Origin: Anabaena sp. UHCC 0187
GTDB taxonomy: Bacteria > Cyanobacteriota > Cyanobacteriia > Cyanobacteriales > Nostocaceae
Assembly: GCF_009712035.1 (NCBI RefSeq)
Contig: NZ_VILB01000014.1
Coordinates: forward strand, 212,086 to 276,085
Length of the DNA: 64,000 bases
Direction of reading: 5' to 3'
The translations under genes and the position numbers were made by a program. This document shows, piece by piece, positions 1 through 64,000 of this stretch. Below the pieces are notes generated by a model. The model made no database searches, was not told the DNA's origin, and worked only from the letters and a program-made list of their open reading frames with translations. Position 1 is the first letter of the stretch. The number at the start of each line of letters is the position of its first letter.

Positions 1-2529
1 CTGGCACAGGATCCTTTAGTAGCCGTCTTTGTCGGCTTAATTGCAGCTATTGGCTTTCTGATTACTCGCTCCAAAGAAACGATTAAATTAGGGGTATTAG
101 TGATATTTCCCCTGCTGGTGGGTATTATCCATTCCCAGGATTTAACCAGAATCATCGCTGCTTTTGGCTTATCGGGGTTAATTTACTGGATTTATAACCA
201 AATTCCTGATGATCTCAACCTCCCAGTCCAGGAAGCAGATCCAGAATCTCAACCGATGATGCAATACCTCAGCAGTGAGGATAGAATCATCACCCTAGAT
301 GATGACTTAGATGGGGAAATAGTGGGAGCTAAATCTGCGACATTATCGCAAATTAAACGTTGGGGTTATGCAGTTCCTAAAGGTTGGGTAATAGCTCCCT
401 ATGATGATCCCAAGCATTTAATTGAATTTTTGCAACCATCACCACTGTCACCCTTAGTAGTGCGTTCCTCTGCCATTGGGGAAGACTCGCAACAAGCCTC
501 AGCGGCGGGACAGTATGAAACAATTTTAAATGTCACCAATAAGGCAGAACTCCGGCAAGCGATCGCTCAAGTCCAAGCCTCCTATAATCATCCCAGTGCC
601 GTTGAATATCGCCGTCGTAGCAGTTCAGACGATGCAGCAATGGGGGTACTCATTCAACCACAAGTGCAAAGCGTATTTTCTGGCGTAGCCTTTAGCCGAG
701 ATCCGATTTCCCAACAAGGTGAAGCCGTTGTTATTGAAGCTGTCGCTGGTAGTCCCACTCAAATCGTATCGGGAAAAGTGACACCAGAACAATATCGAGT
801 CGTGGTTGCTGATAATGAAAAATTATCTTGTTTGCAATTTGAAGGAAATGGCAAAGTTCCCGAAGCATTAATTAAACAAGTCGCATACTTAGCTCGTCGG
901 TTAGAAAGACGTTATTTAGGCGTTCCCCAAGATATTGAATGGAGTTATGATGGTCAAAACCTGTGGGTATTACAAGCCAGACCTATCACTACACTTTTAC
1001 CCTTATGGACAAGGAAAATCGCCGCTGAGGTCATTCCTGGAGTTATTCACCCCTTAACTTGGTCTATTAATTCCCCTTTAACCTGTGGTGTGTGGGGAGA
1101 AATTTTTAGTATCGTTCTCGGTGAACGCGCTCAAGGTTTAGATTTTGCCAAAACAGCAACACTACATTATTCTAGAGCCTACTTTAATGCTTCCTTATTG
1201 GGAGAAATCTTTTTGGCCATGGGATTACCCCCAGAAAGTTTGGAATTTCTGACTAGAGGCGCAAGCATGAGTAAACCTGCTCTAGATTCTACCTTAGCTA
1301 ATTTACCAGGACTAACAAAGTTACTCAAGCGGGAATTTGATTTAGACAAAGATTTTAAATCGGATTATCGCCAAGTTTTCATTCCGGGATTAACCCAATT
1401 ATCAAATGTTGTCATTGCCGAATTATCATTAGATCAGTTATTAACCAGAATAGATTTAATTCTCGACTTACTCCACAGGGGTACTTATTACAGTATCTTA
1501 GCCCCCTTGAGTGCAGCTATCCGCCAATCGGTTTTGGGGGCAAAGGAAGAGAAAATTGATCACAGTGTCACCCCAGAAATAGCATCTTTAAGAGCTATGC
1601 GTCTTCTGGCTGCGGATGCTAGACAAATCTTAATAGATGGCAACTATGAGTTTAAACCAGAACAAATATTTGCACAATTGGCACAAACGAGCGAAGGACA
1701 AAGGATTTTAGCTGAAATTGACGAATTGATTGAGGATTATGGCTATTTGAGTGAAGTAGGTACAGATATTTCCGTTCCCACTTGGCGCGAAAATCCCCAA
1801 ATAGTTAGACAATTGTTTATGCAGTTGATCCAAGCCCCCGAACTGCCAAATTCAGATGATTCCCGTCCCGAACAGGCAAATTTAGTCCAAAAAAGAGTTG
1901 ATCTTAAAGGACGGGTAACGGAAGTTTATTCCCGCTTGTTAGCTGAATTACGCTGGACATTTTTAGCTTTAGAAGAAATTTGGCTTGAGTCTAGGGTATT
2001 AACACAATTAGGAGATATCTTCTTTCTGGAGTTAGATGAAATTCGCCATTTAGTGATTGATCCAGATGTAGCTTTTAGACATCACTTGTTAGAATTAGTC
2101 GCAAACAGGCGATCTCAATTTCTCCAAGATAGCCAAATTACCCAAATTCCCGCCGTAGTTTACGGTTATAATCCTCCTCACCCCATTGCTTCTGTCATTG
2201 ATCCCTCTGACAACATTTTATTAGGTATTCCTGCCAGTCAAGGGCAAATCCAAGGACGGGTAAAAGTATTGCGAACTTTGCAAGAAGCCCATGATATTGA
2301 TAAAAATACCATCCTCGTTGTTCCTTACACAGATTCCGGTTGGGCCCCTATCCTAGTGCAAGCTGGGGGATTAATTGCCGAAGCTGGTGGTAAACTTTCC
2401 CACGGGGCAATTATCGCCCGTGAATACGGTATTCCTGCTGTTATGGATGTGCGGGGTGCTACATATCTGCTTCAGGATGGTCAGCAAGTGCGAATTGATG
2501 GATATAAGGGGACGGTGGAAATACAATAG
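1..2529 (+). CDS. PlsY-like membrane domain fused to PEP synthase/PPDK-like protein (5' partial)
   Basis: The frame is open from base 1, so the gene starts before the window; an internal ATG at 100 is not the true start. The first ~70 visible residues are hydrophobic and match, from memory, the end of the glycerol-3-phosphate acyltransferase (PlsY) domain that many Nostocales proteins carry ahead of a PEP-utilising enzyme. Then comes an ATP-grasp PPDK N-terminal domain (IGEDSQQASAAGQYETILNV, GVAFSRDP, QDIEWSYDGQNLWVLQARPI), a long linker, and a C-terminal mobile phosphohistidine domain with the catalytic-type motif GGKLSHGAIIAREYGIPAVM. PPDK/PEP synthases move phosphate between ATP and pyruvate/PEP through that His. 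I see no PEP/pyruvate TIM-barrel domain, so the product may phosphorylate another substrate. The fusion and the phosphotransfer domains are clear; the substrate is unknown. Confidence 0.75.
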   Translation: MAQDPLVAVFVGLIAAIGFLITRSKETIKLGVLVIFPLLVGIIHSQDLTRIIAAFGLSGLIYWIYNQIPDDLNLPVQEADPESQPMMQYLSSEDRIITLDDDLDGEIVGAKSATLSQIKRWGYAVPKGWVIAPYDDPKHLIEFLQPSPLSPLVVRSSAIGEDSQQASAAGQYETILNVTNKAELRQAIAQVQASYNHPSAVEYRRRSSSDDAAMGVLIQPQVQSVFSGVAFSRDPISQQGEAVVIEAVAGSPTQIVSGKVTPEQYRVVVADNEKLSCLQFEGNGKVPEALIKQVAYLARRLERRYLGVPQDIEWSYDGQNLWVLQARPITTLLPLWTRKIAAEVIPGVIHPLTWSINSPLTCGVWGEIFSIVLGERAQGLDFAKTATLHYSRAYFNASLLGEIFLAMGLPPESLEFLTRGASMSKPALDSTLANLPGLTKLLKREFDLDKDFKSDYRQVFIPGLTQLSNVVIAELSLDQLLTRIDLILDLLHRGTYYSILAPLSAAIRQSVLGAKEEKIDHSVTPEIASLRAMRLLAADARQILIDGNYEFKPEQIFAQLAQTSEGQRILAEIDELIEDYGYLSEVGTDISVPTWRENPQIVRQLFMQLIQAPELPNSDDSRPEQANLVQKRVDLKGRVTEVYSRLLAELRWTFLALEEIWLESRVLTQLGDIFFLELDEIRHLVIDPDVAFRHHLLELVANRRSQFLQDSQITQIPAVVYGYNPPHPIASVIDPSDNILLGIPASQGQIQGRVKVLRTLQEAHDIDKNTILVVPYTDSGWAPILVQAGGLIAEAGGKLSHGAIIAREYGIPAVMDVRGATYLLQDGQQVRIDGYKGTVEIQ

Positions 2530-2590
2530 ACATTTGATAGAAATTAAATATGCGTTTTCTAGAACCCTTGTAGAAACTTTCATGGGTAGT

Positions 2591-2631
2591 GATTCTCGAC
2601 TCTACATTCTTTTTCAGAGATGTCGAGAATC
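2591..2631. repeat. Hairpin downstream of the PEP-synthase-like gene
   Basis: GATTCTCGAC at 2591-2600 pairs perfectly with GTCGAGAATC at 2622-2631, with a further CTCT/AGAG pairing possible inside. There is no T-run directly after it, so it is a weak terminator candidate, or one of the many intergenic palindromes of this genome. Confidence 0.5.
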
Positions 2632-2682
2632 ATCAAAAATTCGCACTTAAAGGTTAAAATTTAGTGACACTAACCTAACCCC

Positions 2683-2760
2683 CCTTCCCTACGAGGGAAT
2701 GGGGGAACAAGAATCTTCTGACTCCCCTCTCCTTGTAGGAGAGGGGTTGGGGGAGAGGTC
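2683..2760. repeat. Dispersed CCCC-TTCC/GGGG palindromic repeat
   Basis: Two nested inverted repeats lie here: CCCCTTCCCTACGAGGGAATGGGG, then CCCCTCTCCTTGTAGGAGAGGGG with a GTTGGGGGAGAGG tail. This CCCC-TCTCC...GGAGAGGGG pattern is a common intergenic repeat of Nostoc-type genomes (recognised from memory). The second half provides the first codons of the reading frame at 2699. Confidence 0.7.
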
Positions 2761-3190
2761 AATCGAATCCTGGTTAAATACCCACCAAATAAATGAAGCA
2801 GAATTTATTACTAACTTAACCAACCGCAGCGAAAATAATTTTATGTACATCAGCCAAATCTTAGCTGCTATTACTAATAATTTTTATCCCCAACCTTCCC
2901 AAATAGAAACATCATTTCCACCACCATTAGAAACCTATTACCAACAACATTTAGAAAAAATGCTGGGTTCTCAACATCAAGATTTTCCCCTAGCAGTGTT
3001 GCAAGTTTTATCCCAGACAACACAACCCATATCAGTTACAGATATTGCCAACTTCCTAAATACTGATGAATATGATGTTGAAGAAGTTTTAGAAAATTGG
3101 GTAGAATTTTTAATCCAAGAAAATAGATCAGAAAATATTTACTACAGCTTCTATCATTTTAGTTTCCGTGATTTCATTAACAAAATATAG
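2699..3190 (+). pseudogene. C-terminal remnant of a NACHT/AAA-type signalling ATPase
   Basis: The 163-residue frame begins inside the dispersed repeat (residues ~1-18 are repeat-derived), so its apparent start is an accident. The remainder resembles the helical, winged-helix part that follows the nucleotide-binding domain in cyanobacterial NACHT/WD40 ATPases: NFMYISQILAAITNN, FPPPLETYYQQHLEKMLG, then a DNA-binding-like stretch (VLQVLSQTTQPISVTDIANF) and YSFYHFSFRDFI. No Walker A or B motif and no WD40 repeats are present, and no matching upstream part is visible. I read it as a decayed fragment cut off at its 5' side by the repeat. A small expressed protein cannot be excluded. Confidence 0.55.
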
Positions 3191-3329
3191 AACTCAAACC
3201 CATCCCATAGAGAGATGATCCATACCAGCATTTGCAATAAATTATAACCGTATGCGCTTAAATAACATCCATCTTAAATCCCCTCGTCGCTTGTGGGGAA
3301 GGTAGGGTTTTTGTATTTAAATCTAGTAG

Positions 3330-3355
3330 GTTGGGTTGACGTTAGTAAACCCAAC
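3330..3355. repeat. GTTGGGTT...AACCCAAC palindrome
   Basis: GTTGGGTT (3330-3337) and AACCCAAC (3348-3355) form an 8-bp stem with a 10-base loop. It belongs to a repeat class widespread between genes in Nostocales (from memory). It sits ~60 bases ahead of the ABC transporter operon. Confidence 0.55.
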
Positions 3356-3415
3356 ATTTACGGACTCTTAACCGAACAGCATTGACATCAATTCTGAATT
3401 CATCTCAATTAAACT

Positions 3416-4666
3416 GTGAGAAAAAAGCGATTATTTAACTTTTTAGGATTGGTAATAATAATAGCGATCGCTATTATTAGTTATCACAATTGGCTATTAC
3501 CAAAACCACCCCCATTCATTACCGTAAAACTCAGCGGTTGGACAGGTAATCCCCTAGAACAAAAACTTTTAAAACAGGTAATTCAAGACTTTGAAAAGCA
3601 GCATCCCCAGATCAAAGTCAAATATGAAGCGATTTCTGATCAATATATGGATGTAATTAAAACCCGCTTAGTAGGAGAAGCCGCACCAGATGTATTTTAC
3701 CTCGACGCACTCGAAGCTCCTTTCTTAATGGGTCAGAACGTCCTAGAACCCCTTGATAAATACATTGACCCCAAATTTGATCTCACAGATATAGAACCCA
3801 ACTTGCTCAAGAATTTTACCTACCAAAATCGTATTTATGGTTTACCTAAAGACTATTCCACACTGGCTCTATTTTATAACAAACAAGCATTTAATCAAGT
3901 AGGTTTAACCAGTCCTCCCACCACCTGGGAACAACTCCGCAGCTATTCAAAACAATTAACAGGCAAACTGAATAAATATGGCTTTGGAGAAATTCCTGAA
4001 TTAGCCCGTCAGGCATACAAAATTACCGCTTTTGGTGGAGAAATTGTTGATAACAATGGTTTTGCTACCTTTGCTAATAATCCAGGTTTGCAAGGTTTAG
4101 AATTAGTAATTAACCAATATCAAAAAGACCGTTCTTCCGCCCAAAAATCTGATGTCGGCACAAATTCCGGGAGTGAAATGTTTGGACAAAATAAAGTAGC
4201 AATGGTAATTGAAGGTAATTGGGCAATTCCCTATCGGCAAGAAACCTTTCCCAAACTAGAATTTGCCACAGCAGAAATACCAAAAATTAATCATCAGAAA
4301 TCTACAATGGTTTTTACTGTTGCCTATGTCATGAATAAACAAGCACCCCATAAAACCGCAGCCTGGGAACTCATTTCTTTCCTAACAGGTAAAGAAGGCA
4401 TGAAAAAATGGACAAGTACAGGATTTGCCTTACCAGCCCGTAAATCAGTAGCACAACAGTTAGGTTATGATCAAGACCCTCTGAGATCATCATTAGTAGC
4501 AGGAATTGATTATGCTACACCCTGGCAAATAGGCAAGTATCCCGCCACAATTATCAACAATTTTGATAATCAATTTATTAGTGTTTTGCTAGGACAACAA
4601 CCATTAAAACAGGCAATGTTAAAGGCACAAAACGCAGCAAATCAGCAAATTAAGGCAGATATGTAG
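3416..4666 (+). CDS. Sugar ABC transporter, extracellular solute-binding protein
   Basis: 416 residues, GTG start. An N-terminal hydrophobic segment (LGLVIIIAIAIISYHNW) after MRKKRLFNF acts as signal/anchor; there is no lipobox Cys at the usual place. The rest is a family-1 (maltose/glycerol-phosphate type) binding protein: KLLKQVIQDFEKQHPQIKVK, APDVFYLDALEAPFL, YGLPKDYSTLALFYNKQAF, PPTTWEQL, VAMVIEGNWAIP. It would capture an oligosaccharide or polyol in the periplasm and hand it to the two permeases that follow. Its stop codon and the next start share one base, so the three genes are one operon. The exact substrate cannot be read from the sequence. Confidence 0.9.
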   Translation: MRKKRLFNFLGLVIIIAIAIISYHNWLLPKPPPFITVKLSGWTGNPLEQKLLKQVIQDFEKQHPQIKVKYEAISDQYMDVIKTRLVGEAAPDVFYLDALEAPFLMGQNVLEPLDKYIDPKFDLTDIEPNLLKNFTYQNRIYGLPKDYSTLALFYNKQAFNQVGLTSPPTTWEQLRSYSKQLTGKLNKYGFGEIPELARQAYKITAFGGEIVDNNGFATFANNPGLQGLELVINQYQKDRSSAQKSDVGTNSGSEMFGQNKVAMVIEGNWAIPYRQETFPKLEFATAEIPKINHQKSTMVFTVAYVMNKQAPHKTAAWELISFLTGKEGMKKWTSTGFALPARKSVAQQLGYDQDPLRSSLVAGIDYATPWQIGKYPATIINNFDNQFISVLLGQQPLKQAMLKAQNAANQQIKADM

Positions 4667-5553
4667 TGTTTACTATTAGCCGACAAATCAGAGAAAATTT
4701 TACAGCTTATCTATTCATAACTCCCAGCATTTTAGTTTTAGGCATATTTGTAATTTTGCCTATTCTCTATGCGGTATTTCTTTCCTTACACAAAGTGCAA
4801 ATGTTAGGAGGTATTGATTACCGGTTTTCCGGCTTGGGTAATTTCCAAAGATTGCTAACAGATGAAAGAGTGGGAATTGCTTTAAAAAATACCGCCGAAT
4901 ATGTAGCTATTGTTGTTCCCACCCAAACTATTTTGGCTTTAGGTTTAGCTGTAACACTCAATTCTGGCATTCGTGGCAAAAATTGGTGGCGGATTCTTTA
5001 CTTTTTACCAACAGTCACATCTTCAGCAGTTTTGACCCTAATTTTTATGTGGATTTATAACACAAATGGACTATTAAATAATTTTTTAGCTTGGCTAAAC
5101 CTGCCTATTTATAATTGGTTGGGAGATCCATCTGTTGCCCTGAAAGGGATTATGATCATGAATATTTGGTCAACAGCACCATTTTTTATGGTGATTTATT
5201 TAGCAGCTTTACAAGATATCCCCAAAACTCTTTATGAAGCAGCAGAACTTGACGGTGCTAATAGTTGGCAACAGTTTATTTATATTACTTTGCCCTTATT
5301 GCAACCTGTGACTTTCTTTGTCATGGCTATGGGAATAATTGGGACTTTTCAATTATTTGATCAGTCTTATATATTTTCTGGAGGAACTGGTGGCCCAAAT
5401 AACGCTACTCTCACCTTAGTTCTGCTAATTTATCAAACCGTATTTCGGAATTTACAAATGGGATATGGTGCAGCAATCGCTTTTTTACTAGCATTTGTAA
5501 TTATTATCCTCACATTAATTCAGAGGCAATTTTTCGGAGGTTATAAAATTTGA
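4666..5553 (+). CDS. Sugar ABC transporter permease (MalF/UgpA-type)
   Basis: 295 residues, GTG start overlapping the upstream TAG by one base. Six hydrophobic segments fit a binding-protein-dependent inner-membrane permease. The cytoplasmic EAA loop that docks the ATPase is clear: EAAELDGANSWQQFIYITLP. The N-terminal segment (FTAYLFITPSILVLGIFVILP) is typical of MalF/UgpA-type partners. It forms a heterodimer with the next gene product. No ATPase gene is nearby, so it presumably uses a shared ATPase encoded elsewhere. Confidence 0.92.
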   Translation: MFTISRQIRENFTAYLFITPSILVLGIFVILPILYAVFLSLHKVQMLGGIDYRFSGLGNFQRLLTDERVGIALKNTAEYVAIVVPTQTILALGLAVTLNSGIRGKNWWRILYFLPTVTSSAVLTLIFMWIYNTNGLLNNFLAWLNLPIYNWLGDPSVALKGIMIMNIWSTAPFFMVIYLAALQDIPKTLYEAAELDGANSWQQFIYITLPLLQPVTFFVMAMGIIGTFQLFDQSYIFSGGTGGPNNATLTLVLLIYQTVFRNLQMGYGAAIAFLLAFVIIILTLIQRQFFGGYKI

Positions 5554-6386
5554 ATAAAATCTTGGGTAGTTTCTGGTTAAAAGTTCTGTTATATATCTTT
5601 CTCACCGTTTATGGAATTATTACCGTAATTCCTTTTCTTTGGGCATTTTCTGCATCATTTAAGCCTCTATCCGAGATTATTAGCGGTGAGTTTAATTTTA
5701 TCCCCAAACATTTTACCCTCGATAATTACAAACAAATATTTCTGCAAGAACCTCTATTTTGGCGGTGGTTATTTAATAGTGTGATTATTGGCGTTACTGT
5801 GACGATTTTAAACTTGCTATTTAACTCAATGGCAGGTTATGCCCTAGCAAGATTGCGCTTTCAGGGTAAACAGTTCTGGTTTTTCCTGATTTTGACCGTG
5901 TTAGTAGTGCCGGCGCAAATTACCCTAATTCCCACATTTTTAATTTTAAAAGCCATAGGTTGGCTAAATTCATACCCAGGGATGATTGTTCCCAGTATGG
6001 TGAATGCTACTTTCATTTTTATGATGCGACAGTTTTTTGTCAATTTCCCTAGAGAACTGGAAGAAGCTGGGCAACTAGATGGTTTAAATGCCTGGGGAAT
6101 TTTTATATATATAGTATTGCCTCTAGCCAAACCAGCATTAGCCGCACAAGCTGTTTTTGTCTTTATGGGTAGTTGGAATAATTTTTTACTACCTGTAGTG
6201 ATTCTCTTTGACCCGGAAATGTTTACCTTACCGTTAGGACTAAATACCTTTAAAGGTCAATATATCAGCTATTGGAACTACATTATGGCAGCTTCAATGG
6301 TGTTTACTCTACCAGGTTTAGCTATTTATGCTTTCTTTAACCGCTACTTAATTCAAGGTGTTACCTTTACAGGTGGTAAGGGTTGA
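5550..6386 (+). CDS. Sugar ABC transporter permease (MalG/UgpE-type)
   Basis: 278 residues. The TTG start at 5550 overlaps the preceding stop by four bases, showing translational coupling; no better start exists nearby. It has the MalG/UgpE pattern: N-terminal helix (VLLYIFLTVYGIITVIPFLW), AFSASFKPLSEI, and the EAA-type loop EEAGQLDGLNAWGIFIYIVL. It is the last gene of the cluster; downstream is a 706-base gap rather than an ATPase gene. Confidence 0.92.
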   Translation: MNKILGSFWLKVLLYIFLTVYGIITVIPFLWAFSASFKPLSEIISGEFNFIPKHFTLDNYKQIFLQEPLFWRWLFNSVIIGVTVTILNLLFNSMAGYALARLRFQGKQFWFFLILTVLVVPAQITLIPTFLILKAIGWLNSYPGMIVPSMVNATFIFMMRQFFVNFPRELEEAGQLDGLNAWGIFIYIVLPLAKPALAAQAVFVFMGSWNNFLLPVVILFDPEMFTLPLGLNTFKGQYISYWNYIMAASMVFTLPGLAIYAFFNRYLIQGVTFTGGKG

Positions 6387-6777
6387 AAAGCAGCGACAGG
6401 GTTAAAAGTTTCCTGGTAATAAAAAATGCTGATCATCAGATTCATCTATGGATAAAGATTTCCTTCTATAGTTATCATCAAAGTTATCTATTACATATCC
6501 TTTTTGTGTGATTAACTAAACCTAAAACTACGTAAATCATGGTTCAGAATAATCATTATCATCAATTAAATAATATATATTAGAGACTTTCCACAAAATT
6601 AGTCCCAGACTATAAACTTTTACTTATATATCTAATCTAATATTTATTTAATAATTGCCTTGCCAAGTTGATCCATTTCCCAAAAAAACCTGTAAACTGA
6701 GTTTTAATTGGTTCAGAGATGGTTTCCCATCCCACTCAAAACCCAAAGTAATTAAACCTTGTCCCTATAGAGAAATC

Positions 6778-6810
6778 AGCTTTTTTATGAATAAAAAGGC
6801 TAATTTTTTA
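6778..6810 (+). terminator. Hairpin followed by T-rich tract
   Basis: AGCTTTTTTAT (6778-6788) pairs with ATAAAAAGGCT (6791-6801) apart from one G-T pair, with a very short loop, and is followed by a run of Ts. It lies ~400 bases after the ABC operon, so it may end a long 3' tail or an unannotated transcript. Confidence 0.4.
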
Positions 6811-7080
6811 TGGCATTAGCAAGAAAATCTGATTAAAGTTTTCGGCTTGTATCAGCAAAATTTAGCTAATACCAAGTATTTTTGCATACAAATAAGCTGG
6901 GTAGCTCAATTTTGGATTTTTACCCAAGATTATCACTGCCAAATTAACATGGTTGCATTATTGTTGACCAAGTAAATTTATTGACAGATGAAGACAGGTA
7001 TTGTGCTTAGGTTTACTTTCTTTAGCTCTTTAAATTTCATTTAGTTCATTTATTGTAATGCTCCCTATCAGAGGAGTCAC

Positions 7081-7087
7081 AAGGAGG
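7081..7087 (+). promoter_or_regulatory. Strong Shine-Dalgarno of sbtA
   Basis: AAGGAGG lies five bases before the GTG at 7093, a near-perfect ribosome binding site that supports this GTG as the start. Confidence 0.75.
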
Positions 7088-7092
7088 TATTC

Positions 7093-8205
7093 GTGGATTT
7101 TTTGTCCTTATTTGTCACGGACTTTATTGCCCAGTTGCAGTCCCCAACACTGGCATTTTTGATTGGTGGAATGATTATTGCTGCCCTTGGTAGCGAATTG
7201 GTAATTCCAGAGTCAATTTGTACGATCATCGTCTTCATGCTGCTCACCAAAATCGGTCTAACCGGTGGAATTGCGATCCGTAATTCCAACCTGACGGAGA
7301 TGGTGTTACCCATGATATTTGCCATCATGGTAGGGATTATTGTTGTCTTCATCGCCCGCTATACATTGGCCAAGCTGCCAAAGGTCAAAGTCGTCGATGC
7401 GATCGCTACTGGGGGGTTGTTTGGAGCCGTGAGTGGTTCTACCATGGCCGCCGGACTTACGGTACTGGAAGAACAAAAAATTCCATTTGAAGCATGGACT
7501 GGCGCACTCTATCCCTTTATGGATATCCCCGCGCTCGTAACTGCCATTGTGATAGCTAATATTTACCTCAACAAGAGGAAGCTTAAAGAAGCAGGCGAAT
7601 CTGTCATAGAGGAGTCTTTGAGTAAGCAGCCCGTTGCAGCGGGCGATTATCCCAGCACCCGGCAAGAGTATCTTAGCCAGCAGAAAGATCCTGCGGATAA
7701 TCGGGTCAAGATATGGCCGATCATCGAGGAAAGCCTCCGGGGTCCTGCCCTATCGGCAATGTTATTAGGTCTCGCTCTTGGCCTGTTCACCCGGCCGGAA
7801 AGTGTCTATAAAGGCTTCTATGATCCCGCCTTTCGCGGCTTGCTTTCGATCTTGATGCTGGTCATGGGGATGGAGGCTTGGTCAAGGATTGGCGAACTGC
7901 GTAAGGTAGCCCAATGGTATGTCGTGTATAGTGTGGTGGCACCGTTTCTGCATGGGTTGATCGCCTTTGGTTTCGGTATGATTGCCCACTACACCACGGG
8001 ATTTAGCATGGGCGGTGTCGTGGTACTGGCTGTCATCGCTTCCTCTAGTTCAGACATCTCCGGACCTCCTACATTGCGGGCTGGTATCCCTTCTGCCAAT
8101 CCATCGGCATACATAGGTGCGTCCACAGCCGTTGGTACGCCAATTGCAATCGGCGTGTGTATACCGTTCTTTATCGGGCTTGCCCAGTCCATAGGCGGAC
8201 GCTAA
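7093..8205 (+). CDS. sbtA: Sodium-dependent bicarbonate transporter SbtA
   Basis: 370 residues, GTG start behind a strong SD. It is a polytopic inner-membrane protein whose two halves share the SbtA fold: FLIGGMIIAALGSELVIPES, LFGAVSGSTMAAGLTVLEEQ, YPFMDIPALVTAIVIANIYL in the first half; VVLAVIASSSSDISGPPTLR and ASTAVGTPIAIGVCIPFFIG in the second. The cytoplasmic linker (about 175-210) is the known SbtB-contact region. SbtA imports HCO3- with Na+ at high affinity under low CO2. Base composition is unlike the neighbours: one hand-counted 60-base stretch (7741-7800) is 35/60 G+C, against 23/60 in bicA (10441-10500). sbtB follows in the same orientation. Confidence 0.96.
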   Translation: MDFLSLFVTDFIAQLQSPTLAFLIGGMIIAALGSELVIPESICTIIVFMLLTKIGLTGGIAIRNSNLTEMVLPMIFAIMVGIIVVFIARYTLAKLPKVKVVDAIATGGLFGAVSGSTMAAGLTVLEEQKIPFEAWTGALYPFMDIPALVTAIVIANIYLNKRKLKEAGESVIEESLSKQPVAAGDYPSTRQEYLSQQKDPADNRVKIWPIIEESLRGPALSAMLLGLALGLFTRPESVYKGFYDPAFRGLLSILMLVMGMEAWSRIGELRKVAQWYVVYSVVAPFLHGLIAFGFGMIAHYTTGFSMGGVVVLAVIASSSSDISGPPTLRAGIPSANPSAYIGASTAVGTPIAIGVCIPFFIGLAQSIGGR

Positions 8206-8768
<563 letters not shown>

Positions 8769-8787
8769 ATCGAAACAACGCAGACCT

Positions 8788-8819
8788 AAAAAGCCGGGGT
8801 ATGACCCCGGCTTTTTTTT
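8788..8819 (+). terminator. Rho-independent terminator of sbtAB
   Basis: AAAAAGCCGGGGT (8788-8800) pairs with ACCCCGGCTTTTT (8804-8816), with an ATG loop, and runs into eight Ts. It is the clearest intrinsic terminator in the window. Confidence 0.92.
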
Positions 8820-8923
8820 GGTGGTCGTTACTCAAAACGTTAGATGATCAGTTTTGACAATGGGACTAGAAGGATCAACGAGTTTTAAACCGGAAATAGA
8901 GGAAAAGTGGTAACTTTACCAAA

Positions 8924-8980
8924 GGCGTGGGAAGACAATATATCGGAGAAATCGGTAAAACAGATAATGGGATAGTCGTA
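8924..8980 (+). pseudogene. IS701-like transposase fragment
   Basis: Read in frame from 8924, the DNA encodes GVGRQYIGEIGKTDNGIVV. I recognise this as the motif that follows the first catalytic region in IS701-family DDE transposases. The frame has no continuation on either side, and the usual upstream DDTGFPKKG stretch is deleted apart from a possible trace just before 8924. It marks an old insertion beside the sbtAB unit. Confidence 0.6.
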
Positions 8981-9713
8981 TTATTTAAATATTGCATTCA
9001 GAAATTAATATTTTGAGTGCTAAAAGCTGTATGCTATTTTTATTCAAATTCCTTCTAGAGTAAGTTCTGGTTTTTTTGTTACTAGGATAAATTTTGTTGC
9101 GTTTGTTGTTGCTCGCTTACACAAATACACGCAAGTTAAGCGCAATTAAGTAACAATATCCATCAGTAATCTAAGAATCTTTTTACCTAGTACACTGCGG
9201 CGCAACTAAGACAACAATTAAAAATCCCTGAAAAGCTTATACAATCTGCTTTTTTAATTTTTAATTGTTAATTTTTAATTCCGCCCTGCGGTACTGGTTT
9301 AACCCGACACAACACTTAATCTTCAAATAACCAAAATGCAAATGACTAAAAATAATAAAGTTTTTTAAAAAAATCATTTTGCCAAATCTCATAGATATCT
9401 AAAATATATCTAGCCATGGCAATTTTTATGGCAATTTTAGCAAACATACACACTATCAATCAGATATAACTCAGTCCTTTAACGTAAGAGAAAAGGTAGC
9501 TTAGATACTCCTAATTTTTCCAAAAATAGGATTTATACAAGCTACCCTAAAATTATCACTGTGAATAAATATAACATAATTACATTTCTCCTTACTATTT
9601 GAGTTTCTAGTAGATGAGTGTAGATGTTTTTCTATGGCTAAAATTGCGAATTTAATTAGACAGAAAAAAACCTGTCTCAAACCTACAATTTTGTTGTTAT
9701 TGAGCATCTATTA

Positions 9714-11402
9714 ATGGAAATAATAAATACTATTCATACCCGTAATTTACGGGGTGACATTTTTGGTGGTGTAACTGCCGCCATCGTCTCTCTACCATTA
9801 GCTTTAGCCTTCGGTGTCGCTTCCGGTGCGGGGCCTGTTGCTGGTCTTTACGGTGCTGTGTGTGTCGGCTTTTTTGCCGCCTTATTTGGTGGTACACCCA
9901 CGCTGATTTCTGAACCTACTGGGCCAATGACAGTGGTAATTACTGGTATTATCAGTTCTTTCACAGCAAGTGATCCAGAAAACGGTTTGGCTATGGCTTT
10001 TACCGTAGTCATGTTAGCAGGGTTATTTCAAATTATCTTTGGTGTTTTCAAGCTAGGAAAATATATCACTCTCATGCCCTACAGTGTAATTTCTGGCTTT
10101 ATGTCAGGAATTGGGGTGATTTTGATTATTTTGCAAATCGCGCCTTTCTTGGGACAACCAAGCCCCAAAGGTGGAGTATTAGGAATAGTTAAAAACCTAC
10201 CTGATCTATTAGGAAATATTAATCCCATTGCTTTGATTTTGGGTGTAATGACGGTGGCAATTATTTTCTTAACACCATCAAAAGTTAAGCGAGTTGTGCC
10301 ACCTCAGTTAATTGCTTTAGTAACAGTGACAGTGGTTTCTTTGGTATTTTTCGGCGATGCTGATATCAAACGCATTGGTGTAATTCAAACTGGGTTACCC
10401 AAAATTCAACTACCAACTTTCACCTTAGAGAATATCACCCTCATGTTAGTTGATGGGGTAATGTTGGGGATGTTAGGATGTATTGATACCCTATTAACTG
10501 CGGTAGTTGCTGATAGCTTAACCCGCACAGAACATAAATCTGATAAGGAATTAATTGGCCAAGGTATTGCGAATATAGTTTCTGGTTTGTGTGGTGGTTT
10601 ACCCGGTGCTGGGGCAACCATGGGAACTGTTGTTAATATTCAAACTGGGGCGCAAACGGCGCTATCTGGTATTACTCGCGCTTTGATATTATTGGTGGTG
10701 GTTTTGGGTGCTGCGGGTGTAACTCAAAGTATTCCCATGGCTGTGTTAGCTGGTATTGCGCTGAAAGTGGGTATTGATATTCTGGACTGGAGTTTCTTAA
10801 AGCGCTCTCACAAAGTCTCTCTCAAGGGAACTGTCATCATGTATGGTGTGTTGTTCCTAACTGTGTTTGTTGACTTAATTGTGGCTGTGGGTGTGGGTGT
10901 ATTTATTGCCAACATCTTAACCATTGAACGTCTTTCTAGCATGAACTCTGAGACAGTTAAGGCTATTAGTGATGCAGATGATGATGTTAATTTAACTGCT
11001 GAAGAAAAGAGTTTGTTAGATCAAGCTAATGGTCGTATTTTGCTATTCTACTTGAGTGGTGCGATGATCTTTGGTGTTTCTAAAGCGATTTCTCGTGAAC
11101 ACAATGCTATCAAAGATTGTGATGTTATCATCCTAGATTTAAGTGATGTCCCGATGATGGGTGTGACTGCTTCTTTAACTCTTGAAGGTGCAATTAGAGA
11201 AGCTTGTGAAAAAGGTCGTCAAGTAATTATTGTGGGTGCAACTGGTAAGATTAGGAAACGGTTGGAAAATTTGGGAGTTTTGAGTTTATTACCCCCTCAT
11301 CACTTAATGATAGACCGTAAGGAAGCACTGAAACAAGGGTTAGCTTTAGTTAACAGTTTGACTGAACCGCTGAATAACCCAATTTCCTCATCTCAGCCCT
11401 AA
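9714..11402 (+). CDS. bicA: BicA, SulP-family sodium/bicarbonate symporter
   Basis: 562 residues, the normal BicA length. The N-terminal membrane domain holds the SulP signature: GVTAAIVSLPLALAFGVASG, GTPTLISEPTGPMTVV, MPYSVISGFMSGIGVILIIL, ADSLTRTEHKSDKELIGQGI. A cytoplasmic STAS domain (about 425-540: GRILLFYLSGAMIFGVSKAI, DLSDVPMMGVTASLTLEGAI) completes it. From memory the whole chain aligns end to end with Synechococcus PCC 7002 BicA. It imports HCO3- with Na+ at high flux and moderate affinity. Its AT-rich composition matches the host, unlike sbtAB. Confidence 0.95.
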   Translation: MEIINTIHTRNLRGDIFGGVTAAIVSLPLALAFGVASGAGPVAGLYGAVCVGFFAALFGGTPTLISEPTGPMTVVITGIISSFTASDPENGLAMAFTVVMLAGLFQIIFGVFKLGKYITLMPYSVISGFMSGIGVILIILQIAPFLGQPSPKGGVLGIVKNLPDLLGNINPIALILGVMTVAIIFLTPSKVKRVVPPQLIALVTVTVVSLVFFGDADIKRIGVIQTGLPKIQLPTFTLENITLMLVDGVMLGMLGCIDTLLTAVVADSLTRTEHKSDKELIGQGIANIVSGLCGGLPGAGATMGTVVNIQTGAQTALSGITRALILLVVVLGAAGVTQSIPMAVLAGIALKVGIDILDWSFLKRSHKVSLKGTVIMYGVLFLTVFVDLIVAVGVGVFIANILTIERLSSMNSETVKAISDADDDVNLTAEEKSLLDQANGRILLFYLSGAMIFGVSKAISREHNAIKDCDVIILDLSDVPMMGVTASLTLEGAIREACEKGRQVIIVGATGKIRKRLENLGVLSLLPPHHLMIDRKEALKQGLALVNSLTEPLNNPISSSQP

Positions 11403-11422
11403 TATCAAGATCATGAACAACA

Positions 11423-11455
11423 AAATCCCTGATTTCTTCAAGAAGTCGGGGATTT
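11423..11455. repeat. 33-bp dispersed palindrome, copy 1
   Basis: An imperfect palindrome (AAATCCCTGATTTCTT-C-AAGAAGTCGGGGATTT), the most diverged of three copies in the window (others at 13428 and 54218). Lying just after the bicA stop, its transcript would form a long hairpin that could end or protect the bicA mRNA. Confidence 0.75.
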
Positions 11456-11575
11456 AAGGTATAAGTGATTTTTACAAATCAGAGATGATCATTTATAGAA
11501 ATTTTGAGAGTAAAATTCAAGCAAGGTCGAAAGACATGGAGAATCCTGACACCTAAACTATAAAAGGTACGTCCC

Positions 11576-12457
11576 ATGAATTCCCGCGCACTACTGTTAG
11601 TAAATCGTCATGCCCGTCAAGGACAAGAACGTTACCAAGAAGCGATAAATTGTTTAAATGGTCTGGGTTTAGAAATAATTACAGAATCTACAGAAGATCC
11701 TACACAATTGGGTGATGTGATTCGCCGTTACCAGCAAGAAATTGATTTGGTGATTGTCGGTGGTGGCGATGGTACTCTTAACGCTGCTGTAGATGCTATA
11801 GTTGATACTCAATTACCTTTAGGGATTTTACCATTGGGAACTGCTAATGATTTAGCGAAAACTTTAGGAATTCCCAACTCTTTACCGGAAGCTTGTCAAA
11901 TTATTGCTTCTGGAAATTTGCGAAGAATTGATTTGGGTTGGGTAAATGATAAGTATTTTTTTAATGTTGCTAGTTTGGGTTTAAGTGTAAATATTACTCA
12001 ACAATTAACTAAAGAAATTAAACGCCGTTGGGGTATATTTGCTTATGCTGCTATTGCATTTCAAGTAATTTGCAAATCTCGCCCTTTTAGTGCAGAAATT
12101 CGCATAAATGACCAATCAATTTTAGTCAAAACTGTGCAAATTGCTGTGGGTAATGGTCGCTATTATGGTGGTGGGATGGCTGTAGTTCATGATGCAGCTA
12201 TAGACGATCAAAGACTGGATCTTTATAGTTTAGAAATTGATCATTGGTGGCAAATGCTCACCTTTCTTCCGGCTATGCGTCAAGGACGACATATTGATTC
12301 GCCGAATGTCCGCGCCCTTGAAGGTCAGGAAATTACAGTATATACTAGAAAACCCCATTCTATTAATACAGATGGAGAAATTACCACCCATACTCCTGCT
12401 GTGTTTCGCGTTATTCCTCAAGCGATCGCTGTTTTCGTCCCACAATTATCATCATAA
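11576..12457 (+). CDS. YegS/BmrU-type lipid kinase (diacylglycerol kinase family)
   Basis: 293 residues. The DAGK catalytic domain is evident: ALLLVNRHARQG at the start, the nucleotide-binding VIVGGGDGTLNAAVDAI, and LPLGTANDLAKTLGIP. The C-terminal half has the YegS-type IAVGNGRYYGGGMAVVHDAA and a closing INTDGEI motif. Such enzymes phosphorylate diacylglycerol or related lipids at the inner membrane. It stands alone, with ExoD downstream in the same direction. Confidence 0.9.
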   Translation: MNSRALLLVNRHARQGQERYQEAINCLNGLGLEIITESTEDPTQLGDVIRRYQQEIDLVIVGGGDGTLNAAVDAIVDTQLPLGILPLGTANDLAKTLGIPNSLPEACQIIASGNLRRIDLGWVNDKYFFNVASLGLSVNITQQLTKEIKRRWGIFAYAAIAFQVICKSRPFSAEIRINDQSILVKTVQIAVGNGRYYGGGMAVVHDAAIDDQRLDLYSLEIDHWWQMLTFLPAMRQGRHIDSPNVRALEGQEITVYTRKPHSINTDGEITTHTPAVFRVIPQAIAVFVPQLSS

Positions 12458-12590
12458 CTATGATTTATCTGATTGACATGATTTATTTGATGATATCTGA
12501 ACTATAGTGATCCGGGTTGATTTCTGAATTCTGCTGTATCTTGATAACCATACAATCATCTTAATCACAAAAATTATCAAAATCATAGTT

Positions 12591-13196
12591 ATGAATTTAC
12601 AGTTTTCTCAAGAAATTAAATCTCTATTGGAACGCTTAAGTACACAGCCATTAAGCTTAGGTGATATCCTGGCGGAAACTTCCGAACGGGGTTTTAGCTT
12701 GGTAATCACATTATTAGTATTACCCTTTTTATTTCCGATGCCACCCGGATTAAGCAGTCCTTTGGGTGGTGCTTGCTTAATATTATCGTTGCAAATGGTT
12801 TTAGGCAGAAGAACACCCTGGCTACCAAAAAAAATCGCTAACTATAAATTTCCCAACGCTTTCGCCAAAATTATCTTACAAAATCTGCGTCGGGTAACTA
12901 GGATATTGGAGAAAATTGCCCGTCCCCGATTCCAAAAAGTCGCTAATCATCCTTGGATTTGGCGATTTAACGGGTTGTGCATCTCTTGGTTAACAATATT
13001 ATTGATTTCCCCAATTCCCTTTACCAATCCCATTCCGACTGTGGGGATTTTACTTTTGGCAGTTGCTACCATTGAATCTGATGGATTGCTAATGGGCATT
13101 AGCTATATTGCCACCCTCTTGATTACTTTACTATTTGGCTTCATTGGTTATGGGCTATGGTTAGCCCCCAATTTACTGCCCTCTATTTTCAAATAA
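12591..13196 (+). CDS. exoD: ExoD family membrane protein
   Basis: 201 residues matching the ExoD family: LSLGDILAETSERGFSLVIT followed by LLVLPFLFPMPPGLSSPLGG, then QMVLGRRTPWLPK and several C-terminal hydrophobic segments. ExoD was named from exopolysaccharide and alkali-sensitivity phenotypes in rhizobia; the biochemical role is unresolved. The start at 12591 lacks a strong SD but fits the family length. Confidence 0.85.
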   Translation: MNLQFSQEIKSLLERLSTQPLSLGDILAETSERGFSLVITLLVLPFLFPMPPGLSSPLGGACLILSLQMVLGRRTPWLPKKIANYKFPNAFAKIILQNLRRVTRILEKIARPRFQKVANHPWIWRFNGLCISWLTILLISPIPFTNPIPTVGILLLAVATIESDGLLMGISYIATLLITLLFGFIGYGLWLAPNLLPSIFK

Positions 13197-13246
13197 AACT
13201 TTTGACATTCTTAGGGATAAGTTGTTAGAATATAAATCCGAAAAGA

Positions 13247-13285
13247 AAAAAACCCCCAGCTAAAAGCAGAGGGTTATGTTTTAAT
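13247..13285 (+). terminator. Weak terminator hairpin after exoD
   Basis: AACCCCCAGC (13251-13260) and GCAGAGGGTT (13266-13275) form an imperfect stem with two mismatches and a short A-rich loop, followed by a T-rich stretch. It is plausibly the exoD terminator. Confidence 0.5.
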
Positions 13286-13427
13286 TAAGGTGCATCTACT
13301 AGTTGAGTATCCACTTCCCCTGCTGCTATATCCGGATAATTTCGGTGAGATTTTAACTTTTTTATTCTCATACTTTTGAGACAGTATATTTTATTACAAA
13401 CTATAAAAAACTTAATATCCAATATCT

Positions 13428-13460
13428 AGATCCCCGACTTCTTCGAGAAGTCGGGGATCT
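13428..13460. repeat. 33-bp dispersed palindrome, copy 2
   Basis: Near-perfect palindrome AGATCCCCGACTTCTT-C-GAGAAGTCGGGGATCT, seven bases past the stop of the minus-strand gene at 13467. It may serve as that gene's transcription stop. It is nearly identical to copy 3 at 54218. Confidence 0.8.
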
Positions 13461-13466
13461 GATGAT

Positions 13467-14861
13467 TTAACTTTCCTCTCGTAAATTATACCAGCTATAC
13501 CAATGTAATACAGCTAACCATGCTGCTGATAGTAAACCGGCAATACTCAAAGTTAAACCTGTAAAGGGAATTAATAACCCAAACACAGGTAAGATAACTC
13601 CAGCGATAGTACAAATAATTGCTGCTAGAGAATGATGACGATTTGCACCTAAACCATAGATTAAAGCTAGGAAAATTAATGCAATCATTAACCAAGCTAA
13701 TTCAGCATTAATTACCCGTGTCATGTAAGTTAAAGTTAGTAAACAAGCAAAGAAAATTCCCCCGGCAATAGTAACATCTTTTAAAGTTATAGGTAGAGAT
13801 AAATACAGAAGTAATATCCACCATAAAAATAAAGCTGGTGCTAACAATAATAACCGGGGAATAATCCCAGTCTTATCAATGGGTTTAGTGCTAGTAAAGA
13901 CACCAAAAGGATTTTTAACAGCAACGTTTTCTGCAAATGTCCAAGTAAATTGGGTGCTGTTACCATCAGATTTAATATCATTAGGAATAATCCCACTGGC
14001 AAAATCAGCATTACTAAAATTAGCAATGGCCACAAGCCGAAATTGAGAAAGTAATTGATTGCTGGAACTATAAACCCAGCGTGGTCCACCGTCGGCTTGA
14101 TAGGTAACTTTAAAAGTAGTTTCTGTCCCCGGTTCTAAGCGGAAGGGAAAACTATAATTATCGTTATTTGTTTGTTTTAATTTTGTACCATCACGTTCTA
14201 CTTTATAACTACGCAGGATTAAAGAACCATTAGGTGGTGGTACTTCCAAGAAAAAACTATTAATATTACTCAGTTCGTTAATAACCTTGTAATTAGCTGT
14301 ATAGTCTGTCTGATAAATAGAACTGCGATTTTGAACATCTACACTTTGATCAATTTTAACTTGAATTTGTGAACTTGCTAAAGTTAGGTAACGAGTAACT
14401 TTTTGTTTATCATTGACTTTAACTATTTTGCCGTTAACTTGGGTGGTATAAACATAAGGTTCTTCGGTGATATAACGAACTTGGGGAGCAATTTGTTCCA
14501 GTTTATCCCCTGCGACACTAGCAGCAACTTGTGCCACTTTTGCTTGTTCCCAATAATGGTAACGATTGCTTAAGGTTGAACATAGAAAAAATCCTGTTAC
14601 TAACAAAATTAAGATTAAAGCTAAATGCTGTAATCCTTGCAATAATTGAGTATACCGAATTGACCATGGACCAAAAAAAACTGCTTGTTCTGTGGGATAT
14701 CTTCGCAAAGAAAAACTAATTAAGGCAATTGCAATCCCCAAGGCTATAATTATAAATACTAATAACAGTGAACCTTGAAGTAATTGAGTACCAAATTGTA
14801 GTAATTCTTGGGGATGTGTTAAATCAGGTAAACCGGGAATACCTTTAGCGTCAACAGACAT
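13467..14861 (-). CDS. Uncharacterised multi-pass membrane protein
   Basis: 464 residues. I do not recognise the family. Two N-terminal membrane segments (about 31-52, LLLVFIIIALGIAIALISFS, and about 75-97, HLALILILLVTGFFLCSTL) are followed by a ~220-residue soluble region rich in beta-strand-like sequence, then five or so hydrophobic helices from ~330 to the end. The layout is reminiscent of CreD-like inner-membrane proteins, but no shared motif convinced me. It is divergent from the Hsp70 gene, so the two may share the short promoter region 14862-15005. Confidence 0.75.
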   Translation of the reverse strand: MSVDAKGIPGLPDLTHPQELLQFGTQLLQGSLLLVFIIIALGIAIALISFSLRRYPTEQAVFFGPWSIRYTQLLQGLQHLALILILLVTGFFLCSTLSNRYHYWEQAKVAQVAASVAGDKLEQIAPQVRYITEEPYVYTTQVNGKIVKVNDKQKVTRYLTLASSQIQVKIDQSVDVQNRSSIYQTDYTANYKVINELSNINSFFLEVPPPNGSLILRSYKVERDGTKLKQTNNDNYSFPFRLEPGTETTFKVTYQADGGPRWVYSSSNQLLSQFRLVAIANFSNADFASGIIPNDIKSDGNSTQFTWTFAENVAVKNPFGVFTSTKPIDKTGIIPRLLLLAPALFLWWILLLYLSLPITLKDVTIAGGIFFACLLTLTYMTRVINAELAWLMIALIFLALIYGLGANRHHSLAAIICTIAGVILPVFGLLIPFTGLTLSIAGLLSAAWLAVLHWYSWYNLREES

Positions 14862-15005
14862 AAATAGATATTTGGGTAATTTTTACACTCTGACAGATGT
14901 AATACCACAAAAGTTGCTAGTAATATAGTTTATTCTAGTCATGGGTAATTGATAATTGTCAATTCTCAATTCCCTGTTCCCTATTTCCGAAAATAATCAA
15001 AAAAT

Positions 15006-16604
15006 ATGGCGATCGCTATTGATTTTGGCACAAGTAACACAGTTATCACTCGTTGGAATTCTGTGACTCAGCAAGCAGAAACTCTGAATCTCCCCGGTTT
15101 ATCAACGCAACAATTTCTCAACCCTCCACTGATTCCCAGCCTAGTTTATGTAGAAAATGCCAGCTTTGGTAAAATTATAGCTGGACAACAGGTGCGTGAT
15201 CGCGGTTTGGATCTAAAAACTGATACCAGATTTTTCCGCAGTTTTAAACGGGGAATTGGTGCAGATATCCAGGGTTTTTTACCGGAACTTGATGGACAAA
15301 ATATTACTTTTGAACAAGTAGGAAAATGGTTTTTAACCAAAGTAATTGAAGAATTAGCACCCCTAGAAGGTGGAATAGATTGCTTAGTTTTAACCGCACC
15401 AGTAGACAGCTTTGAAGCCTATCGTTACTGGTTAGGGAAAGTTTGTCAATCACTACCCGTCGAACAGGTGCGGATGTTAGACGAACCCACTGCTGCGGCT
15501 TTGGGTTATGGTTTAACAGATCAAGGAACTTTGTTAGTTGTTGACTTTGGTGGTGGAACTTTAGATTTATCTTTAGTAAGTTTAGATCAAGGAACACAAG
15601 CCAAAACCAAACCTCTAGGATTTCTCCTCAAATGGGGTGATAAAACTTTAGGTGAAAGTTCTAAACAAAAGACTAAAACAGCCCGTGTATTAGCCAAAGC
15701 AGGGCAAAACCTGGGCGGAACTGATATTGATAATTGGATAGTAGATTATTTTGCTAAAACCCAGGGATTACCAGTTAGTTCTCTGACAACCAGACTAGCG
15801 GAACGGGTAAAAATTCAGTTATCTACCCACGATAAAGCTAGTGAAGTTTATTTTAATGATCAAACTTTTGAAAGTTATGAAATGGATCTTGATCGTTACA
15901 CCTTTGAAAATATTCTCAAGGAAAACGGATTTTTTGATAAACTGCATGATGTCATGATGACGCTGTTACAACAAGCGCGACGCTATGGCATAGAAATTGA
16001 TGATATTAATGCAGTATTATTAGTGGGGGGAACGGTGCAATTGCCAGTAGTGCAAGCATGGATAGAACAATATTTTGAACCCGAAAAAATCCGTCGTCAA
16101 CTGCCTTTTGAAGCCATCGCGCAAGGGGCGTTACAAATAACTCAAGGGATAGAAATTAAAGACTATCTTTATCATAGCTATGGTGTGCGTTATTGGGATC
16201 GCCGTAATCAACGTCATAGTTGGCATCCTATCATTAAAACCGGACAACCTTACCCCATGACTCAACCTGTAGAATTAGTTTTGGGTGCTTCTGTGGAAAA
16301 TCAACCCAGCATTGAGTTAATTATTGGGGAATTGGGCGCAGAAACGGGAGGAACAGAGGTATACTTCGATGGCGACCGTTTAATTACTCGTCAGCTTGAT
16401 AGTCGCGCAACTACCGTTAAACCGCTTAATGATACAGCAAGTGCAAGTAAAATTGCTAAACTGAAACCCCCAGGTTTTCCAGGAAGCGATCGCATTAAAA
16501 TCTATTTTCAAGTTGATGAACAACGGTTTTTAAGAATTACTGTTGAAGATTTATTAACAAATAACACCTTGGTAGAAAATCAACTTGTGGCACAATTGAG
16601 TTAA
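15006..16604 (+). CDS. Hsp70-family (DnaK-like) protein
   Basis: 532 residues. The actin-like ATPase domain is complete: AIDFGTSNTVITRW (phosphate 1), LDEPTAAALGYGL, VVDFGGGTLDLSLVSLDQGT (phosphate 2) and AVLLVGGTVQLPVVQAWIEQ (adenosine motif). After ~400 the substrate-binding part is short and lacks the helical lid, so the protein is ~100 residues shorter than DnaK. Cyanobacteria carry several such divergent Hsp70s, which are not the main housekeeping chaperone. No DnaJ or GrpE gene is adjacent. Confidence 0.9.
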   Translation: MAIAIDFGTSNTVITRWNSVTQQAETLNLPGLSTQQFLNPPLIPSLVYVENASFGKIIAGQQVRDRGLDLKTDTRFFRSFKRGIGADIQGFLPELDGQNITFEQVGKWFLTKVIEELAPLEGGIDCLVLTAPVDSFEAYRYWLGKVCQSLPVEQVRMLDEPTAAALGYGLTDQGTLLVVDFGGGTLDLSLVSLDQGTQAKTKPLGFLLKWGDKTLGESSKQKTKTARVLAKAGQNLGGTDIDNWIVDYFAKTQGLPVSSLTTRLAERVKIQLSTHDKASEVYFNDQTFESYEMDLDRYTFENILKENGFFDKLHDVMMTLLQQARRYGIEIDDINAVLLVGGTVQLPVVQAWIEQYFEPEKIRRQLPFEAIAQGALQITQGIEIKDYLYHSYGVRYWDRRNQRHSWHPIIKTGQPYPMTQPVELVLGASVENQPSIELIIGELGAETGGTEVYFDGDRLITRQLDSRATTVKPLNDTASASKIAKLKPPGFPGSDRIKIYFQVDEQRFLRITVEDLLTNNTLVENQLVAQLS

Positions 16605-16812
16605 GCGTTTCGATTCATATTAGCAAACCCAATATGATCAAGACTTGCATAGAAGTTAATTCGGGTTTGCTGAAAAATTTTGTTAGTGATAGCGTAGCAT
16701 GACCTAAGCCATAGAGTCGGAGTCAGGAGTAAAACCCTGTTGTGGTCGGAGTTTCATTATCAATTGATGTCCTAATCCATTTCTTTATTAAAGATGCAAT
16801 TTATTTGTTGTT

Positions 16813-16840
16813 GTAGAGATGTTCCATGGAAGGTCTCTAC
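16813..16840. repeat. GTAGAGA...TCTCTAC palindrome
   Basis: A 28-base inverted repeat centred on CCATGG, with GTAGAGATGTTCCA and TGGAAGGTCTCTAC as arms (one mismatch pair). It is a known type of dispersed cyanobacterial intergenic palindrome (from memory). Confidence 0.7.
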
Positions 16841-16921
16841 TTTTCGTCTTTAACCTAGGAGAATAATTTTTTTAGCAAAAACTATCATCAAGCTTTTAAC
16901 TGTATAGATCAGAAAAAATCA

Positions 16922-16962
16922 GTAGTCTTACCTAAGTACAAATTTGCTTACTTAGGGACTAC
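16922..16962. repeat. Interrupted hairpin
   Basis: GTAGTC-tta-CCTAAGTA (16922-16938) pairs with TACTTAGGGACTAC (16949-16962); a three-base bulge interrupts an otherwise exact stem. No T-run follows. Confidence 0.5.
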
Positions 16963-17532
16963 CCCAAAATAAAAAATCCCATCAAAGCTTGTAACTACTC
17001 ACGGGTAAAAACTGTAATTCTGACCATTTACCTACAGCCCACTTTTTGAATGCAAATCCTGACTATGAATGGCTTTTACCTCTCAGAGTTAGAGGTTTTT
17101 TCTTTCCCTTTTCTCTTTCCCCTTTCTTCCTTAACCAACAAATATTGTGACCAATGGTATAGGACTTTTTCTAGCTATGGCAACTACCAACTTACTGACA
17201 ACATCCTCTATAGACTGGATATTTGGCAGTAATCACACTGGAAATACTTAAAATTAAATCCAGTTTAATTACAGTTGTGTGAATATAAGAAAGTTTTTTA
17301 TATTGAATGCATAGAGAGATTTCGCACCTCCTACTTTCACAATTCGGTTTTCTTCAAAATTGAGTTTGTAATCTATATATTCATACAAGATTACATAAAT
17401 TAGCTATCACCATCGCTAATTTCTCAAACTTTCAAAACTCGTATTATGACACTTGAGAGGATGTTTGCAAAATCCTCGAAAGTATAAATTTGCAATTCTT
17501 ACTTTATCAATTAAATTACTGAGGGCATTATC

Positions 17533-18096
17533 ATGATCCGTTTAAAACTCAACAAAGTTACCACATTAATCGCTATCTGTGGTGTAATTGCTTCCACCGG
17601 TTCTATCTTTGCAGGTAAAGCTAATGCTACCCCTACAACAGCTAATTCTACTGCTGGTTTTACTGGGACTGTAGATCCATCCTGTGCCGTCGCAACAGCT
17701 TTCACCAGTGCTACAGCTAACGCCTACACTAAAACTGCCTATGCAGGATCTGGTGCTGGTGGTACTCTACAACTTAGTGCAAGTGATACCGCCGCATTTA
17801 ACTGCAACAGTGATACAGTTGGCGTATCAGCAGTTGTAACCGCAACCCCACCTACTGCGCCAACCAACGCAACTCTTCTTGCAGGGGTGCATACTACTAC
17901 ACTTTCCAGTGATACTGCAAATACTGCTGCAACTGGGACTGGTACTACTACTGTAGCTCCCACAGGTTGGAAAACAGATACCCAAGGTAACATTGCCATT
18001 ACAGTTCAGTCTACTTGGGACCCAACCGCTACTGGACAAGAATTGTTAGATGGGACTTATACTGCTGTTGCTGTTGTTACTGTGACACCTAACTAG
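17533..18096 (+). CDS. Secreted pilin-like protein (spore-coat-U-like), probable major subunit
   Basis: 187 residues. Signal peptide ending about SIFAGKANA (residues ~24-32). The mature part is Ala/Thr/Ser-rich and beta-like, with two Cys placed as in spore-coat-U subunits (SCAVATAF and AAFNCNSDTV), and it ends with GTYTAVAVVTVTPN. That last pattern, Gly-x-Tyr followed by alternating hydrophobics, is the C-terminal strand hallmark of chaperone-usher subunits. A gagg SD at 17521 fits the ATG. A hairpin follows the gene, so it may be made in excess over the genes downstream, as expected for a major fibre subunit. The exact family is inferred. Confidence 0.65.
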   Translation: MIRLKLNKVTTLIAICGVIASTGSIFAGKANATPTTANSTAGFTGTVDPSCAVATAFTSATANAYTKTAYAGSGAGGTLQLSASDTAAFNCNSDTVGVSAVVTATPPTAPTNATLLAGVHTTTLSSDTANTAATGTGTTTVAPTGWKTDTQGNIAITVQSTWDPTATGQELLDGTYTAVAVVTVTPN

Positions 18097-18530
18097 TAGG
18101 AGACTTTCAAATAAAAAAATATTCCAAAATTTCTTGTGATGCAGATATCTTGCCTGCTAATAATAGAAGGACGGGCATCCTGCTCGTCCTGCAAGATTGG
18201 ATTACTTTTTTTTTGAATTTCTCTAGAGACAAGAACTCCCTCTATCGCTCTTTTTATTTTTATGTAATGTAAGTTCCTCATTAATAACTCAGAATGGTAT
18301 TATTGTGGAGAAAGTCTAAATCTTTCTATTACCAGATGCAAAGATTTAGACTTTTGTACGTAAAGATAATCATTTTTTTTTGCTCGATTTTACTTAACTT
18401 CAACTCATAAACTGTAAATTTTGCTCAAAATCAAAGTAACATATAGTGAAAATATCAACCAACTTTGTCAAACTCTTTTTAAACTATCAGTAGTGCTACT
18501 TCCTATAGTGAGTGACTAGAAAAAAGACAG
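18097..18530. other. 434-base gap inside the pilus-like locus
   Basis: It holds the hairpin at 18168-18190 followed by T-rich DNA, and otherwise AT-rich sequence. It could contain a second promoter for the three downstream genes. A 62-residue frame on the minus strand has no supporting feature. Confidence 0.5.
18168..18212 (+). terminator. Attenuator-like hairpin between the two pilin-like genes
   Basis: AGGACGGGCA (18168-18177) pairs with TGCTCGTCCT (18181-18190) with one wobble, and a run of nine Ts starts ~16 bases later. The stem belongs to the GGGACGGGCATCCTGCCCGTCC class of dispersed repeats. It may cut most transcripts after the first subunit gene. Confidence 0.45.
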
Positions 18531-18980
18531 ATGAAAAAACTAATTTTAGTAGCTTTAACAATCATATCTAGTCTCAATCCTACTGAGGTATTAGCACAGT
18601 TAAGTCTAACCTGCCCTACTCAGGGTAGCTTGACATTAACCAATCCATATAATCTTGCTACTACACAACCTGCCCAGTGTAATTTTGTAGTTGATAATAC
18701 TGTTTCTAATATTGATGTTACCATCACCCTATCTGAACCAACTTTAAATCAACAGGCAACTACTGGGAAAATAGATCCTGCTGGTACAAGTAGAACCGCA
18801 CAATTAACCTATACGAATAACAGTAGTAGTAAGACCATTCATCAAAATTCTAGTACAACTGATACCTTTTCAGGTTCAAGTAGCACTCCTATGGCAGTAA
18901 GTATCCAAATCCAAAGACCACAGAAATTTTTTGCTGGCTTTTATACTTATGAACTCATGATCAATATCACTTCACCTTGA
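18531..18980 (+). CDS. Secreted pilin-like protein, probable minor subunit
   Basis: 149 residues with a signal peptide (MKKLILVALTIISSLNPTEVLA, cut before QLSLTCP). The mature chain has two early Cys (LTCPTQGS and PAQCNFVV), Thr/Ser-rich beta-like sequence, and ends FAGFYTYELMINITSP, again the Gly-x-Tyr plus alternating-hydrophobic terminal strand of chaperone-usher subunits. It lies 21 bases before the chaperone gene, so the two are co-transcribed. I take it as a minor or tip subunit; no adhesin domain is evident. Confidence 0.6.
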   Translation: MKKLILVALTIISSLNPTEVLAQLSLTCPTQGSLTLTNPYNLATTQPAQCNFVVDNTVSNIDVTITLSEPTLNQQATTGKIDPAGTSRTAQLTYTNNSSSKTIHQNSSTTDTFSGSSSTPMAVSIQIQRPQKFFAGFYTYELMINITSP

Positions 18981-19001
18981 ATTTTTACGAAGGAGTAAAT
19001 A

Positions 19002-19802
19002 ATGCTGAAATTAAAATTTATAAAAAAAAGTATTTTTGCGATGACGAGTATTGGGTTTTGTGGATTATTACTATTCCATAAACCAGCAAATGCTCAAGTA
19101 AATGTATCTCCCCTAGTTATCTCTACACAAACAAAACAAGGAACAGCTACAGGCTTTATTACCCTAATGAATGCAGGAAATGAAGCAGTAAAAATGAATT
19201 TATATGCTTTACCATTTACGTATAATTTAAATGGTTTCCAAGTTTTAGAATCTAGCCCCAATGATTTATCACCCTATCTCATTTTTTCTCCTTCAGAAGT
19301 AGTTTTAGAGCCAAAACAAACCCGTAGAGTCAGATTGTTAGCTCGTCTCTTGCCCAGTATGAAATCAGGGGAATATCGAGCCGTCATTTTTTCTGAACCT
19401 TTTAAGCCAAAAAATACAAGTGGTTTGACTGTAAATACTCGACTGGGAACAGTGGTTTATGTTCGTCATGGTGAAATTCGAGAAAGTTTAATCCCCAAGG
19501 AAACTAACTATGATATCAAAAACAAAAAACTCTATTTGTTAGTTAAAAATGAAGGAAATGTTACTATTCGTTCTCAAGGTAGATGGGAATTAAAACAAGC
19601 CGGAAAACCAGGGTTTCAAGGGGAAATTTCTAAGATTACCATTATTGCAGAAGGAACAAGAAATGTTCCCATCACTATTAAAAAAGACCAAACAAAAGAG
19701 TTAATACCAGCGGGGAATTATCAGCTTACAGGAGAATTGTCTTGGGGAGATCCCCTGAATCCGACAAAAGTACCTTTTAGTTTACCAGTTACTATTCCAT
19801 AA
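19002..19802 (+). CDS. PapD-like periplasmic pilus chaperone
   Basis: 266 residues, preceded by an AAGGAG SD. The signal peptide ends PANAQ (~32). Then comes an Ig-like N-terminal domain (VNVSPLVISTQTKQGTATGF, LMNAGNEAVKMNLYALPF) with the chaperone G1-strand-type motif LEPKQTRRVRLLARL carrying the basic residues expected near the subunit-binding cleft, and a second beta domain with VKNEGNVTIRSQGRWEL. In known systems such chaperones cap subunits in the periplasm by donating a strand and deliver them to the usher. Two subunit-like genes precede it and an usher-like gene begins two bases after its stop codon. Confidence 0.7.
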   Translation: MLKLKFIKKSIFAMTSIGFCGLLLFHKPANAQVNVSPLVISTQTKQGTATGFITLMNAGNEAVKMNLYALPFTYNLNGFQVLESSPNDLSPYLIFSPSEVVLEPKQTRRVRLLARLLPSMKSGEYRAVIFSEPFKPKNTSGLTVNTRLGTVVYVRHGEIRESLIPKETNYDIKNKKLYLLVKNEGNVTIRSQGRWELKQAGKPGFQGEISKITIIAEGTRNVPITIKKDQTKELIPAGNYQLTGELSWGDPLNPTKVPFSLPVTIP

Positions 19803-19804
19803 AG

Positions 19805-22546
19805 ATGAAACTCGTACCTGTCAAATATGCAGGGCTTAAATTTGTAGGCTTAATTGTAGCAAACTCTAGCATTATCGGTGGGATGATGTCAATTTTTCTC
19901 ATATATCCACCCGTGAATGCTCAGGAGTTTAGAAATGTATATTTAACTGACAATTCTACTGTTTTAGAACCTAATCAAGCTCCTGCTGCTAGTAAAACAC
20001 CATTATCAGGAAAATTTACGATTCTCCCGCTGGGAATTAATGTCGGTGGGAATAATGTAATTCCTTCCGTCACAGTTAAGGGTTTAGAGAATGGCAAAGA
20101 AGCCATTGATTTTAATCACTGGCTAGTTCCTTTTGCTGATGTCATTAAAGCCTTAAAATTCAACGTCACCAAAAAAGATGATGGTCAATTAGAATTACGT
20201 TCTGTTGGTTTAATCATAAAATTTGATTCAAATATACTGATTAATGACCCTGATATCGGTCAAGCTATTTCTGTAGAACAAATTAGAAATATTTTAAAAA
20301 TTCCTGCTGAATTTAGTATAGCAGAATATGCTCTTGTTTTAACTCCATCTTGGTTAACAAAAAGTCTTAATGATAGACGATACCAGGAAAAAGAACAACC
20401 AGTAATCTTGGCAGGATTACCTCAAATCAATCCTCCTTTTTTGAGCTTGACTGGTATTTCTCAACGAACAAATTTGAGTCAAACTCAGGGAACAAATTTT
20501 AGTAATAATAATTTAAATTACAACTCAGAATTTAAAACATTAGGAAGTTTTGTTGGGGGAAGCTTATTTTCAAGAATTCAACAACTTAATAGTAATGTAG
20601 GCAGCAACTGGCAAATAAACGAACTGCAATATTTTCATCCTAGTCCTTATACAGACTATATTATCGGCACTCAAGCACCTTTTTGGGGACGATTTGATCG
20701 CAATCAAAGTGAGTATTTTGGTGCTACAATAATTCAACGCTTAGGCTACACTCCTGCAAATAATCCTAGTTTTTCCTATGGAGGTGTTAATCCTCTAGAA
20801 AAACTTAATACTAATCAAGTTCTGCGAACCATAGCCGGAAAAGCTGCCCCTGGAACTTTAGTACAATTAGTTACTCAAAATGGTAATGTGATAGTTGGGG
20901 AACAACTTGTAGATAATTCAGCAAAATACCGCTTTGAAAATGTGGTGACAGCTAGTAATTCTTTTACAGGTAATGCAGAAAGTCAGAATTATAAACTTCT
21001 GCTTTATCCAGGAGGAAATTTGAGTGGTAAACCAGAAGAAATTCCTCTAAATTATCGCAATTTACAAGGTCAAATCAATAAAGGAAAATCAGCTTTCGTT
21101 ATCAGCGCAGGGACACAAAGAAATCCCACAAATCAAAGTTTTTTCGGGAATCTTGGTGATTTTCAAGGTGGAGCTACTTATTATTTTGGACTTACTGATG
21201 AAATTACTTTAGGTACTGGGGTAGTTTATGATGGTTCGACTAAACCATACAGCGAAATATTGTATCAACCAGTGAATTCTCCTCTAACTTTTAAAGTTGG
21301 GGCATTAACTGGTAATCAAATTAGTTTTAACGCAGATATTAGCTACAGAACCAATAATTTTAGCTTAGGTTTTGGCGGTGATGAAAAATCTTATAATTCA
21401 AATTTATATTGGGCTTTAAGCCGAAAAATTAGTTTATTTTCTAACTGGTATTCTGGTGGGACAAATAATCGCTTAGAAACAGGTTTTAACTTAAACTTAC
21501 AACCAGTTTTTCTGAGTTTGAGTTATGATTATAAAAATAATATCAATGGTGCGTTAAATGCTCGTTTCGATCCTTTTCTGATCGGCATTCGTAAATATAA
21601 CCAAAATATTTCTTCTGAATTAATCTATAATCTTTCTGGCAATCGGCTTTTTAGCTCTACAGGCAATGCAATTCGCCTAAAATATGATACTGATGATAAA
21701 AACTATTTAGGCAGCCTGAATTTGATTTATCGAACTCCTTGGAAGAACAAAGATGGTCGGAGTTTATTAGACTTAGAATTTGGTTATGGTAGTGGTTCTC
21801 AAGGGAATGGGATAATCACATCTGCTTCTACAACTCTAGTTCCTGGTTTAGGATTAAGATTAACTTATAGTGAAGTCAGTTTAAGTAATAATAATTCTTC
21901 TTTAAGTCTCAATTTATTTACCAGTTTGTTATTACAACCTAGTATGAATTTCAGCAGTGACGAGACAAAATTAGAAAAATTACGCACTCAAGGGGGAATC
22001 TTTCTCCAACCCTTTCTGGATAAAAATAATAATGGTCGTCATGATCATGGAGAAGATTTTTATACTGAAGATATAGAATCACTATTCTTAATTAATAATC
22101 AACCTCTGAATAGATTAGGTGTCTCTCGTCCAAAAATTGTTACCAAAGGGGCATTATTTGAAGTTCCACCAGGTAATTATCGTTTAGATATAGATCCAGC
22201 GGGTTTTCCTCTTGGTTGGAAAGCTATCCAACCAGCCTATGCAGTTAAAGTTTCTCCTGGAACTTATACGACTGTTTCAATACCTCTGATTCCATCGTAT
22301 GTTGTGACAGGAAGAGTGATAGATAAAGAAGGAAAACCGATAACAGGAGTTAGTGTAGAATTTGTTTCTCGTAGTCATCCAGAAAAACGAGTTACTTCAG
22401 TAACTAACAGCGCTGGAATTTACTATTTAGAAGATTTAAATATAGATATATATAATGTATTTATTGATAGCAAACTAGCCCAACCAAATACCTTAGAAAT
22501 TAATACAAATTCCCAGACCTTCTTAGAATTAAATTTACAGCCATAA
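19805..22546 (+). CDS. Divergent outer-membrane usher-like protein with C-terminal repeat domains
   Basis: 913 residues; hydrophobic signal region ending NAQE (~40). About 55-200 forms a mixed domain that I do not recognise. About 340-375 looks like an usher plug/E-set strand pattern (GKAAPGTLVQLVTQNGNVIV), then the passage QGQINKGKSAFVISAGTQRN, which resembles the usher segment entering the barrel. About 385-725 is a run of amphipathic strands rich in Tyr, Asn and Gly, as in a beta-barrel. About 738 carries a calcium-type loop, DKNNNGRHDHGED, and about 832-913 a carboxypeptidase-regulatory-like domain (VVTGRVIDKEGKPITGVSVE). It would secrete and assemble the two subunits. Overall similarity to classical ushers is weak. 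Confidence 0.6.
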   Translation: MKLVPVKYAGLKFVGLIVANSSIIGGMMSIFLIYPPVNAQEFRNVYLTDNSTVLEPNQAPAASKTPLSGKFTILPLGINVGGNNVIPSVTVKGLENGKEAIDFNHWLVPFADVIKALKFNVTKKDDGQLELRSVGLIIKFDSNILINDPDIGQAISVEQIRNILKIPAEFSIAEYALVLTPSWLTKSLNDRRYQEKEQPVILAGLPQINPPFLSLTGISQRTNLSQTQGTNFSNNNLNYNSEFKTLGSFVGGSLFSRIQQLNSNVGSNWQINELQYFHPSPYTDYIIGTQAPFWGRFDRNQSEYFGATIIQRLGYTPANNPSFSYGGVNPLEKLNTNQVLRTIAGKAAPGTLVQLVTQNGNVIVGEQLVDNSAKYRFENVVTASNSFTGNAESQNYKLLLYPGGNLSGKPEEIPLNYRNLQGQINKGKSAFVISAGTQRNPTNQSFFGNLGDFQGGATYYFGLTDEITLGTGVVYDGSTKPYSEILYQPVNSPLTFKVGALTGNQISFNADISYRTNNFSLGFGGDEKSYNSNLYWALSRKISLFSNWYSGGTNNRLETGFNLNLQPVFLSLSYDYKNNINGALNARFDPFLIGIRKYNQNISSELIYNLSGNRLFSSTGNAIRLKYDTDDKNYLGSLNLIYRTPWKNKDGRSLLDLEFGYGSGSQGNGIITSASTTLVPGLGLRLTYSEVSLSNNNSSLSLNLFTSLLLQPSMNFSSDETKLEKLRTQGGIFLQPFLDKNNNGRHDHGEDFYTEDIESLFLINNQPLNRLGVSRPKIVTKGALFEVPPGNYRLDIDPAGFPLGWKAIQPAYAVKVSPGTYTTVSIPLIPSYVVTGRVIDKEGKPITGVSVEFVSRSHPEKRVTSVTNSAGIYYLEDLNIDIYNVFIDSKLAQPNTLEINTNSQTFLELNLQP

Positions 22547-23082
22547 CATCAAAATGAGGTGCAGAATCTTAGCTTATAAAGGATAAAGGTTCAGAAAAAA
22601 TTTTGGCTCTCCTAGACTAGTTATAGAAAAATAATACTTGATATCAGGTTAAATCCTTACGTCATAGAGGATTCAAGAATTAGAAAGCATATTTTTATTA
22701 AATCTTTGATTCTATTTTAGCGAAACCTAGTTATATCAGGTGTTTTAGGTATTTTTTAGTATTAATTTATCAAACGAAGTCTAGGAGAGCCAAAATCTTT
22801 ACCCTTTATCCAACTCTGAGAAGATATAGCGTTTTCTAATCTAACGAGGCACAAAATTATCTGCGTTCATTTGCGTTTATCTGCGTTCAATTCTTACTGC
22901 TTGTACCTCACTTGAATGGTAATTGCTATATCTATTATCTCCCTAATAATTGCTGCGGTTTTTTAGTATCTATGGGGATAGGTTTGAAAGGCTTGAATGT
23001 TCCTATTTTTAGCCTTGTGCTTGGTTTATTATTAATTTTTTTCTGCTTATTTTTACAGTTGAAATAACATTGCTAAACTTGC
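22547..23082. other. Repeat-bearing gap after the pilus-like locus
   Basis: It contains a ~235-base element with long inverted ends (22581-22815), then one copy of the ATCTGCGTTCATTTGCGTTTATCTGCGTTC repeat (22860-22893; another copy at 33171-33203). No gene can be supported. Confidence 0.5.
22581..22815. mobile_element. Candidate MITE with inverted termini
   Basis: The inner arms ATTTTGGCTCTCCTAGACT (22600-22618) and AGTCTAGGAGAGCCAAAAT (22778-22796) are exact inverted repeats of 19 bases. The similarity extends outward, less perfectly, to GGATAAAGG at 22581 and CCCTTTATCC near 22802-22811. The ~160-base interior is AT-rich and has no open frame. Size and structure fit a non-autonomous miniature element. 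I could not identify a clear target-site duplication. Confidence 0.5.
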
Positions 23083-23595
23083 CTATTTCTGAATCACCAC
23101 AGTTGTTCCTACCTCAGCCCAATTAAATACCCATTTAGCATGATCAGGGGCAAGATTCACACAGCCATGACTTACAGGTGTACCAAATCGTTTATGCCAA
23201 TATGCTCCATGAATAGCATATCCGCCTTGATAATACATAGTGTGAGGAACATTGGCAACATCATATCCCGTACCCCTCATCCTGGTTTTTTTCAACTTAG
23301 TTTGAATCTTAAAAGTACCAACAAGAGTAGGTGTAGATTTTTTTCCCGAAGAGATAGTAATAGCATAAACAGGTTTATTTCCTTCCCAAGCAATTAGATT
23401 TTGCTTGGAGAGATCAATTTGAATCCAACGTTGATCGGACTTTTTTAGTGTTTGAATAGCTGTGGCAATTTTTTGCGGTGGGGAATTTGCCCAGACTTCA
23501 CCAGCAATAGGATTAAGCATAGTAGCAGAAGCTACTGTACCCGCCAGTAACATTTTTAAGGGATGTACCCAGTGAGAATAAATTAGGCTTTTCAT
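23083..23595 (-). CDS. L,D-transpeptidase (YkuD family)
   Basis: 170 residues. An N-terminal hydrophobic stretch (LKMLLAGTVASATMLNPIAG) serves as signal peptide or anchor. The YkuD domain follows: RWIQIDLSKQNLIAWEGNKP, then the catalytic motif HGAYWHKRFGTPVSHGCVNL with the nucleophilic Cys in SHGCVNL and both His residues. These periplasmic enzymes form 3-3 peptidoglycan cross-links or attach proteins to the wall. It is a short single-domain version without a LysM or peptidoglycan-binding domain. Confidence 0.93.
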   Translation of the reverse strand: MKSLIYSHWVHPLKMLLAGTVASATMLNPIAGEVWANSPPQKIATAIQTLKKSDQRWIQIDLSKQNLIAWEGNKPVYAITISSGKKSTPTLVGTFKIQTKLKKTRMRGTGYDVANVPHTMYYQGGYAIHGAYWHKRFGTPVSHGCVNLAPDHAKWVFNWAEVGTTVVIQK

Positions 23596-23669
23596 GGTAA
23601 ATACACTGATTGGTGATTGGTAATTGAGAAGAAAATTTCTGATTCGACCTATTCCCCCTTACCTAAATA

Positions 23670-24302
23670 CTAATGTAACCTCTGCATGAGAGTTTTTGCT
23701 TGCCCTGTGATTGCTGGCCAATTTTCCTCTAACACTGATTTTTGGGGGAATAATTCCCCACTTAACCCCACAGCTACTGCACCAACTTGTAAAAAATCTT
23801 GAGCATTTTCCAGTGTCACCCCACCAGTAGGTATTAAGGGAATATGCCCAAGGGGTGCTTGTAAACTTTTGATATAGCTAGTTCCTCCCACTGCTTGCAC
23901 AGGAAACACCTTGACGCAAGTTGCACCATAATTCCAAGCGGTAATAATTTCTGTGGGTGTCAATGCACCGGGAATCATCGGGATATTTTTGGTGACTGCG
24001 GCTTTAATCATTTCTGAGTCAGTGTGGGGACTGAAGAGAAATTGCGCCCCACAAGCGATCGCATCTTGTAACTGTTGGACATTAAATAACGTTCCCGTAC
24101 CAATCATACAGTTAGGTAATTGGGCGCGGAGTTGGGAAATTAATTCGGGTGCGCGATCGCTATTCCAGGTAATTTCTATTAACTGCATCCCCCCAGATGC
24201 TACAGCTATTGCCATTTGTTCACCCCATACCATCTTCGGGGCGCGAATAACAGCGATCGCTCGCTGTATTTTTAACTGTGATAACCAAACTTGATTAGGC
24301 AT
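23670..24302 (-). CDS. eda: KDPG/KHG aldolase (2-dehydro-3-deoxy-phosphogluconate aldolase)
   Basis: 210 residues, the normal size. The class I aldolase barrel has the catalytic Glu in LIEITW, IGTGTL, FLFSPH, and the Schiff-base Lys in TCVKVFPVQAVGG, with LIPTGGVTLENAQDFL as phosphate site. It cleaves KDPG to pyruvate and glyceraldehyde-3-phosphate in the Entner-Doudoroff route, or 4-hydroxy-2-oxoglutarate. No edd gene is near. Confidence 0.93.
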   Translation of the reverse strand: MPNQVWLSQLKIQRAIAVIRAPKMVWGEQMAIAVASGGMQLIEITWNSDRAPELISQLRAQLPNCMIGTGTLFNVQQLQDAIACGAQFLFSPHTDSEMIKAAVTKNIPMIPGALTPTEIITAWNYGATCVKVFPVQAVGGTSYIKSLQAPLGHIPLIPTGGVTLENAQDFLQVGAVAVGLSGELFPQKSVLEENWPAITGQAKTLMQRLH

Positions 24303-24364
24303 TAGCAGTAAGTAAAAGTCTCGTAAATGGTAGGATGACTAAAGATAAATATGTTTAATTAACA

Positions 24365-25543
24365 ATGAATCGAATTTTTTGGATTACTGCTTTAATTGCT
24401 TTTATTAACTCCCTAAGTTTTACAATTTTAATTCCCATTATTTATCTTTATGGTAAACAATTTGGTTTAAACGATTTTCAAACCAGTTTATTATTTTCCA
24501 CCTACTCTATCGCTCAGTTTTTCGCCACTCCAGTTATTGGTAAACTCTCCGATAGATTTGGGCGGAAACCATTATTAATCATCAGTTTAGCGGGAACAGT
24601 AATTGCTAATACTCTAGCGGGAACTGCCACAACCGCAACTTTACTATTTCTAGCCAGATTTTTAGATGGTATCACAGGTGGAAACGCTTCCGTTGCCCAA
24701 GCTGTTATTTCTGATGTCACCGATCAAAAAAATCGCGCCCAGGGATTTGGGATTTATGGTGCAGCAATGGGATTAGGCTTTATCCTCGGTCCAGCAATTA
24801 GTTTAGTAGCCCAACAAGTATCCTTGGGAACAGCATTTTTAGTTTCCGGTGTAGTTGCCTTGATAGCGATGTTAATGACAATTTTCTTATTACCAGAAAC
24901 TCTTCAAAACAAATCTGCTAAATCTACGAATATCTTTGATTTAGGGTTAGATAATTTAATTAAAGGGTTTGCCATGCCAGGAATTGGCATTTTACTATTA
25001 ATTAACTTTTGTACAGGGACAACATTTACCATGTTTACCTATGCTTTTCAACCCTATTTTATTAAGGTTTTAGATCAGAATAATAAATCTTTAACCCTTT
25101 TGTTTCTAGCTTTTGGGACATTAGCGGTAATTATGCAAACTTGGGGAGTATCTGTTCTCCGTCGTAAATTTAATGTTGTCAAAATCTTATTTTTAGGTTT
25201 ATTTGTTCGCAGTTTATCATTTGTGTTAATGCCTGTTTATCCTAGTATTACCTATTTTGTCATAGTTAGTTTATTATTTGCTCTATTTAATGCTTTAGTC
25301 CAACCCATGATTAGTACATTAATTTCCCTGAATGCTCAACCACAAGATCAGGGAACTGCATTAGGATTAAACGCATCTTATTTAAGTATTTCTAATGGGA
25401 TTGGTCCGGTGATTGCTGGCATGATAGTTCAACAATCCCAACCTATCACCTATGGCTATCCTTTATATCTAGCAGGAGTTTTGACATTTTTGGTTTTAGC
25501 CTTAGCCATAGCTACGCGCAAAAAATATAGCCCTGGTATTTAA
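24365..25543 (+). CDS. MFS transporter (TetA/drug-efflux-like)
   Basis: 392 residues with about 12 hydrophobic helices. It has the MFS A-motif GKLSDRFGRKPLLI between helices 2 and 3, preceded by the typical first helix ITALIAFINSLSFTILIPII, and a helix-5 region GLGFILGPAISL resembling the antiporter C-motif. These place it with proton-coupled drug/metabolite exporters of the TetA/multidrug group. The substrate is unknown. It is divergent from eda. Confidence 0.9.
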   Translation: MNRIFWITALIAFINSLSFTILIPIIYLYGKQFGLNDFQTSLLFSTYSIAQFFATPVIGKLSDRFGRKPLLIISLAGTVIANTLAGTATTATLLFLARFLDGITGGNASVAQAVISDVTDQKNRAQGFGIYGAAMGLGFILGPAISLVAQQVSLGTAFLVSGVVALIAMLMTIFLLPETLQNKSAKSTNIFDLGLDNLIKGFAMPGIGILLLINFCTGTTFTMFTYAFQPYFIKVLDQNNKSLTLLFLAFGTLAVIMQTWGVSVLRRKFNVVKILFLGLFVRSLSFVLMPVYPSITYFVIVSLLFALFNALVQPMISTLISLNAQPQDQGTALGLNASYLSISNGIGPVIAGMIVQQSQPITYGYPLYLAGVLTFLVLALAIATRKKYSPGI

Positions 25544-25814
25544 TGGGTGAATTTACAGCAATTTCATTAATCAAATGCACCATTTGATGGAAATTTTTCA
25601 TAAACTTAACTAAATTTAAAATTTATCCATATTTTTGCAGACAATTATGGAATAGAGCTTTTCACCCCTTTTATTAAAAAAAATATCATTTACCGCAACT
25701 TGTCAATAATGCTACTTTCGTGTAATATAATTGATGGGTTGTAAAAATATTTTTTGCAAAAATTTTCCCAATCATCAATTCAACATTCAGACAATAACTA
25801 CATCAGGCGAAAAT

Positions 25815-26606
25815 ATGTTGTTTTTTTTCAATTTGATTGATTATTTATTAGGCGCAGTAGCTATAACATCAGTTATTATTATTTTTGTTGATTCTAGTAA
25901 TCAACAATATGTAACTGCTGCTGCTGTTGCTTTAACTGTTGCCATTGGGTTGTTTCTTTTTAATAGACAATCGGTAAATAATGCTAAAAAAGAAACACAA
26001 AGAATTGAACTTTCCAAAAAAGCTGAACTCTATACCTCTTTATTAAGTAATGGTACTACATTGGACTATAATACAATTTTGCCAGCACGAGCTAAAGCTT
26101 TAGAATATTGTCAAGAGTTGATTAACGATTATAAAAGTTCTAGGAATCTGGCTAGAAATCTTTATTATGTTCTGCAAATTTCTACCGTTATCTTTTCAGG
26201 TATCACACCGATTTTAGTGCTTGTGGATAAATTGGAAGCAGGACAAGCCTGGTTAAAATGGCTGCCTGTAATTTGTCCAGCTATTGCTTCCATTGTTGCT
26301 AGTATAGTGACATCCTTTCCTTTTCAAAAAAACTCGATGGCTGCTAACACAGTTGTTGAATTGTTAGAAGCGGAACAAGAAAAGTTTATTTTGGGAATTA
26401 GCCCTGCCTATCGTTGTTATGATATTCCAGAGGAAGCTAAACAGCAACAGAAAGTAAGTCAGGCAATAGAACAATTTATTAACCAAGTAAATAATATTCA
26501 CCTGCAACAAGTCCAACAAAATACAGATTCAGATCAGGAAAACAAAGAAAAACAAGAGTCACCAAAACCTGAAGAGTCAACTACAGAACAAAAAGTAACC
26601 CCATAG
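25815..26606 (+). CDS. DUF4231 membrane protein
   Basis: The frame opens with a TTG at 25731, but the ATG at 25815 (MLFFFNLIDYLLGAVAI) is the better start because it places the first membrane helix at the N-terminus; the upstream 28 residues are not protein-like. Helix pairs lie at ~5-50 and ~145-190 (LYYVLQISTVIFSGITPILV, LPVICPAIASIVASIVTSF), the pattern of DUF4231/SLATT-related proteins. The C-terminal ~50 residues are Gln/Glu/Lys-rich and disordered. Some SLATT-type proteins act as pore-forming effectors, but nothing here shows that role. Confidence 0.7.
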   Translation: MLFFFNLIDYLLGAVAITSVIIIFVDSSNQQYVTAAAVALTVAIGLFLFNRQSVNNAKKETQRIELSKKAELYTSLLSNGTTLDYNTILPARAKALEYCQELINDYKSSRNLARNLYYVLQISTVIFSGITPILVLVDKLEAGQAWLKWLPVICPAIASIVASIVTSFPFQKNSMAANTVVELLEAEQEKFILGISPAYRCYDIPEEAKQQQKVSQAIEQFINQVNNIHLQQVQQNTDSDQENKEKQESPKPEESTTEQKVTP

Positions 26607-26634
26607 TTTTGGCATAATCTCAACTTTTGGGAGT

Positions 26635-26658
26635 AGGGACTAACTGGGCGTAGTCCCT
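26635..26658. repeat. Short hairpin after the DUF4231 gene
   Basis: AGGGACTA (26635-26642) pairs with TAGTCCCT (26651-26658). There is no T-run; it may be a processed terminator or a dispersed repeat. Confidence 0.45.
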
Positions 26659-26799
26659 GCGCCTCGACGAAAGTTCCAAATGATAAAAATGTCAGGGATA
26701 ACTGACATTACGGTTTATCGCAAAAAAATAGTTAGAATAGATTAGAGACTCTCTTTTGGAGAGTTAACCTACCAGTGATTTGATTAACTGCAACTTTGT

Positions 26800-26988
26800 A
26801 TGAATTTAAATAGCCAGTCTGCCAATTCTTCCGATACATATTCCCAACGTTTGGCAGACATTGTGGGAACAGTGATCGCGCTTATCACCCTCACTTTACC
26901 GGTATTTATCATTGCCCACTATTCTTCACCCAATGTTGAAAACAATCAGCCATCCTTAACCTATAACCTATACATTCATGGAGATTAA
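26800..26988 (+). CDS. Small single-pass membrane protein
   Basis: 62 residues with one clear transmembrane helix, IVGTVIALITLTLPVFIIAH, between polar ends. It stands alone, with an ATG start and an intrinsic terminator ~140 bases downstream, which supports a real transcript. I do not recognise a family. Similar tiny membrane proteins are frequent in cyanobacteria; it could be an accessory of a membrane complex. Confidence 0.55.
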   Translation: MNLNSQSANSSDTYSQRLADIVGTVIALITLTLPVFIIAHYSSPNVENNQPSLTYNLYIHGD

Positions 26989-27294
26989 GTGTAAAAATCA
27001 TACGCATAATCATTGACAATACTGACTCCTGGCAAGTAACAAAATTTAACAAAGTTTAAATAATTTTGATAGTCAAAGCCCAAAAAGATTTGACTCCATA
27101 GCAAAAAGCAATAACCAGGGGTATGGGGTTTTCATGAGAAAGCCCTTTTCTTTTTTTTTGACTATGATTTAGGTGACAATTCACCAGCAGTTGACAAGGA
27201 ATCTTGGAGAAGAGATCCACAATGCCCTAAAATCTTACACTGGGAGCGAAAATGTTTGCTGCCGCTTATTCACTTTTAGTAGAGGAGTTTTGTT
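26989..27294. other. Gap between the small membrane protein and ppa
   Basis: It contains one intrinsic terminator (27126-27159) and the probable promoter of ppa. No gene is seen. Confidence 0.5.
27126..27159 (+). terminator. Intrinsic terminator
   Basis: GGGTTTTC (27126-27133) pairs with GAAAGCCC (27138-27145) with one wobble and an ATGA loop, then TTTTCTTTTTTTTT. It is well placed to end the transcript of the 62-residue membrane protein. Confidence 0.75.
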
Positions 27295-27813
27295 GTGGAT
27301 TTATCTCTGATTCCTGCCCAACCTAAACCGGGTGTGATTAATGTCCTAATCGAAATTGCTGGTGGGAGTAAAAATAAATACGAATATGATAAGGATTTAC
27401 AAGCATTTGCGCTAGATCGTGTCCTCTATTCTTCCGTCAAGTATCCTTATGACTATGGTTTTATCCCTAATACCTTAGCTGATGATGGCGATCCATTAGA
27501 TGGTATGGTAATAATGGATGAACCAACCTTTCCCGGTTGCGTTATTGCGGCTAGACCAGTTGGTTATTTGGAAATGATTGATGGTGGAGATCGGGATGAA
27601 AAAATTCTTTGTGTTCCCGATAAAGATCCACGCTATGCTCATGTAAAGTCCCTCAAAGACATATCCCCACACCGATTAGAGGAAATTGCCGAATTTTTCC
27701 GCAGTTATAAAAATTTGGAAAAAAAGGTGACAAACATTCTTGGTTGGCAGGATGTGGATCAGGTAGCCCCTTTAGTAGAAAAATTCATCCAAGCGGCTAA
27801 AGCTAAAGCATAA
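27295..27813 (+). CDS. ppa: Inorganic pyrophosphatase (family I)
   Basis: 172 residues, GTG start with an AGAGGAG SD ten bases upstream. Family I signature residues are present: [20 protein letters not shown], the metal-binding [10 protein letters not shown], and [19 protein letters not shown]. The enzyme hydrolyses PPi from biosynthetic reactions in the cytoplasm, with Mg2+. It is typical in length and sequence. panD follows 130 bases later. Confidence 0.96.
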
Positions 27814-27942
27814 TAGATCATGGGTAGTGGTAATATCAATTACTCATTACCCACTAAATCAATAATTGTGGAACAATCAGTAACAAACTACTGATCTAAT
27901 TCTCAAAACTCTCGCTGGTTGCGAAAAAAAATTTAAAACAAA

Positions 27943-28326
27943 ATGCAGCGCACTCTCTTATTGGCAAAAATTCATAACTGTACGCTCACAGCGGCAAACA
28001 TCAATTATGTGGGTAGTATCAGCATTGACGAGATTCTCTTGAAACAAGCTGGTATAGTTCCTTATGAGCAAGTACAAGTAGTGAACATTGCCAATGGTGA
28101 GCGTTTCATTACTTATGCCATACCTGCTCTAGCTAATTCAGGAGCTATTGAATTGAATGGAGCAGCAGCACGGTTAGGCATAATTGGCGATCGCTTGATT
28201 ATAATGACTTACGGGCAGTTTACTATAGAAGAGTTAAAATGTTACTCTCCTACCGTTGTAATTGTGGATGAAAAAAACCAGTTGTTAGAAGTCCGACACT
28301 ATGATGATCTGCTTAGTAAGCTCTAA
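27943..28326 (+). CDS. panD: Aspartate 1-decarboxylase
   Basis: 127 residues. The self-cleaving Gly-Ser is present in YVGSISID, where the Ser becomes the pyruvoyl group. Other family motifs are [20 protein letters not shown] and [19 protein letters not shown]. It makes beta-alanine from aspartate for pantothenate and CoA. The next gene starts 12 bases after its stop, so they form an operon. Confidence 0.95.
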
Positions 28327-28337
28327 TTTTCAAGAAA

Positions 28338-29237
28338 ATGTCAAATTTTGAGTTGTCCGATTCTCAAATCTACGTTTCTGAACAACTAAGTCCCATCCTT
28401 GCTAATCAATCTGAGCCATTTCAGGTGCGATTCTGGGGTGTACGTGGTTTAATTCCTACTCCTAGCGCCCATAACACCCGCTATGGTGGTAATACTGCCT
28501 GTGTGGAGATGGATGTGGCTGGAAACCGCTTAATTTTTGATGGAGGGACGGGGTTACGCATTCTCGGTGGCAATTGGCAAGAATTAGAAAAATCTCTAGA
28601 AGCTCATTTATTTTTCACTAATTCCCAATCCAATCGCATCCAGGGCTTTCCTTTTTTCGCACCAGCTTTTATTGCAGGCAATTGTTTTCATATTTATGGA
28701 ACAGCGGCTTCCAATGGGGCATCAATTAAGCAATGTCTGTGTGATCAAATGCTCCAGCCTCATTTTCCGTATCCCTTACAAGTGATGCGGTCAACATTAG
28801 AATTTTATAATCTGACTCCAGGAAAGTTAGTTGAGTTAAATGATATCAAGATTACAACCGGATTAATTAATAAAAATCAGCGTTCCATTGGCTATCGTGT
28901 CAGTTGGGGGAAGTACAACGTAGCCTATGCTACGGAGTTGCATAAAATTGTTGATTTAGAAGATCAAACACAGATTCTGCAAATTATTCAAGATGCGGAT
29001 TTATGGATTACTAATGCCATTTATACTCCGCCAACAGGTCATAAACATGAAACCACTGAATCATTTTGGCAACCAGTCATAGATATGGCTCAAAAAGCGG
29101 GAGTAAAACGCTTAGTCATCTCCCATCATCATCCCGATGATCATGATGATTTTCTTGACTCTGTTCAAACGGAAATTCAGTCAGTATTCCCTAAAGCATT
29201 ACTAGCTCGTGAAGGACTGGTTTTAAATATTAATTGA
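28338..29237 (+). CDS. Metallo-beta-lactamase-fold protein lacking metal ligands
   Basis: 299 residues. The scaffold is that of the cyanobacterial MBL hydrolases beginning FWGVRG-IPTP and RYGGNTACVEMDV...LIFDGGTGLRILGG. The metal motif normally read as HSHWDHIQGFPFF is here NSQSNRIQGFPFF (residues ~94-106), so all three first-site ligands and the catalytic Asp are lost. The later His (usually in NHPG) and the bridging Asp (usually YATD) are also changed (NKNQ, YATE), while the final HHHPDDHDDF is kept. It is therefore probably a pseudoenzyme with a binding or regulatory role. The frame is intact. It is co-transcribed with panD. The comparison sequence is from memory. Confidence 0.85.
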   Translation: MSNFELSDSQIYVSEQLSPILANQSEPFQVRFWGVRGLIPTPSAHNTRYGGNTACVEMDVAGNRLIFDGGTGLRILGGNWQELEKSLEAHLFFTNSQSNRIQGFPFFAPAFIAGNCFHIYGTAASNGASIKQCLCDQMLQPHFPYPLQVMRSTLEFYNLTPGKLVELNDIKITTGLINKNQRSIGYRVSWGKYNVAYATELHKIVDLEDQTQILQIIQDADLWITNAIYTPPTGHKHETTESFWQPVIDMAQKAGVKRLVISHHHPDDHDDFLDSVQTEIQSVFPKALLAREGLVLNIN

Positions 29238-29284
29238 TTAAGTTGCTCAAAAATCAAATAAAGTTCTATATCAACCTGCTCAAT

Positions 29285-30322
29285 TTAATTGAGTAGAAAA
29301 TTAATTTGTTTAAGTTTAGCAGCTACTATGCCACTGCTAATTAACTCCGCTGCTTTGTCTATACCAGCTTGCATATCTGGACATATCCCACTGCGCCAGA
29401 GGTAAAAACCACCATTCCAAAGGGCTGTTTGCATCATTTCGCTGGCTTTTCCCGTCAAAACCCCTTGCATATCCTTGATGAGTTCTTCTGTAGTCGTCAG
29501 AGGGACGTTTTTAGTTGTAAAACCATATTCACGAGGTGCAAGTTGTAGCCGTGCTAGTTCTTGTGGACTTGATGAAGATAAGCCGATAATGGCTGTGCGG
29601 TCGCGGGGTAAATCACAACTACCTTCCAAACCCTTGACAAAGGTATATTTAGTCACGCCACGCAACCCCAACGCTACCTGAAACATTCCTTCTGTAGGAG
29701 GATGAACAAAACCGGCAATAATGTGAGCATTACCAGCGTAGGGACACCAAATTAATTCCATTGTCGCTAATGGTGGACGTTTTCCCAATTGTTCACGGTA
29801 CTCCCACAAAATTTGATTTAAAGGAAAATGCTGGGGTGTATAAATAAAACCAATTCCTGTTTCCTCAAAAACCTCCTGGATTTGTTCCAGTGGTAAACCA
29901 GTCCAATCTATGCCTAAACCTTGCCAAATCTCGATTAAAGGTAAACCATATTTGGTGGGTAAGCGATTTCCCCCGTGCATAATTACAGGTTGTCCCGCAG
30001 CAGCCAATAATAAAGCCGTAATCACATTAATGGGTGCGGTGCGAGTTCTGCCATCATAGGGTATACCTAAAACGATCACAGGTTGTGGGATTGGTGGCAA
30101 TTTGGGACCGAGTTCATAGTAAGCATCTAACATCCCTGCTAACTCTTCCCCAGTGGGACGTTTAATGCGGTGAGCAATTAAAAATGCGCCAATTTGGGCA
30201 GGTGTCGCTTCAGCCAATAACATCATTTTTGTCGCAGTAGCCGCTTCAGCGCGAGTTAAATTTTCTGATGTATGACTTCCGCTACCTACTTTTTGGATAA
30301 ATTCTCTAAATTTATTAGTCAT
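29285..30322 (-). CDS. Anthranilate phosphoribosyltransferase family protein (TrpD2/YbiB-like)
   Basis: 345 residues. The helical N-terminal domain (LTRAEAATATKMMLLAEATP, IGAFLIAHRIKRPTGEELAG) and the glycosyltransferase-like domain belong to the TrpD family. The phosphoribosyl site is atypical: GIPYDGRTRTAPI and MHGGNRLPTKYG replace the TrpD GTGGD and KHGNRSVSS. That pattern is typical of TrpD2/YbiB paralogues, which bind nucleic acid rather than make tryptophan in characterised cases. It runs convergent with the panD operon. Confidence 0.85.
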   Translation of the reverse strand: MTNKFREFIQKVGSGSHTSENLTRAEAATATKMMLLAEATPAQIGAFLIAHRIKRPTGEELAGMLDAYYELGPKLPPIPQPVIVLGIPYDGRTRTAPINVITALLLAAAGQPVIMHGGNRLPTKYGLPLIEIWQGLGIDWTGLPLEQIQEVFEETGIGFIYTPQHFPLNQILWEYREQLGKRPPLATMELIWCPYAGNAHIIAGFVHPPTEGMFQVALGLRGVTKYTFVKGLEGSCDLPRDRTAIIGLSSSSPQELARLQLAPREYGFTTKNVPLTTTEELIKDMQGVLTGKASEMMQTALWNGGFYLWRSGICPDMQAGIDKAAELISSGIVAAKLKQINFLLN

Positions 30323-30643
30323 TCCTGGTTATTGAGAATAGGAGTATTTATTGGCTGTACAGAATGCCATTTACCAAATATTAACGCGGCAATGGCAATA
30401 AATCCTTTTCCTACACTCATTCCTTCGGCAAAAAATCTTAAAATAATATTTTATGTAATATTTTCTAATTGGAGACATATCATTTTTTTGTCAGAATCAG
30501 GATATCCAGGATTTAAGGATATACAGGATGTTGGTTTGCGTTAAGGTTTTTTAGATGTAAAGATTTTTGTGATGTACTAGAAACTTTTTTAGCATTGTAT
30601 GGTAACATCAAATTAAATGCAAATTTAGCGTAAATTAGTTATT
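30323..30643. other. Gap upstream of the toxin-antitoxin pair
   Basis: It carries one copy of the AGGATATCCAGGATTTAAGGATATACAGGAT repeat at about 30497-30529, related to those at 31320, 31530-31746 and 54333. The AT-rich stretch 30540-30640 should hold the antitoxin promoter. Confidence 0.5.
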
Positions 30644-30934
30644 ATGATTAATTTAAGTCGAGATATTCAGTCACTTTCAACTTTTAAACGCAATACTAAT
30701 GAACTGATTAACCAGATGAAAGAAACTGGAAACCCTATGGTTTTAACAGTTAATGGTAAAGCAGAATTAGTAGTACAAGATGCTGCTGCTTATCAAAAAT
30801 TACTCGATACTTTGGAAAAGTTAGAAACTCTCATTGGTATCAAAAAAGGATTAGAAGATATAGCAACAGGTAATACACAATCTCTAAATAATTTTATTGA
30901 AGAAATGCAGCAAAAATATGGAATTTCAGGTTAA
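30644..30934 (+). CDS. Antitoxin, Phd/YefM family
   Basis: 96 residues. The N-terminal DNA-binding half has the YefM pattern (SRDIQSLSTFKRNTNELINQ, MVLTVNGKAELVVQDAAAYQ), and the C-terminal acidic helix (FIEEMQQKYGISG) wraps the toxin. It represses its own operon and neutralises the product of the overlapping gene. It lies in a repeat-rich, plastic region. Confidence 0.9.
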   Translation: MINLSRDIQSLSTFKRNTNELINQMKETGNPMVLTVNGKAELVVQDAAAYQKLLDTLEKLETLIGIKKGLEDIATGNTQSLNNFIEEMQQKYGISG

Positions 30935-31247
30935 ATTAACTGGTAATGCCAAACTAGAAATAGAAGCTGTATATCTTTGGCTAAAAGAATATAATTCTGA
31001 TTATGCAGATCAATGGTTTAGGGATTTAATGAATACTATTGCTACTTTGCAAGATAAACCTAAACGGTGTGCTTTTGCTAGAGAAAATGATGATTGTCCT
31101 CAAGAAATAAGACAATTTTTATATGGGAAAGGAAGAAATAAATATCGTGTAATTTTTACCATTGAAGAGGATATTGTTTATATTCTTTATGTCCGTCATA
31201 GCGCACAATCTTCAATAATATTCAATCCTCTTGATTTTGAGGAATAG
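30918..31247 (+). CDS. RelE/ParE-family toxin
   Basis: The ATG at 30918 (MEFQVKLTGNAKLEIEAVYL) is preferred over the ATG at 30897, since the latter adds seven out-of-family residues; either way the gene overlaps the antitoxin, so the two are coupled. The ~109-residue chain has the RelE/ParE fold: helices at the N-terminus, LQDKPKRCAFARENDD, then EIRQFLYGKGRNKYRVIFTI and VYILYVRHSAQ. It may cut mRNA on the ribosome or poison gyrase; the sequence does not decide which. Confidence 0.9.
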   Translation: MEFQVKLTGNAKLEIEAVYLWLKEYNSDYADQWFRDLMNTIATLQDKPKRCAFARENDDCPQEIRQFLYGKGRNKYRVIFTIEEDIVYILYVRHSAQSSIIFNPLDFEE

Positions 31248-31780
31248 TGTAGATAATGCACGACAGCTTAACACACCCTAGAATCTAATTTGTCTGATAG
31301 CGAAGCGTGGCGTAGCCATATCAGGATATCCAGGATTTGAGGATTTACAGGATTTTGATTTTATTTGTGGTGTACTAATATTTTAATTTGTCTGATAGCG
31401 AAGCGTGGCGCAAGCCATATCAGGATGTCCAGGATTATAGGATTTTCAGGATGTTTTTTGGTGATCGTGTGTAGGTATTTTGGGATTTTCAAGATGTTTT
31501 TTGATGATTGTCTTTAAATAATTATAAAAAATCTAAAAATTACCATCCTGTACATCCTTTAATCCTGGTTATCCTGATTCGGACAAATACAACTTTCATC
31601 ACCAACAAACAATCTAAAAATTACCATCCTGTAAATCCTTTAATCCTGGATATCCTGATTCTGACAAATACAACTTTTATCACCAACAAACAATCTAAGA
31701 ATTACCATCCTGTTCATCCTTTAATCCTGGTTATCCTGATTCTGACTTAATAATTTGCTGTAACCCTTAAATGTTACAGT
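31248..31780. repeat. Repeat-dense gap after the toxin-antitoxin pair
   Basis: Two ~65-base direct copies, each opening TTTGTCTGATAGCGAAGCG, lie at about 31287-31352 and 31384-31455 and run into ATCAGGATATCCAGGATT. They are followed by the 81-bp tandem array at 31530. No gene can be supported; the 80-residue frame here is simply the array read in phase. Confidence 0.75.
31530..31746. repeat. 81-bp tandem repeat, ~2.7 copies
   Basis: Units start at 31530, 31611 and 31692 with AATCTAA(A/G)AATTACCATCC, so the period is exactly 81 bases. Each unit contains CATCCTTTAATCCTGGTTATCCTGATT followed by GACAAATACAACTTT and ATCACCAACAAAC. Because 81 is divisible by three, one frame stays open through all copies. 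The inner part is the reverse complement of the AATCAGGATAACCAGGATTAAAGGAT repeat found elsewhere in the window. Confidence 0.9.
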
Positions 31781-33094
31781 TTACAAGTCTCGACGCGAGA
31801 GAAGAGAGCATTCTACATACCAAGACTCTTCTTCAATATACTCCCCCATTTGCCACCGCATCTCCCCTGGAAGGTGTCCTTCTGGTGCTTTTATATCAAA
31901 ATTAATATCTTCATAGTCCAACTCTATACCTCCTTTTCTCCATCCTATCTTGTCTATGAACTTATCGAAAATTTTCTTATCATATTCTCTCGTTCCCCCT
32001 AAACTTTGATAAATCTTTTTCTGTACAGAGAACCCAAATTTACCATCACTATATTTTACCCACAATTGGTCAATAGTACAGAGATCCTCACAGGGAAAAT
32101 TATCAATATCTTCTACTCTTAACCAATATTCTTCTTCCCGTTTTGCAACTTCTAACATTACCTGTGCTGTTTCCTCATCCGCATCTTTCCAATTCCCAGC
32201 TTTGAGTAAGTCCCGCAGTTTACTATAATCCATCCCTACGGCTGATTTTAATTCTACCTTATTACCATTATTCCTACTACTTAAACCAGGAAATAAACCC
32301 ACCCATTCCTGCATACTTTGGGGACGGTTTTTAGGTTCTAATTCTAAACCTTTAATAATCGCTTGATTTAACCTATCACTAATCCTTGAATTAATCCTTT
32401 TTGGTTCTATTAACTCATTATTTAACATCTTCCTTGCTAAAGAAGGTCTGGGAGTATCTCCAGTCACCAAATAAAATAAAGAAGCAGCTAAAGTATAAAC
32501 ATCAATACTTGCTGATTTTTCCGTTTCTAGCATTTGTTCCCAAGGTGCAAAAGCTAGATTAGCAGCTTGGTTAATGCTTTGACTATTGACATTTCCCGCT
32601 AAACCAAAATCTATTAAAATTACAGTATTGCTATGTTCTCTTAAAATCATATTACCAGGATGTGCGTCCCGGTGAATAATGCCATTTTGATGACAGAGAG
32701 ATAAAGCATCAGCAATTTGTTTAATATAATCAATAGCAATTTTTTCCGATAAAATGCCCTTATCTTGGATTAAATGATATAAATTTTCACCCTTGACAAA
32801 ATCCATGACTAAACATGGTAAATTATCCTCTTCAAAAAAGTCTATAATTCTGACAATGTTGGGATGATAATTTTGAGAAATTTTGGCTAATGTTCTTCCT
32901 TCCTTGCGAAAACCTTCCACATATTTAGGATAATTAGCATCTCTACACAACCGACTATTAGGAGTTTTAATAACAACAGGAAAATTCAATTCTTGATGTC
33001 TAGCTTTATAAGTAATTCCAAAACCTCCTTCTCCAATTACTTTTTCTATAATATATTGGGGACGTTGTTTTAATGCTTTTCTTGGTTGCAGCAT
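31781..33094 (-). CDS. Serine/threonine protein kinase fused to a GUN4 domain
   Basis: 437 residues. Kinase domain ~15-265: glycine loop GEGGFGITYKARHQ, VVIKTPNSRL, catalytic loop IIHRDAHPGNMIL, LIDFGLAG, then FAPWEQM. The catalytic Asp and metal-binding residues are present. After a short linker, residues ~290-437 form a GUN4 domain (YSKLRDLLKAGNWKDADEET, CTIDQLWVKYSDGKFGFSVQ, APEGHLPGEMRWQMGEY). GUN4 domains bind porphyrins and in free form stimulate Mg-chelatase; fused to kinases they may let tetrapyrrole or another ligand control phosphorylation. It is one of several such fusions known in cyanobacteria. Confidence 0.93.
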   Translation of the reverse strand: MLQPRKALKQRPQYIIEKVIGEGGFGITYKARHQELNFPVVIKTPNSRLCRDANYPKYVEGFRKEGRTLAKISQNYHPNIVRIIDFFEEDNLPCLVMDFVKGENLYHLIQDKGILSEKIAIDYIKQIADALSLCHQNGIIHRDAHPGNMILREHSNTVILIDFGLAGNVNSQSINQAANLAFAPWEQMLETEKSASIDVYTLAASLFYLVTGDTPRPSLARKMLNNELIEPKRINSRISDRLNQAIIKGLELEPKNRPQSMQEWVGLFPGLSSRNNGNKVELKSAVGMDYSKLRDLLKAGNWKDADEETAQVMLEVAKREEEYWLRVEDIDNFPCEDLCTIDQLWVKYSDGKFGFSVQKKIYQSLGGTREYDKKIFDKFIDKIGWRKGGIELDYEDINFDIKAPEGHLPGEMRWQMGEYIEEESWYVECSLLSRRDL

Positions 33095-33170
33095 AGACAG
33101 AGAGATGATTGAGTATATCCGTGATTATAACATTTCCTAGTTTAATCAAGTACAAAATTAGCATTTATTA

Positions 33171-33250
33171 TCTGTGTTCATCTGCGTTTATCTGCGTTCA
33201 ATTAATTATCCTGAAAATCCTTTAATCCTGAAAATCCTGATTCAGACAAT
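33171..33250. repeat. Dispersed repeats upstream of the topoisomerase gene
   Basis: A copy of the ATCTGCGTTTATCTGCGTTCAATT repeat (33171-33203) is joined to a diverged copy of the ATCCTTTAATCCTGAAAATCCTGATTC repeat (about 33208-33245). Both families recur in this window (22860; 31530; 54333). Confidence 0.75.
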
Positions 33251-33323
33251 TCAAATTCCCAACTTCTTGTAAAAATATTGTCATTTATTTTATCCTATAT
33301 AAAGCATCTCAAAAACAAGTTCC

Positions 33324-35507
33324 ATGCCCAAACGCCTCCTAGTTGTTGAATCACCCGGAAAAGTCAAAAAACTGAGTCAAATTCTCGGTGCAGATTGGAT
33401 TGTCCGCGCTAGTTGTGGACATATCCGCGAACTTAGTAACGAGGGTGATGATTCACTGGGATTTACAATGGAGGGTAATACTGTTCGCTGCAATTATATC
33501 CCCCGTGACCAACGCGCAAAAGAAACGATTCAACAGTTAAAAGCCGCTGTTAGGCAAGTTGATGAAGTTGTTTTAGCTACAGACCCAGACAGAGAGGGAG
33601 AAACTATTGCTTGGCATCTTAAAGAAACGTTAGGATTAAGAGACCCCAAACGAGTAGTTTATACAGAGATTACACCATCAGCGGTACGAAATGCGATCGC
33701 CCACCCCCGAAAACTTGACACTAATCTCATCGGTGCCGGATTATGTCGAGATTGCCTTGATAAGTTGGTAGGTTATAAAGGTAGTCCCTTAGTTTGGGCA
33801 TTAAATAACGGGGCAAAAAGTGTAGGTAGAGTTCAAAGTGCCACATTGCATCTAATATGTCAGAGAGAAAGAGAAATTCTGGCTTTTGTCCCCCAAGATT
33901 ATTGGAGTGTGTGGGTAGATTATCAAGAAGGATTTAGGGCTTTTTACAAAGGTACGGCAAATACTGACAAAGAAACATCAGAACCAGAAACAGAAACTCA
34001 CGATGATGCAGCTAGTAACAACCCAGAAAAACCCGAATCTAAGCGCGTTCTTTCGGAAGCAGAAGCAAACAGATTAGTTGAAGAAGCAAAACGTCATCCT
34101 CATCAAATTATTCACCTAGAAGGGAAACTCGTTTATCGTCAACCCCCTCCACCATTTACCACTTCTACCCTCCAACAAGCTGCCGGTTCAAAGTTGAAAT
34201 TTTCCCCTGATAAAACCATGCAGGTGGCACAAAAACTATATGAGGCAGGATTAATTACATATATGCGAACTGATTCAGTGATGTTAAGTCCTGAATTTTG
34301 TGCTAGTGCGCGTCAATGGTTGGAACAAAATGACCCCCAGAATGTCCCCCAGCAAGTAGCCAAGCAGCGCAGTAGTAAAACGGCTCAGGAAGCACACGAA
34401 GCCATTCGTCCTACAGATGTGTTTCGTCCTTCCGTGCAATTGCGGGCAGAATTACCTGAAGATGAGTTTAACCTATATGTGATGATTTGGAAAAGAGCGA
34501 TCGCTTCCCAATGTCGTCCTGCACAACTTCGCAAAACTCTGGTAATTACGAAATCAGGTAATATCTTATGGCAAGCTAGAGGGCAGGTAATTGAATTTTA
34601 CGGTTATGCAAAATATTGGCTGAATCTGAGCAAAGATGCCGTTTTACCTTTATTGCAACAGGGACAAATACTAACTTTAGAAAAAGCCGGACATGACCAG
34701 AAACAAACCCAACCACCGCCCAGATATAGTGAGCCAAAACTTGTACAATTAATGGAACGTAAAGGAATTGGTCGTCCTAGTACCTATGCTCCGACAATTG
34801 CCACTTTAAAGAAACGCAATTATGTAGAATTAAAAAAAGACAATCTTCAACCTACAGCTTTGGGTTTAGAAGTAGATGAATTTTTACAAAAGGCTTTACC
34901 AGATTTATTAGAAGCGGAATTTACTGCGAAAATGGAGGACGCGCTAGATGCAATTTCCGAAGGAAAAAACTCTTGGCAACATTACCTAACTAATTGGAAT
35001 CAAACTTATTTTGTTCCGGCACTTTCTAAAGCTAAAACGGTGGTAGCTAATTCATCAACTACAGGTAAAAATAATAATTTTCTTGAAAGAAAATATGAAA
35101 CATCTAAAACTCGTTGTCCTGAATGTAAGGAGTGTTTAGCCAAAATTCCCAGCAGTAAAGTTAAAAAGAAATACTTTCTTAAATGTGTAAGTGGCTGTGA
35201 AAACATTGTCCTATTTTGGAGTGATTTTAATAAAAAGTGGGAAGCACCGAAAACTAAAACATCTTCAGATGAAAACGCTCCCAAACCTGCAAAAAAAATC
35301 ACTGCATACCCTTGTCCAGTATGTCAGAAACCTTTAGAAGAATACAGTTATATTAAAGACGGACAAAACAAAACTATGCTGCGGTGTTCCGGTCAAGAAT
35401 CATGGAAAGATAAGAAACATAAAGACGTAGCTTATTTTCATACAGCAAAAGGGTGGTGGAGTCCTAAATTTGGGAATTTAAATAATATCGTATCCGGACA
35501 AACATGA
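33324..35507 (+). CDS. topA: Type IA DNA topoisomerase
   Basis: 727 residues. Toprim at the N-terminus (LLVVESPGKVKKLSQILG and ATDPDREGETIAWHLKE), then the type IA core with the active-site Tyr at residue 313 in LITYMRTDS, and PTDVFRPSV. The C-terminal part has two zinc-ribbon-like units (CPECKECLAKIPSSKVKK... with LKCVSGC; CPVCQKPLEEYS...MLRC). It relaxes negative supercoils. It is shorter than the main cyanobacterial TopA as I remember it, so it is probably a second paralogue; the gene symbol is therefore tentative. Confidence 0.88.
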   Translation: MPKRLLVVESPGKVKKLSQILGADWIVRASCGHIRELSNEGDDSLGFTMEGNTVRCNYIPRDQRAKETIQQLKAAVRQVDEVVLATDPDREGETIAWHLKETLGLRDPKRVVYTEITPSAVRNAIAHPRKLDTNLIGAGLCRDCLDKLVGYKGSPLVWALNNGAKSVGRVQSATLHLICQREREILAFVPQDYWSVWVDYQEGFRAFYKGTANTDKETSEPETETHDDAASNNPEKPESKRVLSEAEANRLVEEAKRHPHQIIHLEGKLVYRQPPPPFTTSTLQQAAGSKLKFSPDKTMQVAQKLYEAGLITYMRTDSVMLSPEFCASARQWLEQNDPQNVPQQVAKQRSSKTAQEAHEAIRPTDVFRPSVQLRAELPEDEFNLYVMIWKRAIASQCRPAQLRKTLVITKSGNILWQARGQVIEFYGYAKYWLNLSKDAVLPLLQQGQILTLEKAGHDQKQTQPPPRYSEPKLVQLMERKGIGRPSTYAPTIATLKKRNYVELKKDNLQPTALGLEVDEFLQKALPDLLEAEFTAKMEDALDAISEGKNSWQHYLTNWNQTYFVPALSKAKTVVANSSTTGKNNNFLERKYETSKTRCPECKECLAKIPSSKVKKKYFLKCVSGCENIVLFWSDFNKKWEAPKTKTSSDENAPKPAKKITAYPCPVCQKPLEEYSYIKDGQNKTMLRCSGQESWKDKKHKDVAYFHTAKGWWSPKFGNLNNIVSGQT

Positions 35508-35561
35508 ATCAACCCATTAGCCATAGCAATCCTAAACAAAATATAAACACCTCCTTATTCT

Positions 35562-35597
35562 CTTCCTCTGCGCCCTCTGCGCCTCTGCGGTTAGTTT
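35562..35597. repeat. CTCTGCGCC-type dispersed repeat
   Basis: CTTCCTCTGCGCCCTCTGCGCCTCTGCGG followed by TTAGTTT. It belongs to the same family as the copies at 36791-36822, 38496-38523 and 38559-38596, the last three lying inside reading frames. Confidence 0.8.
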
Positions 35598-35631
35598 AAA
35601 AAACGGCATATCTGCGAAAATTAAATATGCT

Positions 35632-36558
35632 TTATTTTGAACTTTGAATTGCCGGAATATTATCCTTAACAAGTTGCCAAAAATGCTGAATTGGGGGAAT
35701 CTGAAGACGATCTTGAGTAGTTACCATAACTACCCGACGAGTCAGACTAGAATCATCAGATATACCACTATTAGCTAGAGAACGAACTGCAAGAGTAGGA
35801 TCATATCTAGCTTCTATTAATGCTGACTGGGGAAGTAAAGCAATGAGTTGTCCTTGACGAACTACTCCCCGAAAAGCATCTAAAGTATTTACTTCCAAAG
35901 CTGCGTAAAGTTTGACTTGCATCTGTTCAAATCTATCTTGAATCAGACGCTGCATCCCATAACCATCTTTAAATACTACTTGGGGATAACGAATTAACTC
36001 TAACCAAGGAATAGACTCATATTCAGCCAAGGGGTGATTTGCTGCGGTTAAGACTTCTATGGGTTCTTCGTATAGCATTTCTACAGCCATTTCCTTACCC
36101 GTGATTAAAAAGCGATTGTGCATGACAATTGCTAAGTCTACTAAACCATCTTTAAGGACCTTAAGAGAGCGATCGCTTCCTAATGATGTTACCCTTAATT
36201 GTACATGAGGATAATCATGACAAAACTTTTGTAACACTGGTGGTAAGTAAGAAGCGCAGACAGAATGAATTGCGGCAATACATAGTTCTGGCTGCTTTCC
36301 CGTAACTAAATCCGTTAATTCTTGTGTAGCGGATTCCCATTCTTGGCAAATTTTGCGGACACGGGGAAGTAAACATTCACCCCCTAAAGTCAATTTGGCA
36401 TGGCTACTGCGATGAAACAGTTCTACCCCTAAATCTGCTTCTAGTGCCTGAATTTGTCTACTAATAGTTGATTGAGTCACACCACATTGTTTTGCAGCTT
36501 GTTGAAAACTGCCAGTTTGAGTGATCGCCAAAAAGGCTTGCAACTGCTCTAGACGCAT
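35632..36558 (-). CDS. ntcB: LysR-family regulator, probably NtcB
   Basis: 308 residues. N-terminal winged helix-turn-helix (RLEQLQAFLAITQTGSFQQA, CGVTQSTISRQIQALEADLG, ELFHR) and a periplasmic-binding-like effector domain (ELCIAAIHSVCASYLPPVLQ, SLGSDRSLKVLKDGLVDLAI, VVFKDGYGMQRLIQDRF). From memory it closely follows Anabaena NtcB, the nitrite-responsive co-activator of nitrate assimilation genes, except that no nir/nrt gene lies nearby here. It is divergent from the TpsB gene. The LysR family is certain, NtcB identity probable. Confidence 0.75.
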   Translation of the reverse strand: MRLEQLQAFLAITQTGSFQQAAKQCGVTQSTISRQIQALEADLGVELFHRSSHAKLTLGGECLLPRVRKICQEWESATQELTDLVTGKQPELCIAAIHSVCASYLPPVLQKFCHDYPHVQLRVTSLGSDRSLKVLKDGLVDLAIVMHNRFLITGKEMAVEMLYEEPIEVLTAANHPLAEYESIPWLELIRYPQVVFKDGYGMQRLIQDRFEQMQVKLYAALEVNTLDAFRGVVRQGQLIALLPQSALIEARYDPTLAVRSLANSGISDDSSLTRRVVMVTTQDRLQIPPIQHFWQLVKDNIPAIQSSK

Positions 36559-36766
36559 TTTGATCTAGCCTGATGATAAATTTAGAACTTTAATTAATTT
36601 AACGGTTTCTCTGTATAATTTTAATTTAATTTAATTTCTTATCCAGATATTTAATTTACATCATCACATTAGCATAAATACTTGTTAACACTGATAATAA
36701 AAACCGAAGCAGTAAAACGCAACTTAAATCCTATGAATTAATAATTTTGCACTTAAAACAGTTTTT

Positions 36767-38476
36767 ATGTACTTAGACATACTATTGATTCCTCTTTGCG
36801 CCTCTGCGCCTCTGCGTGAGACAAAAAAAATGGAAATTACCGATTATATCGTTCAAAGACCTAACCCTGTTATCCCAAAAAACCGAGAATTCAGCCCAAT
36901 TCAGCCCGAAAAAGCTCCACCGACTCCTCTAGAAACAAATCCACCTACCCTGCAACCTGGGGAAATATCACCACAGATTCCCGGTACAATTCGCGTAGAA
37001 GGCTTTGAATTTGTGGGAAATACTGCATTTAGCGATCGCCAACTTGCAGAAGTCACCAAGCCCTTTACAGCCAGGGAAATCACCTTTGCGGAACTCATCG
37101 CAGTAGAGACAGCAGTAACGCAAAAATATGTAGAAGCTGGATATATTAATTCTGGTGCAGTGATTTCCGCAAACCAAACCTTTCCTAGAAGCGGAGGAGT
37201 GGTAAAAATTCAGATTATTGAAGGGGAATTAACAGAAATTCAGATCATTGGTAATCATCGCCTCAATGCTAATTATGTGCGATCGCGTTTAGAAATTGCC
37301 ACCAAAAAACCCCTCAACCGCAACAAATTATTAGAAGCCTTACAAATACTACAACTAAACCCCCTCATTGCAAATATTTCCGCCGAACTCCAAGCAGGAA
37401 GCCGTCCCCAACAAAGCCGCTTACAAGTGCGAGTCAAAGAAGCAGATACAGTTAGTGGTGAAATATTTACTGATAACAATCGTTCTCCCAGCGTGGGTAG
37501 TCTCCGCAGGGGGATTAAAATTAATCAAAGCAATTTACTGGGTTGGGGTGATGGATTAGAGTTATCTTATGCCAACAGTGATGGAAGTAATGCCTTTGAT
37601 GCTAATTATACTTTACCCATCAATGCCCACAACGGCACAATTGAATTTACAGCAGGTGTAACTAATACTAACGTGATTGAACAGCCATTCAATCGCCTAG
37701 ATATTGCGGGAAAATCACGCACTTATGAACTCACCTATCGTCAACCCATTCTTCAAAAGCCAAATCAAGAATTAGCTTTAGGGCTGACTTTTTCCCGACA
37801 AGAAAGCGCAACTTCTCTATTAAATGAAGGATTTCCCCTGTCTCCTGGTGCGAATAATCAGGGAGAAACCAGCGTTTCCAGTTTGCGGTTTTTTCAAGAA
37901 TATGTGCAACGGAGTCCTCGTCAAGTTTTAGCAGCGCGATCGCAATTTTCTTTAGGTACAGATATTTTTGGTGCTACAGTAAATAATAATGCACCAGATA
38001 GTCGTTTTTTCGCCTGGCGAGGACAAGGGCAATATGTGCGTTCATTAGCGCCAGAAACCTTGTTAATTCTGCGTTCAGATATTCAGATATCATCAGATTC
38101 ATTATTATCCCTAGAACAAATAGGAATTGGTGGAATTAGAAGCGTGCGAGGCTATCGTCAAGATTTAATCTTAACAGATAATGGTGTCATTACTTCCGCA
38201 GAATTACGCCTGCCGATTTTGCGCGTACCAGAAATAAAAAGTGTTTTCCAAATTGCGCCCTTCATTGATTTTGGAGTCGGGTGGAACTATTCTGGAGAAA
38301 AACCCAATTCTCAATCAAATAGTTTATTAAGTACCGGTTTAGGATTAATCTGGCAAATGAGCGATAAATTAAATGCGCGTTTAGATTATGGTATGCCCCT
38401 AATTGATATAAAAACAAATAATCAAACCTTACAAGATCAAGGACTTTATTTTACTATTAATTATTTTCTTTTTTGA
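36767..38476 (+). CDS. TpsB outer-membrane transporter (ShlB/FhaC/HecB family)
   Basis: 569 residues. A proline-rich linker (~45-68) is followed by two POTRA domains (IRVEGFEFVGNTAFSDRQLA and ITEIQIIGNHRL-type sequence at ~70-225) and a 16-strand barrel with the Omp85 lid motif VRGYRQD. It exports the TpsA passenger encoded four bases downstream. The N-terminus is abnormal: residues ~9-20 are encoded by a dispersed CTCTGCGCC repeat, there is an in-frame stop just upstream (36734), and neither ATG 36767 nor ATG 36830 gives a normal signal peptide. The signal sequence may be lost or replaced, which would impair export. Confidence 0.88.
   Translation: MYLDILLIPLCASAPLRETKKMEITDYIVQRPNPVIPKNREFSPIQPEKAPPTPLETNPPTLQPGEISPQIPGTIRVEGFEFVGNTAFSDRQLAEVTKPFTAREITFAELIAVETAVTQKYVEAGYINSGAVISANQTFPRSGGVVKIQIIEGELTEIQIIGNHRLNANYVRSRLEIATKKPLNRNKLLEALQILQLNPLIANISAELQAGSRPQQSRLQVRVKEADTVSGEIFTDNNRSPSVGSLRRGIKINQSNLLGWGDGLELSYANSDGSNAFDANYTLPINAHNGTIEFTAGVTNTNVIEQPFNRLDIAGKSRTYELTYRQPILQKPNQELALGLTFSRQESATSLLNEGFPLSPGANNQGETSVSSLRFFQEYVQRSPRQVLAARSQFSLGTDIFGATVNNNAPDSRFFAWRGQGQYVRSLAPETLLILRSDIQISSDSLLSLEQIGIGGIRSVRGYRQDLILTDNGVITSAELRLPILRVPEIKSVFQIAPFIDFGVGWNYSGEKPNSQSNSLLSTGLGLIWQMSDKLNARLDYGMPLIDIKTNNQTLQDQGLYFTINYFLF
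36791..36822. repeat. CTCTGCGCC repeat inside the TpsB N-terminal codons
   Basis: CCTCTTTGCGCCTCTGCGCC followed by TCTGCGTGAGAC. It is read in frame as PLCASAPLRET, within the first 20 residues of the TpsB frame. Confidence 0.85.
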
Positions 38477-38479
38477 ATT

Positions 38480-41422
38480 ATGAAAATATTTTTTTCACGC
38501 AGAGGCGCAGAGTCACAGAGAGAAATTAAGAGTTTAGTTTTAATATGTAAAAAATCTTCCTTTGCGCCTTTGCTCCTTTGTATCTTTGCGCGAAACTTTA
38601 TCCTTTTTCCCTTCCCAGCCTTAGCGCAAATCATCCCAGATAATAGTCTAGGTTCAGAAAAATCCCAAATTATCAATGATAATATTGCCGGGGGAGCAAT
38701 TCGTGGTTCTAGCTTATTTCATAGTTTTCAAGAATTCAATGTTAGTGAAGCAAAAGCAGTTTATTTCACAAATCCCAATAATATCACCAATATCTTTACC
38801 CGCGTTACAGGTAGCAACCCTAGCAATATTTTGGGAACGTTAGGAGTTTTAGGAAATGCTAATTTATTCTTATTAAATCCCCAAGGGATTGTTTTTGGTA
38901 AAAATGCCCAATTAGATTTACGGGGTTCGTTTTTTGCTTCTACAGCCGACAGTGTGGTATTTAATAACGGTTTTGAATTTAGTAGTAGTAATCCTCAAGT
39001 ACCTCTATTAACTGTAAATATGACCGTGGGGTTGAGATTTCGAGATCATCAGGGGACAATTATTAATCAATCGCAAGCTGTAGGAACATTAAATTTACCT
39101 CCATTACCTGAAACTATCCCTATAGATAATCATCTTGGTTTGGCTGTAGATGATGGTCAAGCCTTAGCGTTACTTGGTGGTAATATTCAACTTGATAATG
39201 GTAATTTAACTGCTAATAACGGACAAATTATTTTGGGTAGTGTGGCTAATTCCGGCTTAGTTAATTTCACTGTCAGTCCGCAAAATGTAACTGTAAATTA
39301 TGATAATATTCAAAACTTTGGCAATATTGAAATAACCAATAATTCACTTATTAATACCAGCGGTATGGGTGGTGGTCAAATAAACTTACAAGGTGAAAAT
39401 CTTCTTTTAAATAGTTCCCAAATTTTTGCCTTAACCCTAGGAAATTTAGCTGGAAAAGGCATAAATATCAATGCTCAACAATTTCGCTCTCAGGCAGGAT
39501 CAAAAATATCCACTACCACCTATGGTGAGGGTGCGGGAGGGGCTATAAATATCCGCACTACGGACTCTGTAGAATTGAGTGGTGTAGGATTTCCTAGTCT
39601 GCAAAACTTGATAGCTACATATCTAATTACTGGGATAATAAACTCTTTTGATCTGCCCATTGTTTTGAGTAATAATACTTTTAATACAGGGACGGCTGGA
39701 GATATTACAATTGATACCGGAAATCTATTGTTAGAAAATGGAGCAGCGATAGGAGGAGGAACTTATAGCTCTCAAAATGGGGGAAAACTCAACATCCATG
39801 CCAAAGTTGTAGAATTAGTTAGTTCTGGGATTAATAGCGGTAATCTGCGCGGAAGTACCGGCACAGGAGGAGATATTTATATTAATTCACAACAGTTGAT
39901 AGTGCGTGACGGTTCTAGTTTGGCTAGTTTAAATCGTGGTGAAGGAGCATCAGGAAATATCAATATTCAAGCCTCTGAATCCGTGGAAATACTGCGTACT
40001 CCCGCTGGAAGTGTGTCACAAACCCTGATTGGGACAACTTCTTTTGGTGCAACTGGCAAAGCTGGGGATATTACTATTGATACTAAACGATTACTGATTT
40101 CTGAAGGTGCGGGAATTACCTTAACCAGTGGTGTGGCCATTGGTAATGTTCTCCTGAATCCGACGGGGGGACTTGGGGGAAATTTAACCATTAAAGCGAC
40201 GGAATCCGTAGAATTGAGCGGTGTTTCCGGGGTTTTAGCTAACGGGGGAAAGAGTGTGAGTTTTCTCAGTGCTGACACTTATACTAGCAGTCGTGGAGGT
40301 GATATTTACCTTTCTACACCCTTGCTGACTCTTGAGAATGGGGGGATAATTTCAGCGGCCTCTTTAGGTACAGGTGATGCCGGAAATATTACCATTGATG
40401 CTGGACGTGTCCAGCTTTTAGGGATTCAGAATCCAGGGGAATTAAATAGTAGAATCCAAGCTTCTGTGGGAATTGTCGGTGATTTCACTAATGCCAAGGC
40501 TACAGCAAATGCAGGTTCATTAAATCTCAATGTTCAGCAATTGCTTGTCCAAAATGAGTCCACAATTAATGTGCAGGGTTTAGGAACAGGGAAAGCTGGG
40601 AGTATTAATATTGTTGCTGATACAATCGCTCTTAATAATAAAGGTAGCATTAATGGCAGTACGGACGCAGGTGGTGGGGGAAACATTAACATCACAGCTA
40701 AAGATATACAATTACGTCGAGCCAGTACAATTACCACCGATGCTGGTAGTTCTGACGGTGGTAACATCAATATCAATAGTGACACCCTGTTAGCATTTCC
40801 CCAGGAAAATAGCGACATCACAGCCAATGCTCGCACAGCCCAAGGTGGTAAAGTTACGGTTAATGTTCCCTATATATTCGGTTTTACAGCGGTGAGTCGA
40901 GAACAAGTTAGAGAGCGTCTAGGGTTGACAGATGCCCAGTTTGCAGCTTTACAGGTCAGTCCCACATCTCTACTAAATACCAGTGACATCGCCGCTTTTT
41001 CCCAAGTATCAGGTGCTTCTTTACAAGGGGCTGTTACCTTTAGCACCTCTGGTGTGAATCCTGCCCAAGGGTTAGTAGAAATACCAGAAAATGTCGTTGA
41101 TCCTAATACTTTAATTGCCGCTAATCCCTGCACAAGAGGGGCAGGAAGCGAATTTTCTATCACTGGACGGGGAGGAGTGCCACCAAGTCCCAGTGACGCT
41201 CTGAGCGGTAATTCTCAGCAGTTTGCTTGGGTAGAAGAGGCAGGGGTGCAGGGAGCAGGGAGCAGGGGGCAGGGGGAAATAATTACCAATTACCAATTAC
41301 CAGTTCCAGTGAGGGGTTGGGTAATTAATGAACAGGGGGAAGTAACGCTTTTAGCTTATGAACCAACTGGGCAATTTTCTCAACGTTCTTGGCGACCTTT
41401 ATCTAATTGTCAGCCACAATGA
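38480..41422 (+). CDS. TpsA-type secreted protein with filamentous-haemagglutinin N-terminal domain
   Basis: 980 residues. The signal peptide ends PALAQ (~50). Residues ~52-170 form the two-partner secretion domain: SQIINDNIAGGAIRGSSLFH, VYFTNPNNITNIFTRVTGSN, LFLLNPQGIVFGKNAQLDLR, GSFFASTADSVVF. The centre is a long right-handed beta-helix with recurring GDITIDT, GNINI and ESVELSGV units. The C-terminus is Pro/Gly-rich and holds a repeat-derived insertion (41234-41302). It would be exported by the TpsB encoded just upstream and stay at, or leave, the cell surface. The signal peptide itself is built from two copies of the CTCTGCGCC repeat. Confidence 0.92.
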   Translation: MKIFFSRRGAESQREIKSLVLICKKSSFAPLLLCIFARNFILFPFPALAQIIPDNSLGSEKSQIINDNIAGGAIRGSSLFHSFQEFNVSEAKAVYFTNPNNITNIFTRVTGSNPSNILGTLGVLGNANLFLLNPQGIVFGKNAQLDLRGSFFASTADSVVFNNGFEFSSSNPQVPLLTVNMTVGLRFRDHQGTIINQSQAVGTLNLPPLPETIPIDNHLGLAVDDGQALALLGGNIQLDNGNLTANNGQIILGSVANSGLVNFTVSPQNVTVNYDNIQNFGNIEITNNSLINTSGMGGGQINLQGENLLLNSSQIFALTLGNLAGKGININAQQFRSQAGSKISTTTYGEGAGGAINIRTTDSVELSGVGFPSLQNLIATYLITGIINSFDLPIVLSNNTFNTGTAGDITIDTGNLLLENGAAIGGGTYSSQNGGKLNIHAKVVELVSSGINSGNLRGSTGTGGDIYINSQQLIVRDGSSLASLNRGEGASGNINIQASESVEILRTPAGSVSQTLIGTTSFGATGKAGDITIDTKRLLISEGAGITLTSGVAIGNVLLNPTGGLGGNLTIKATESVELSGVSGVLANGGKSVSFLSADTYTSSRGGDIYLSTPLLTLENGGIISAASLGTGDAGNITIDAGRVQLLGIQNPGELNSRIQASVGIVGDFTNAKATANAGSLNLNVQQLLVQNESTINVQGLGTGKAGSINIVADTIALNNKGSINGSTDAGGGGNINITAKDIQLRRASTITTDAGSSDGGNININSDTLLAFPQENSDITANARTAQGGKVTVNVPYIFGFTAVSREQVRERLGLTDAQFAALQVSPTSLLNTSDIAAFSQVSGASLQGAVTFSTSGVNPAQGLVEIPENVVDPNTLIAANPCTRGAGSEFSITGRGGVPPSPSDALSGNSQQFAWVEEAGVQGAGSRGQGEIITNYQLPVPVRGWVINEQGEVTLLAYEPTGQFSQRSWRPLSNCQPQ
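38496..38596. repeat. Inverted pair of CTCTGCGCC repeats within the TpsA signal peptide
   Basis: A minus-oriented copy (CACGCAGAGGCGCAGAGTCA, 38496-38523) and a plus-oriented copy (CCTTTGCGCCTTTGCTCCTT..., 38559-38596) flank 35 bases. They encode SRRGAESQRE and SSFAPLLLCIFARNF; the latter is most of the signal-peptide hydrophobic core. Confidence 0.85.
41234..41302. repeat. Minisatellite and AATTACC repeat inside the TpsA C-terminus
   Basis: A GGGAGCAGGGAGCAGGGGGC array (41234-41276) is followed by AATTACCAATTACCAATTACC (41281-41301). Both are normally intergenic repeats in such genomes; the inverse GGTAATTGGTAATTGG occurs at about 52094-52121. Here they are read as GVQGAGSRGQGEIITNYQLP. Confidence 0.8.
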
Positions 41423-41550
41423 AGACATAAATATATTGATTATTTCTTTTTTCTTCTCATGTCTATCTAAAGAAATATCTATTCTTTAATGTTATTTGAA
41501 CTTGGTTTTGTTGATATAGAATAGCGGCATCTTTAAAGCCCAATATAAAT

Positions 41551-42684
41551 ATGATTTCATCAACAATTGTCCAAAACATTGAAAAACATATTCCCATAGT
41601 GGGAGATGTGCATACCAAAAGTCCCATTGCTTATAAAGCAACTCGTCTCGCAGTTAGTACAGTTAACGCAGTGCAAATGGCAATAGCAGAGTCTTATATT
41701 AACGGATTAGAAGTACCAGATTCTGTATTGCGATCACTTTTTGATAGTTGTATGCCTGTCTTATTTAAGTATTTTCCCTCTCTGCTTGCACCCTACGAAT
41801 GGGTATTAACAGAAACAGATAATACTGCCGAAGGTGCGCGGGATTTAATGAAGATTCAGTACGATTTGCCTCAAGTTATGCTGAATTCTATGTTAGGTGA
41901 TGGCAAACTCATTTATCCTAAATACAGTATGGGATTGTGGGAAAAAGGAGCAGCTAATCTCGAAGAATCACAAATGCAAATGATTGATGATGTGATTGAC
42001 AAATTAGAGATTAAAGATGGTGATCATATTTTAGATTTTGGCTGTGGTTGGGGTTGTGTAGCCAATTATATTCTTGCCAAATTCCCCAATGTCAAGTTTA
42101 CAGGAATTAACTTGAGTCATCAACAATGTGAATATATGCGTCAGAAAATGCAAGATCCTGAAAGTTACCTTAGTTCTGGTCGTTTTACTCTCTATGAAGG
42201 AGATTTGAATGATGCAGAATTTGAGACAAAATTTGATAAAATTCTCTCAATTGGCGTTTTTTGTCATGTAGGTAATTTAACAAAAGCTTTCCAAAAGTTG
42301 GCATCTTTTCTCAAGGATAATGGGCGGGTTTTTATTCACATTATCACAGTCCGCACTCCTAATAATATCTCTAGTGTTTTTACTCACAAATACATTTTTC
42401 CCCATGGCCGTTACTGGAAATATGATGCAGTTCCCAGTCACAATCAAGACCTGAAAACTATTAAACAATGGTATCTCAATGGCTCTAATTACTCTAGAAC
42501 TTTTGCTAGTTGGCTGAAAAATTTTGATGATTCTCAAGCGATAGTTAAAGATTTAGACTATGGGATTGACTATGCCAAATTTCGCCGTATCTGGCGGTTT
42601 TATTTGATTTGGTTTGTTGCTAATTTCGCAAGTTGTGACGGTGAATATAACGGTAATGGCCAATATTTAATGGTTCATGCCTAA
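41551..42684 (+). CDS. SAM-dependent methyltransferase, cyclopropane-fatty-acid synthase-like
   Basis: 377 residues. A ~110-residue helical N-terminus precedes a class I Rossmann domain: SAM loop HILDFGCGWGCVANYILAKF, ITGINLS-type strand (KFTGINLSHQQCEYMRQKM), acidic LYEGDLND, and ILSIGVFCHVGNLTKAF. It groups with CFA-synthase and coclaurine N-methyltransferase-like enzymes, which methylate lipids or amines. The substrate is unknown. It lies between the TPS pair and the CHAT gene in the same direction, ~130 bases from TpsA. Confidence 0.85.
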   Translation: MISSTIVQNIEKHIPIVGDVHTKSPIAYKATRLAVSTVNAVQMAIAESYINGLEVPDSVLRSLFDSCMPVLFKYFPSLLAPYEWVLTETDNTAEGARDLMKIQYDLPQVMLNSMLGDGKLIYPKYSMGLWEKGAANLEESQMQMIDDVIDKLEIKDGDHILDFGCGWGCVANYILAKFPNVKFTGINLSHQQCEYMRQKMQDPESYLSSGRFTLYEGDLNDAEFETKFDKILSIGVFCHVGNLTKAFQKLASFLKDNGRVFIHIITVRTPNNISSVFTHKYIFPHGRYWKYDAVPSHNQDLKTIKQWYLNGSNYSRTFASWLKNFDDSQAIVKDLDYGIDYAKFRRIWRFYLIWFVANFASCDGEYNGNGQYLMVHA

Positions 42685-42727
42685 TCGTTAAACAACTAAC
42701 TTCTAAATAAGCATAGGCTTACTGACA

Positions 42728-42762
42728 GTAGGGTGTATCAGCGATAAAGCAATACACCCTAC
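42728..42762. repeat. GTAGGGTGTAT...ATACACCCTAC palindrome
   Basis: Perfect 11-bp arms (42728-42738 and 42752-42762) around CAGCGATAAAGCA. It is a common Nostocales intergenic repeat (from memory) and may form a hairpin after the methyltransferase mRNA. Confidence 0.8.
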
Positions 42763-42822
42763 AAAATAGAATGATTTATTGAAAATAGTGTAAAATAATC
42801 AAAAGCATTCAAGAGGTGAATC

Positions 42823-43434
42823 ATGGTTCAAACCTTAACTAAACCAGTAACCTTTGACGAATTTATCCAATGGTATCCAGAAACAGGATTATGCTATGAA
42901 TTATACAACGGAGTAATTATTGAAATGAACCCACCAGTAGGAGATCATGAATTAGTGATTGGTTGGTTAGTCCGTAAATTATCAGCGCAATTAGATAGAC
43001 TTAACCTTCCCTACTTAATACCAAAAACAACATTTATCAAACCATCAAAATCTGAATCTGCTTATTCACCTGATATTTTATTACTAAATCCTGAAAACTT
43101 AGTTAATGAACCTTTGTGGAAAAAAGAATCAACCATTACTCAAGCAGCTTCAGTTCCTTTAGTCATAGAAATTGTCAGCAGTAATTGGCAAACAGATTAT
43201 TCTACTAAAACAAATGATTATGAATCAATGGGTATTCCTGAATATTGGATAGTTGATTATGCTGCTTTCGGTGGGAGAAGATTTATCGGTAATCCTAAAC
43301 AACCTACTATCTCAGTTTATTCTTTAATTGATGAAGAATATCAAGTTAATCAATTTAGAGGTGATGATTTGATCATATCTCCACTTTTTCCCGATTTAAA
43401 CTTAACTATTGCTCAAATTTTACAAATAATATAA
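42823..43434 (+). CDS. Uma2 family (DUF820) PD-(D/E)XK-like protein
   Basis: 203 residues with the Uma2 pattern: MTFDEF-type start (VTFDEFIQWYPE), YELYNGVIIEMNPPVGDHEL, the catalytic-type YSPDILLLNPENL, VPLVIEIVSSNWQTDY (E...S in place of ExK), and YESMGIPEYWIVDYAA. These proteins share the restriction-endonuclease fold, occur in tens of copies in filamentous cyanobacteria and have unproven roles. It ends 22 bases before the CHAT gene. Confidence 0.92.
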   Translation: MVQTLTKPVTFDEFIQWYPETGLCYELYNGVIIEMNPPVGDHELVIGWLVRKLSAQLDRLNLPYLIPKTTFIKPSKSESAYSPDILLLNPENLVNEPLWKKESTITQAASVPLVIEIVSSNWQTDYSTKTNDYESMGIPEYWIVDYAAFGGRRFIGNPKQPTISVYSLIDEEYQVNQFRGDDLIISPLFPDLNLTIAQILQII

Positions 43435-43456
43435 CTATGGTGATTCAGATTTATTA

Positions 43457-46060
43457 ATGAAATTTACCCAATCCTTTATAAAATCCACTTTATTATTTTT
43501 TCTCTCTTTGTTATTAATAATTGGCATTACCCCTGTAATGGCTCAAATCCAACAACCACAAACAATTATTCAACAAGCTCAGATTCTTTATAATGCGGGA
43601 AAATTTCCAGAAGTTATCCCTTTATTACAACAAGCTGCAACCACATTTAAGACTCAAGGAGATTTCTTAAATCAAGGCATGGTATTGAGTAATCTAGCTG
43701 CAACCTTCGGACAATTAGGACAATGGGAACAAGCAGAACAAAATATCAATTCTAGTCTTTCTCTCCTCAAATCCCAAAGTCCAACTTCCCAACAACAGCG
43801 CATACTTGCCCAAACTCTCGATATTCAAGGACAATTACAACTAGAACGGGGAAATATTCAAGATGCTTTAGATACTTGGATTCTATCAGCTAAAATCTAC
43901 AAACAGCTAGAATTAAAAGACAAACTTACCCAAAATCAAATTAACCAAAGTCTAGCTTTACAGTCATTAGGATTATATCCCAGAGCTTGCCAAACACTTT
44001 TACTATCTTTAAATTTAGAAACAGCAACCTGTGAAGTTGATTCTACAAAATTAGCAACTGGGAAAAATCAATCATTCTCTTTACAGAATATACAATCTAT
44101 CAATGCTTTAGGTCATGTTCTGCGAGTTTTAGGACAGTTAAATGAGTCTCAAGAAATTTTAACTTTAGGTTTACAAGCTGCTGAAAAATTAAATCTTCCT
44201 CAAATCCAAGCTGAAATTTATGTAAATATTGGCAATACAAACCGCGCTTTTGCTAATCAACCTGGTTTAACTAAACAACAAAAAAATCAATATCAAGAAA
44301 ATGCTCTTGCGGCTTATATTAATTCTGCTCAATTAGCAACTCACCAAAATACTAAAATTCAAGCTTTATTAAATCGTCTCAGTTTATTGACAGATTTACA
44401 AAAATGGCAAGAAGCACAAACTTTATGGTTAACATTAAAACCGCAAATTAATCAGATTTCTCAGAATCAAACGGGAATTTATGCTCAAATTAATCTAGTT
44501 GAAAGTTTAATTAAATTAGCAATACATTCTTCAGAATCATTTACAGAAATTGAGCAAATTCTCAACCGTGCTTATCAACAGGCACAAAGTTTAGGAACTC
44601 CCCGCACTCAAGCTTATGTATTACTCACCCAAGGTAGATTATCTGAACTGCAAAAACAATGGATAAAAGCGGAAAATTATACAACTCAAGCATTGAACTT
44701 AGTCCCATCTTTTGAATATCCTGATATTGCTTATCAATTACATTGGCAATTAGGACGAATTCAAGAACTACAGAAAAATACTGAAGCAGCAATTTCTCAA
44801 TATACTCAATCTATTAAAATTCTCGGTTCTTTGCGTGGTGATTTGGTGACAGTTAACCCCGAAGTGCAATTTTCTTTTCGGGAAAGTGTTGAACCAATTT
44901 ATCGGGAGTTAGTTGGATTGTTGTTGCAAGAAGAAACTCCCAGTCAAGCTAAATTGCAACAAGCTCGGCAAATAATTGAATCTTTGCAATTAGCAGAATT
45001 AGATAACTTTTTCCGTGATGCTTGTGCAGATATTAAACCGAAATTAATTGATGAAATTGATCCCACTGCGGCTGTTATTTATCCGATTATTTTAAATGAC
45101 AGACTAGAAGTTATTCTCTCTATTCCTGGTAAACCCTTACGTAAATACACAACTAATCAACCCCAAGTAGAATTAAAAACTATCATCAAGCAAGCCCGAA
45201 TTTCCCTGAGACGGACGGCTTTCCCCCAAGAGCGATTACCAATACTTCAAAAACTCTACAATTGGCTAATTCGTCCCGCTGAGGCTGATTTAACCGCCAA
45301 TGGTATCAAAACTTTGGTGTTTGTCCTCGATGGTGCTTTGCAAAGTTTACCCATGGCCACGCTCTATGATGGTCAACAATATCTGCTGGAAAAATATAGC
45401 ATAGCCTTGACTCCCGGACTCCAACTTCTCGAACCTAAACCCCTCACCCAAGTTAAGCTCAAAGCCTTAATTGCGGCACTGACAGAAGCACGTCAGGGTT
45501 TTCCCGCTTTACCAGATGTGGCTACTGAAGTTCAGCAGATTTCATCAGCAGTACCCACAAATACACTTTTAAATCAGCAGTTTATAGTTGAGTCCCTCCA
45601 AAAGCAAATCAAAGCCGCATCTTTTCCCATTGTTCATTTAGCTACTCATGGTCAATTTAGTTCTAATGCCGCAGACACCTTTATTTTGACTTGGAATGAC
45701 CGACTAAATGTCAAAGAATTAGATCAATTACTGAGAGAATCCCGCAGCGATAACCAAAAACGTCCCATTGAGTTATTAGTTCTCAGTGCCTGTGAAACCG
45801 CTGCCGGTGATGAACGGGCGGCTTTAGGCTTGGCAGGTATAGCAATTCGTTCGGGCGCTCGCAGCACTGTAGGGACTCTTTGGCAAGTGAATGACGAATC
45901 AACCTCTATTCTGATTAGTGAATTTTACCGGCAATTGGCTAAATCTAGAGTTAGTAAAGCCGAAGCCCTTCGCAATGCTCAACTATTACTCTTGAAAAAT
46001 CGCCAATTTCAGAATCCCTATTTTTGGTCTGCCTTTGTCTTGGTAGGCAATTGGCAATAA
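43457..46060 (+). CDS. TPR-CHAT domain protein (caspase/separase-like)
   Basis: 867 residues with a signal-peptide-like N-terminus (LLFFLSLLLIIGITPVMAQ), so the protein is probably periplasmic or lipid-facing. Tetratricopeptide-type repeats span ~30-500 (QGMVLSNLAATFGQLGQWEQ, AYVLLTQGRLSELQKQWIKA). The CHAT domain (~560-867) has the catalytic dyad: His731 in HLATHGQF and Cys779 in LLVLSACETAAGD. CHAT proteases are related to caspases and separase and cleave specific target proteins. It is followed by DUF928 and CHASE2-cyclase genes in the same direction, a neighbourhood I recall as recurring in cyanobacteria. Confidence 0.93.
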   Translation: MKFTQSFIKSTLLFFLSLLLIIGITPVMAQIQQPQTIIQQAQILYNAGKFPEVIPLLQQAATTFKTQGDFLNQGMVLSNLAATFGQLGQWEQAEQNINSSLSLLKSQSPTSQQQRILAQTLDIQGQLQLERGNIQDALDTWILSAKIYKQLELKDKLTQNQINQSLALQSLGLYPRACQTLLLSLNLETATCEVDSTKLATGKNQSFSLQNIQSINALGHVLRVLGQLNESQEILTLGLQAAEKLNLPQIQAEIYVNIGNTNRAFANQPGLTKQQKNQYQENALAAYINSAQLATHQNTKIQALLNRLSLLTDLQKWQEAQTLWLTLKPQINQISQNQTGIYAQINLVESLIKLAIHSSESFTEIEQILNRAYQQAQSLGTPRTQAYVLLTQGRLSELQKQWIKAENYTTQALNLVPSFEYPDIAYQLHWQLGRIQELQKNTEAAISQYTQSIKILGSLRGDLVTVNPEVQFSFRESVEPIYRELVGLLLQEETPSQAKLQQARQIIESLQLAELDNFFRDACADIKPKLIDEIDPTAAVIYPIILNDRLEVILSIPGKPLRKYTTNQPQVELKTIIKQARISLRRTAFPQERLPILQKLYNWLIRPAEADLTANGIKTLVFVLDGALQSLPMATLYDGQQYLLEKYSIALTPGLQLLEPKPLTQVKLKALIAALTEARQGFPALPDVATEVQQISSAVPTNTLLNQQFIVESLQKQIKAASFPIVHLATHGQFSSNAADTFILTWNDRLNVKELDQLLRESRSDNQKRPIELLVLSACETAAGDERAALGLAGIAIRSGARSTVGTLWQVNDESTSILISEFYRQLAKSRVSKAEALRNAQLLLLKNRQFQNPYFWSAFVLVGNWQ

Positions 46061-46454
46061 ACATTATACCTACTTGTGGGATGGGCTTCTAGCCCGTCCA
46101 GGTTTAAGGGCAGGCAAGATGCCTACCCCACAATAATTAATGGGATATTTTTTGATTAAAAGTCCTCTTTTTAAAGTTATTGTGAATTTTCAATAGGGGG
46201 TATTTTATTTTCTACGACTTTTCAGTATAATCACACTAGTTGTGAGAAAAATCAAAATTAATTTATCTCTGTAATCTGTATAAAGTCAAAAAAAATTCAT
46301 CTTGCACTCCTGCAAATTCTAGTCAATCAATGCTTTATCAGTAAATACCGATAATATTCGGTTCAGAAAAAACACTTAGAAATTAGCAATTGTCATCCCG
46401 GAAATACAGTAAATATTCCTTGTTTCTAAGATTAGTCACTTTCACTCCGACATT
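46061..46454. other. Gap between CHAT and DUF928 genes
   Basis: Just after the CHAT stop lies a dispersed repeat (about 46076-46135) with GGGATGGGCTTCTAGCCCGTCC and GGGCAGGCAAGATGCCTACCCC, both hairpin-forming, which could end the CHAT transcript. The remainder is AT-rich and probably holds the promoter of the DUF928-cyclase pair. Confidence 0.55.
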
Positions 46455-47174
46455 ATGAATATGCAAAAATTATCTCGTTCTTTATTATCTTTGCTCTTTA
46501 CCGGACTGGTATTACTACCATTAGTCCCAGCCCAAGCTGTCACCTTTAAAGCTAAAGGTAGTCCCCAGAAAACCGCAGGGGGAGCAACTAGGGGAGTTTG
46601 TCAGCATCTTGGGACTTCATCCCCCCAACCAATTTTGACTGCTTTGATTCCAGCCACAGAAAAGGAGTTAACAGTTGCAGCTTATCCCACTGTGCTAGTC
46701 AAGATATCTGAACCAGGGACTCAGAAAGCTGAGTTAACTTTATGGGACCAAGAAGGCAACGGAATTTATCAAACTATTGTGGATTTGACAGCTACTCCGG
46801 GAATTACTAGCTTTAAAATTCCTCAAGCGGCTGGGGCTTTGGCCGTTGGTCAGCAGTATAAATGGAATCTGGCTTTGATTTGTGATCCAGCAGAACGACA
46901 ACGAGATATTGTTTTGGAAGGCAGATTGGAACGTGTCGAACTTAGTTCTACCCTCAATAGTAGTTTAGCAACTGCCAGCCCTTTGGAAAAAGCTAAACTT
47001 TATGCTCAAAATGGTCTGTGGTATGACACTGTAGCCACATTAGCTGATTTAAAGCGATCGCTTCCCCAAAATAGCCAAATTGGCGCAGAATGGCACGAAC
47101 TTCTTCAGTCTGTTGGTTTAACTGAACTAAGCCAAGTTCCTGTAGTTGATTGCTGTCAGCAGCCCAAAAATTAA
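46455..47174 (+). CDS. DUF928 secreted protein
   Basis: 239 residues. The signal peptide ends VPAQA (~28). The DUF928 domain is recognisable from GGATRGVCQHLG, LTALIPATEKELTVAAYPTV, ELTLWDQEGNGIYQTIVDL and QYKWNLALICDPAERQRDIV-GRLERVEL. The function is unknown. DUF928 genes in cyanobacteria tend to sit next to CHAT and CHASE2 genes, as here; the cyclase gene starts 13 bases after this stop. It is probably the periplasmic partner of one of those proteins. Confidence 0.9.
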   Translation: MNMQKLSRSLLSLLFTGLVLLPLVPAQAVTFKAKGSPQKTAGGATRGVCQHLGTSSPQPILTALIPATEKELTVAAYPTVLVKISEPGTQKAELTLWDQEGNGIYQTIVDLTATPGITSFKIPQAAGALAVGQQYKWNLALICDPAERQRDIVLEGRLERVELSSTLNSSLATASPLEKAKLYAQNGLWYDTVATLADLKRSLPQNSQIGAEWHELLQSVGLTELSQVPVVDCCQQPKN

Positions 47175-47186
47175 AAATCCGCTGCT

Positions 47187-49118
47187 GTGATTAAACTCAA
47201 ACAGTTCCTCAATAACTGGCGAGCAGTATTGGTAATAACTCCATCAGTAGCGGGTTTTATCATTGTCATGCGGGTTTTGGGGTTGTTTCAGATGATAGAT
47301 TGGGCAGCACTTGACCAATTTTTTCAACTGCGTCCCCCAGAACCTCCAGACTCCCGGATTGTGGTAGTTACTATTGATGAAGCCACAATTAGAAAAGTTG
47401 GACAATGGCCAATTCCCGATGCTGTCCTGGCGAAAATGCTCGATAAAATCCGCCAACAAAAACCTGTGGCTATTGGTTTGGATTTATATCGAGATTTACC
47501 TGTACAACCTGGTCATCAACAACTCATTAAAATCCTCAAATCTACACCCAATCTCATTGGGGTACAAAAGGTGGTAGGAGATGGATTTGGACCGGAAATA
47601 AATCCCCATCCCATCTTAAGTAAACTTGATCAAATAGCTGCTTCCGATTTGTTATTAGATGCTGATGGTAAAGTCCGTCGGGGTCTAATTTCTCTTGAGC
47701 CGAAATCCGGTGAGGAAGTCTTGAGTTTGGCAGCAAAACTATCTTTAATGTATTTAGAAAATAAAGGTATTGAGTTAAAAGAATTAGATGCCCAAAAACG
47801 TCATTATCAATTAGGAAAAGCTACTTTTATTCCTTTTGAAAAAAATGATGGTGGTTATATTCGCACCGATGATCGAGGTTATCAGATTTTACTAAATTTT
47901 CGAGGCACACAAGACCACTTTCAAAAATATTCAATTATGCAAGTGGTGAATGGTGAAGTCCCTGCAAATTGGGGAAAAGATCGGATTATTTTAATTGGTG
48001 CAACTGCGGAAAGTCTGCATGATGATTTTTTCACTCCTTACAGTAGTTCTTTGAGCGCTTTTCCGGAAAGAATGCCTGGGGTAGTTATTCATGCTAATGT
48101 TGTGAGTCAAATGTTGAGTGCTGCACTGGACGGAAGACCCATGATGCGAGGTACTTCGGAAGCAATACAATGGCTATGGATTATTTTTTGGTCTTTTGTT
48201 GGTGCTATTCTCGGCTGGACATTACGTTCTCAAAAATTTATTTATAAAAATATTTCCTATAAAGAAACAATATTAAGTTTAATCGTGGCTGGCAGTAGTT
48301 TAATTTTAGGTTCTTACCTGGTTTTTCTGCAAGGTTGGTGGATTCCTGTAGTTCCACCGCTGTTAGGTTTAGGAGGATCGGCGATCGCTATTGCTATCTA
48401 TACTACCAGTTTAGAACGTCAAGACCGATACACTCTCATGGCATTATTTAAACAGCAGGTGACATCTGAAGTTGCTGATCAAATCTGGACATCTCGCCAT
48501 AATTTACTGCAAAAAGGGTCAGTTATTGGGCGAGAAATGACAGCAAGCGTACTATTTTCAGACTTAGAAGGTTTTACCTCTATTTCCACAACCATGACTC
48601 CTACGGCACTAATGTCATGGCTGAATGAATATATGCAAGCAATGGCTGATATCGTTCTCGAATACAACGGTATGGTAAATAAATTTATTGGTGATGCGGT
48701 AATGGCGCTGTTTGGTGTGCCAATTGAACGCACAAACTTGGTAGAAATCGCCATTGATGCTGAAAACGCGGTTGGTTGTGCTTTAGCAATGGCAGATAAA
48801 TTGCGATCGCTTAATCAACAGTGGCAGTTATCAGGTAATCCCACTGTTACCATTCGCATTGGTATTGCCACAGGAACAGTAGTTACTGGGATGTTAGGCA
48901 ATGCCCAAAGAGCCGAATATACAGCCCTGGGAGACACGGTAAATGTAGCATCTAGATTAGAAAGTTATGATAAATCTTTAAATTGTGGACTTTGCCGAAT
49001 TCTCATTAGTGAAGAAACTTATCAACATATTAAAGATAAGTTTCCTACCCAATTTATCGGCAGCATTAAGCTAAAAGGACGGGATGAATTAACTCAAATC
49101 TATCAAGTTTTATCTTAA
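47187..49118 (+). CDS. CHASE2-domain adenylate/guanylate cyclase
   Basis: 643 residues, GTG start. One N-terminal helix (~13-32), a periplasmic CHASE2 sensor (~35-320, RPPEPPDSRIVVVTIDEATI, YRDLP, DGKVRRGLI, RIILIGATAESLHDDFFTPY), three helices (~325-415), then a class III cyclase domain. Both metal-binding Asp are present (VLFSDLEGFTSIS and NKFIGDAVMALFG), as are RIGIATGTVVTGMLG and EYTALGDTVNVASRLES. It senses an unknown periplasmic signal and makes cAMP. It is coupled to DUF928. Its stop overlaps that of the convergent Rieske gene by four bases. Confidence 0.94.
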   Translation: MIKLKQFLNNWRAVLVITPSVAGFIIVMRVLGLFQMIDWAALDQFFQLRPPEPPDSRIVVVTIDEATIRKVGQWPIPDAVLAKMLDKIRQQKPVAIGLDLYRDLPVQPGHQQLIKILKSTPNLIGVQKVVGDGFGPEINPHPILSKLDQIAASDLLLDADGKVRRGLISLEPKSGEEVLSLAAKLSLMYLENKGIELKELDAQKRHYQLGKATFIPFEKNDGGYIRTDDRGYQILLNFRGTQDHFQKYSIMQVVNGEVPANWGKDRIILIGATAESLHDDFFTPYSSSLSAFPERMPGVVIHANVVSQMLSAALDGRPMMRGTSEAIQWLWIIFWSFVGAILGWTLRSQKFIYKNISYKETILSLIVAGSSLILGSYLVFLQGWWIPVVPPLLGLGGSAIAIAIYTTSLERQDRYTLMALFKQQVTSEVADQIWTSRHNLLQKGSVIGREMTASVLFSDLEGFTSISTTMTPTALMSWLNEYMQAMADIVLEYNGMVNKFIGDAVMALFGVPIERTNLVEIAIDAENAVGCALAMADKLRSLNQQWQLSGNPTVTIRIGIATGTVVTGMLGNAQRAEYTALGDTVNVASRLESYDKSLNCGLCRILISEETYQHIKDKFPTQFIGSIKLKGRDELTQIYQVLS

Positions 49119-49555
49119 GCCGTCTTCACAAACACAGAACCAGCTTCAATCTTAGCCTGGTAAGTTTTCAGTGGTTTTTTAGCTGGCCTTTGTTGTACCT
49201 TACCATCACGAGCAAATTCTGCACTATGACAGGGACAGATAAATTTACTTTGTTTTGCTTTCCATGCAACGGTACAACCTTCATGAGTACAGGTAGGATT
49301 AACCGCAATTAAGTTTTTGGCCGCTTTGGATGTGCCAACTACCAATACTGCGCCAATTGGCGAATTTTCTGCCAATAGTTGACCAGTTTTATCTAACTCT
49401 GCCACAGTACCCACCTTTTGCCAGCCCTTAGTAGCAGCATTAGATGTAGAAGTAGCTGATGCGTTTGTTTCCGGAGAACAAGCAGCAAGTGCGACAGGGA
49501 GAGAACTAGCTAAACAACCCAATCCTACCCAATTGATAAACTCACGACGTTTCAT
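49115..49555 (-). CDS. Rieske [2Fe-2S] protein with Tat signal
   Basis: 146 residues. A twin-arginine signal (MKRREFINWVGLG) is followed by hydrophobic sequence and ALAACSPET, where the Cys sits like a lipobox. The Rieske cluster motifs are complete: CTHEGC and CPCHSAEF. It is a single small electron-transfer protein and not the cytochrome b6f PetC, which has a longer anchor. It is exported folded by Tat and possibly lipidated. Partners are unknown. Confidence 0.9.
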   Translation of the reverse strand: MKRREFINWVGLGCLASSLPVALAACSPETNASATSTSNAATKGWQKVGTVAELDKTGQLLAENSPIGAVLVVGTSKAAKNLIAVNPTCTHEGCTVAWKAKQSKFICPCHSAEFARDGKVQQRPAKKPLKTYQAKIEAGSVFVKTA

Positions 49556-49609
49556 ATTTGCTTTTAATTAATGTCTGATCTAACATCTCAAGGCACAGTA
49601 TCTGCGCCC

Positions 49610-49915
49610 CTACAATAAGATATCACTGCTTTCTAACTTAGTTTCATCTAAACTTTCCTTAACCCTGCGGATGGGTAAATTAGCGATTAAAGCCGTTGTC
49701 CGTTGGCTGCTTTCTAGGGAGAATTCCAAACCATCTGTTTCTATTTCCACATAGCGACAAACAATAGCCAGGATTTCCTGACGCATTTTTTCTAAGGTTT
49801 GGGGGTCTAAGTCCGCACGATCATGGGAGATAACCACTTGCAGACGACGTTTAACATCATCGCGGCTGTTATCGGGACTACGAGCAAAAAGTTTTTCTAA
49901 AATTTCAAGAATCAT
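49610..49915 (-). CDS. minE: Cell division topological specificity factor MinE
   Basis: 101 residues. The N-terminal amphipathic, MinD-activating segment ([35 protein letters not shown]) and the C-terminal dimer domain ([20 protein letters not shown]) are typical. It stimulates MinD ATPase to drive pole-to-pole or patterned oscillation. It is the last gene of minC-minD-minE. Confidence 0.95.
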
Positions 49916-49953
49916 TGCGGGTATGTGTCAGGCACAAGAAACTGGGAAGTTAA

Positions 49954-50760
49954 TTAAACAATCTTTGACCACAACATCTTTCTTAAGCGGGAGAAGATGT
50001 TTTTATTAGATGAGTCAAGCTCAAGAAATTCGACAGTTTCCCCTTCCAATCTCCGAGCAATGTTCTCAAAAGCTGTGGCAGCTAAAGAGGGAGTGTCTGA
50101 TAATACTAAAGGTTCGCCACGGTTGGTAGAGACAATCACACGCTCATCATCGGGGATTACTCCAATTATGGGGATGGCGAGAAGTTCCTGAACATCCTGT
50201 ACAGACATCATATCATTTGCCTGTACCATTGCTGGTCTAATTCTGTTAACTATTAAGTTAATCTTTTTTACACCTTGGGCTTCGAGTAATCCCACTACCC
50301 GATCAGCATCACGGACTGCGGAAATTTCGGGAGTGGTAACAATCAGGGCTTCTTTGGCTGGTGCAGTCGCATTTTTAAACCCCATTTCAATCCCCGCAGG
50401 GCAGTCAATCATCACATACTGATACTTTTGCGCTAGGGCATTTACCAGTAACTTCATTTGATCTGGTGTTACCGATTCTTTATTTCGATGTTGGGTAGCT
50501 GGAAGCAGTACCAAATTAGGTTGTCGCTTATCTTTCACCAAGGCTTGTTCTAAACGACACTCCCTAGCTAGAACTTCCACTGCTGTATAAACAATGCGAT
50601 TTTCTAGCCCCAGGAGTAAATCTAAATTTCTCAAGCCAAAATCGGCATCAATTAAGGCTACTTGCTTGCCTATTTTGGCTAAGGCCATCCCTAAATTAGC
50701 TGAAACTGTGGTTTTACCCACTCCCCCTTTACCGGAGGTAATGACAATAATACGAGTCAT
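49954..50760 (-). CDS. minD: Septum site-determining ATPase MinD
   Basis: 268 residues from the ATG at 50760 (MTRIIVITSGKGGVGKTT); the frame extends 11 residues further upstream but this start matches the family exactly. Deviant Walker A GKGGVGKTT, ALIDADFGLRNLDLLLGLEN, MIDCPAGIEMGF, and a C-terminal amphipathic membrane helix (NIFSRLRKMLWSKI). It positions MinC at the membrane to block off-centre FtsZ rings. minE follows 38 bases later. Confidence 0.97.
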   Translation of the reverse strand: MTRIIVITSGKGGVGKTTVSANLGMALAKIGKQVALIDADFGLRNLDLLLGLENRIVYTAVEVLARECRLEQALVKDKRQPNLVLLPATQHRNKESVTPDQMKLLVNALAQKYQYVMIDCPAGIEMGFKNATAPAKEALIVTTPEISAVRDADRVVGLLEAQGVKKINLIVNRIRPAMVQANDMMSVQDVQELLAIPIIGVIPDDERVIVSTNRGEPLVLSDTPSLAATAFENIARRLEGETVEFLELDSSNKNIFSRLRKMLWSKIV

Positions 50761-50877
50761 GATAATGCTGTATGAGACTTGAGGGAACAACAATAAAATA
50801 TTTAAAGCTATTGATTGATTCTAATTCAGTCATCGTCACAGAATTAATTACTATAGATTCTTTGTTACCCAAGAACT

Positions 50878-52044
50878 TCAGATCAGATTTTGTGTAATTA
50901 ATTGCGTCCGACTACTTAATTGACTACGAGAAAAATCAGCGGCTTTAACAATGCGAATTCCTTCGGTTGTAATATGTGCAACTTCAGGAAAAAAGTTGAT
51001 TGGGGGCTTTTCTGGCGCTCTAGCGACAGCATCAGCAATTCGCAATTGGGTTGGTTCCATTTGCAAGGCCATGATCAGAGATTCCCGATTTCCACCGGCT
51101 CCAGCATGGGCAACTCCCCGCAATCGTCCCCAAATCAGAATATCCCCATCGGCAATGACGATACCACTAGGATTAATATCTCCCAAGATAATTACTGTAC
51201 CGGGATGACGAATTTCCACACCGGATCTGACTGTCATTTGCAGATAGAGGGCATCTGCCAGGGGACTGGGGGTAGATTGAATATCACCGGAGAGGGATGT
51301 TTGGAGTTGGATTTGCTCTACGGAATAACCCAGGGTACAAGCAGCAATGGCCGTTTGTCTCCGACTGGTGGCTACGGATTTTAGTTGGATTTGGTATGTA
51401 TTTAAAGTTTCTGCCAAATCTTGCAGTTGTCTGTTATCTAATAACCGATCTTTAGCTACCAGATGCAGGGCTGTATTTGGCTTCCGTAAGCGATCGCCTG
51501 CATTGAGACGCTGTTTCATTTGTTGCCAAATCTCCCACCAATTAAATTCTGATGGTGGTACTTGAGATTCAGTGGGCAAAATTAATAACAGTCGCTCTCC
51601 TTCAGTTTTTAACTGAACTTGAATATTATGATCTGGTAATTCTAAATCAGTATTTGGTAACTCAGATAAAATAAAACTAGATTCTCCAGAATCAGAAAGA
51701 TTAGATTCTAAATTTTCCGCAGTAGAATTACCTTTTAAATAGGCAATCACAGAGTTTAACTCTGTATTGGGGATAATAGGATCAGATTCTACTTTATGAT
51801 CAGCAGAGTCTATATTTATCTCGCCAGGGTTAGAATTAGTTACCTCTTGATCAACCTGCTCAGAAATTGACTCTGATTTAGGAAATTCAGAGTTTATTTG
51901 ATCAGCTTGAGTAGCATCAGCAGCATCTACATTAGTTTGGACAGAATGAGAATTAGTTATCTCTTGATCAACCTGATCAGAAATTGATTCTGATTTAGGA
52001 AATTCAGAATTTATTTCATGAGGTTTAGCAGAATCAGAATTCAT
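50878..52044 (-). CDS. minC: Septum site-determining protein MinC with long duplicated N-terminal extension
   Basis: 388 residues, about 130 longer than a usual MinC. The C-terminal beta-helix that binds MinD is clear (GTVIILGDINPSGIVIADGD, ILIWGRLRGVAHAGAGGNRE), preceded by an N-terminal MinC-like domain (~135-250, VQLKTEGERLLLILPTESQV). Residues 1-~130 are acidic, low-complexity and contain a 39-residue unit repeated twice, beginning INSEFPKSESIS. The DNA units start at 51844 and 51961, 117 bases apart. It inhibits FtsZ assembly; the extension may be a flexible tether. It is the first gene of the min cluster, with no frame disruption. Confidence 0.93.
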   Translation of the reverse strand: MNSDSAKPHEINSEFPKSESISDQVDQEITNSHSVQTNVDAADATQADQINSEFPKSESISEQVDQEVTNSNPGEINIDSADHKVESDPIIPNTELNSVIAYLKGNSTAENLESNLSDSGESSFILSELPNTDLELPDHNIQVQLKTEGERLLLILPTESQVPPSEFNWWEIWQQMKQRLNAGDRLRKPNTALHLVAKDRLLDNRQLQDLAETLNTYQIQLKSVATSRRQTAIAACTLGYSVEQIQLQTSLSGDIQSTPSPLADALYLQMTVRSGVEIRHPGTVIILGDINPSGIVIADGDILIWGRLRGVAHAGAGGNRESLIMALQMEPTQLRIADAVARAPEKPPINFFPEVAHITTEGIRIVKAADFSRSQLSSRTQLITQNLI

Positions 52045-52091
52045 GCAGCACTAGCCAAAATACACCAACATTGAGATATTCATAAAAGTTG

Positions 52092-52160
52092 GATAATTGG
52101 CAATTGGTAATTGGTAATTGGTAAGACTCTTGCCTTTTGCCTTTTGCCTCTTGCCTTTCT
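52092..52160. repeat. AATTGGTAATTGG and TTTTGCC microsatellite-like repeats
   Basis: GGCAATTGGTAATTGGTAATTGG is followed by CTTGCCTTTTGCCTTTTGCC and further degenerate units. These are short tandem repeats typical of intergenic DNA in this genome; the first is the complement of the AATTACC array inside the TpsA gene. Confidence 0.8.
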
Positions 52161-52161
52161 T

Positions 52162-53487
52162 TTACATCTTCCCTATCAATCTTTGATAAACTGTCCCTAA
52201 CGCATCAGCATTACCGACATTACCGGGAAACAATACCACTGGTAAATTAGGAAACAGGGGATGATCAGATGGTGTAATTACCATTGAACAACCTGCTAAA
52301 ATTTGACCAAGTAACCGAGCGGAAGTTAAAGTCAGTCCCGTACTTAAAACATCGTTGGAAGTAATACCACCCTTACTGATTAGAAATCCCAGATCAGATG
52401 GTAAACCCTGGACAATATCCATAAGTAAAGCGGAAACTGTGCTGCCAAAATCTAACCTAGTTTTGACATCTTTAAAAGCCAATTCCTGACGGCTAGTATA
52501 AACTACTGGAGTTTTACCAGCATTATGTACTACTTTGACATTTTCGAGAATCTCGGTTAGCAGTTTAGCAGATTCATTTACCCCATTCTCAAGTAATCTG
52601 CCGACATTAACTTCTATACCTACTGTTCCCTCAACTTGTAACAGTGATTCTAACTGTTGAGTTGTCTTTTTGACGTGAGAACCCACAATGATTGCACCGG
52701 GTTTACCACCACGCACGTATTCTGCCATATTTTCAGCAGCAATGGGTTGGGGAGGTAAGGCAGCCAAAGCTGTTAAAATACTAGCAGCAGACCGGAATAA
52801 AAAGCGTTTTCCCTGACTTGCGGCTGTTAATAAATCTACAGCAAAGGTGTTGAGATCCTCCTGATTTTCCCCGTCTACGACACCACACTGATTATTCTCA
52901 AGTTGCAATAAGCTTTCTAAACTACCAGCACGGATATCTGCAAGTAAAAATCTAGTCACGGTATCTTCTTTGATCCGGCCTTTGGTTTTTTCTTCTACAT
53001 ACTTGGGCAGGTAGCTATAATTGTAACCAAAGACGGAATCACGGGCAAATTCTGTTTCATGTACGGGAGTGGGAACACCATCAATAATTAGATAGTGAAT
53101 GCTATCGCGGGTAATTCTCCCTCCTTCAAAAAATGCGGGAACGAGAAAATGAGCATCAAAAGGACCGAGTTCTTCGGTAATCACATCAGTTTCGATGGGA
53201 TAATGTCCCCGTAAGGTGGAGTCAGAACGACTAACTACGAGAAAATCGCCGATTTTTTCGGCTGCTAATGCGAGTTTAAGGTTATGACAAACTTCTCTAG
53301 TTACAGATGCGGCTGCTTCTGGGGTGAGGGAACGAGTATTTGTTAAAATAAAGAAAATGGGAGCATCATCTTTTAGTCCTAAACGTAAAGTTTCTACATC
53401 CCAGCGCATTAATAATAAACAACTGTGGACGGTTTGCGAACCGGTGGGATCATCATCAAGGACAATTATTTTGGGTTGGTTATTCAT
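52162..53487 (-). CDS. Four-carbon acid sugar kinase family protein (DUF1537/OtnK-like)
   Basis: 441 residues with the family's two domains: an N-terminal substrate domain (IIVLDDDPTGSQTVHSCLLL, VSRSDSTLRGHYPIETDVI, FDAHFLVPAFFEGGRITRDS) and a C-terminal nucleotide domain (GAIIVGSHVKKTTQQLESLL, GFLISKGGITSNDVLSTGL, VLFPGNVGNADAL). Relatives phosphorylate threonate, erythronate or 3-dehydrotetronate in catabolism of oxidised sugars. None of the usual pathway partners (aldolase, isomerase, dehydrogenase) is adjacent, so the substrate here is open. Confidence 0.9.
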   Translation of the reverse strand: MNNQPKIIVLDDDPTGSQTVHSCLLLMRWDVETLRLGLKDDAPIFFILTNTRSLTPEAAASVTREVCHNLKLALAAEKIGDFLVVSRSDSTLRGHYPIETDVITEELGPFDAHFLVPAFFEGGRITRDSIHYLIIDGVPTPVHETEFARDSVFGYNYSYLPKYVEEKTKGRIKEDTVTRFLLADIRAGSLESLLQLENNQCGVVDGENQEDLNTFAVDLLTAASQGKRFLFRSAASILTALAALPPQPIAAENMAEYVRGGKPGAIIVGSHVKKTTQQLESLLQVEGTVGIEVNVGRLLENGVNESAKLLTEILENVKVVHNAGKTPVVYTSRQELAFKDVKTRLDFGSTVSALLMDIVQGLPSDLGFLISKGGITSNDVLSTGLTLTSARLLGQILAGCSMVITPSDHPLFPNLPVVLFPGNVGNADALGTVYQRLIGKM

Positions 53488-53498
53488 AATTTATTTTT

Positions 53499-54161
53499 TT
53501 ACACTTTTGTGAGTTTTCTGAGTTCTGCTTGCACATCTAAGGCAATCTGTAATGATTGATTCAGAAGTTGAGCATATTCACTAGCTTGATTACTAATTTG
53601 TAAGTTTTGCAGGTTGGCTAAATTATTTACCACTAAATCCTGGTTATTAGCAAGCAGTTTTTTATTATCGCGCAAAATCCGCTCACTTTTTAAGGCGCGG
53701 ACTAAATCTTCTCTAATTAGTTGCAATGCAGATATTACCTGTTCTCTGTCGCTAATGCTACTTTTGGCGTTACCAGAGTTAGTAAGTTGATCATTAATAT
53801 CTATAGCTTGAACGACTTGATGATATTTTTCCACTTCGTCTAACAGGGTTGTGAGTGCGTGGGGACAGGTTTTTTTTCGCCAGAGCGATCGCCCGACAAC
53901 CACCGCAACGGGTACAATAATGAGTAGAATCACCCCCAGTTTATTGGAAGATCCCAACGTGGGTAAAATGATAAAAGCATAAATAGTACCAACTATAATC
54001 GGTGTCAGCGCCAAAGCTACCAAAGCTTCATTGAGAAAAAAGCCAAGTCGCTTTTCTTTGTCTGCCATGATTGAGGGACGAAAAACGTCTTCAGGATCAA
54101 ATCCAGTTAAGCGTCTTAGTTCCCCTTTGCTGATTTCTAAACCTACTAAATCTGGCTGCAC
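53499..54161 (-). CDS. Uncharacterised membrane protein with C-terminal coiled coil
   Basis: 220 residues. The N-terminus (ISKGELRRLTGFDPEDVFRP) is followed by two helices (~46-68 FLNEALVALALTPIIVGTIY and ~75-93 VILLIIVPVAVVVGRSL) and then ~120 residues predicted as helical, with a coiled-coil-like run (ILRDNKKLLANNQDLVVNNL). No family is recognised. Its 5' end is 338 bases from the palindrome-rich gap; the sugar-acid kinase gene starts 11 bases downstream, so the two may be co-transcribed. Confidence 0.75.
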   Translation of the reverse strand: MQPDLVGLEISKGELRRLTGFDPEDVFRPSIMADKEKRLGFFLNEALVALALTPIIVGTIYAFIILPTLGSSNKLGVILLIIVPVAVVVGRSLWRKKTCPHALTTLLDEVEKYHQVVQAIDINDQLTNSGNAKSSISDREQVISALQLIREDLVRALKSERILRDNKKLLANNQDLVVNNLANLQNLQISNQASEYAQLLNQSLQIALDVQAELRKLTKV

Positions 54162-54510
54162 TCGGTAGATACTCCTTGAGAAAGGGTGAGTTAAGTATCT
54201 ATTTTAGTTGATCTACAAGATCCCCGACTTCTTTGAGAAGTCGGGGATCTAAATTCAAATATGATAGCTATATTCACGGAAACCAGTTTTCAGGATTTGT
54301 GCCAAAGAAGCAATGGATCTTACCTATTCTTCCAGCCTGTAAATCCTTAAATCCTGGATATCCTGATAGCGTTCGCGGTAGCGGGTATGACTCCTACGTC
54401 GTCACGCAAGCTATAGCCATTTCAGACAAAATAAATTATGTGCTATGATCAAGTGCATATAATTGTTCATAGTTTGACATTTTTAATTAAGTAGGGAATA
54501 TGAGGTATTG
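54162..54510. other. Repeat-bearing divergent gap
   Basis: It contains palindrome copy 3 (54218-54250) and a copy of the CCTGTAAATCCTTAAATCCTGGATATCCTGAT repeat (54333-54365) joined to AGCGTTCGCGGTAGCG. No gene is seen. It must hold divergent promoters for the flanking genes. Confidence 0.55.
54218..54250. repeat. 33-bp dispersed palindrome, copy 3
   Basis: AGATCCCCGACTTCTT-T-GAGAAGTCGGGGATCT, identical to copy 2 (13428) except the central base. The arms are perfectly complementary. Confidence 0.85.
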
Positions 54511-54966
54511 ATGAAAACCACATTAACCAGCTTATCATCTTCTCTCTACAACCAAGATTTTCATCTTTGGGTAAAATCAACAATTGAAATATTACAACAA
54601 AAAAGATTTGCAGAATTAGATATTGAAAATTTAATTTCTGAAATAGAAAGCATGGGAAATAATGATAAAAAATCAGTTAAAAGTAACTTGAGAATTTTAT
54701 TAATGCACTTGTTAGAATGGCAATATCAACCAGAAAAACGGACAAATAGCTGGCGCACAACCATTAAAGAACATCGTCACCGTTTGGAAGATGATTTTGC
54801 CGATAGTCCAAGTTTAAAGAATTACTTTTTAGAAGTGTTTAATGAATGTTATCAAAAAGCTAGAGATTTAGCAGCCTCAGAAACAGGTTTATCTATATCT
54901 GTTTTTCCTGTGGAATGTCCTTTTGATGCTAATTTAGTTCTCAAGTCTGATTTTTTACCAGAATAG
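54511..54966 (+). CDS. DUF29 family protein
   Basis: The ATG at 54511, eight bases after GAGGT, is preferred to the TTG at 54508. The 151-residue chain has the DUF29 pattern: LYNQDFHLWVKSTIEILQQK, FAELDIENLISEIESMGNND, SNLRILLMHLLEWQYQPEKR, and W-x-x-T-I-x-EHRHRL. DUF29 proteins are small, helical, present in many copies in cyanobacteria and of unknown function. It stands alone. Confidence 0.92.
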   Translation: MKTTLTSLSSSLYNQDFHLWVKSTIEILQQKRFAELDIENLISEIESMGNNDKKSVKSNLRILLMHLLEWQYQPEKRTNSWRTTIKEHRHRLEDDFADSPSLKNYFLEVFNECYQKARDLAASETGLSISVFPVECPFDANLVLKSDFLPE

Positions 54967-54992
54967 GGGAATTAATGGTTATGATTAGCCCC

Positions 54993-55691
54993 TTACCTCT
55001 TCAACCCCCCCTGATATTCACAGCGAAAACCCTTTTGTTCCCATACTGGCATATCAACATCAACTAACTTAATAATATGTGGACATTGGGTCTGAATAAA
55101 TTGACTTAAAACCGCCCAGCCTAAACTGCGGATAATATCTAAAATAGTTTTATACCAATATTCCCGATTAGCAGGAACGCCTTTTTCCTTCACCACTTCC
55201 GATTCTACCCAAATCCCATGAGAACCTAAGATAATTTGCGCCATTAACTTAGCTCGGAAAGTATGCGTGCCAGAAGTAATTAATTTTACCTTGTGTACCC
55301 CCCAACTTTGTAAAATAGGTGTTCCATAGTAAAAATTATCAAAAGTAGAATTAGCGCAATTTTCTAAATTGACTTGCTGAAAATCTACACCTTCCCGCTG
55401 AAAAATTAGCCAAATACAAGGATCTTGAGAACCGCGAGAAATTAAAATGGGGATGTACGGAGACTGTTTTGCTAATTGAGCAACATGAATTTCCCGACGA
55501 ATACTACCACCCAGCACAAAAAAGCCATCTACTGGCTGTAAGCAAGCAAAAACTAAGGTTATACTGGTAATAACCAGCCAGCTAATTAGGAGTATTCTTA
55601 AACCCCACCATAATTTTTGTAACAATCGCCACGATTTATTAAATTTACCCGGAAAGTGAATTAATAAATTGATGTTAAATTTAGGAAACAT
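54993..55691 (-). CDS. YdcF/DUF218-like membrane-anchored protein
   Basis: 232 residues. An N-terminal amphipathic or membrane helix (LRILLISWLVITSITLVFAC) is followed by a DUF218-like Rossmann domain: VDGFFVLGGSIRREIHVAQL, IPILISRGSQDP, ENCANSTFDNFYYG and VKLITSGTHTFRAKLMAQI. The family includes SanA/YdcF/ElyC, linked to envelope barrier function and binding of a nucleotide-like ligand. The acidic residues around ENCANST fit. It is convergent with the DUF29 gene. Confidence 0.85.
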   Translation of the reverse strand: MFPKFNINLLIHFPGKFNKSWRLLQKLWWGLRILLISWLVITSITLVFACLQPVDGFFVLGGSIRREIHVAQLAKQSPYIPILISRGSQDPCIWLIFQREGVDFQQVNLENCANSTFDNFYYGTPILQSWGVHKVKLITSGTHTFRAKLMAQIILGSHGIWVESEVVKEKGVPANREYWYKTILDIIRSLGWAVLSQFIQTQCPHIIKLVDVDMPVWEQKGFRCEYQGGLKR

Positions 55692-56011
55692 AAAGAACTA
55701 ATAAAAGTTTAATTATCTATTGATGGAAATCACAGCTACTCAGCTAAGAAAGTGCTATCTTAAAGAAGATAATTGAGCATTTATCAATAACACTGATACA
55801 AGTGTTACATATTTTGCCTTGTTGTTTTGCCAAAAAAACGATCAACTCAAACCATATTTGTGAACCGACAAATAACATACCTAACTCATCATTGACAACA
55901 GGCCAAAAGATGGATGGAGTATAAAGGTTATTAGGATAAAAAAAACAAAGAAGACATCAGGAAATTCTGATTGATAAACTGTCAAAAACACAACTATTTC
56001 AGCTAATATAC
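55692..56011. other. Divergent gap ahead of the Ctp protease gene
   Basis: AT-rich, no gene or recognisable repeat seen; it should hold the divergent promoters. A minus-strand frame across the start of the protease gene (55881-56078) is not protein-like. Confidence 0.5.
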
Positions 56012-57346
56012 ATGAACCAATCTGCGAAACGTTACTCACCGCTCCAAGCTGCCATGATTGGTGGAGCGATCGCCACAACTGCTACTATATCTGTATTTGG
56101 TCAAGCTTTGACACGCTCCGTTCATGCGGCTTTACAAGACAGTCCGAAAGCGTTAGTTGACCAAGTTTGGCAGTTGGTGAATCGTGAATATGTTGATGGT
56201 AAATTTAATCAACAAGATTGGCAAGCAATCAGGCAGAGCTTATTAAGTAAAGACTATACTTCTAAAGATGAAGCCTACGTAGCGATCCGCGAAGCTTTGC
56301 AAAAGCTAGGCGATCCCTATACCCGGTTTATGAACCCCAAGCAATACGAATCCCTGACTAGCCAAACATCTGGGGAAGTGTCCGGGATTGGTATTCGGAT
56401 GCAAGTCAACGAAAAAACCAAGCGTCTCACTGTTGTAGAAGCTATAGAAAATTCTCCAGCCCTAAAAGCCGGACTCAAATCCGGTGATGAGATTTTGGCA
56501 ATTGATGGTAAATCGGCTCTGAAAATGTCAGTCGAAGATGCCTCAAAATTAATTCGTGGTCGAGTCGGTACTTCTGTTAGCTTGGATCTGGAACGACCAG
56601 GTAACAAATTTAACATCAAACTCACAAGGGCGACAATAGAAGTTCCCACAGTTCGGTATACCCTCAAACAAGAAGCTGGTCGGAAAGTTGGGTATATTAG
56701 ATTACAAGAATTTAGCTCCCACGCCGCTGATCAAATGCGTGTAGCTATTCGTAACTTGAACAACCAAAAAGTTGATTCCTACGTTTTAGACTTGCGCGGT
56801 AATCCTGGTGGTTTGTTGAATGCGAGTATAGAAATTGCGAGAATGTGGCTAGATGATGGTCATATCGTCAAAACCGTAGACCGCAAAGGATCAAGCGCCC
56901 AAACAAAAGCTAACCGTACAGCTATTACCAAATTACCTTTAGCAATTTTAGTTGATGGTAATTCTGCTAGTGCTAGTGAAATCCTCACCGGCGCACTCAA
57001 AGACAATAAGCGGGCTGTGGTTGTTGGTAGTCAAACCTTTGGTAAGGCTTTGGTACAGTCAGTCCATGAACTAGGAGATGGTTCCGGTTTAGCTGTGACT
57101 ATTGCTCATTATTACACACCCAACGGTACAGACATCAACCATAAAGGGATTGTACCGGATATCAAGTTAGATTTGACACAAACTCAGGAACGCCAATTGG
57201 CTTCTAATCCAAATTTAATCGGGACAAATAGTGATCCCCAATATGCTCGCGCTATTGCTGTTCTTTCTAATGGCAAATTAGCACAAACCGTGAAAAGTCA
57301 AAATTCCCAGTCTGTTAGTGTCAGCGCTAAAGACTTGAAATTTTAG
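56012..57346 (+). CDS. ctp: Carboxyl-terminal processing protease (S41 family, PDZ)
   Basis: 444 residues. The signal region (MIGGAIATTATISVFGQALT) is followed by the N-terminal helical domain (QVWQLVNREYVDGKFNQQDW, LGDPYTRFMNPKQY), a PDZ domain (~125-210, GIGIRMQVNEKTKRLTVVEA, ALKAGLKSGDEILAIDGKSA) and the tail-specific protease core with Ser in DGNSASASEILTGAL and Lys in GSQTFGKALVQSV. Cyanobacteria have three paralogues: CtpA matures D1 in photosystem II, CtpB and CtpC have other targets; I cannot assign which this is with confidence. It acts in the thylakoid lumen or periplasm. Confidence 0.94.
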   Translation: MNQSAKRYSPLQAAMIGGAIATTATISVFGQALTRSVHAALQDSPKALVDQVWQLVNREYVDGKFNQQDWQAIRQSLLSKDYTSKDEAYVAIREALQKLGDPYTRFMNPKQYESLTSQTSGEVSGIGIRMQVNEKTKRLTVVEAIENSPALKAGLKSGDEILAIDGKSALKMSVEDASKLIRGRVGTSVSLDLERPGNKFNIKLTRATIEVPTVRYTLKQEAGRKVGYIRLQEFSSHAADQMRVAIRNLNNQKVDSYVLDLRGNPGGLLNASIEIARMWLDDGHIVKTVDRKGSSAQTKANRTAITKLPLAILVDGNSASASEILTGALKDNKRAVVVGSQTFGKALVQSVHELGDGSGLAVTIAHYYTPNGTDINHKGIVPDIKLDLTQTQERQLASNPNLIGTNSDPQYARAIAVLSNGKLAQTVKSQNSQSVSVSAKDLKF

Positions 57347-57430
57347 GATTTGAGGTTTAATTCCATCCTTTGGGGTGGGATTAAATTTAATTTTCAGTTA
57401 TTAGTTATTTTTCTTAGCACTGCATCTGAG

Positions 57431-58417
57431 ATGATAAATTCCCCAGCAATTGATATAACCACTGATAACCTGTTTACACCCAAGGTATCAGTGGTTATTC
57501 CTATTTATAATGGTGAAGCAGATTTACCAGAATTGCTCAATTGTCTATTTTCCCAAACTTATCCACAAGACAAAGTAGAATATTTATTAGTAGATAATCA
57601 TAGCAGCGATCGCACTCTGGCCATTCTCAAAACAACCGCTGAAAATTCACCGATTACTATTCAGCCATTAAGTGAAAATAATATTCAAAGTTCCTACGCA
57701 GCCCGCAACACAGGAATTAAAGCCGCTACTGGTGAAATTATCGCTTTTACCGATGCTGATTGTCGTCCCCAACCTCAATGGTTAAATACATTAATTCAAC
57801 CTTTTATAAATTCAGACGTGGTAATTGTTGCTGGTGAAATTGTAGCATTACCAGGTACAAGTTTATTAGAACAATTCGCCGATAAACAAGAAACCTTATC
57901 TCAAAAACATACTCTTGCTCATAAATTTTGTTCCTATGGACAAACTGCAAATTTAGCAATTCGTCGTCAAGTTTTCAACACTTCAGGTTTATTTCGTCCC
58001 TATCTGACAACAGGAGGAGATGCGGATATTTGTTGGCGAATTCTCAAAGCTAATTTAGGTAAATTAGAATTTGCTCCCAATGCGATTGTTCAGCACCGTC
58101 ACCGCGTCACTATTAAAGAATTAGCCAGTCAATGGCGACGTTATGGGCGTTCTAATCGTTATTTACATGAATTGCATGGGGTTGAATTAATGCGCGAGTT
58201 CACAGCAAAAGAGTACCGCTATCGTGTGTTACGTTGGTTATTCAAAGAATTACCAAAAACAACTATTAAAAATATTGTTGGTAAAGCCAGTTTTGTGGAT
58301 TTATTAGATACTCCCATTGGATTATTTACTGCTAATGCGCGTTCTCAAGGACAAAGAAATGCGAAGTTACCAGAAAATGCCAAAATTATTGAATGGTTCA
58401 ACGACACATCCCTTTAA
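57431..58417 (+). CDS. Family 2 glycosyltransferase
   Basis: The ATG at 57431 (MINSPAIDITTDNLFTPKVS) is preferred; the frame extends back to a TTG at 57350 but those 27 residues are not protein-like. The ~328-residue chain has the GT-A fold: VSVVIPIYNGEADLPELLNC, YLLVDNHSSDRT, AARNTGIKAATGEIIAFTDA with DAD as metal ligand, and GGDADICWRIL. The C-terminal part (WRRYGRSNRYLHELHGVELM) may bind membranes. It transfers a sugar to an unknown acceptor, perhaps a lipid or polysaccharide. It follows ctp closely. Confidence 0.88.
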   Translation: MINSPAIDITTDNLFTPKVSVVIPIYNGEADLPELLNCLFSQTYPQDKVEYLLVDNHSSDRTLAILKTTAENSPITIQPLSENNIQSSYAARNTGIKAATGEIIAFTDADCRPQPQWLNTLIQPFINSDVVIVAGEIVALPGTSLLEQFADKQETLSQKHTLAHKFCSYGQTANLAIRRQVFNTSGLFRPYLTTGGDADICWRILKANLGKLEFAPNAIVQHRHRVTIKELASQWRRYGRSNRYLHELHGVELMREFTAKEYRYRVLRWLFKELPKTTIKNIVGKASFVDLLDTPIGLFTANARSQGQRNAKLPENAKIIEWFNDTSL

Positions 58418-58498
58418 AATTGGATTTTCTGTATATTCTTTTCTCAGAAATTGCGTCAAGCAAATCGAAAAAGTCTTTATGCAGTGCTATGCTATTCT

Positions 58499-59062
58499 CT
58501 ATCTACCTCCAATCAAACGATTAAATTGAAGACCCTTCGGAGAGCTAATTTTTAGCATCCGTTCTGGAATGTCATGAGTAACCGTTATTTCCTCACGCGT
58601 TGGTCTCTTATGAATGTTGATATTTCTGATAGTGACGAAACGATAAACATAACTGTCGAGGAATGTCGGTTGCGCCCAAAACTCTTTGCCAATTTTCTGA
58701 CAATAGGTGACAAAACACTTTGCACCTTTAAGTTGCTCAATAATTTTCTTCTCTGTGCTTGTCGTTGTCTTCGCCTTCATCTCAATGCAAAGAATAACCT
58801 TTTTCGTGTCAGTATCGGCAACGATGACAAAATCTGCACGTTTACATTCACCTTTTGAGCCAATAAACACTGTATCTGGTGACTTAAACTCATCTGCCTT
58901 GATGATAATGACCTCATCATTATGGGGCATTCCATGAATTGTTACGAAACAGTCGGGGAGATCAGGCTCTGTCAGTGTAACCAAATTTTTGCCGTTTTTC
59001 TTTTCCAATGGAACTGTAGCGATTTCCTTGATCATCTGTTTGAGGATAGCAATATCAGACAT
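58499..59062 (-). CDS. PD-(D/E)XK-nuclease-like protein, partner of the ATPase
   Basis: 187 residues, family not recognised. The centre carries a plausible restriction-endonuclease active site: KGECKRADFVIVADT (Asp in RADF) followed ~15 residues on by VILCIEMKAKT, giving a D...ExK layout; the strand-like sequences between them fit the fold. The N-terminus is helical. Its ATG overlaps the stop of the upstream ATPase gene by one base (TAATG), so the two are translationally coupled and probably act together. I infer a nuclease effector controlled by the ATPase; no biochemical role is known to me. Confidence 0.7.
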   Translation of the reverse strand: MSDIAILKQMIKEIATVPLEKKNGKNLVTLTEPDLPDCFVTIHGMPHNDEVIIIKADEFKSPDTVFIGSKGECKRADFVIVADTDTKKVILCIEMKAKTTTSTEKKIIEQLKGAKCFVTYCQKIGKEFWAQPTFLDSYVYRFVTIRNINIHKRPTREEITVTHDIPERMLKISSPKGLQFNRLIGGR

Positions 59063-60456
59063 TAATCCTCACCCCAAACAATTGCTTCCTGAATCCGATT
59101 CATTGTTTCAATAGTTTTATCAAAACTGCGGGCTTCAATACCCAGTTCTGGGTTGATATCCGCTGGTATCAGAGTTTGGCCTTTAGTTCTTTTTGTCTTC
59201 CCCCCTACTGTTGTTCCTGTTGTAAACGCCTCTTCAGCGATATAGACTTTGATTTTTTCAGAAGAAATTAGTTCTTCTAAACGATAACCTTCTTGTTCAG
59301 CAATTCGCTTGAGATGAGGTTTATCATGATTGAGCATGATCAACGTATTCAGTTCTTTAATAATGTAATCACTGTGGGTAGTGATAAAAACCTTAATCCC
59401 CAAGTTAACCAGTCGGGCAAAAAGCCGCGCAACGCGGCGTTGATTTTCAGGGTGGAGGTTCAATTCAGGTTCATCTACCATGAATAAATCACCTGGTTGA
59501 GCTTCGTGTCTTAGGTAAAAGCCGATATCCAGTAAAGAACGCACGGCGCTGGAACTTTCATCCATAGAAAGCTTAACCCGTTTACCCTTTGGCTGATAAT
59601 AAAGCTCATCATTGCGAGTTACGGTGTAATCACCGCCGATAATGTCAGCGAAATCTGCCAGTACATCAGGATGATGTTCAGCAACAAAACTGCTTTTTTT
59701 GACAATAGTTTCAAGTTGCCGGATAAAATCTACATTCGTCTTTATTGGTAGAGCATAATCTCCATAATCTTTAAGTAGAAGTTCCATTCGATCAATATTT
59801 TGTCCAGCCTGACCTATTTCTTCAAATAAGCGATTGCGGTCAAAATTCAAGTCTTTCCGAAAAATAGCTGCTCCTGTTCGTTCGCTACTGGCGATGAAAG
59901 GGCGAGGGAAAAGCGGATCAAATATAATATCTTTGAGAGCGTCGCCAATAATGCGCTTAAGGATGTCCGTGGGTATTTTTACTTTCTCTTTCTCAATCAG
60001 CAGAGTAACAACTAATTCTGTGCTTTCTTCACTTTTAGTAATAGAGAAAAGTGATACTTCACCAGAGCCAATTTTCAGATCAAATCTCTTTGATAAACGG
60101 ATACTTTTTGTGTCTAGGCTTACTTGAAATTCTGATTCTTTGAATCGTTCAGCCGATGCGGCAAAAATCTTTGGTAATTCCTGGGTATATGTCTGACAAC
60201 CTTGAAAAACAATTTGCTCAACTTGATTGACATATTCTTGTATATCAAGACAAATTACTCCGTCAGCAAGGAGTTGCTCAATCTTATTGTCGTTGATTTT
60301 CAGCGAAAATATCTTGCGCCAAGTATATAAAAAACCGAATAACGCGTAAGTGGCGTAAGTTTTACCTGTATTGTTGTAACCACAAATGATTGTCAGTTCA
60401 CCAAGTGTAAATTCTGCTTGTTTTAAAGCACCAAGATTTTTAACTTTAATTTTCAT
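59062..60456 (-). CDS. AAA15/OLD-like ABC-type ATPase (no Toprim domain)
   Basis: 464 residues. Complete ATPase: Walker A in CGYNNTGKTYATYALFGF, a signature-like KLSMDESSSAVRSLLDIGF, Walker B LFMVDEPELNLHPENQRRVA and the H-loop FITTHSDYIIKELN. The central insertion (~75-270) is long. This is the layout of the AAA15/AAA21/OLD-like ATPases of Septu, PARIS, AbiL and related phage-defence operons, but there is no C-terminal Toprim nuclease; instead a separate nuclease-like gene follows. The C-terminal ~80 residues (VYIAEEAFTTGTTVGGKTKR) are unusual. It starts the pair and is preceded by AT-rich DNA. Confidence 0.85.
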   Translation of the reverse strand: MKIKVKNLGALKQAEFTLGELTIICGYNNTGKTYATYALFGFLYTWRKIFSLKINDNKIEQLLADGVICLDIQEYVNQVEQIVFQGCQTYTQELPKIFAASAERFKESEFQVSLDTKSIRLSKRFDLKIGSGEVSLFSITKSEESTELVVTLLIEKEKVKIPTDILKRIIGDALKDIIFDPLFPRPFIASSERTGAAIFRKDLNFDRNRLFEEIGQAGQNIDRMELLLKDYGDYALPIKTNVDFIRQLETIVKKSSFVAEHHPDVLADFADIIGGDYTVTRNDELYYQPKGKRVKLSMDESSSAVRSLLDIGFYLRHEAQPGDLFMVDEPELNLHPENQRRVARLFARLVNLGIKVFITTHSDYIIKELNTLIMLNHDKPHLKRIAEQEGYRLEELISSEKIKVYIAEEAFTTGTTVGGKTKRTKGQTLIPADINPELGIEARSFDKTIETMNRIQEAIVWGED

Positions 60457-60678
60457 TAGTTTATATATAATTTATCTACGTTGGAAAAATGGGATTGTCG
60501 GCATTTTATTCCCTGATATCCAGAATTTTTTTTAGCTAATATCTTCATAATATCAGTTCTTAACAGCAGCGATTGAATGACTCTTCCCTGTAATCCCTCC
60601 AATCTCCCCCTTTCCCAGTAGCCAAGACCAACCAAATTTCGCTACATTAGGAAAATGTACACCTAATAGGAATTTTCA

Positions 60679-61374
60679 ATGTCAGCACAACTGTTACTGG
60701 TAGATGACGAACCGGGATTGCGGGAAGCCGTGAAAGAATATTTACAAGAAAGCGGTTTTAGGGTTCAAACTGCCAGTAACGCCCGTGAAGGTTGGGACTG
60801 GATGCAAGAGAACACCGCCGATTTAGTCATTTCTGATATTATGATGCCCCAGGTGGATGGCTATCAGTTCCTGAAACAAATGCGAGATGACCCCCGTTTT
60901 CAAGCTTTACCAGTGGTATTTTTAACCGCTAAAGGGATGACAGGCGATCGCATCCAAGGCTATCATGCCGGAGTTGACGCATATCTACCTAAGCCCTTCG
61001 ATCCTGATGAATTAGTCGCCATAGTTGAAAACTTACTCGCACGTCGCAGCGCCCAAACCCCCTCCACCGGGGAAAACAGCGAAACCCCAAATCTTGCCGA
61101 TTTGGCGAATCAAATCGCTCAAATTAGAATATTATTAACTCATCGCAGTGCCATATCCCAAACTCCAGCCCCGTTTAAAATAGATTTGACCCCTAGAGAG
61201 CAAAGTGTTTTAAATTTGGTAGCAGAAGGATTAATGAACAAAGAAATTGCCCGTCGTTTAGAAACAAGCGTCCGCAACGTCGAAAAATATGTGAGTCGTT
61301 TATTTAGTAAAACTGGTACTAATAGTCGCACAGAGTTAGTTCGTTTTGCCCTAGAACATGGACTAGCTAAGTGA
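60679..61374 (+). CDS. NarL/LuxR-family response regulator (Ycf29/Rre1-like)
   Basis: 231 residues. N-terminal receiver (LLLVDDEPGLREAVKEYLQE, phosphorylated Asp in LVISDIMMPQVDGYQF, the Thr-Ala in FLTAKGMT and KPFDPDELVA), linker ~120-165, and a C-terminal LuxR-type helix-turn-helix (LTPREQSVLNLVAEGLMNKE, IARRLETSVRNVEKYVSRLF). It is close in build to the cyanobacterial and algal Ycf29/Rre1 group that controls stress genes, but I cannot fix the orthologue. No histidine kinase is adjacent. Confidence 0.9.
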   Translation: MSAQLLLVDDEPGLREAVKEYLQESGFRVQTASNAREGWDWMQENTADLVISDIMMPQVDGYQFLKQMRDDPRFQALPVVFLTAKGMTGDRIQGYHAGVDAYLPKPFDPDELVAIVENLLARRSAQTPSTGENSETPNLADLANQIAQIRILLTHRSAISQTPAPFKIDLTPREQSVLNLVAEGLMNKEIARRLETSVRNVEKYVSRLFSKTGTNSRTELVRFALEHGLAK

Positions 61375-61620
61375 ACTACTCGCACTGGTAATAATTAAGG
61401 TTAATTAGTAGAAAAATGGTAAAATGCACCCGGCTAATTTTGCTGCTAAAATAGTAACTTATGTTACAGATTTTTACTTGTAATTTTCCCAGCTTGCTGG
61501 CATTGAGACAAAAATGCTGTAGACGTGACTTTACGTTTACAAGCAAACTCATTATTAGGAAAAACAGGTAGAAGCAGACTTTCAAAACTTCATCTTGGAA
61601 ACGCAAAACTACACTGATGA

Positions 61621-61902
61621 CTATTGAATAGTATCAGCGAAATTCCGTAAACGCATTAGTTGGCGACGCATTTGCGGAGAGGCTTTAAATTCGGAAATCT
61701 CCTGAGCCTTAACAGATGCTTGCAAGGTTTCTAAGAAATCATCAGATCCTTCGGTTAAAGCCTCTAGTAATACTTGTAACAGTTGGTCACGATCACTTAA
61801 CAAACTCTTTTCCTCAATCAGACGGAATTTGAGGTGGATTTCACACTCATAAACACCTACTTCGGGGTTATTGATTTGACGTGGTAATGCTTTGGAGTTC
61901 AT
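61621..61902 (-). CDS. Small Npun_R1517-type protein linked to heterocyst differentiation
   Basis: 93 residues: MNSKALPRQINNPEVGVYEC, IHLKFRLIEEKSLLSDRDQL, LQVLLEALTEGSDDFLETLQ, EFKASPQMRRQLMRLRN. I recall this sequence as that of a small family found in heterocyst-forming cyanobacteria and named after Npun_R1517, described as a heterocyst differentiation regulator; the recall is moderate. It has no membrane helix and no obvious DNA-binding motif. The ATG is preceded by AT-rich DNA with a weak SD. Confidence 0.7.
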   Translation of the reverse strand: MNSKALPRQINNPEVGVYECEIHLKFRLIEEKSLLSDRDQLLQVLLEALTEGSDDFLETLQASVKAQEISEFKASPQMRRQLMRLRNFADTIQ

Positions 61903-62668
61903 AGTTTTGAGGATTCCTTTACTTAGTGGTCATACAGGTGCGGGACTAAATCTCCAGAAAAATTCCTTATAGTTTCCTTATACTTTTCTGAATCCAAGGT
62001 TTTTGAAGATAAGAATTTTTCTCATCCATAAAACTGGCATTCTATTTTACTCCCCCTGTATTTTTTCAATTAGATTTTACTGTTTTTTGATGTTTCTTTA
62101 CTAGTTATGGCATATGCAAGCCATAAACTATTATTCAGTTTTTAAGATGTCATACCATGAAGTTTTTGTAAAAAATTGATTAGACCTTGTTAAAGGTTTT
62201 TACATCAACTTGTTCAAAACGTCAAGAAATATTATTTTTTTTACTATTTCCGCGTGATAATACTTAAGCATTTGCACTGAAGACGCTCCTTTGATAAATG
62301 CAATCTATAATTGTAGAAAAATTCACTAACTGGAGAAAACTTCAGTAAAGTCACTACAATATATGTATAGTTACATGAAAAAAAATCATAATCAGTAAAA
62401 AAATCAGAAAATTTTTGGTGAATAATCACATACATGGGTAAAAATCACTGCAAAAAAGCCTGATAGCGGTGCAGGGAAAAGACAAGTACGCGTTAAAATC
62501 AGATAATAATTTTCTCTACACCCCTAGACTCCTACACCTCCACACCCCTATTTTCCTAAAACTTCATACCCCAGATTTTAGACTTTAGCCTTCATTTCTG
62601 CTATATGCTCAAACATAGCAGTTAAAATAATTGCAGTGTAATTCAGCTAAACTCTTACACCCAAATTT
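61903..62668. other. 766-base gap between the small regulator and ndhM
   Basis: AT-rich DNA. No gene, RNA or perfect repeat recognised; a 63-residue minus-strand frame (62244-62435) is unsupported. Near 62515-62560 there is a C-rich ACACCCCTAGACTCCTACACC stretch of the microsatellite-like kind. It must hold the promoters of both flanking genes. Confidence 0.5.
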
Positions 62669-63025
62669 ATGGATAACCTGATGCTGCTCAAGTCCACAAC
62701 CCGTCATATTCGCATTTTTGCAGCGGAAATGGACAAAGATGAACTAATTCCGAGTAATCATGTCTTGACATTAGATATTGATCCAGACAACGAATTCAAT
62801 TGGAATGAAGATGCTTTGCAAAAAGTTTATCGCCAGTTTGATCAACTGGTAGAAGCGTCTAGTGGCGTGGATCTAACAGACTATAACTTACGTCGTATTG
62901 GTTCAGACTTGGAGCATTATCTGCGATCGCTTCTACAAAAAGGCGAAATTAGCTACAATCTCTCCAGTCGCGTGACTAATTACAGCATGGGACTACCTCA
63001 AGTTGCAGTTGTAGAGAATCAATAA
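62669..63025 (+). CDS. ndhM: NAD(P)H-quinone oxidoreductase subunit M
   Basis: 118 residues. It carries the full NdhM sequence pattern: MLLKSTTRHIRIFAAEMDKD, VLTLDIDPDNEFNWNEDALQ, DLTDYNLRRIGSDLEHYLRS and NLSSRVTNYSMGLPQV. NdhM is an oxygenic-phototroph-specific subunit of the NDH-1 complex, in the peripheral arm near the ferredoxin-binding region, acting in cyclic electron flow and CO2 uptake. The ATG at 62669 adds four residues before the usual MLLKS start; either could be used. Confidence 0.96.
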   Translation: MDNLMLLKSTTRHIRIFAAEMDKDELIPSNHVLTLDIDPDNEFNWNEDALQKVYRQFDQLVEASSGVDLTDYNLRRIGSDLEHYLRSLLQKGEISYNLSSRVTNYSMGLPQVAVVENQ

Positions 63026-63335
63026 ACTGACTACATACAGCAGGATTTAGGAGTCAGAAGTCAGGAGTAAAACCCAATTTATCCTTGATTTTTGATAAAG
63101 ATTTTGGACTTTATTTACTTGGAATCTGCTGTATCTATCTAACCCTGGCGAATTATATTCGCCGGGTATGTCAAGTTTTAGTGACAGCTTAAGAATTAGT
63201 TCTGCTATGGCTACATATTCCCACAACAATAAAAGTTATGATGAGGCTGTGGGTTGCCAAAAATATGCGCGGTATCAAATGCCGCTCCCAAATACTGTTG
63301 AAGAAAATGCCAATTGCTGATCGGTGGGAAAACTA
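63026..63335. other. Gap after ndhM
   Basis: It contains GGAGTCAGAAGTCAGGAGTAAAACCC, a repeat also partly present near 16714-16738, and AT-rich DNA with no gene. Confidence 0.5.
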
Positions 63336-64000
63336 TGGAAAATGATGCGGTAACGCTCTGCTGCCCAAATGAATATTGTCAATCTGCTAATCCCCTCACC
63401 CATAACTTTTGCCAGCAGTGTTCCACACCCTTACCGAAGCGTTATCTCTGGGCTGTGGGAGATGATCTCAACCATTGTCATCCTGGAGATATTTTAGCCG
63501 ATGCCTGCGGCGTGGGAAACTATCGCTATTTAGTTATTAATAAATCCATCCTTTTAGATCTCAAACCTGGTTTATTGCCCCAAATACCTGAGTTAGATAA
63601 TTTAGAAAAAATTAGACCTTACCTGAAACTAATTCCCTATCGTCTCCATATACCGCAAGTTTATGGAGTCCTAAATTTAAGCAATCAGCAAACCCAAACA
63701 GAAATATTACTATTAGAAAGACCACCATTATTAACTGATGCAACCATCACTAAAGCAAATTTATGTAGTAGTTTAGATACTGTTTGGAGTGAAGCTTCAT
63801 CAATCCGTCAAATCCATTGGCTGTGGCAATTAGCTAATTTATGGCAACCTTTAGCCCTAGAAGGAGTAGCATCTAGCCTTCTAGACCCCTATGTATTAAG
63901 AGTGGAAGGGGCATTGATTCGCTTACTAGAATTGCGTTTTGATGGAGAAAAATCCCCTAAATTATCTCAATTAGGAGAATTTTGGCAGCAACTGCTCAAA
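63336..64000 (+). CDS. Zinc-ribbon protein, probable serine/threonine phosphatase (3' partial)
   Basis: The frame opens at ATG 63336 and stays open to the last base (221 residues visible). The N-terminus has a four-Cys zinc ribbon (CCPNEYCQ ... HNFCQQCSTPLPKRYLWAVG) and then a kinase-like or adaptor-like region (YRYLVINKSILLDLKPGLLP, YLKLIPYRLHIPQVYGVLNL, RQIHWLWQLANLWQPLALEG). From memory this is the start of a ~650-residue cyanobacterial PP2C-type serine/threonine phosphatase; the phosphatase domain itself would lie beyond the window and is not seen. Confidence 0.65.

Follow-up and report, generated by a model that had tools for sequence, protein, structure and literature searches.

A probable divergent chaperone–usher assembly locus in the cyanobacterium Anabaena sp. 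UHCC 0187

Introduction

Chaperone–usher systems of cyanobacteria have already been published, and a Synechocystis system is reportedly the subject of a 2017 preprint by Chandra and others. As far as the excerpts of the papers go, loci with PF05229, PF00345 and PF00577 were described by Schuergers and Wilde (PMC4390875) and loci of the same kind in Nodularia (PMC5853447) and Thermosynechococcus (PMC7005997), and a Synechocystis mutant of such a PF00577-type usher does not differ from the wild type in flocculation (PMC6755745). The locus reported here lies in a window of 64,000 nucleotides, the whole stretch of DNA that was analysed, from Anabaena sp. UHCC 0187 (contig NZ_VILB01000014.1, positions 212,086 to 276,085). 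An earlier reading of this DNA from its letters had presented a chaperone–usher system in a cyanobacterium as unusual; the system is supported by our analysis, but according to the excerpts of the first three papers such loci had been described there before. The branch to which it belongs apparently had not, and no paper on it was found in the open-licence PMC literature among the matches listed. We conclude that the four genes very probably form a complete chaperone–usher assembly system, one that belongs to a divergent and non-classical branch.

Results and Discussion

Four intact ORFs on the + strand, coding for two subunits, a chaperone and an usher and separated in gene order by 434, 21 and 2 bases, lie where the sequence-only reading had placed four consecutive genes (Table 1). 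Scans of the four single sequences against Pfam and NCBIfam gave PF13620 at the usher C-terminus as the sole match above a curated cut-off, and no family of ushers or chaperones exceeded the cut-off when single sequences were searched against Pfam, NCBIfam and the PDB. Because the usher and the chaperone have relatives with conserved residues in dozens of genomes, the observation of the four genes exceeds chance. A cAMP-receptor site was rejected, being no commoner in the window than by chance (21 matches, 29.1 expected), and promoter and terminator patterns at positions 16605–18620 show little or no excess (9 against 5.9 in shuffles, sd 2.4, and 1 against 1.2, respectively).

Table 1: Features of the locus, in positions of the window.
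Feature	Position	Strand	Remarks
Subunit 1, 187 aa	17533..18096	+	signal peptide, N-terminal strand TAGFTGTVDPSC, two Cys, C-terminal GTYTAVAVVTVTPN
Subunit 2, 149 aa	18531..18980	+	signal peptide, two Cys, C-terminal GFYTYELMINITSP
Periplasmic chaperone, 266 aa	19002..19802	+	two Ig-like domains, contains LEPKQTRRVRLL
Chaperone Arg126 codon	19377..19379	+	aligned with EcpB Arg89
Outer-membrane usher, 913 aa	19805..22546	+	
Usher N-terminal domain, about residues 70–180	20012..20344	+	predicted model and profile comparison
Usher barrel, residues 213–709, interrupted by plug	20441..21931	+	predicted model and structure comparison
Usher plug-like beta domain, residues 338–415, inserted after sixth barrel strand	20816..21049	+	predicted model
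Usher C-terminal beta domains, residues 729–913	21989..22543	+	PF13620 (CarboxypepD_reg) at 834–904

Solved ushers have 24 barrel strands and carry the plug after strand 6. For the 913-residue protein AlphaFold2 (pLDDT 82) predicts the same plug position in a barrel followed by C-terminal beta domains, with 26 barrel strand segments assigned by DSSP. FimD and PapC rank top in both structure comparisons, lower-ranked ushers tie with porins by Z in one of them, and no solved alternative usher was among the matches listed. The refutation test preset for the claim that this protein is an usher with plug and barrel was run, and the model goes to ushers and not to a non-usher barrel. That it might be another outer-membrane barrel, a porin or TonB-dependent receptor standing beside the chaperone by chance, is hardly conceivable with ushers first in the structure searches, a FhuA profile comparison of 0.4 and the PF13620 domain at the C-terminal end, even if PF13620-like domains occur in TonB-dependent receptors too and one of 53 relatives shows a weak SusC/RagA match (E 0.032).

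The chaperone model (pLDDT 89) shows two Ig-like domains, and a fold comparison in which Foldseek candidates were re-aligned with VIA-align gave alignments with CsuC, CfaA, FimC and PapD. The preset refutation test for the proposed PapD-like chaperone was run as well and leads to PapD-fold pilus chaperones, though WxLIP of Gram-positive bacteria is the best fold match and ranks above them. Pfam WxLIP_HBD matches 4 of the 42 chaperones of the family (best E 0.0035), and the PF06030 model found nothing over its cut-off in 12 genomes and thus lends no sequence support to a WxLIP link. A subunit-anchoring arginine, Arg89, is known from EcpB, and a counterpart in CsuC is reported as well. The equivalent Arg126, the anchoring arginine in strand F of domain 1 (numbering checked on EcpB), is Arg in 42/42 chaperones, and a proline of domain 1 is likewise invariant among the 42 relatives. 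The domain 2 anchor tyrosine of CsuC and EcpB is Tyr in 2/42 at the aligned Thr213 and its arginine partner (Arg190) is present in 25/42, both counts being alignment-dependent; the cyanobacterial PF00345 chaperones in the alignment mostly lack this tyrosine as well. The basic strand LEPKQTRRVRLL pointed out in the sequence-only reading is present in the chaperone, but in the model it is not the donor strand and precedes strand 123–133, which carries Arg126. The next strand, 148–156, is likely the G1 donor as judged from the model.

The Pfam usher model PF00577 matches none of the 53 relatives of the window usher and is absent from the genome of the strain at E 0.01. PapD_N (PF00345) gives no match to the window chaperone at E 1 and none in its genome at E 0.1, and as it is not among the best 25 of the 27 families matching the 42 chaperones it matches at most one of them. 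At E up to 0.1, CooC_C matches 8/53 ushers (best E 0.0025) and TcfA 17/42 chaperones (best E 6.9e-6); in PDB profile searches the usher family found nothing relevant and the chaperone family had EcpB as its sole sequence match, a weak one (E 0.092). Profile comparisons tie the usher family to cyanobacterial PF00577 ushers and the chaperone family to PF00345 chaperones, and comparisons of the usher profile with E. coli FimD (prob 13.0) and EcpC (prob 2.6) both fail. The usher N-terminal domain reaches prob 91.5 with an intermediate cyanobacterial type (see below) and 0.2 with the PF00577 set. In a plain HMM search with the usher family five of eight PF00577 ushers score between E 1.7e-10 and 0.034, with LptD (0.24) ranking before two of the remaining ones, and a search of a plasmid collection with the usher yielded no match. 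It is possible, if doubtful, that the locus is no separate branch but belongs, as a rapidly evolving member, to the archaic (sigma) group known from cyanobacteria before: the profile alignments and CsuC among the best fold matches of the chaperone would suit this explanation, which is opposed by the counts for PF00577, PF00345 and PF05229 (0/60 subunits) and by the CooC_C, TcfA and EcpB matches, which lean to the alternative pathway. The suggestion that the locus may be a separate branch thus fits the failure of PF00577 and the leaning of the weak usher C-terminal and chaperone matches.

Both window subunits carry a signal peptide and a Gly-x-Tyr strand end, as had been claimed (Table 1). The 60 aligned subunits, these two among them, have a signal peptide and end in a GxYxYxVTxTxTP strand, and most of them contain two Cys; Tyr is the sole invariant column. 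PF05229 (SCPU) fails on the whole set, and MrpH_C is the only fimbrial model with any match (2/60, best E 0.0098). The first Cys was located in 89 subunits (91 found, four dropped as spurious, the window's two added) using a crude ad hoc cleavage rule: it lies 14–20 residues into the mature protein in 46, where an alternating strand (VDVPFTGTV, for example) precedes it, further on in 9 and at 1–7 in 16, the other 18 having no Cys. The predicted features are pilin-like, in most cases an alternating strand near the N-terminus, a pair of Cys and the GxY strand. Among the 16 with an early Cys three look mis-cut or unclear, four are long (339–377 residues) and encoded directly before the chaperone gene (L054, L056, L067 and L093; the last 160 residues of the L067 protein match PF00419, Fimbrial, at E 0.03, below cut-off) and nine, including subunit 2 of the window, are short and leave no space for a donor strand at the N-terminus; in subunit 2 this follows from the first Cys being located 5 residues past the predicted cleavage. 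Eight of these nine end 3–40 bases before the chaperone start, and the ninth (L106) follows the usher. Tip-like genes were seen in 13/54 loci and none was found in the others; in L098 the gene directly before the chaperone codes for a subunit that has a donor strand. From these sequence features we infer that a pre-chaperone gene without donor strand codes for a tip or initiator, as is likely for subunit 2, subunit 1 being the likely main subunit.

Gene order was surveyed in 60 named loci (of 80), each with at least 3.5 kb upstream. The chaperone adjoins the usher on the same strand in 48/60 and is present somewhere in the locus in 56/60. In 48/60 loci a GxY ORF with a signal peptide is found close to the usher, compared with 24/268 of the other ORFs of 110–420 aa there, the first count being per locus and the second per ORF, with a loose motif and 4 of 91 matches dropped. 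The likeness to chaperone–usher systems in gene order and features is borne out by the clustering of subunits, chaperone and usher in the window and by an adjacent chaperone plus subunit in 42/60 loci. Of 386 genomes of the phylum 36 are matched by the usher profile at E 1e-15: 29 are of the window type (E below 1e-40), one is a fragment, and six look like the intermediate type, judging by the region matched and the length of the ORF. The window-type chaperone occurs in 26/386 genomes (E below 1e-60; this cut and that for the usher type were both set afterwards). Both proteins are present together in 25/386 genomes and only one of them in 5 (Fisher p 4.5e-34, ignoring relatedness); usher and chaperone are, as this computation shows, inherited as a linked pair. 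PF00577 ushers occur in 19 of the same 386 genomes, six genomes holding both usher types, and surveys of cyanobacterial surface fibres by Pfam models would miss the window system (29 versus 19 genomes).

In a quick tree, with the window row flagged for unusual composition, the window usher groups with that of one same-genus genome (91%) and Pseudanabaena (65% identity, SH-aLRT 100), apart from the second usher copy of its own genome (40%). A close copy is found in only 2/16 same-genus genomes, namely the window's and the 91% relative, and the operon was likely acquired laterally. In the locus of this relative (G005, L032 10973–12038) the chaperone is separated from the usher by another subunit 1 and a fragment of a chaperone. 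Within the genus (L032, L034, L044, L046, L048) three usher operon types are located beside or at most 1.7 kb from one gene, nadB by eye. One is the second copy of the strain itself (G000:C54), another is the window type, which in G005 has a copy of this gene on either side, and three genomes have a third type there. This nadB-like neighbourhood looks like a site of operon exchange. Closely similar usher copies from two Thiotrichaceae assemblies (L067 and L085; one Thiomargarita) fall inside the cyanobacterial tree, likely by transfer, contamination being less likely because the two assemblies agree.

The intermediate cyanobacterial type (L153, L154, L155, L051) has ushers of about 1030–1250 aa, with PF00577 absent in the two scanned, PF00345 in 3/4 chaperones and, in L153–L155, two pilin-like genes upstream. 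Small genomes (1.6–2.2 Mb) from another class of the phylum, probably the non-photosynthetic Vampirovibrionia, contain a chaperone relative (26/386 genomes), one of which matches PapD_N at E 0.05. Ten of their loci were read (L162–L171; G145, G376, G205, G384, G372, G075, G368, G297, G078 and G319), and in nine of them two signal-peptide GxY ORFs lie between the chaperone relative and an ORF of 913–1015 aa; L163 has a different gene order, and in L167 the large ORF is split in two. The large proteins occur in 33/386 genomes, including all 26 with the chaperone relative, and seven supplied the profile. Compared with the window usher family their C-terminal part reaches prob 97.1 and the barrel 1.4, the barrel reaching 64.6 with the PF00577 set; PF00577 itself matches none of the four scanned.

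It seems distinctly improbable to us, yet worth stating, that the whole phylum, from bloom-forming filaments to the small-genome class, has its own usher radiation unseen by family models, with chaperones structurally between PapD-like and WxLIP. If true, the donation of strands to incomplete surface proteins would predate the pilus systems of proteobacteria, and WxL clusters and chaperone–usher pili would be two descendants of it.

For the chaperone–usher system of the window we propose that the subunits would be exported by Sec and that the chaperone would bind the GxY C-terminal strand of each, Arg126 holding the C-terminal carboxylate in the non-classical (CsuC/EcpB) manner while the G1 strand is lent to the subunit. 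The chaperone–subunit complexes would be received by the usher N-terminal domain, the plug would open, and subunit 2, having no N-terminal donor strand, would initiate the fibre and form its tip. Subunit 1 would then be added copy by copy, the N-terminal strand of each copy displacing the chaperone strand from the preceding one, and the fibre would exit through the usher. Its role is most likely that of a thin fibre on the cell surface for adhesion or aggregation. The same machinery could also build a non-fibrous polymer, with short chains joined by donor strands making up a coat or a layer like a capsule. This has been proposed for the spore coats of Myxococcus, whose formation by a chaperone–usher-like pathway is cited in excerpts of PMC3610870 and PMC7005997. 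The great variation of the subunit genes among loci would agree with such a layer, but we consider it unlikely, as subunit 1 carries an N-terminal strand with which to polymerise and the adhesin-sized protein before the chaperone gene in four loci suits fibres.

Conclusion

In summary, the locus offers concrete candidate genes for uncharacterised cyanobacterial fibres and a testable system where cell aggregation and attachment matter. With FimD and PapC of type 1 and P pili the window usher shares the predicted barrel, the plug after strand 6 and the C-terminal domains, but it shows about 10–13% identity in structural alignments, which agrees with the low similarity to classical ushers noted beforehand, no PF00577 and a C-terminal domain scored by PF13620. 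The archaic (sigma) Csu system and the cyanobacterial loci of the cccS/cccP/slr0019 type (PMC4390875, in excerpts) have the order subunit–chaperone–usher and the anchoring Arg in common with it, and GxY C-terminal strands are found in both the window type and PF00577 loci, whereas the window branch differs in PF05229 (0/60), PF00577 (0/53), PF00345 (at most 1/42) and the CsuC anchor Tyr, which is not conserved. WxLIP of Gram-positives, in contrast to the window chaperone system, is part of a cell-wall cluster and carries a transmembrane helix. To the alternative (alpha) ECP, CFA/I and Tcf systems the window family is linked by weak matches to TcfA, EcpB and CooC_C, even though EcpC is unmatched by the window usher profile.
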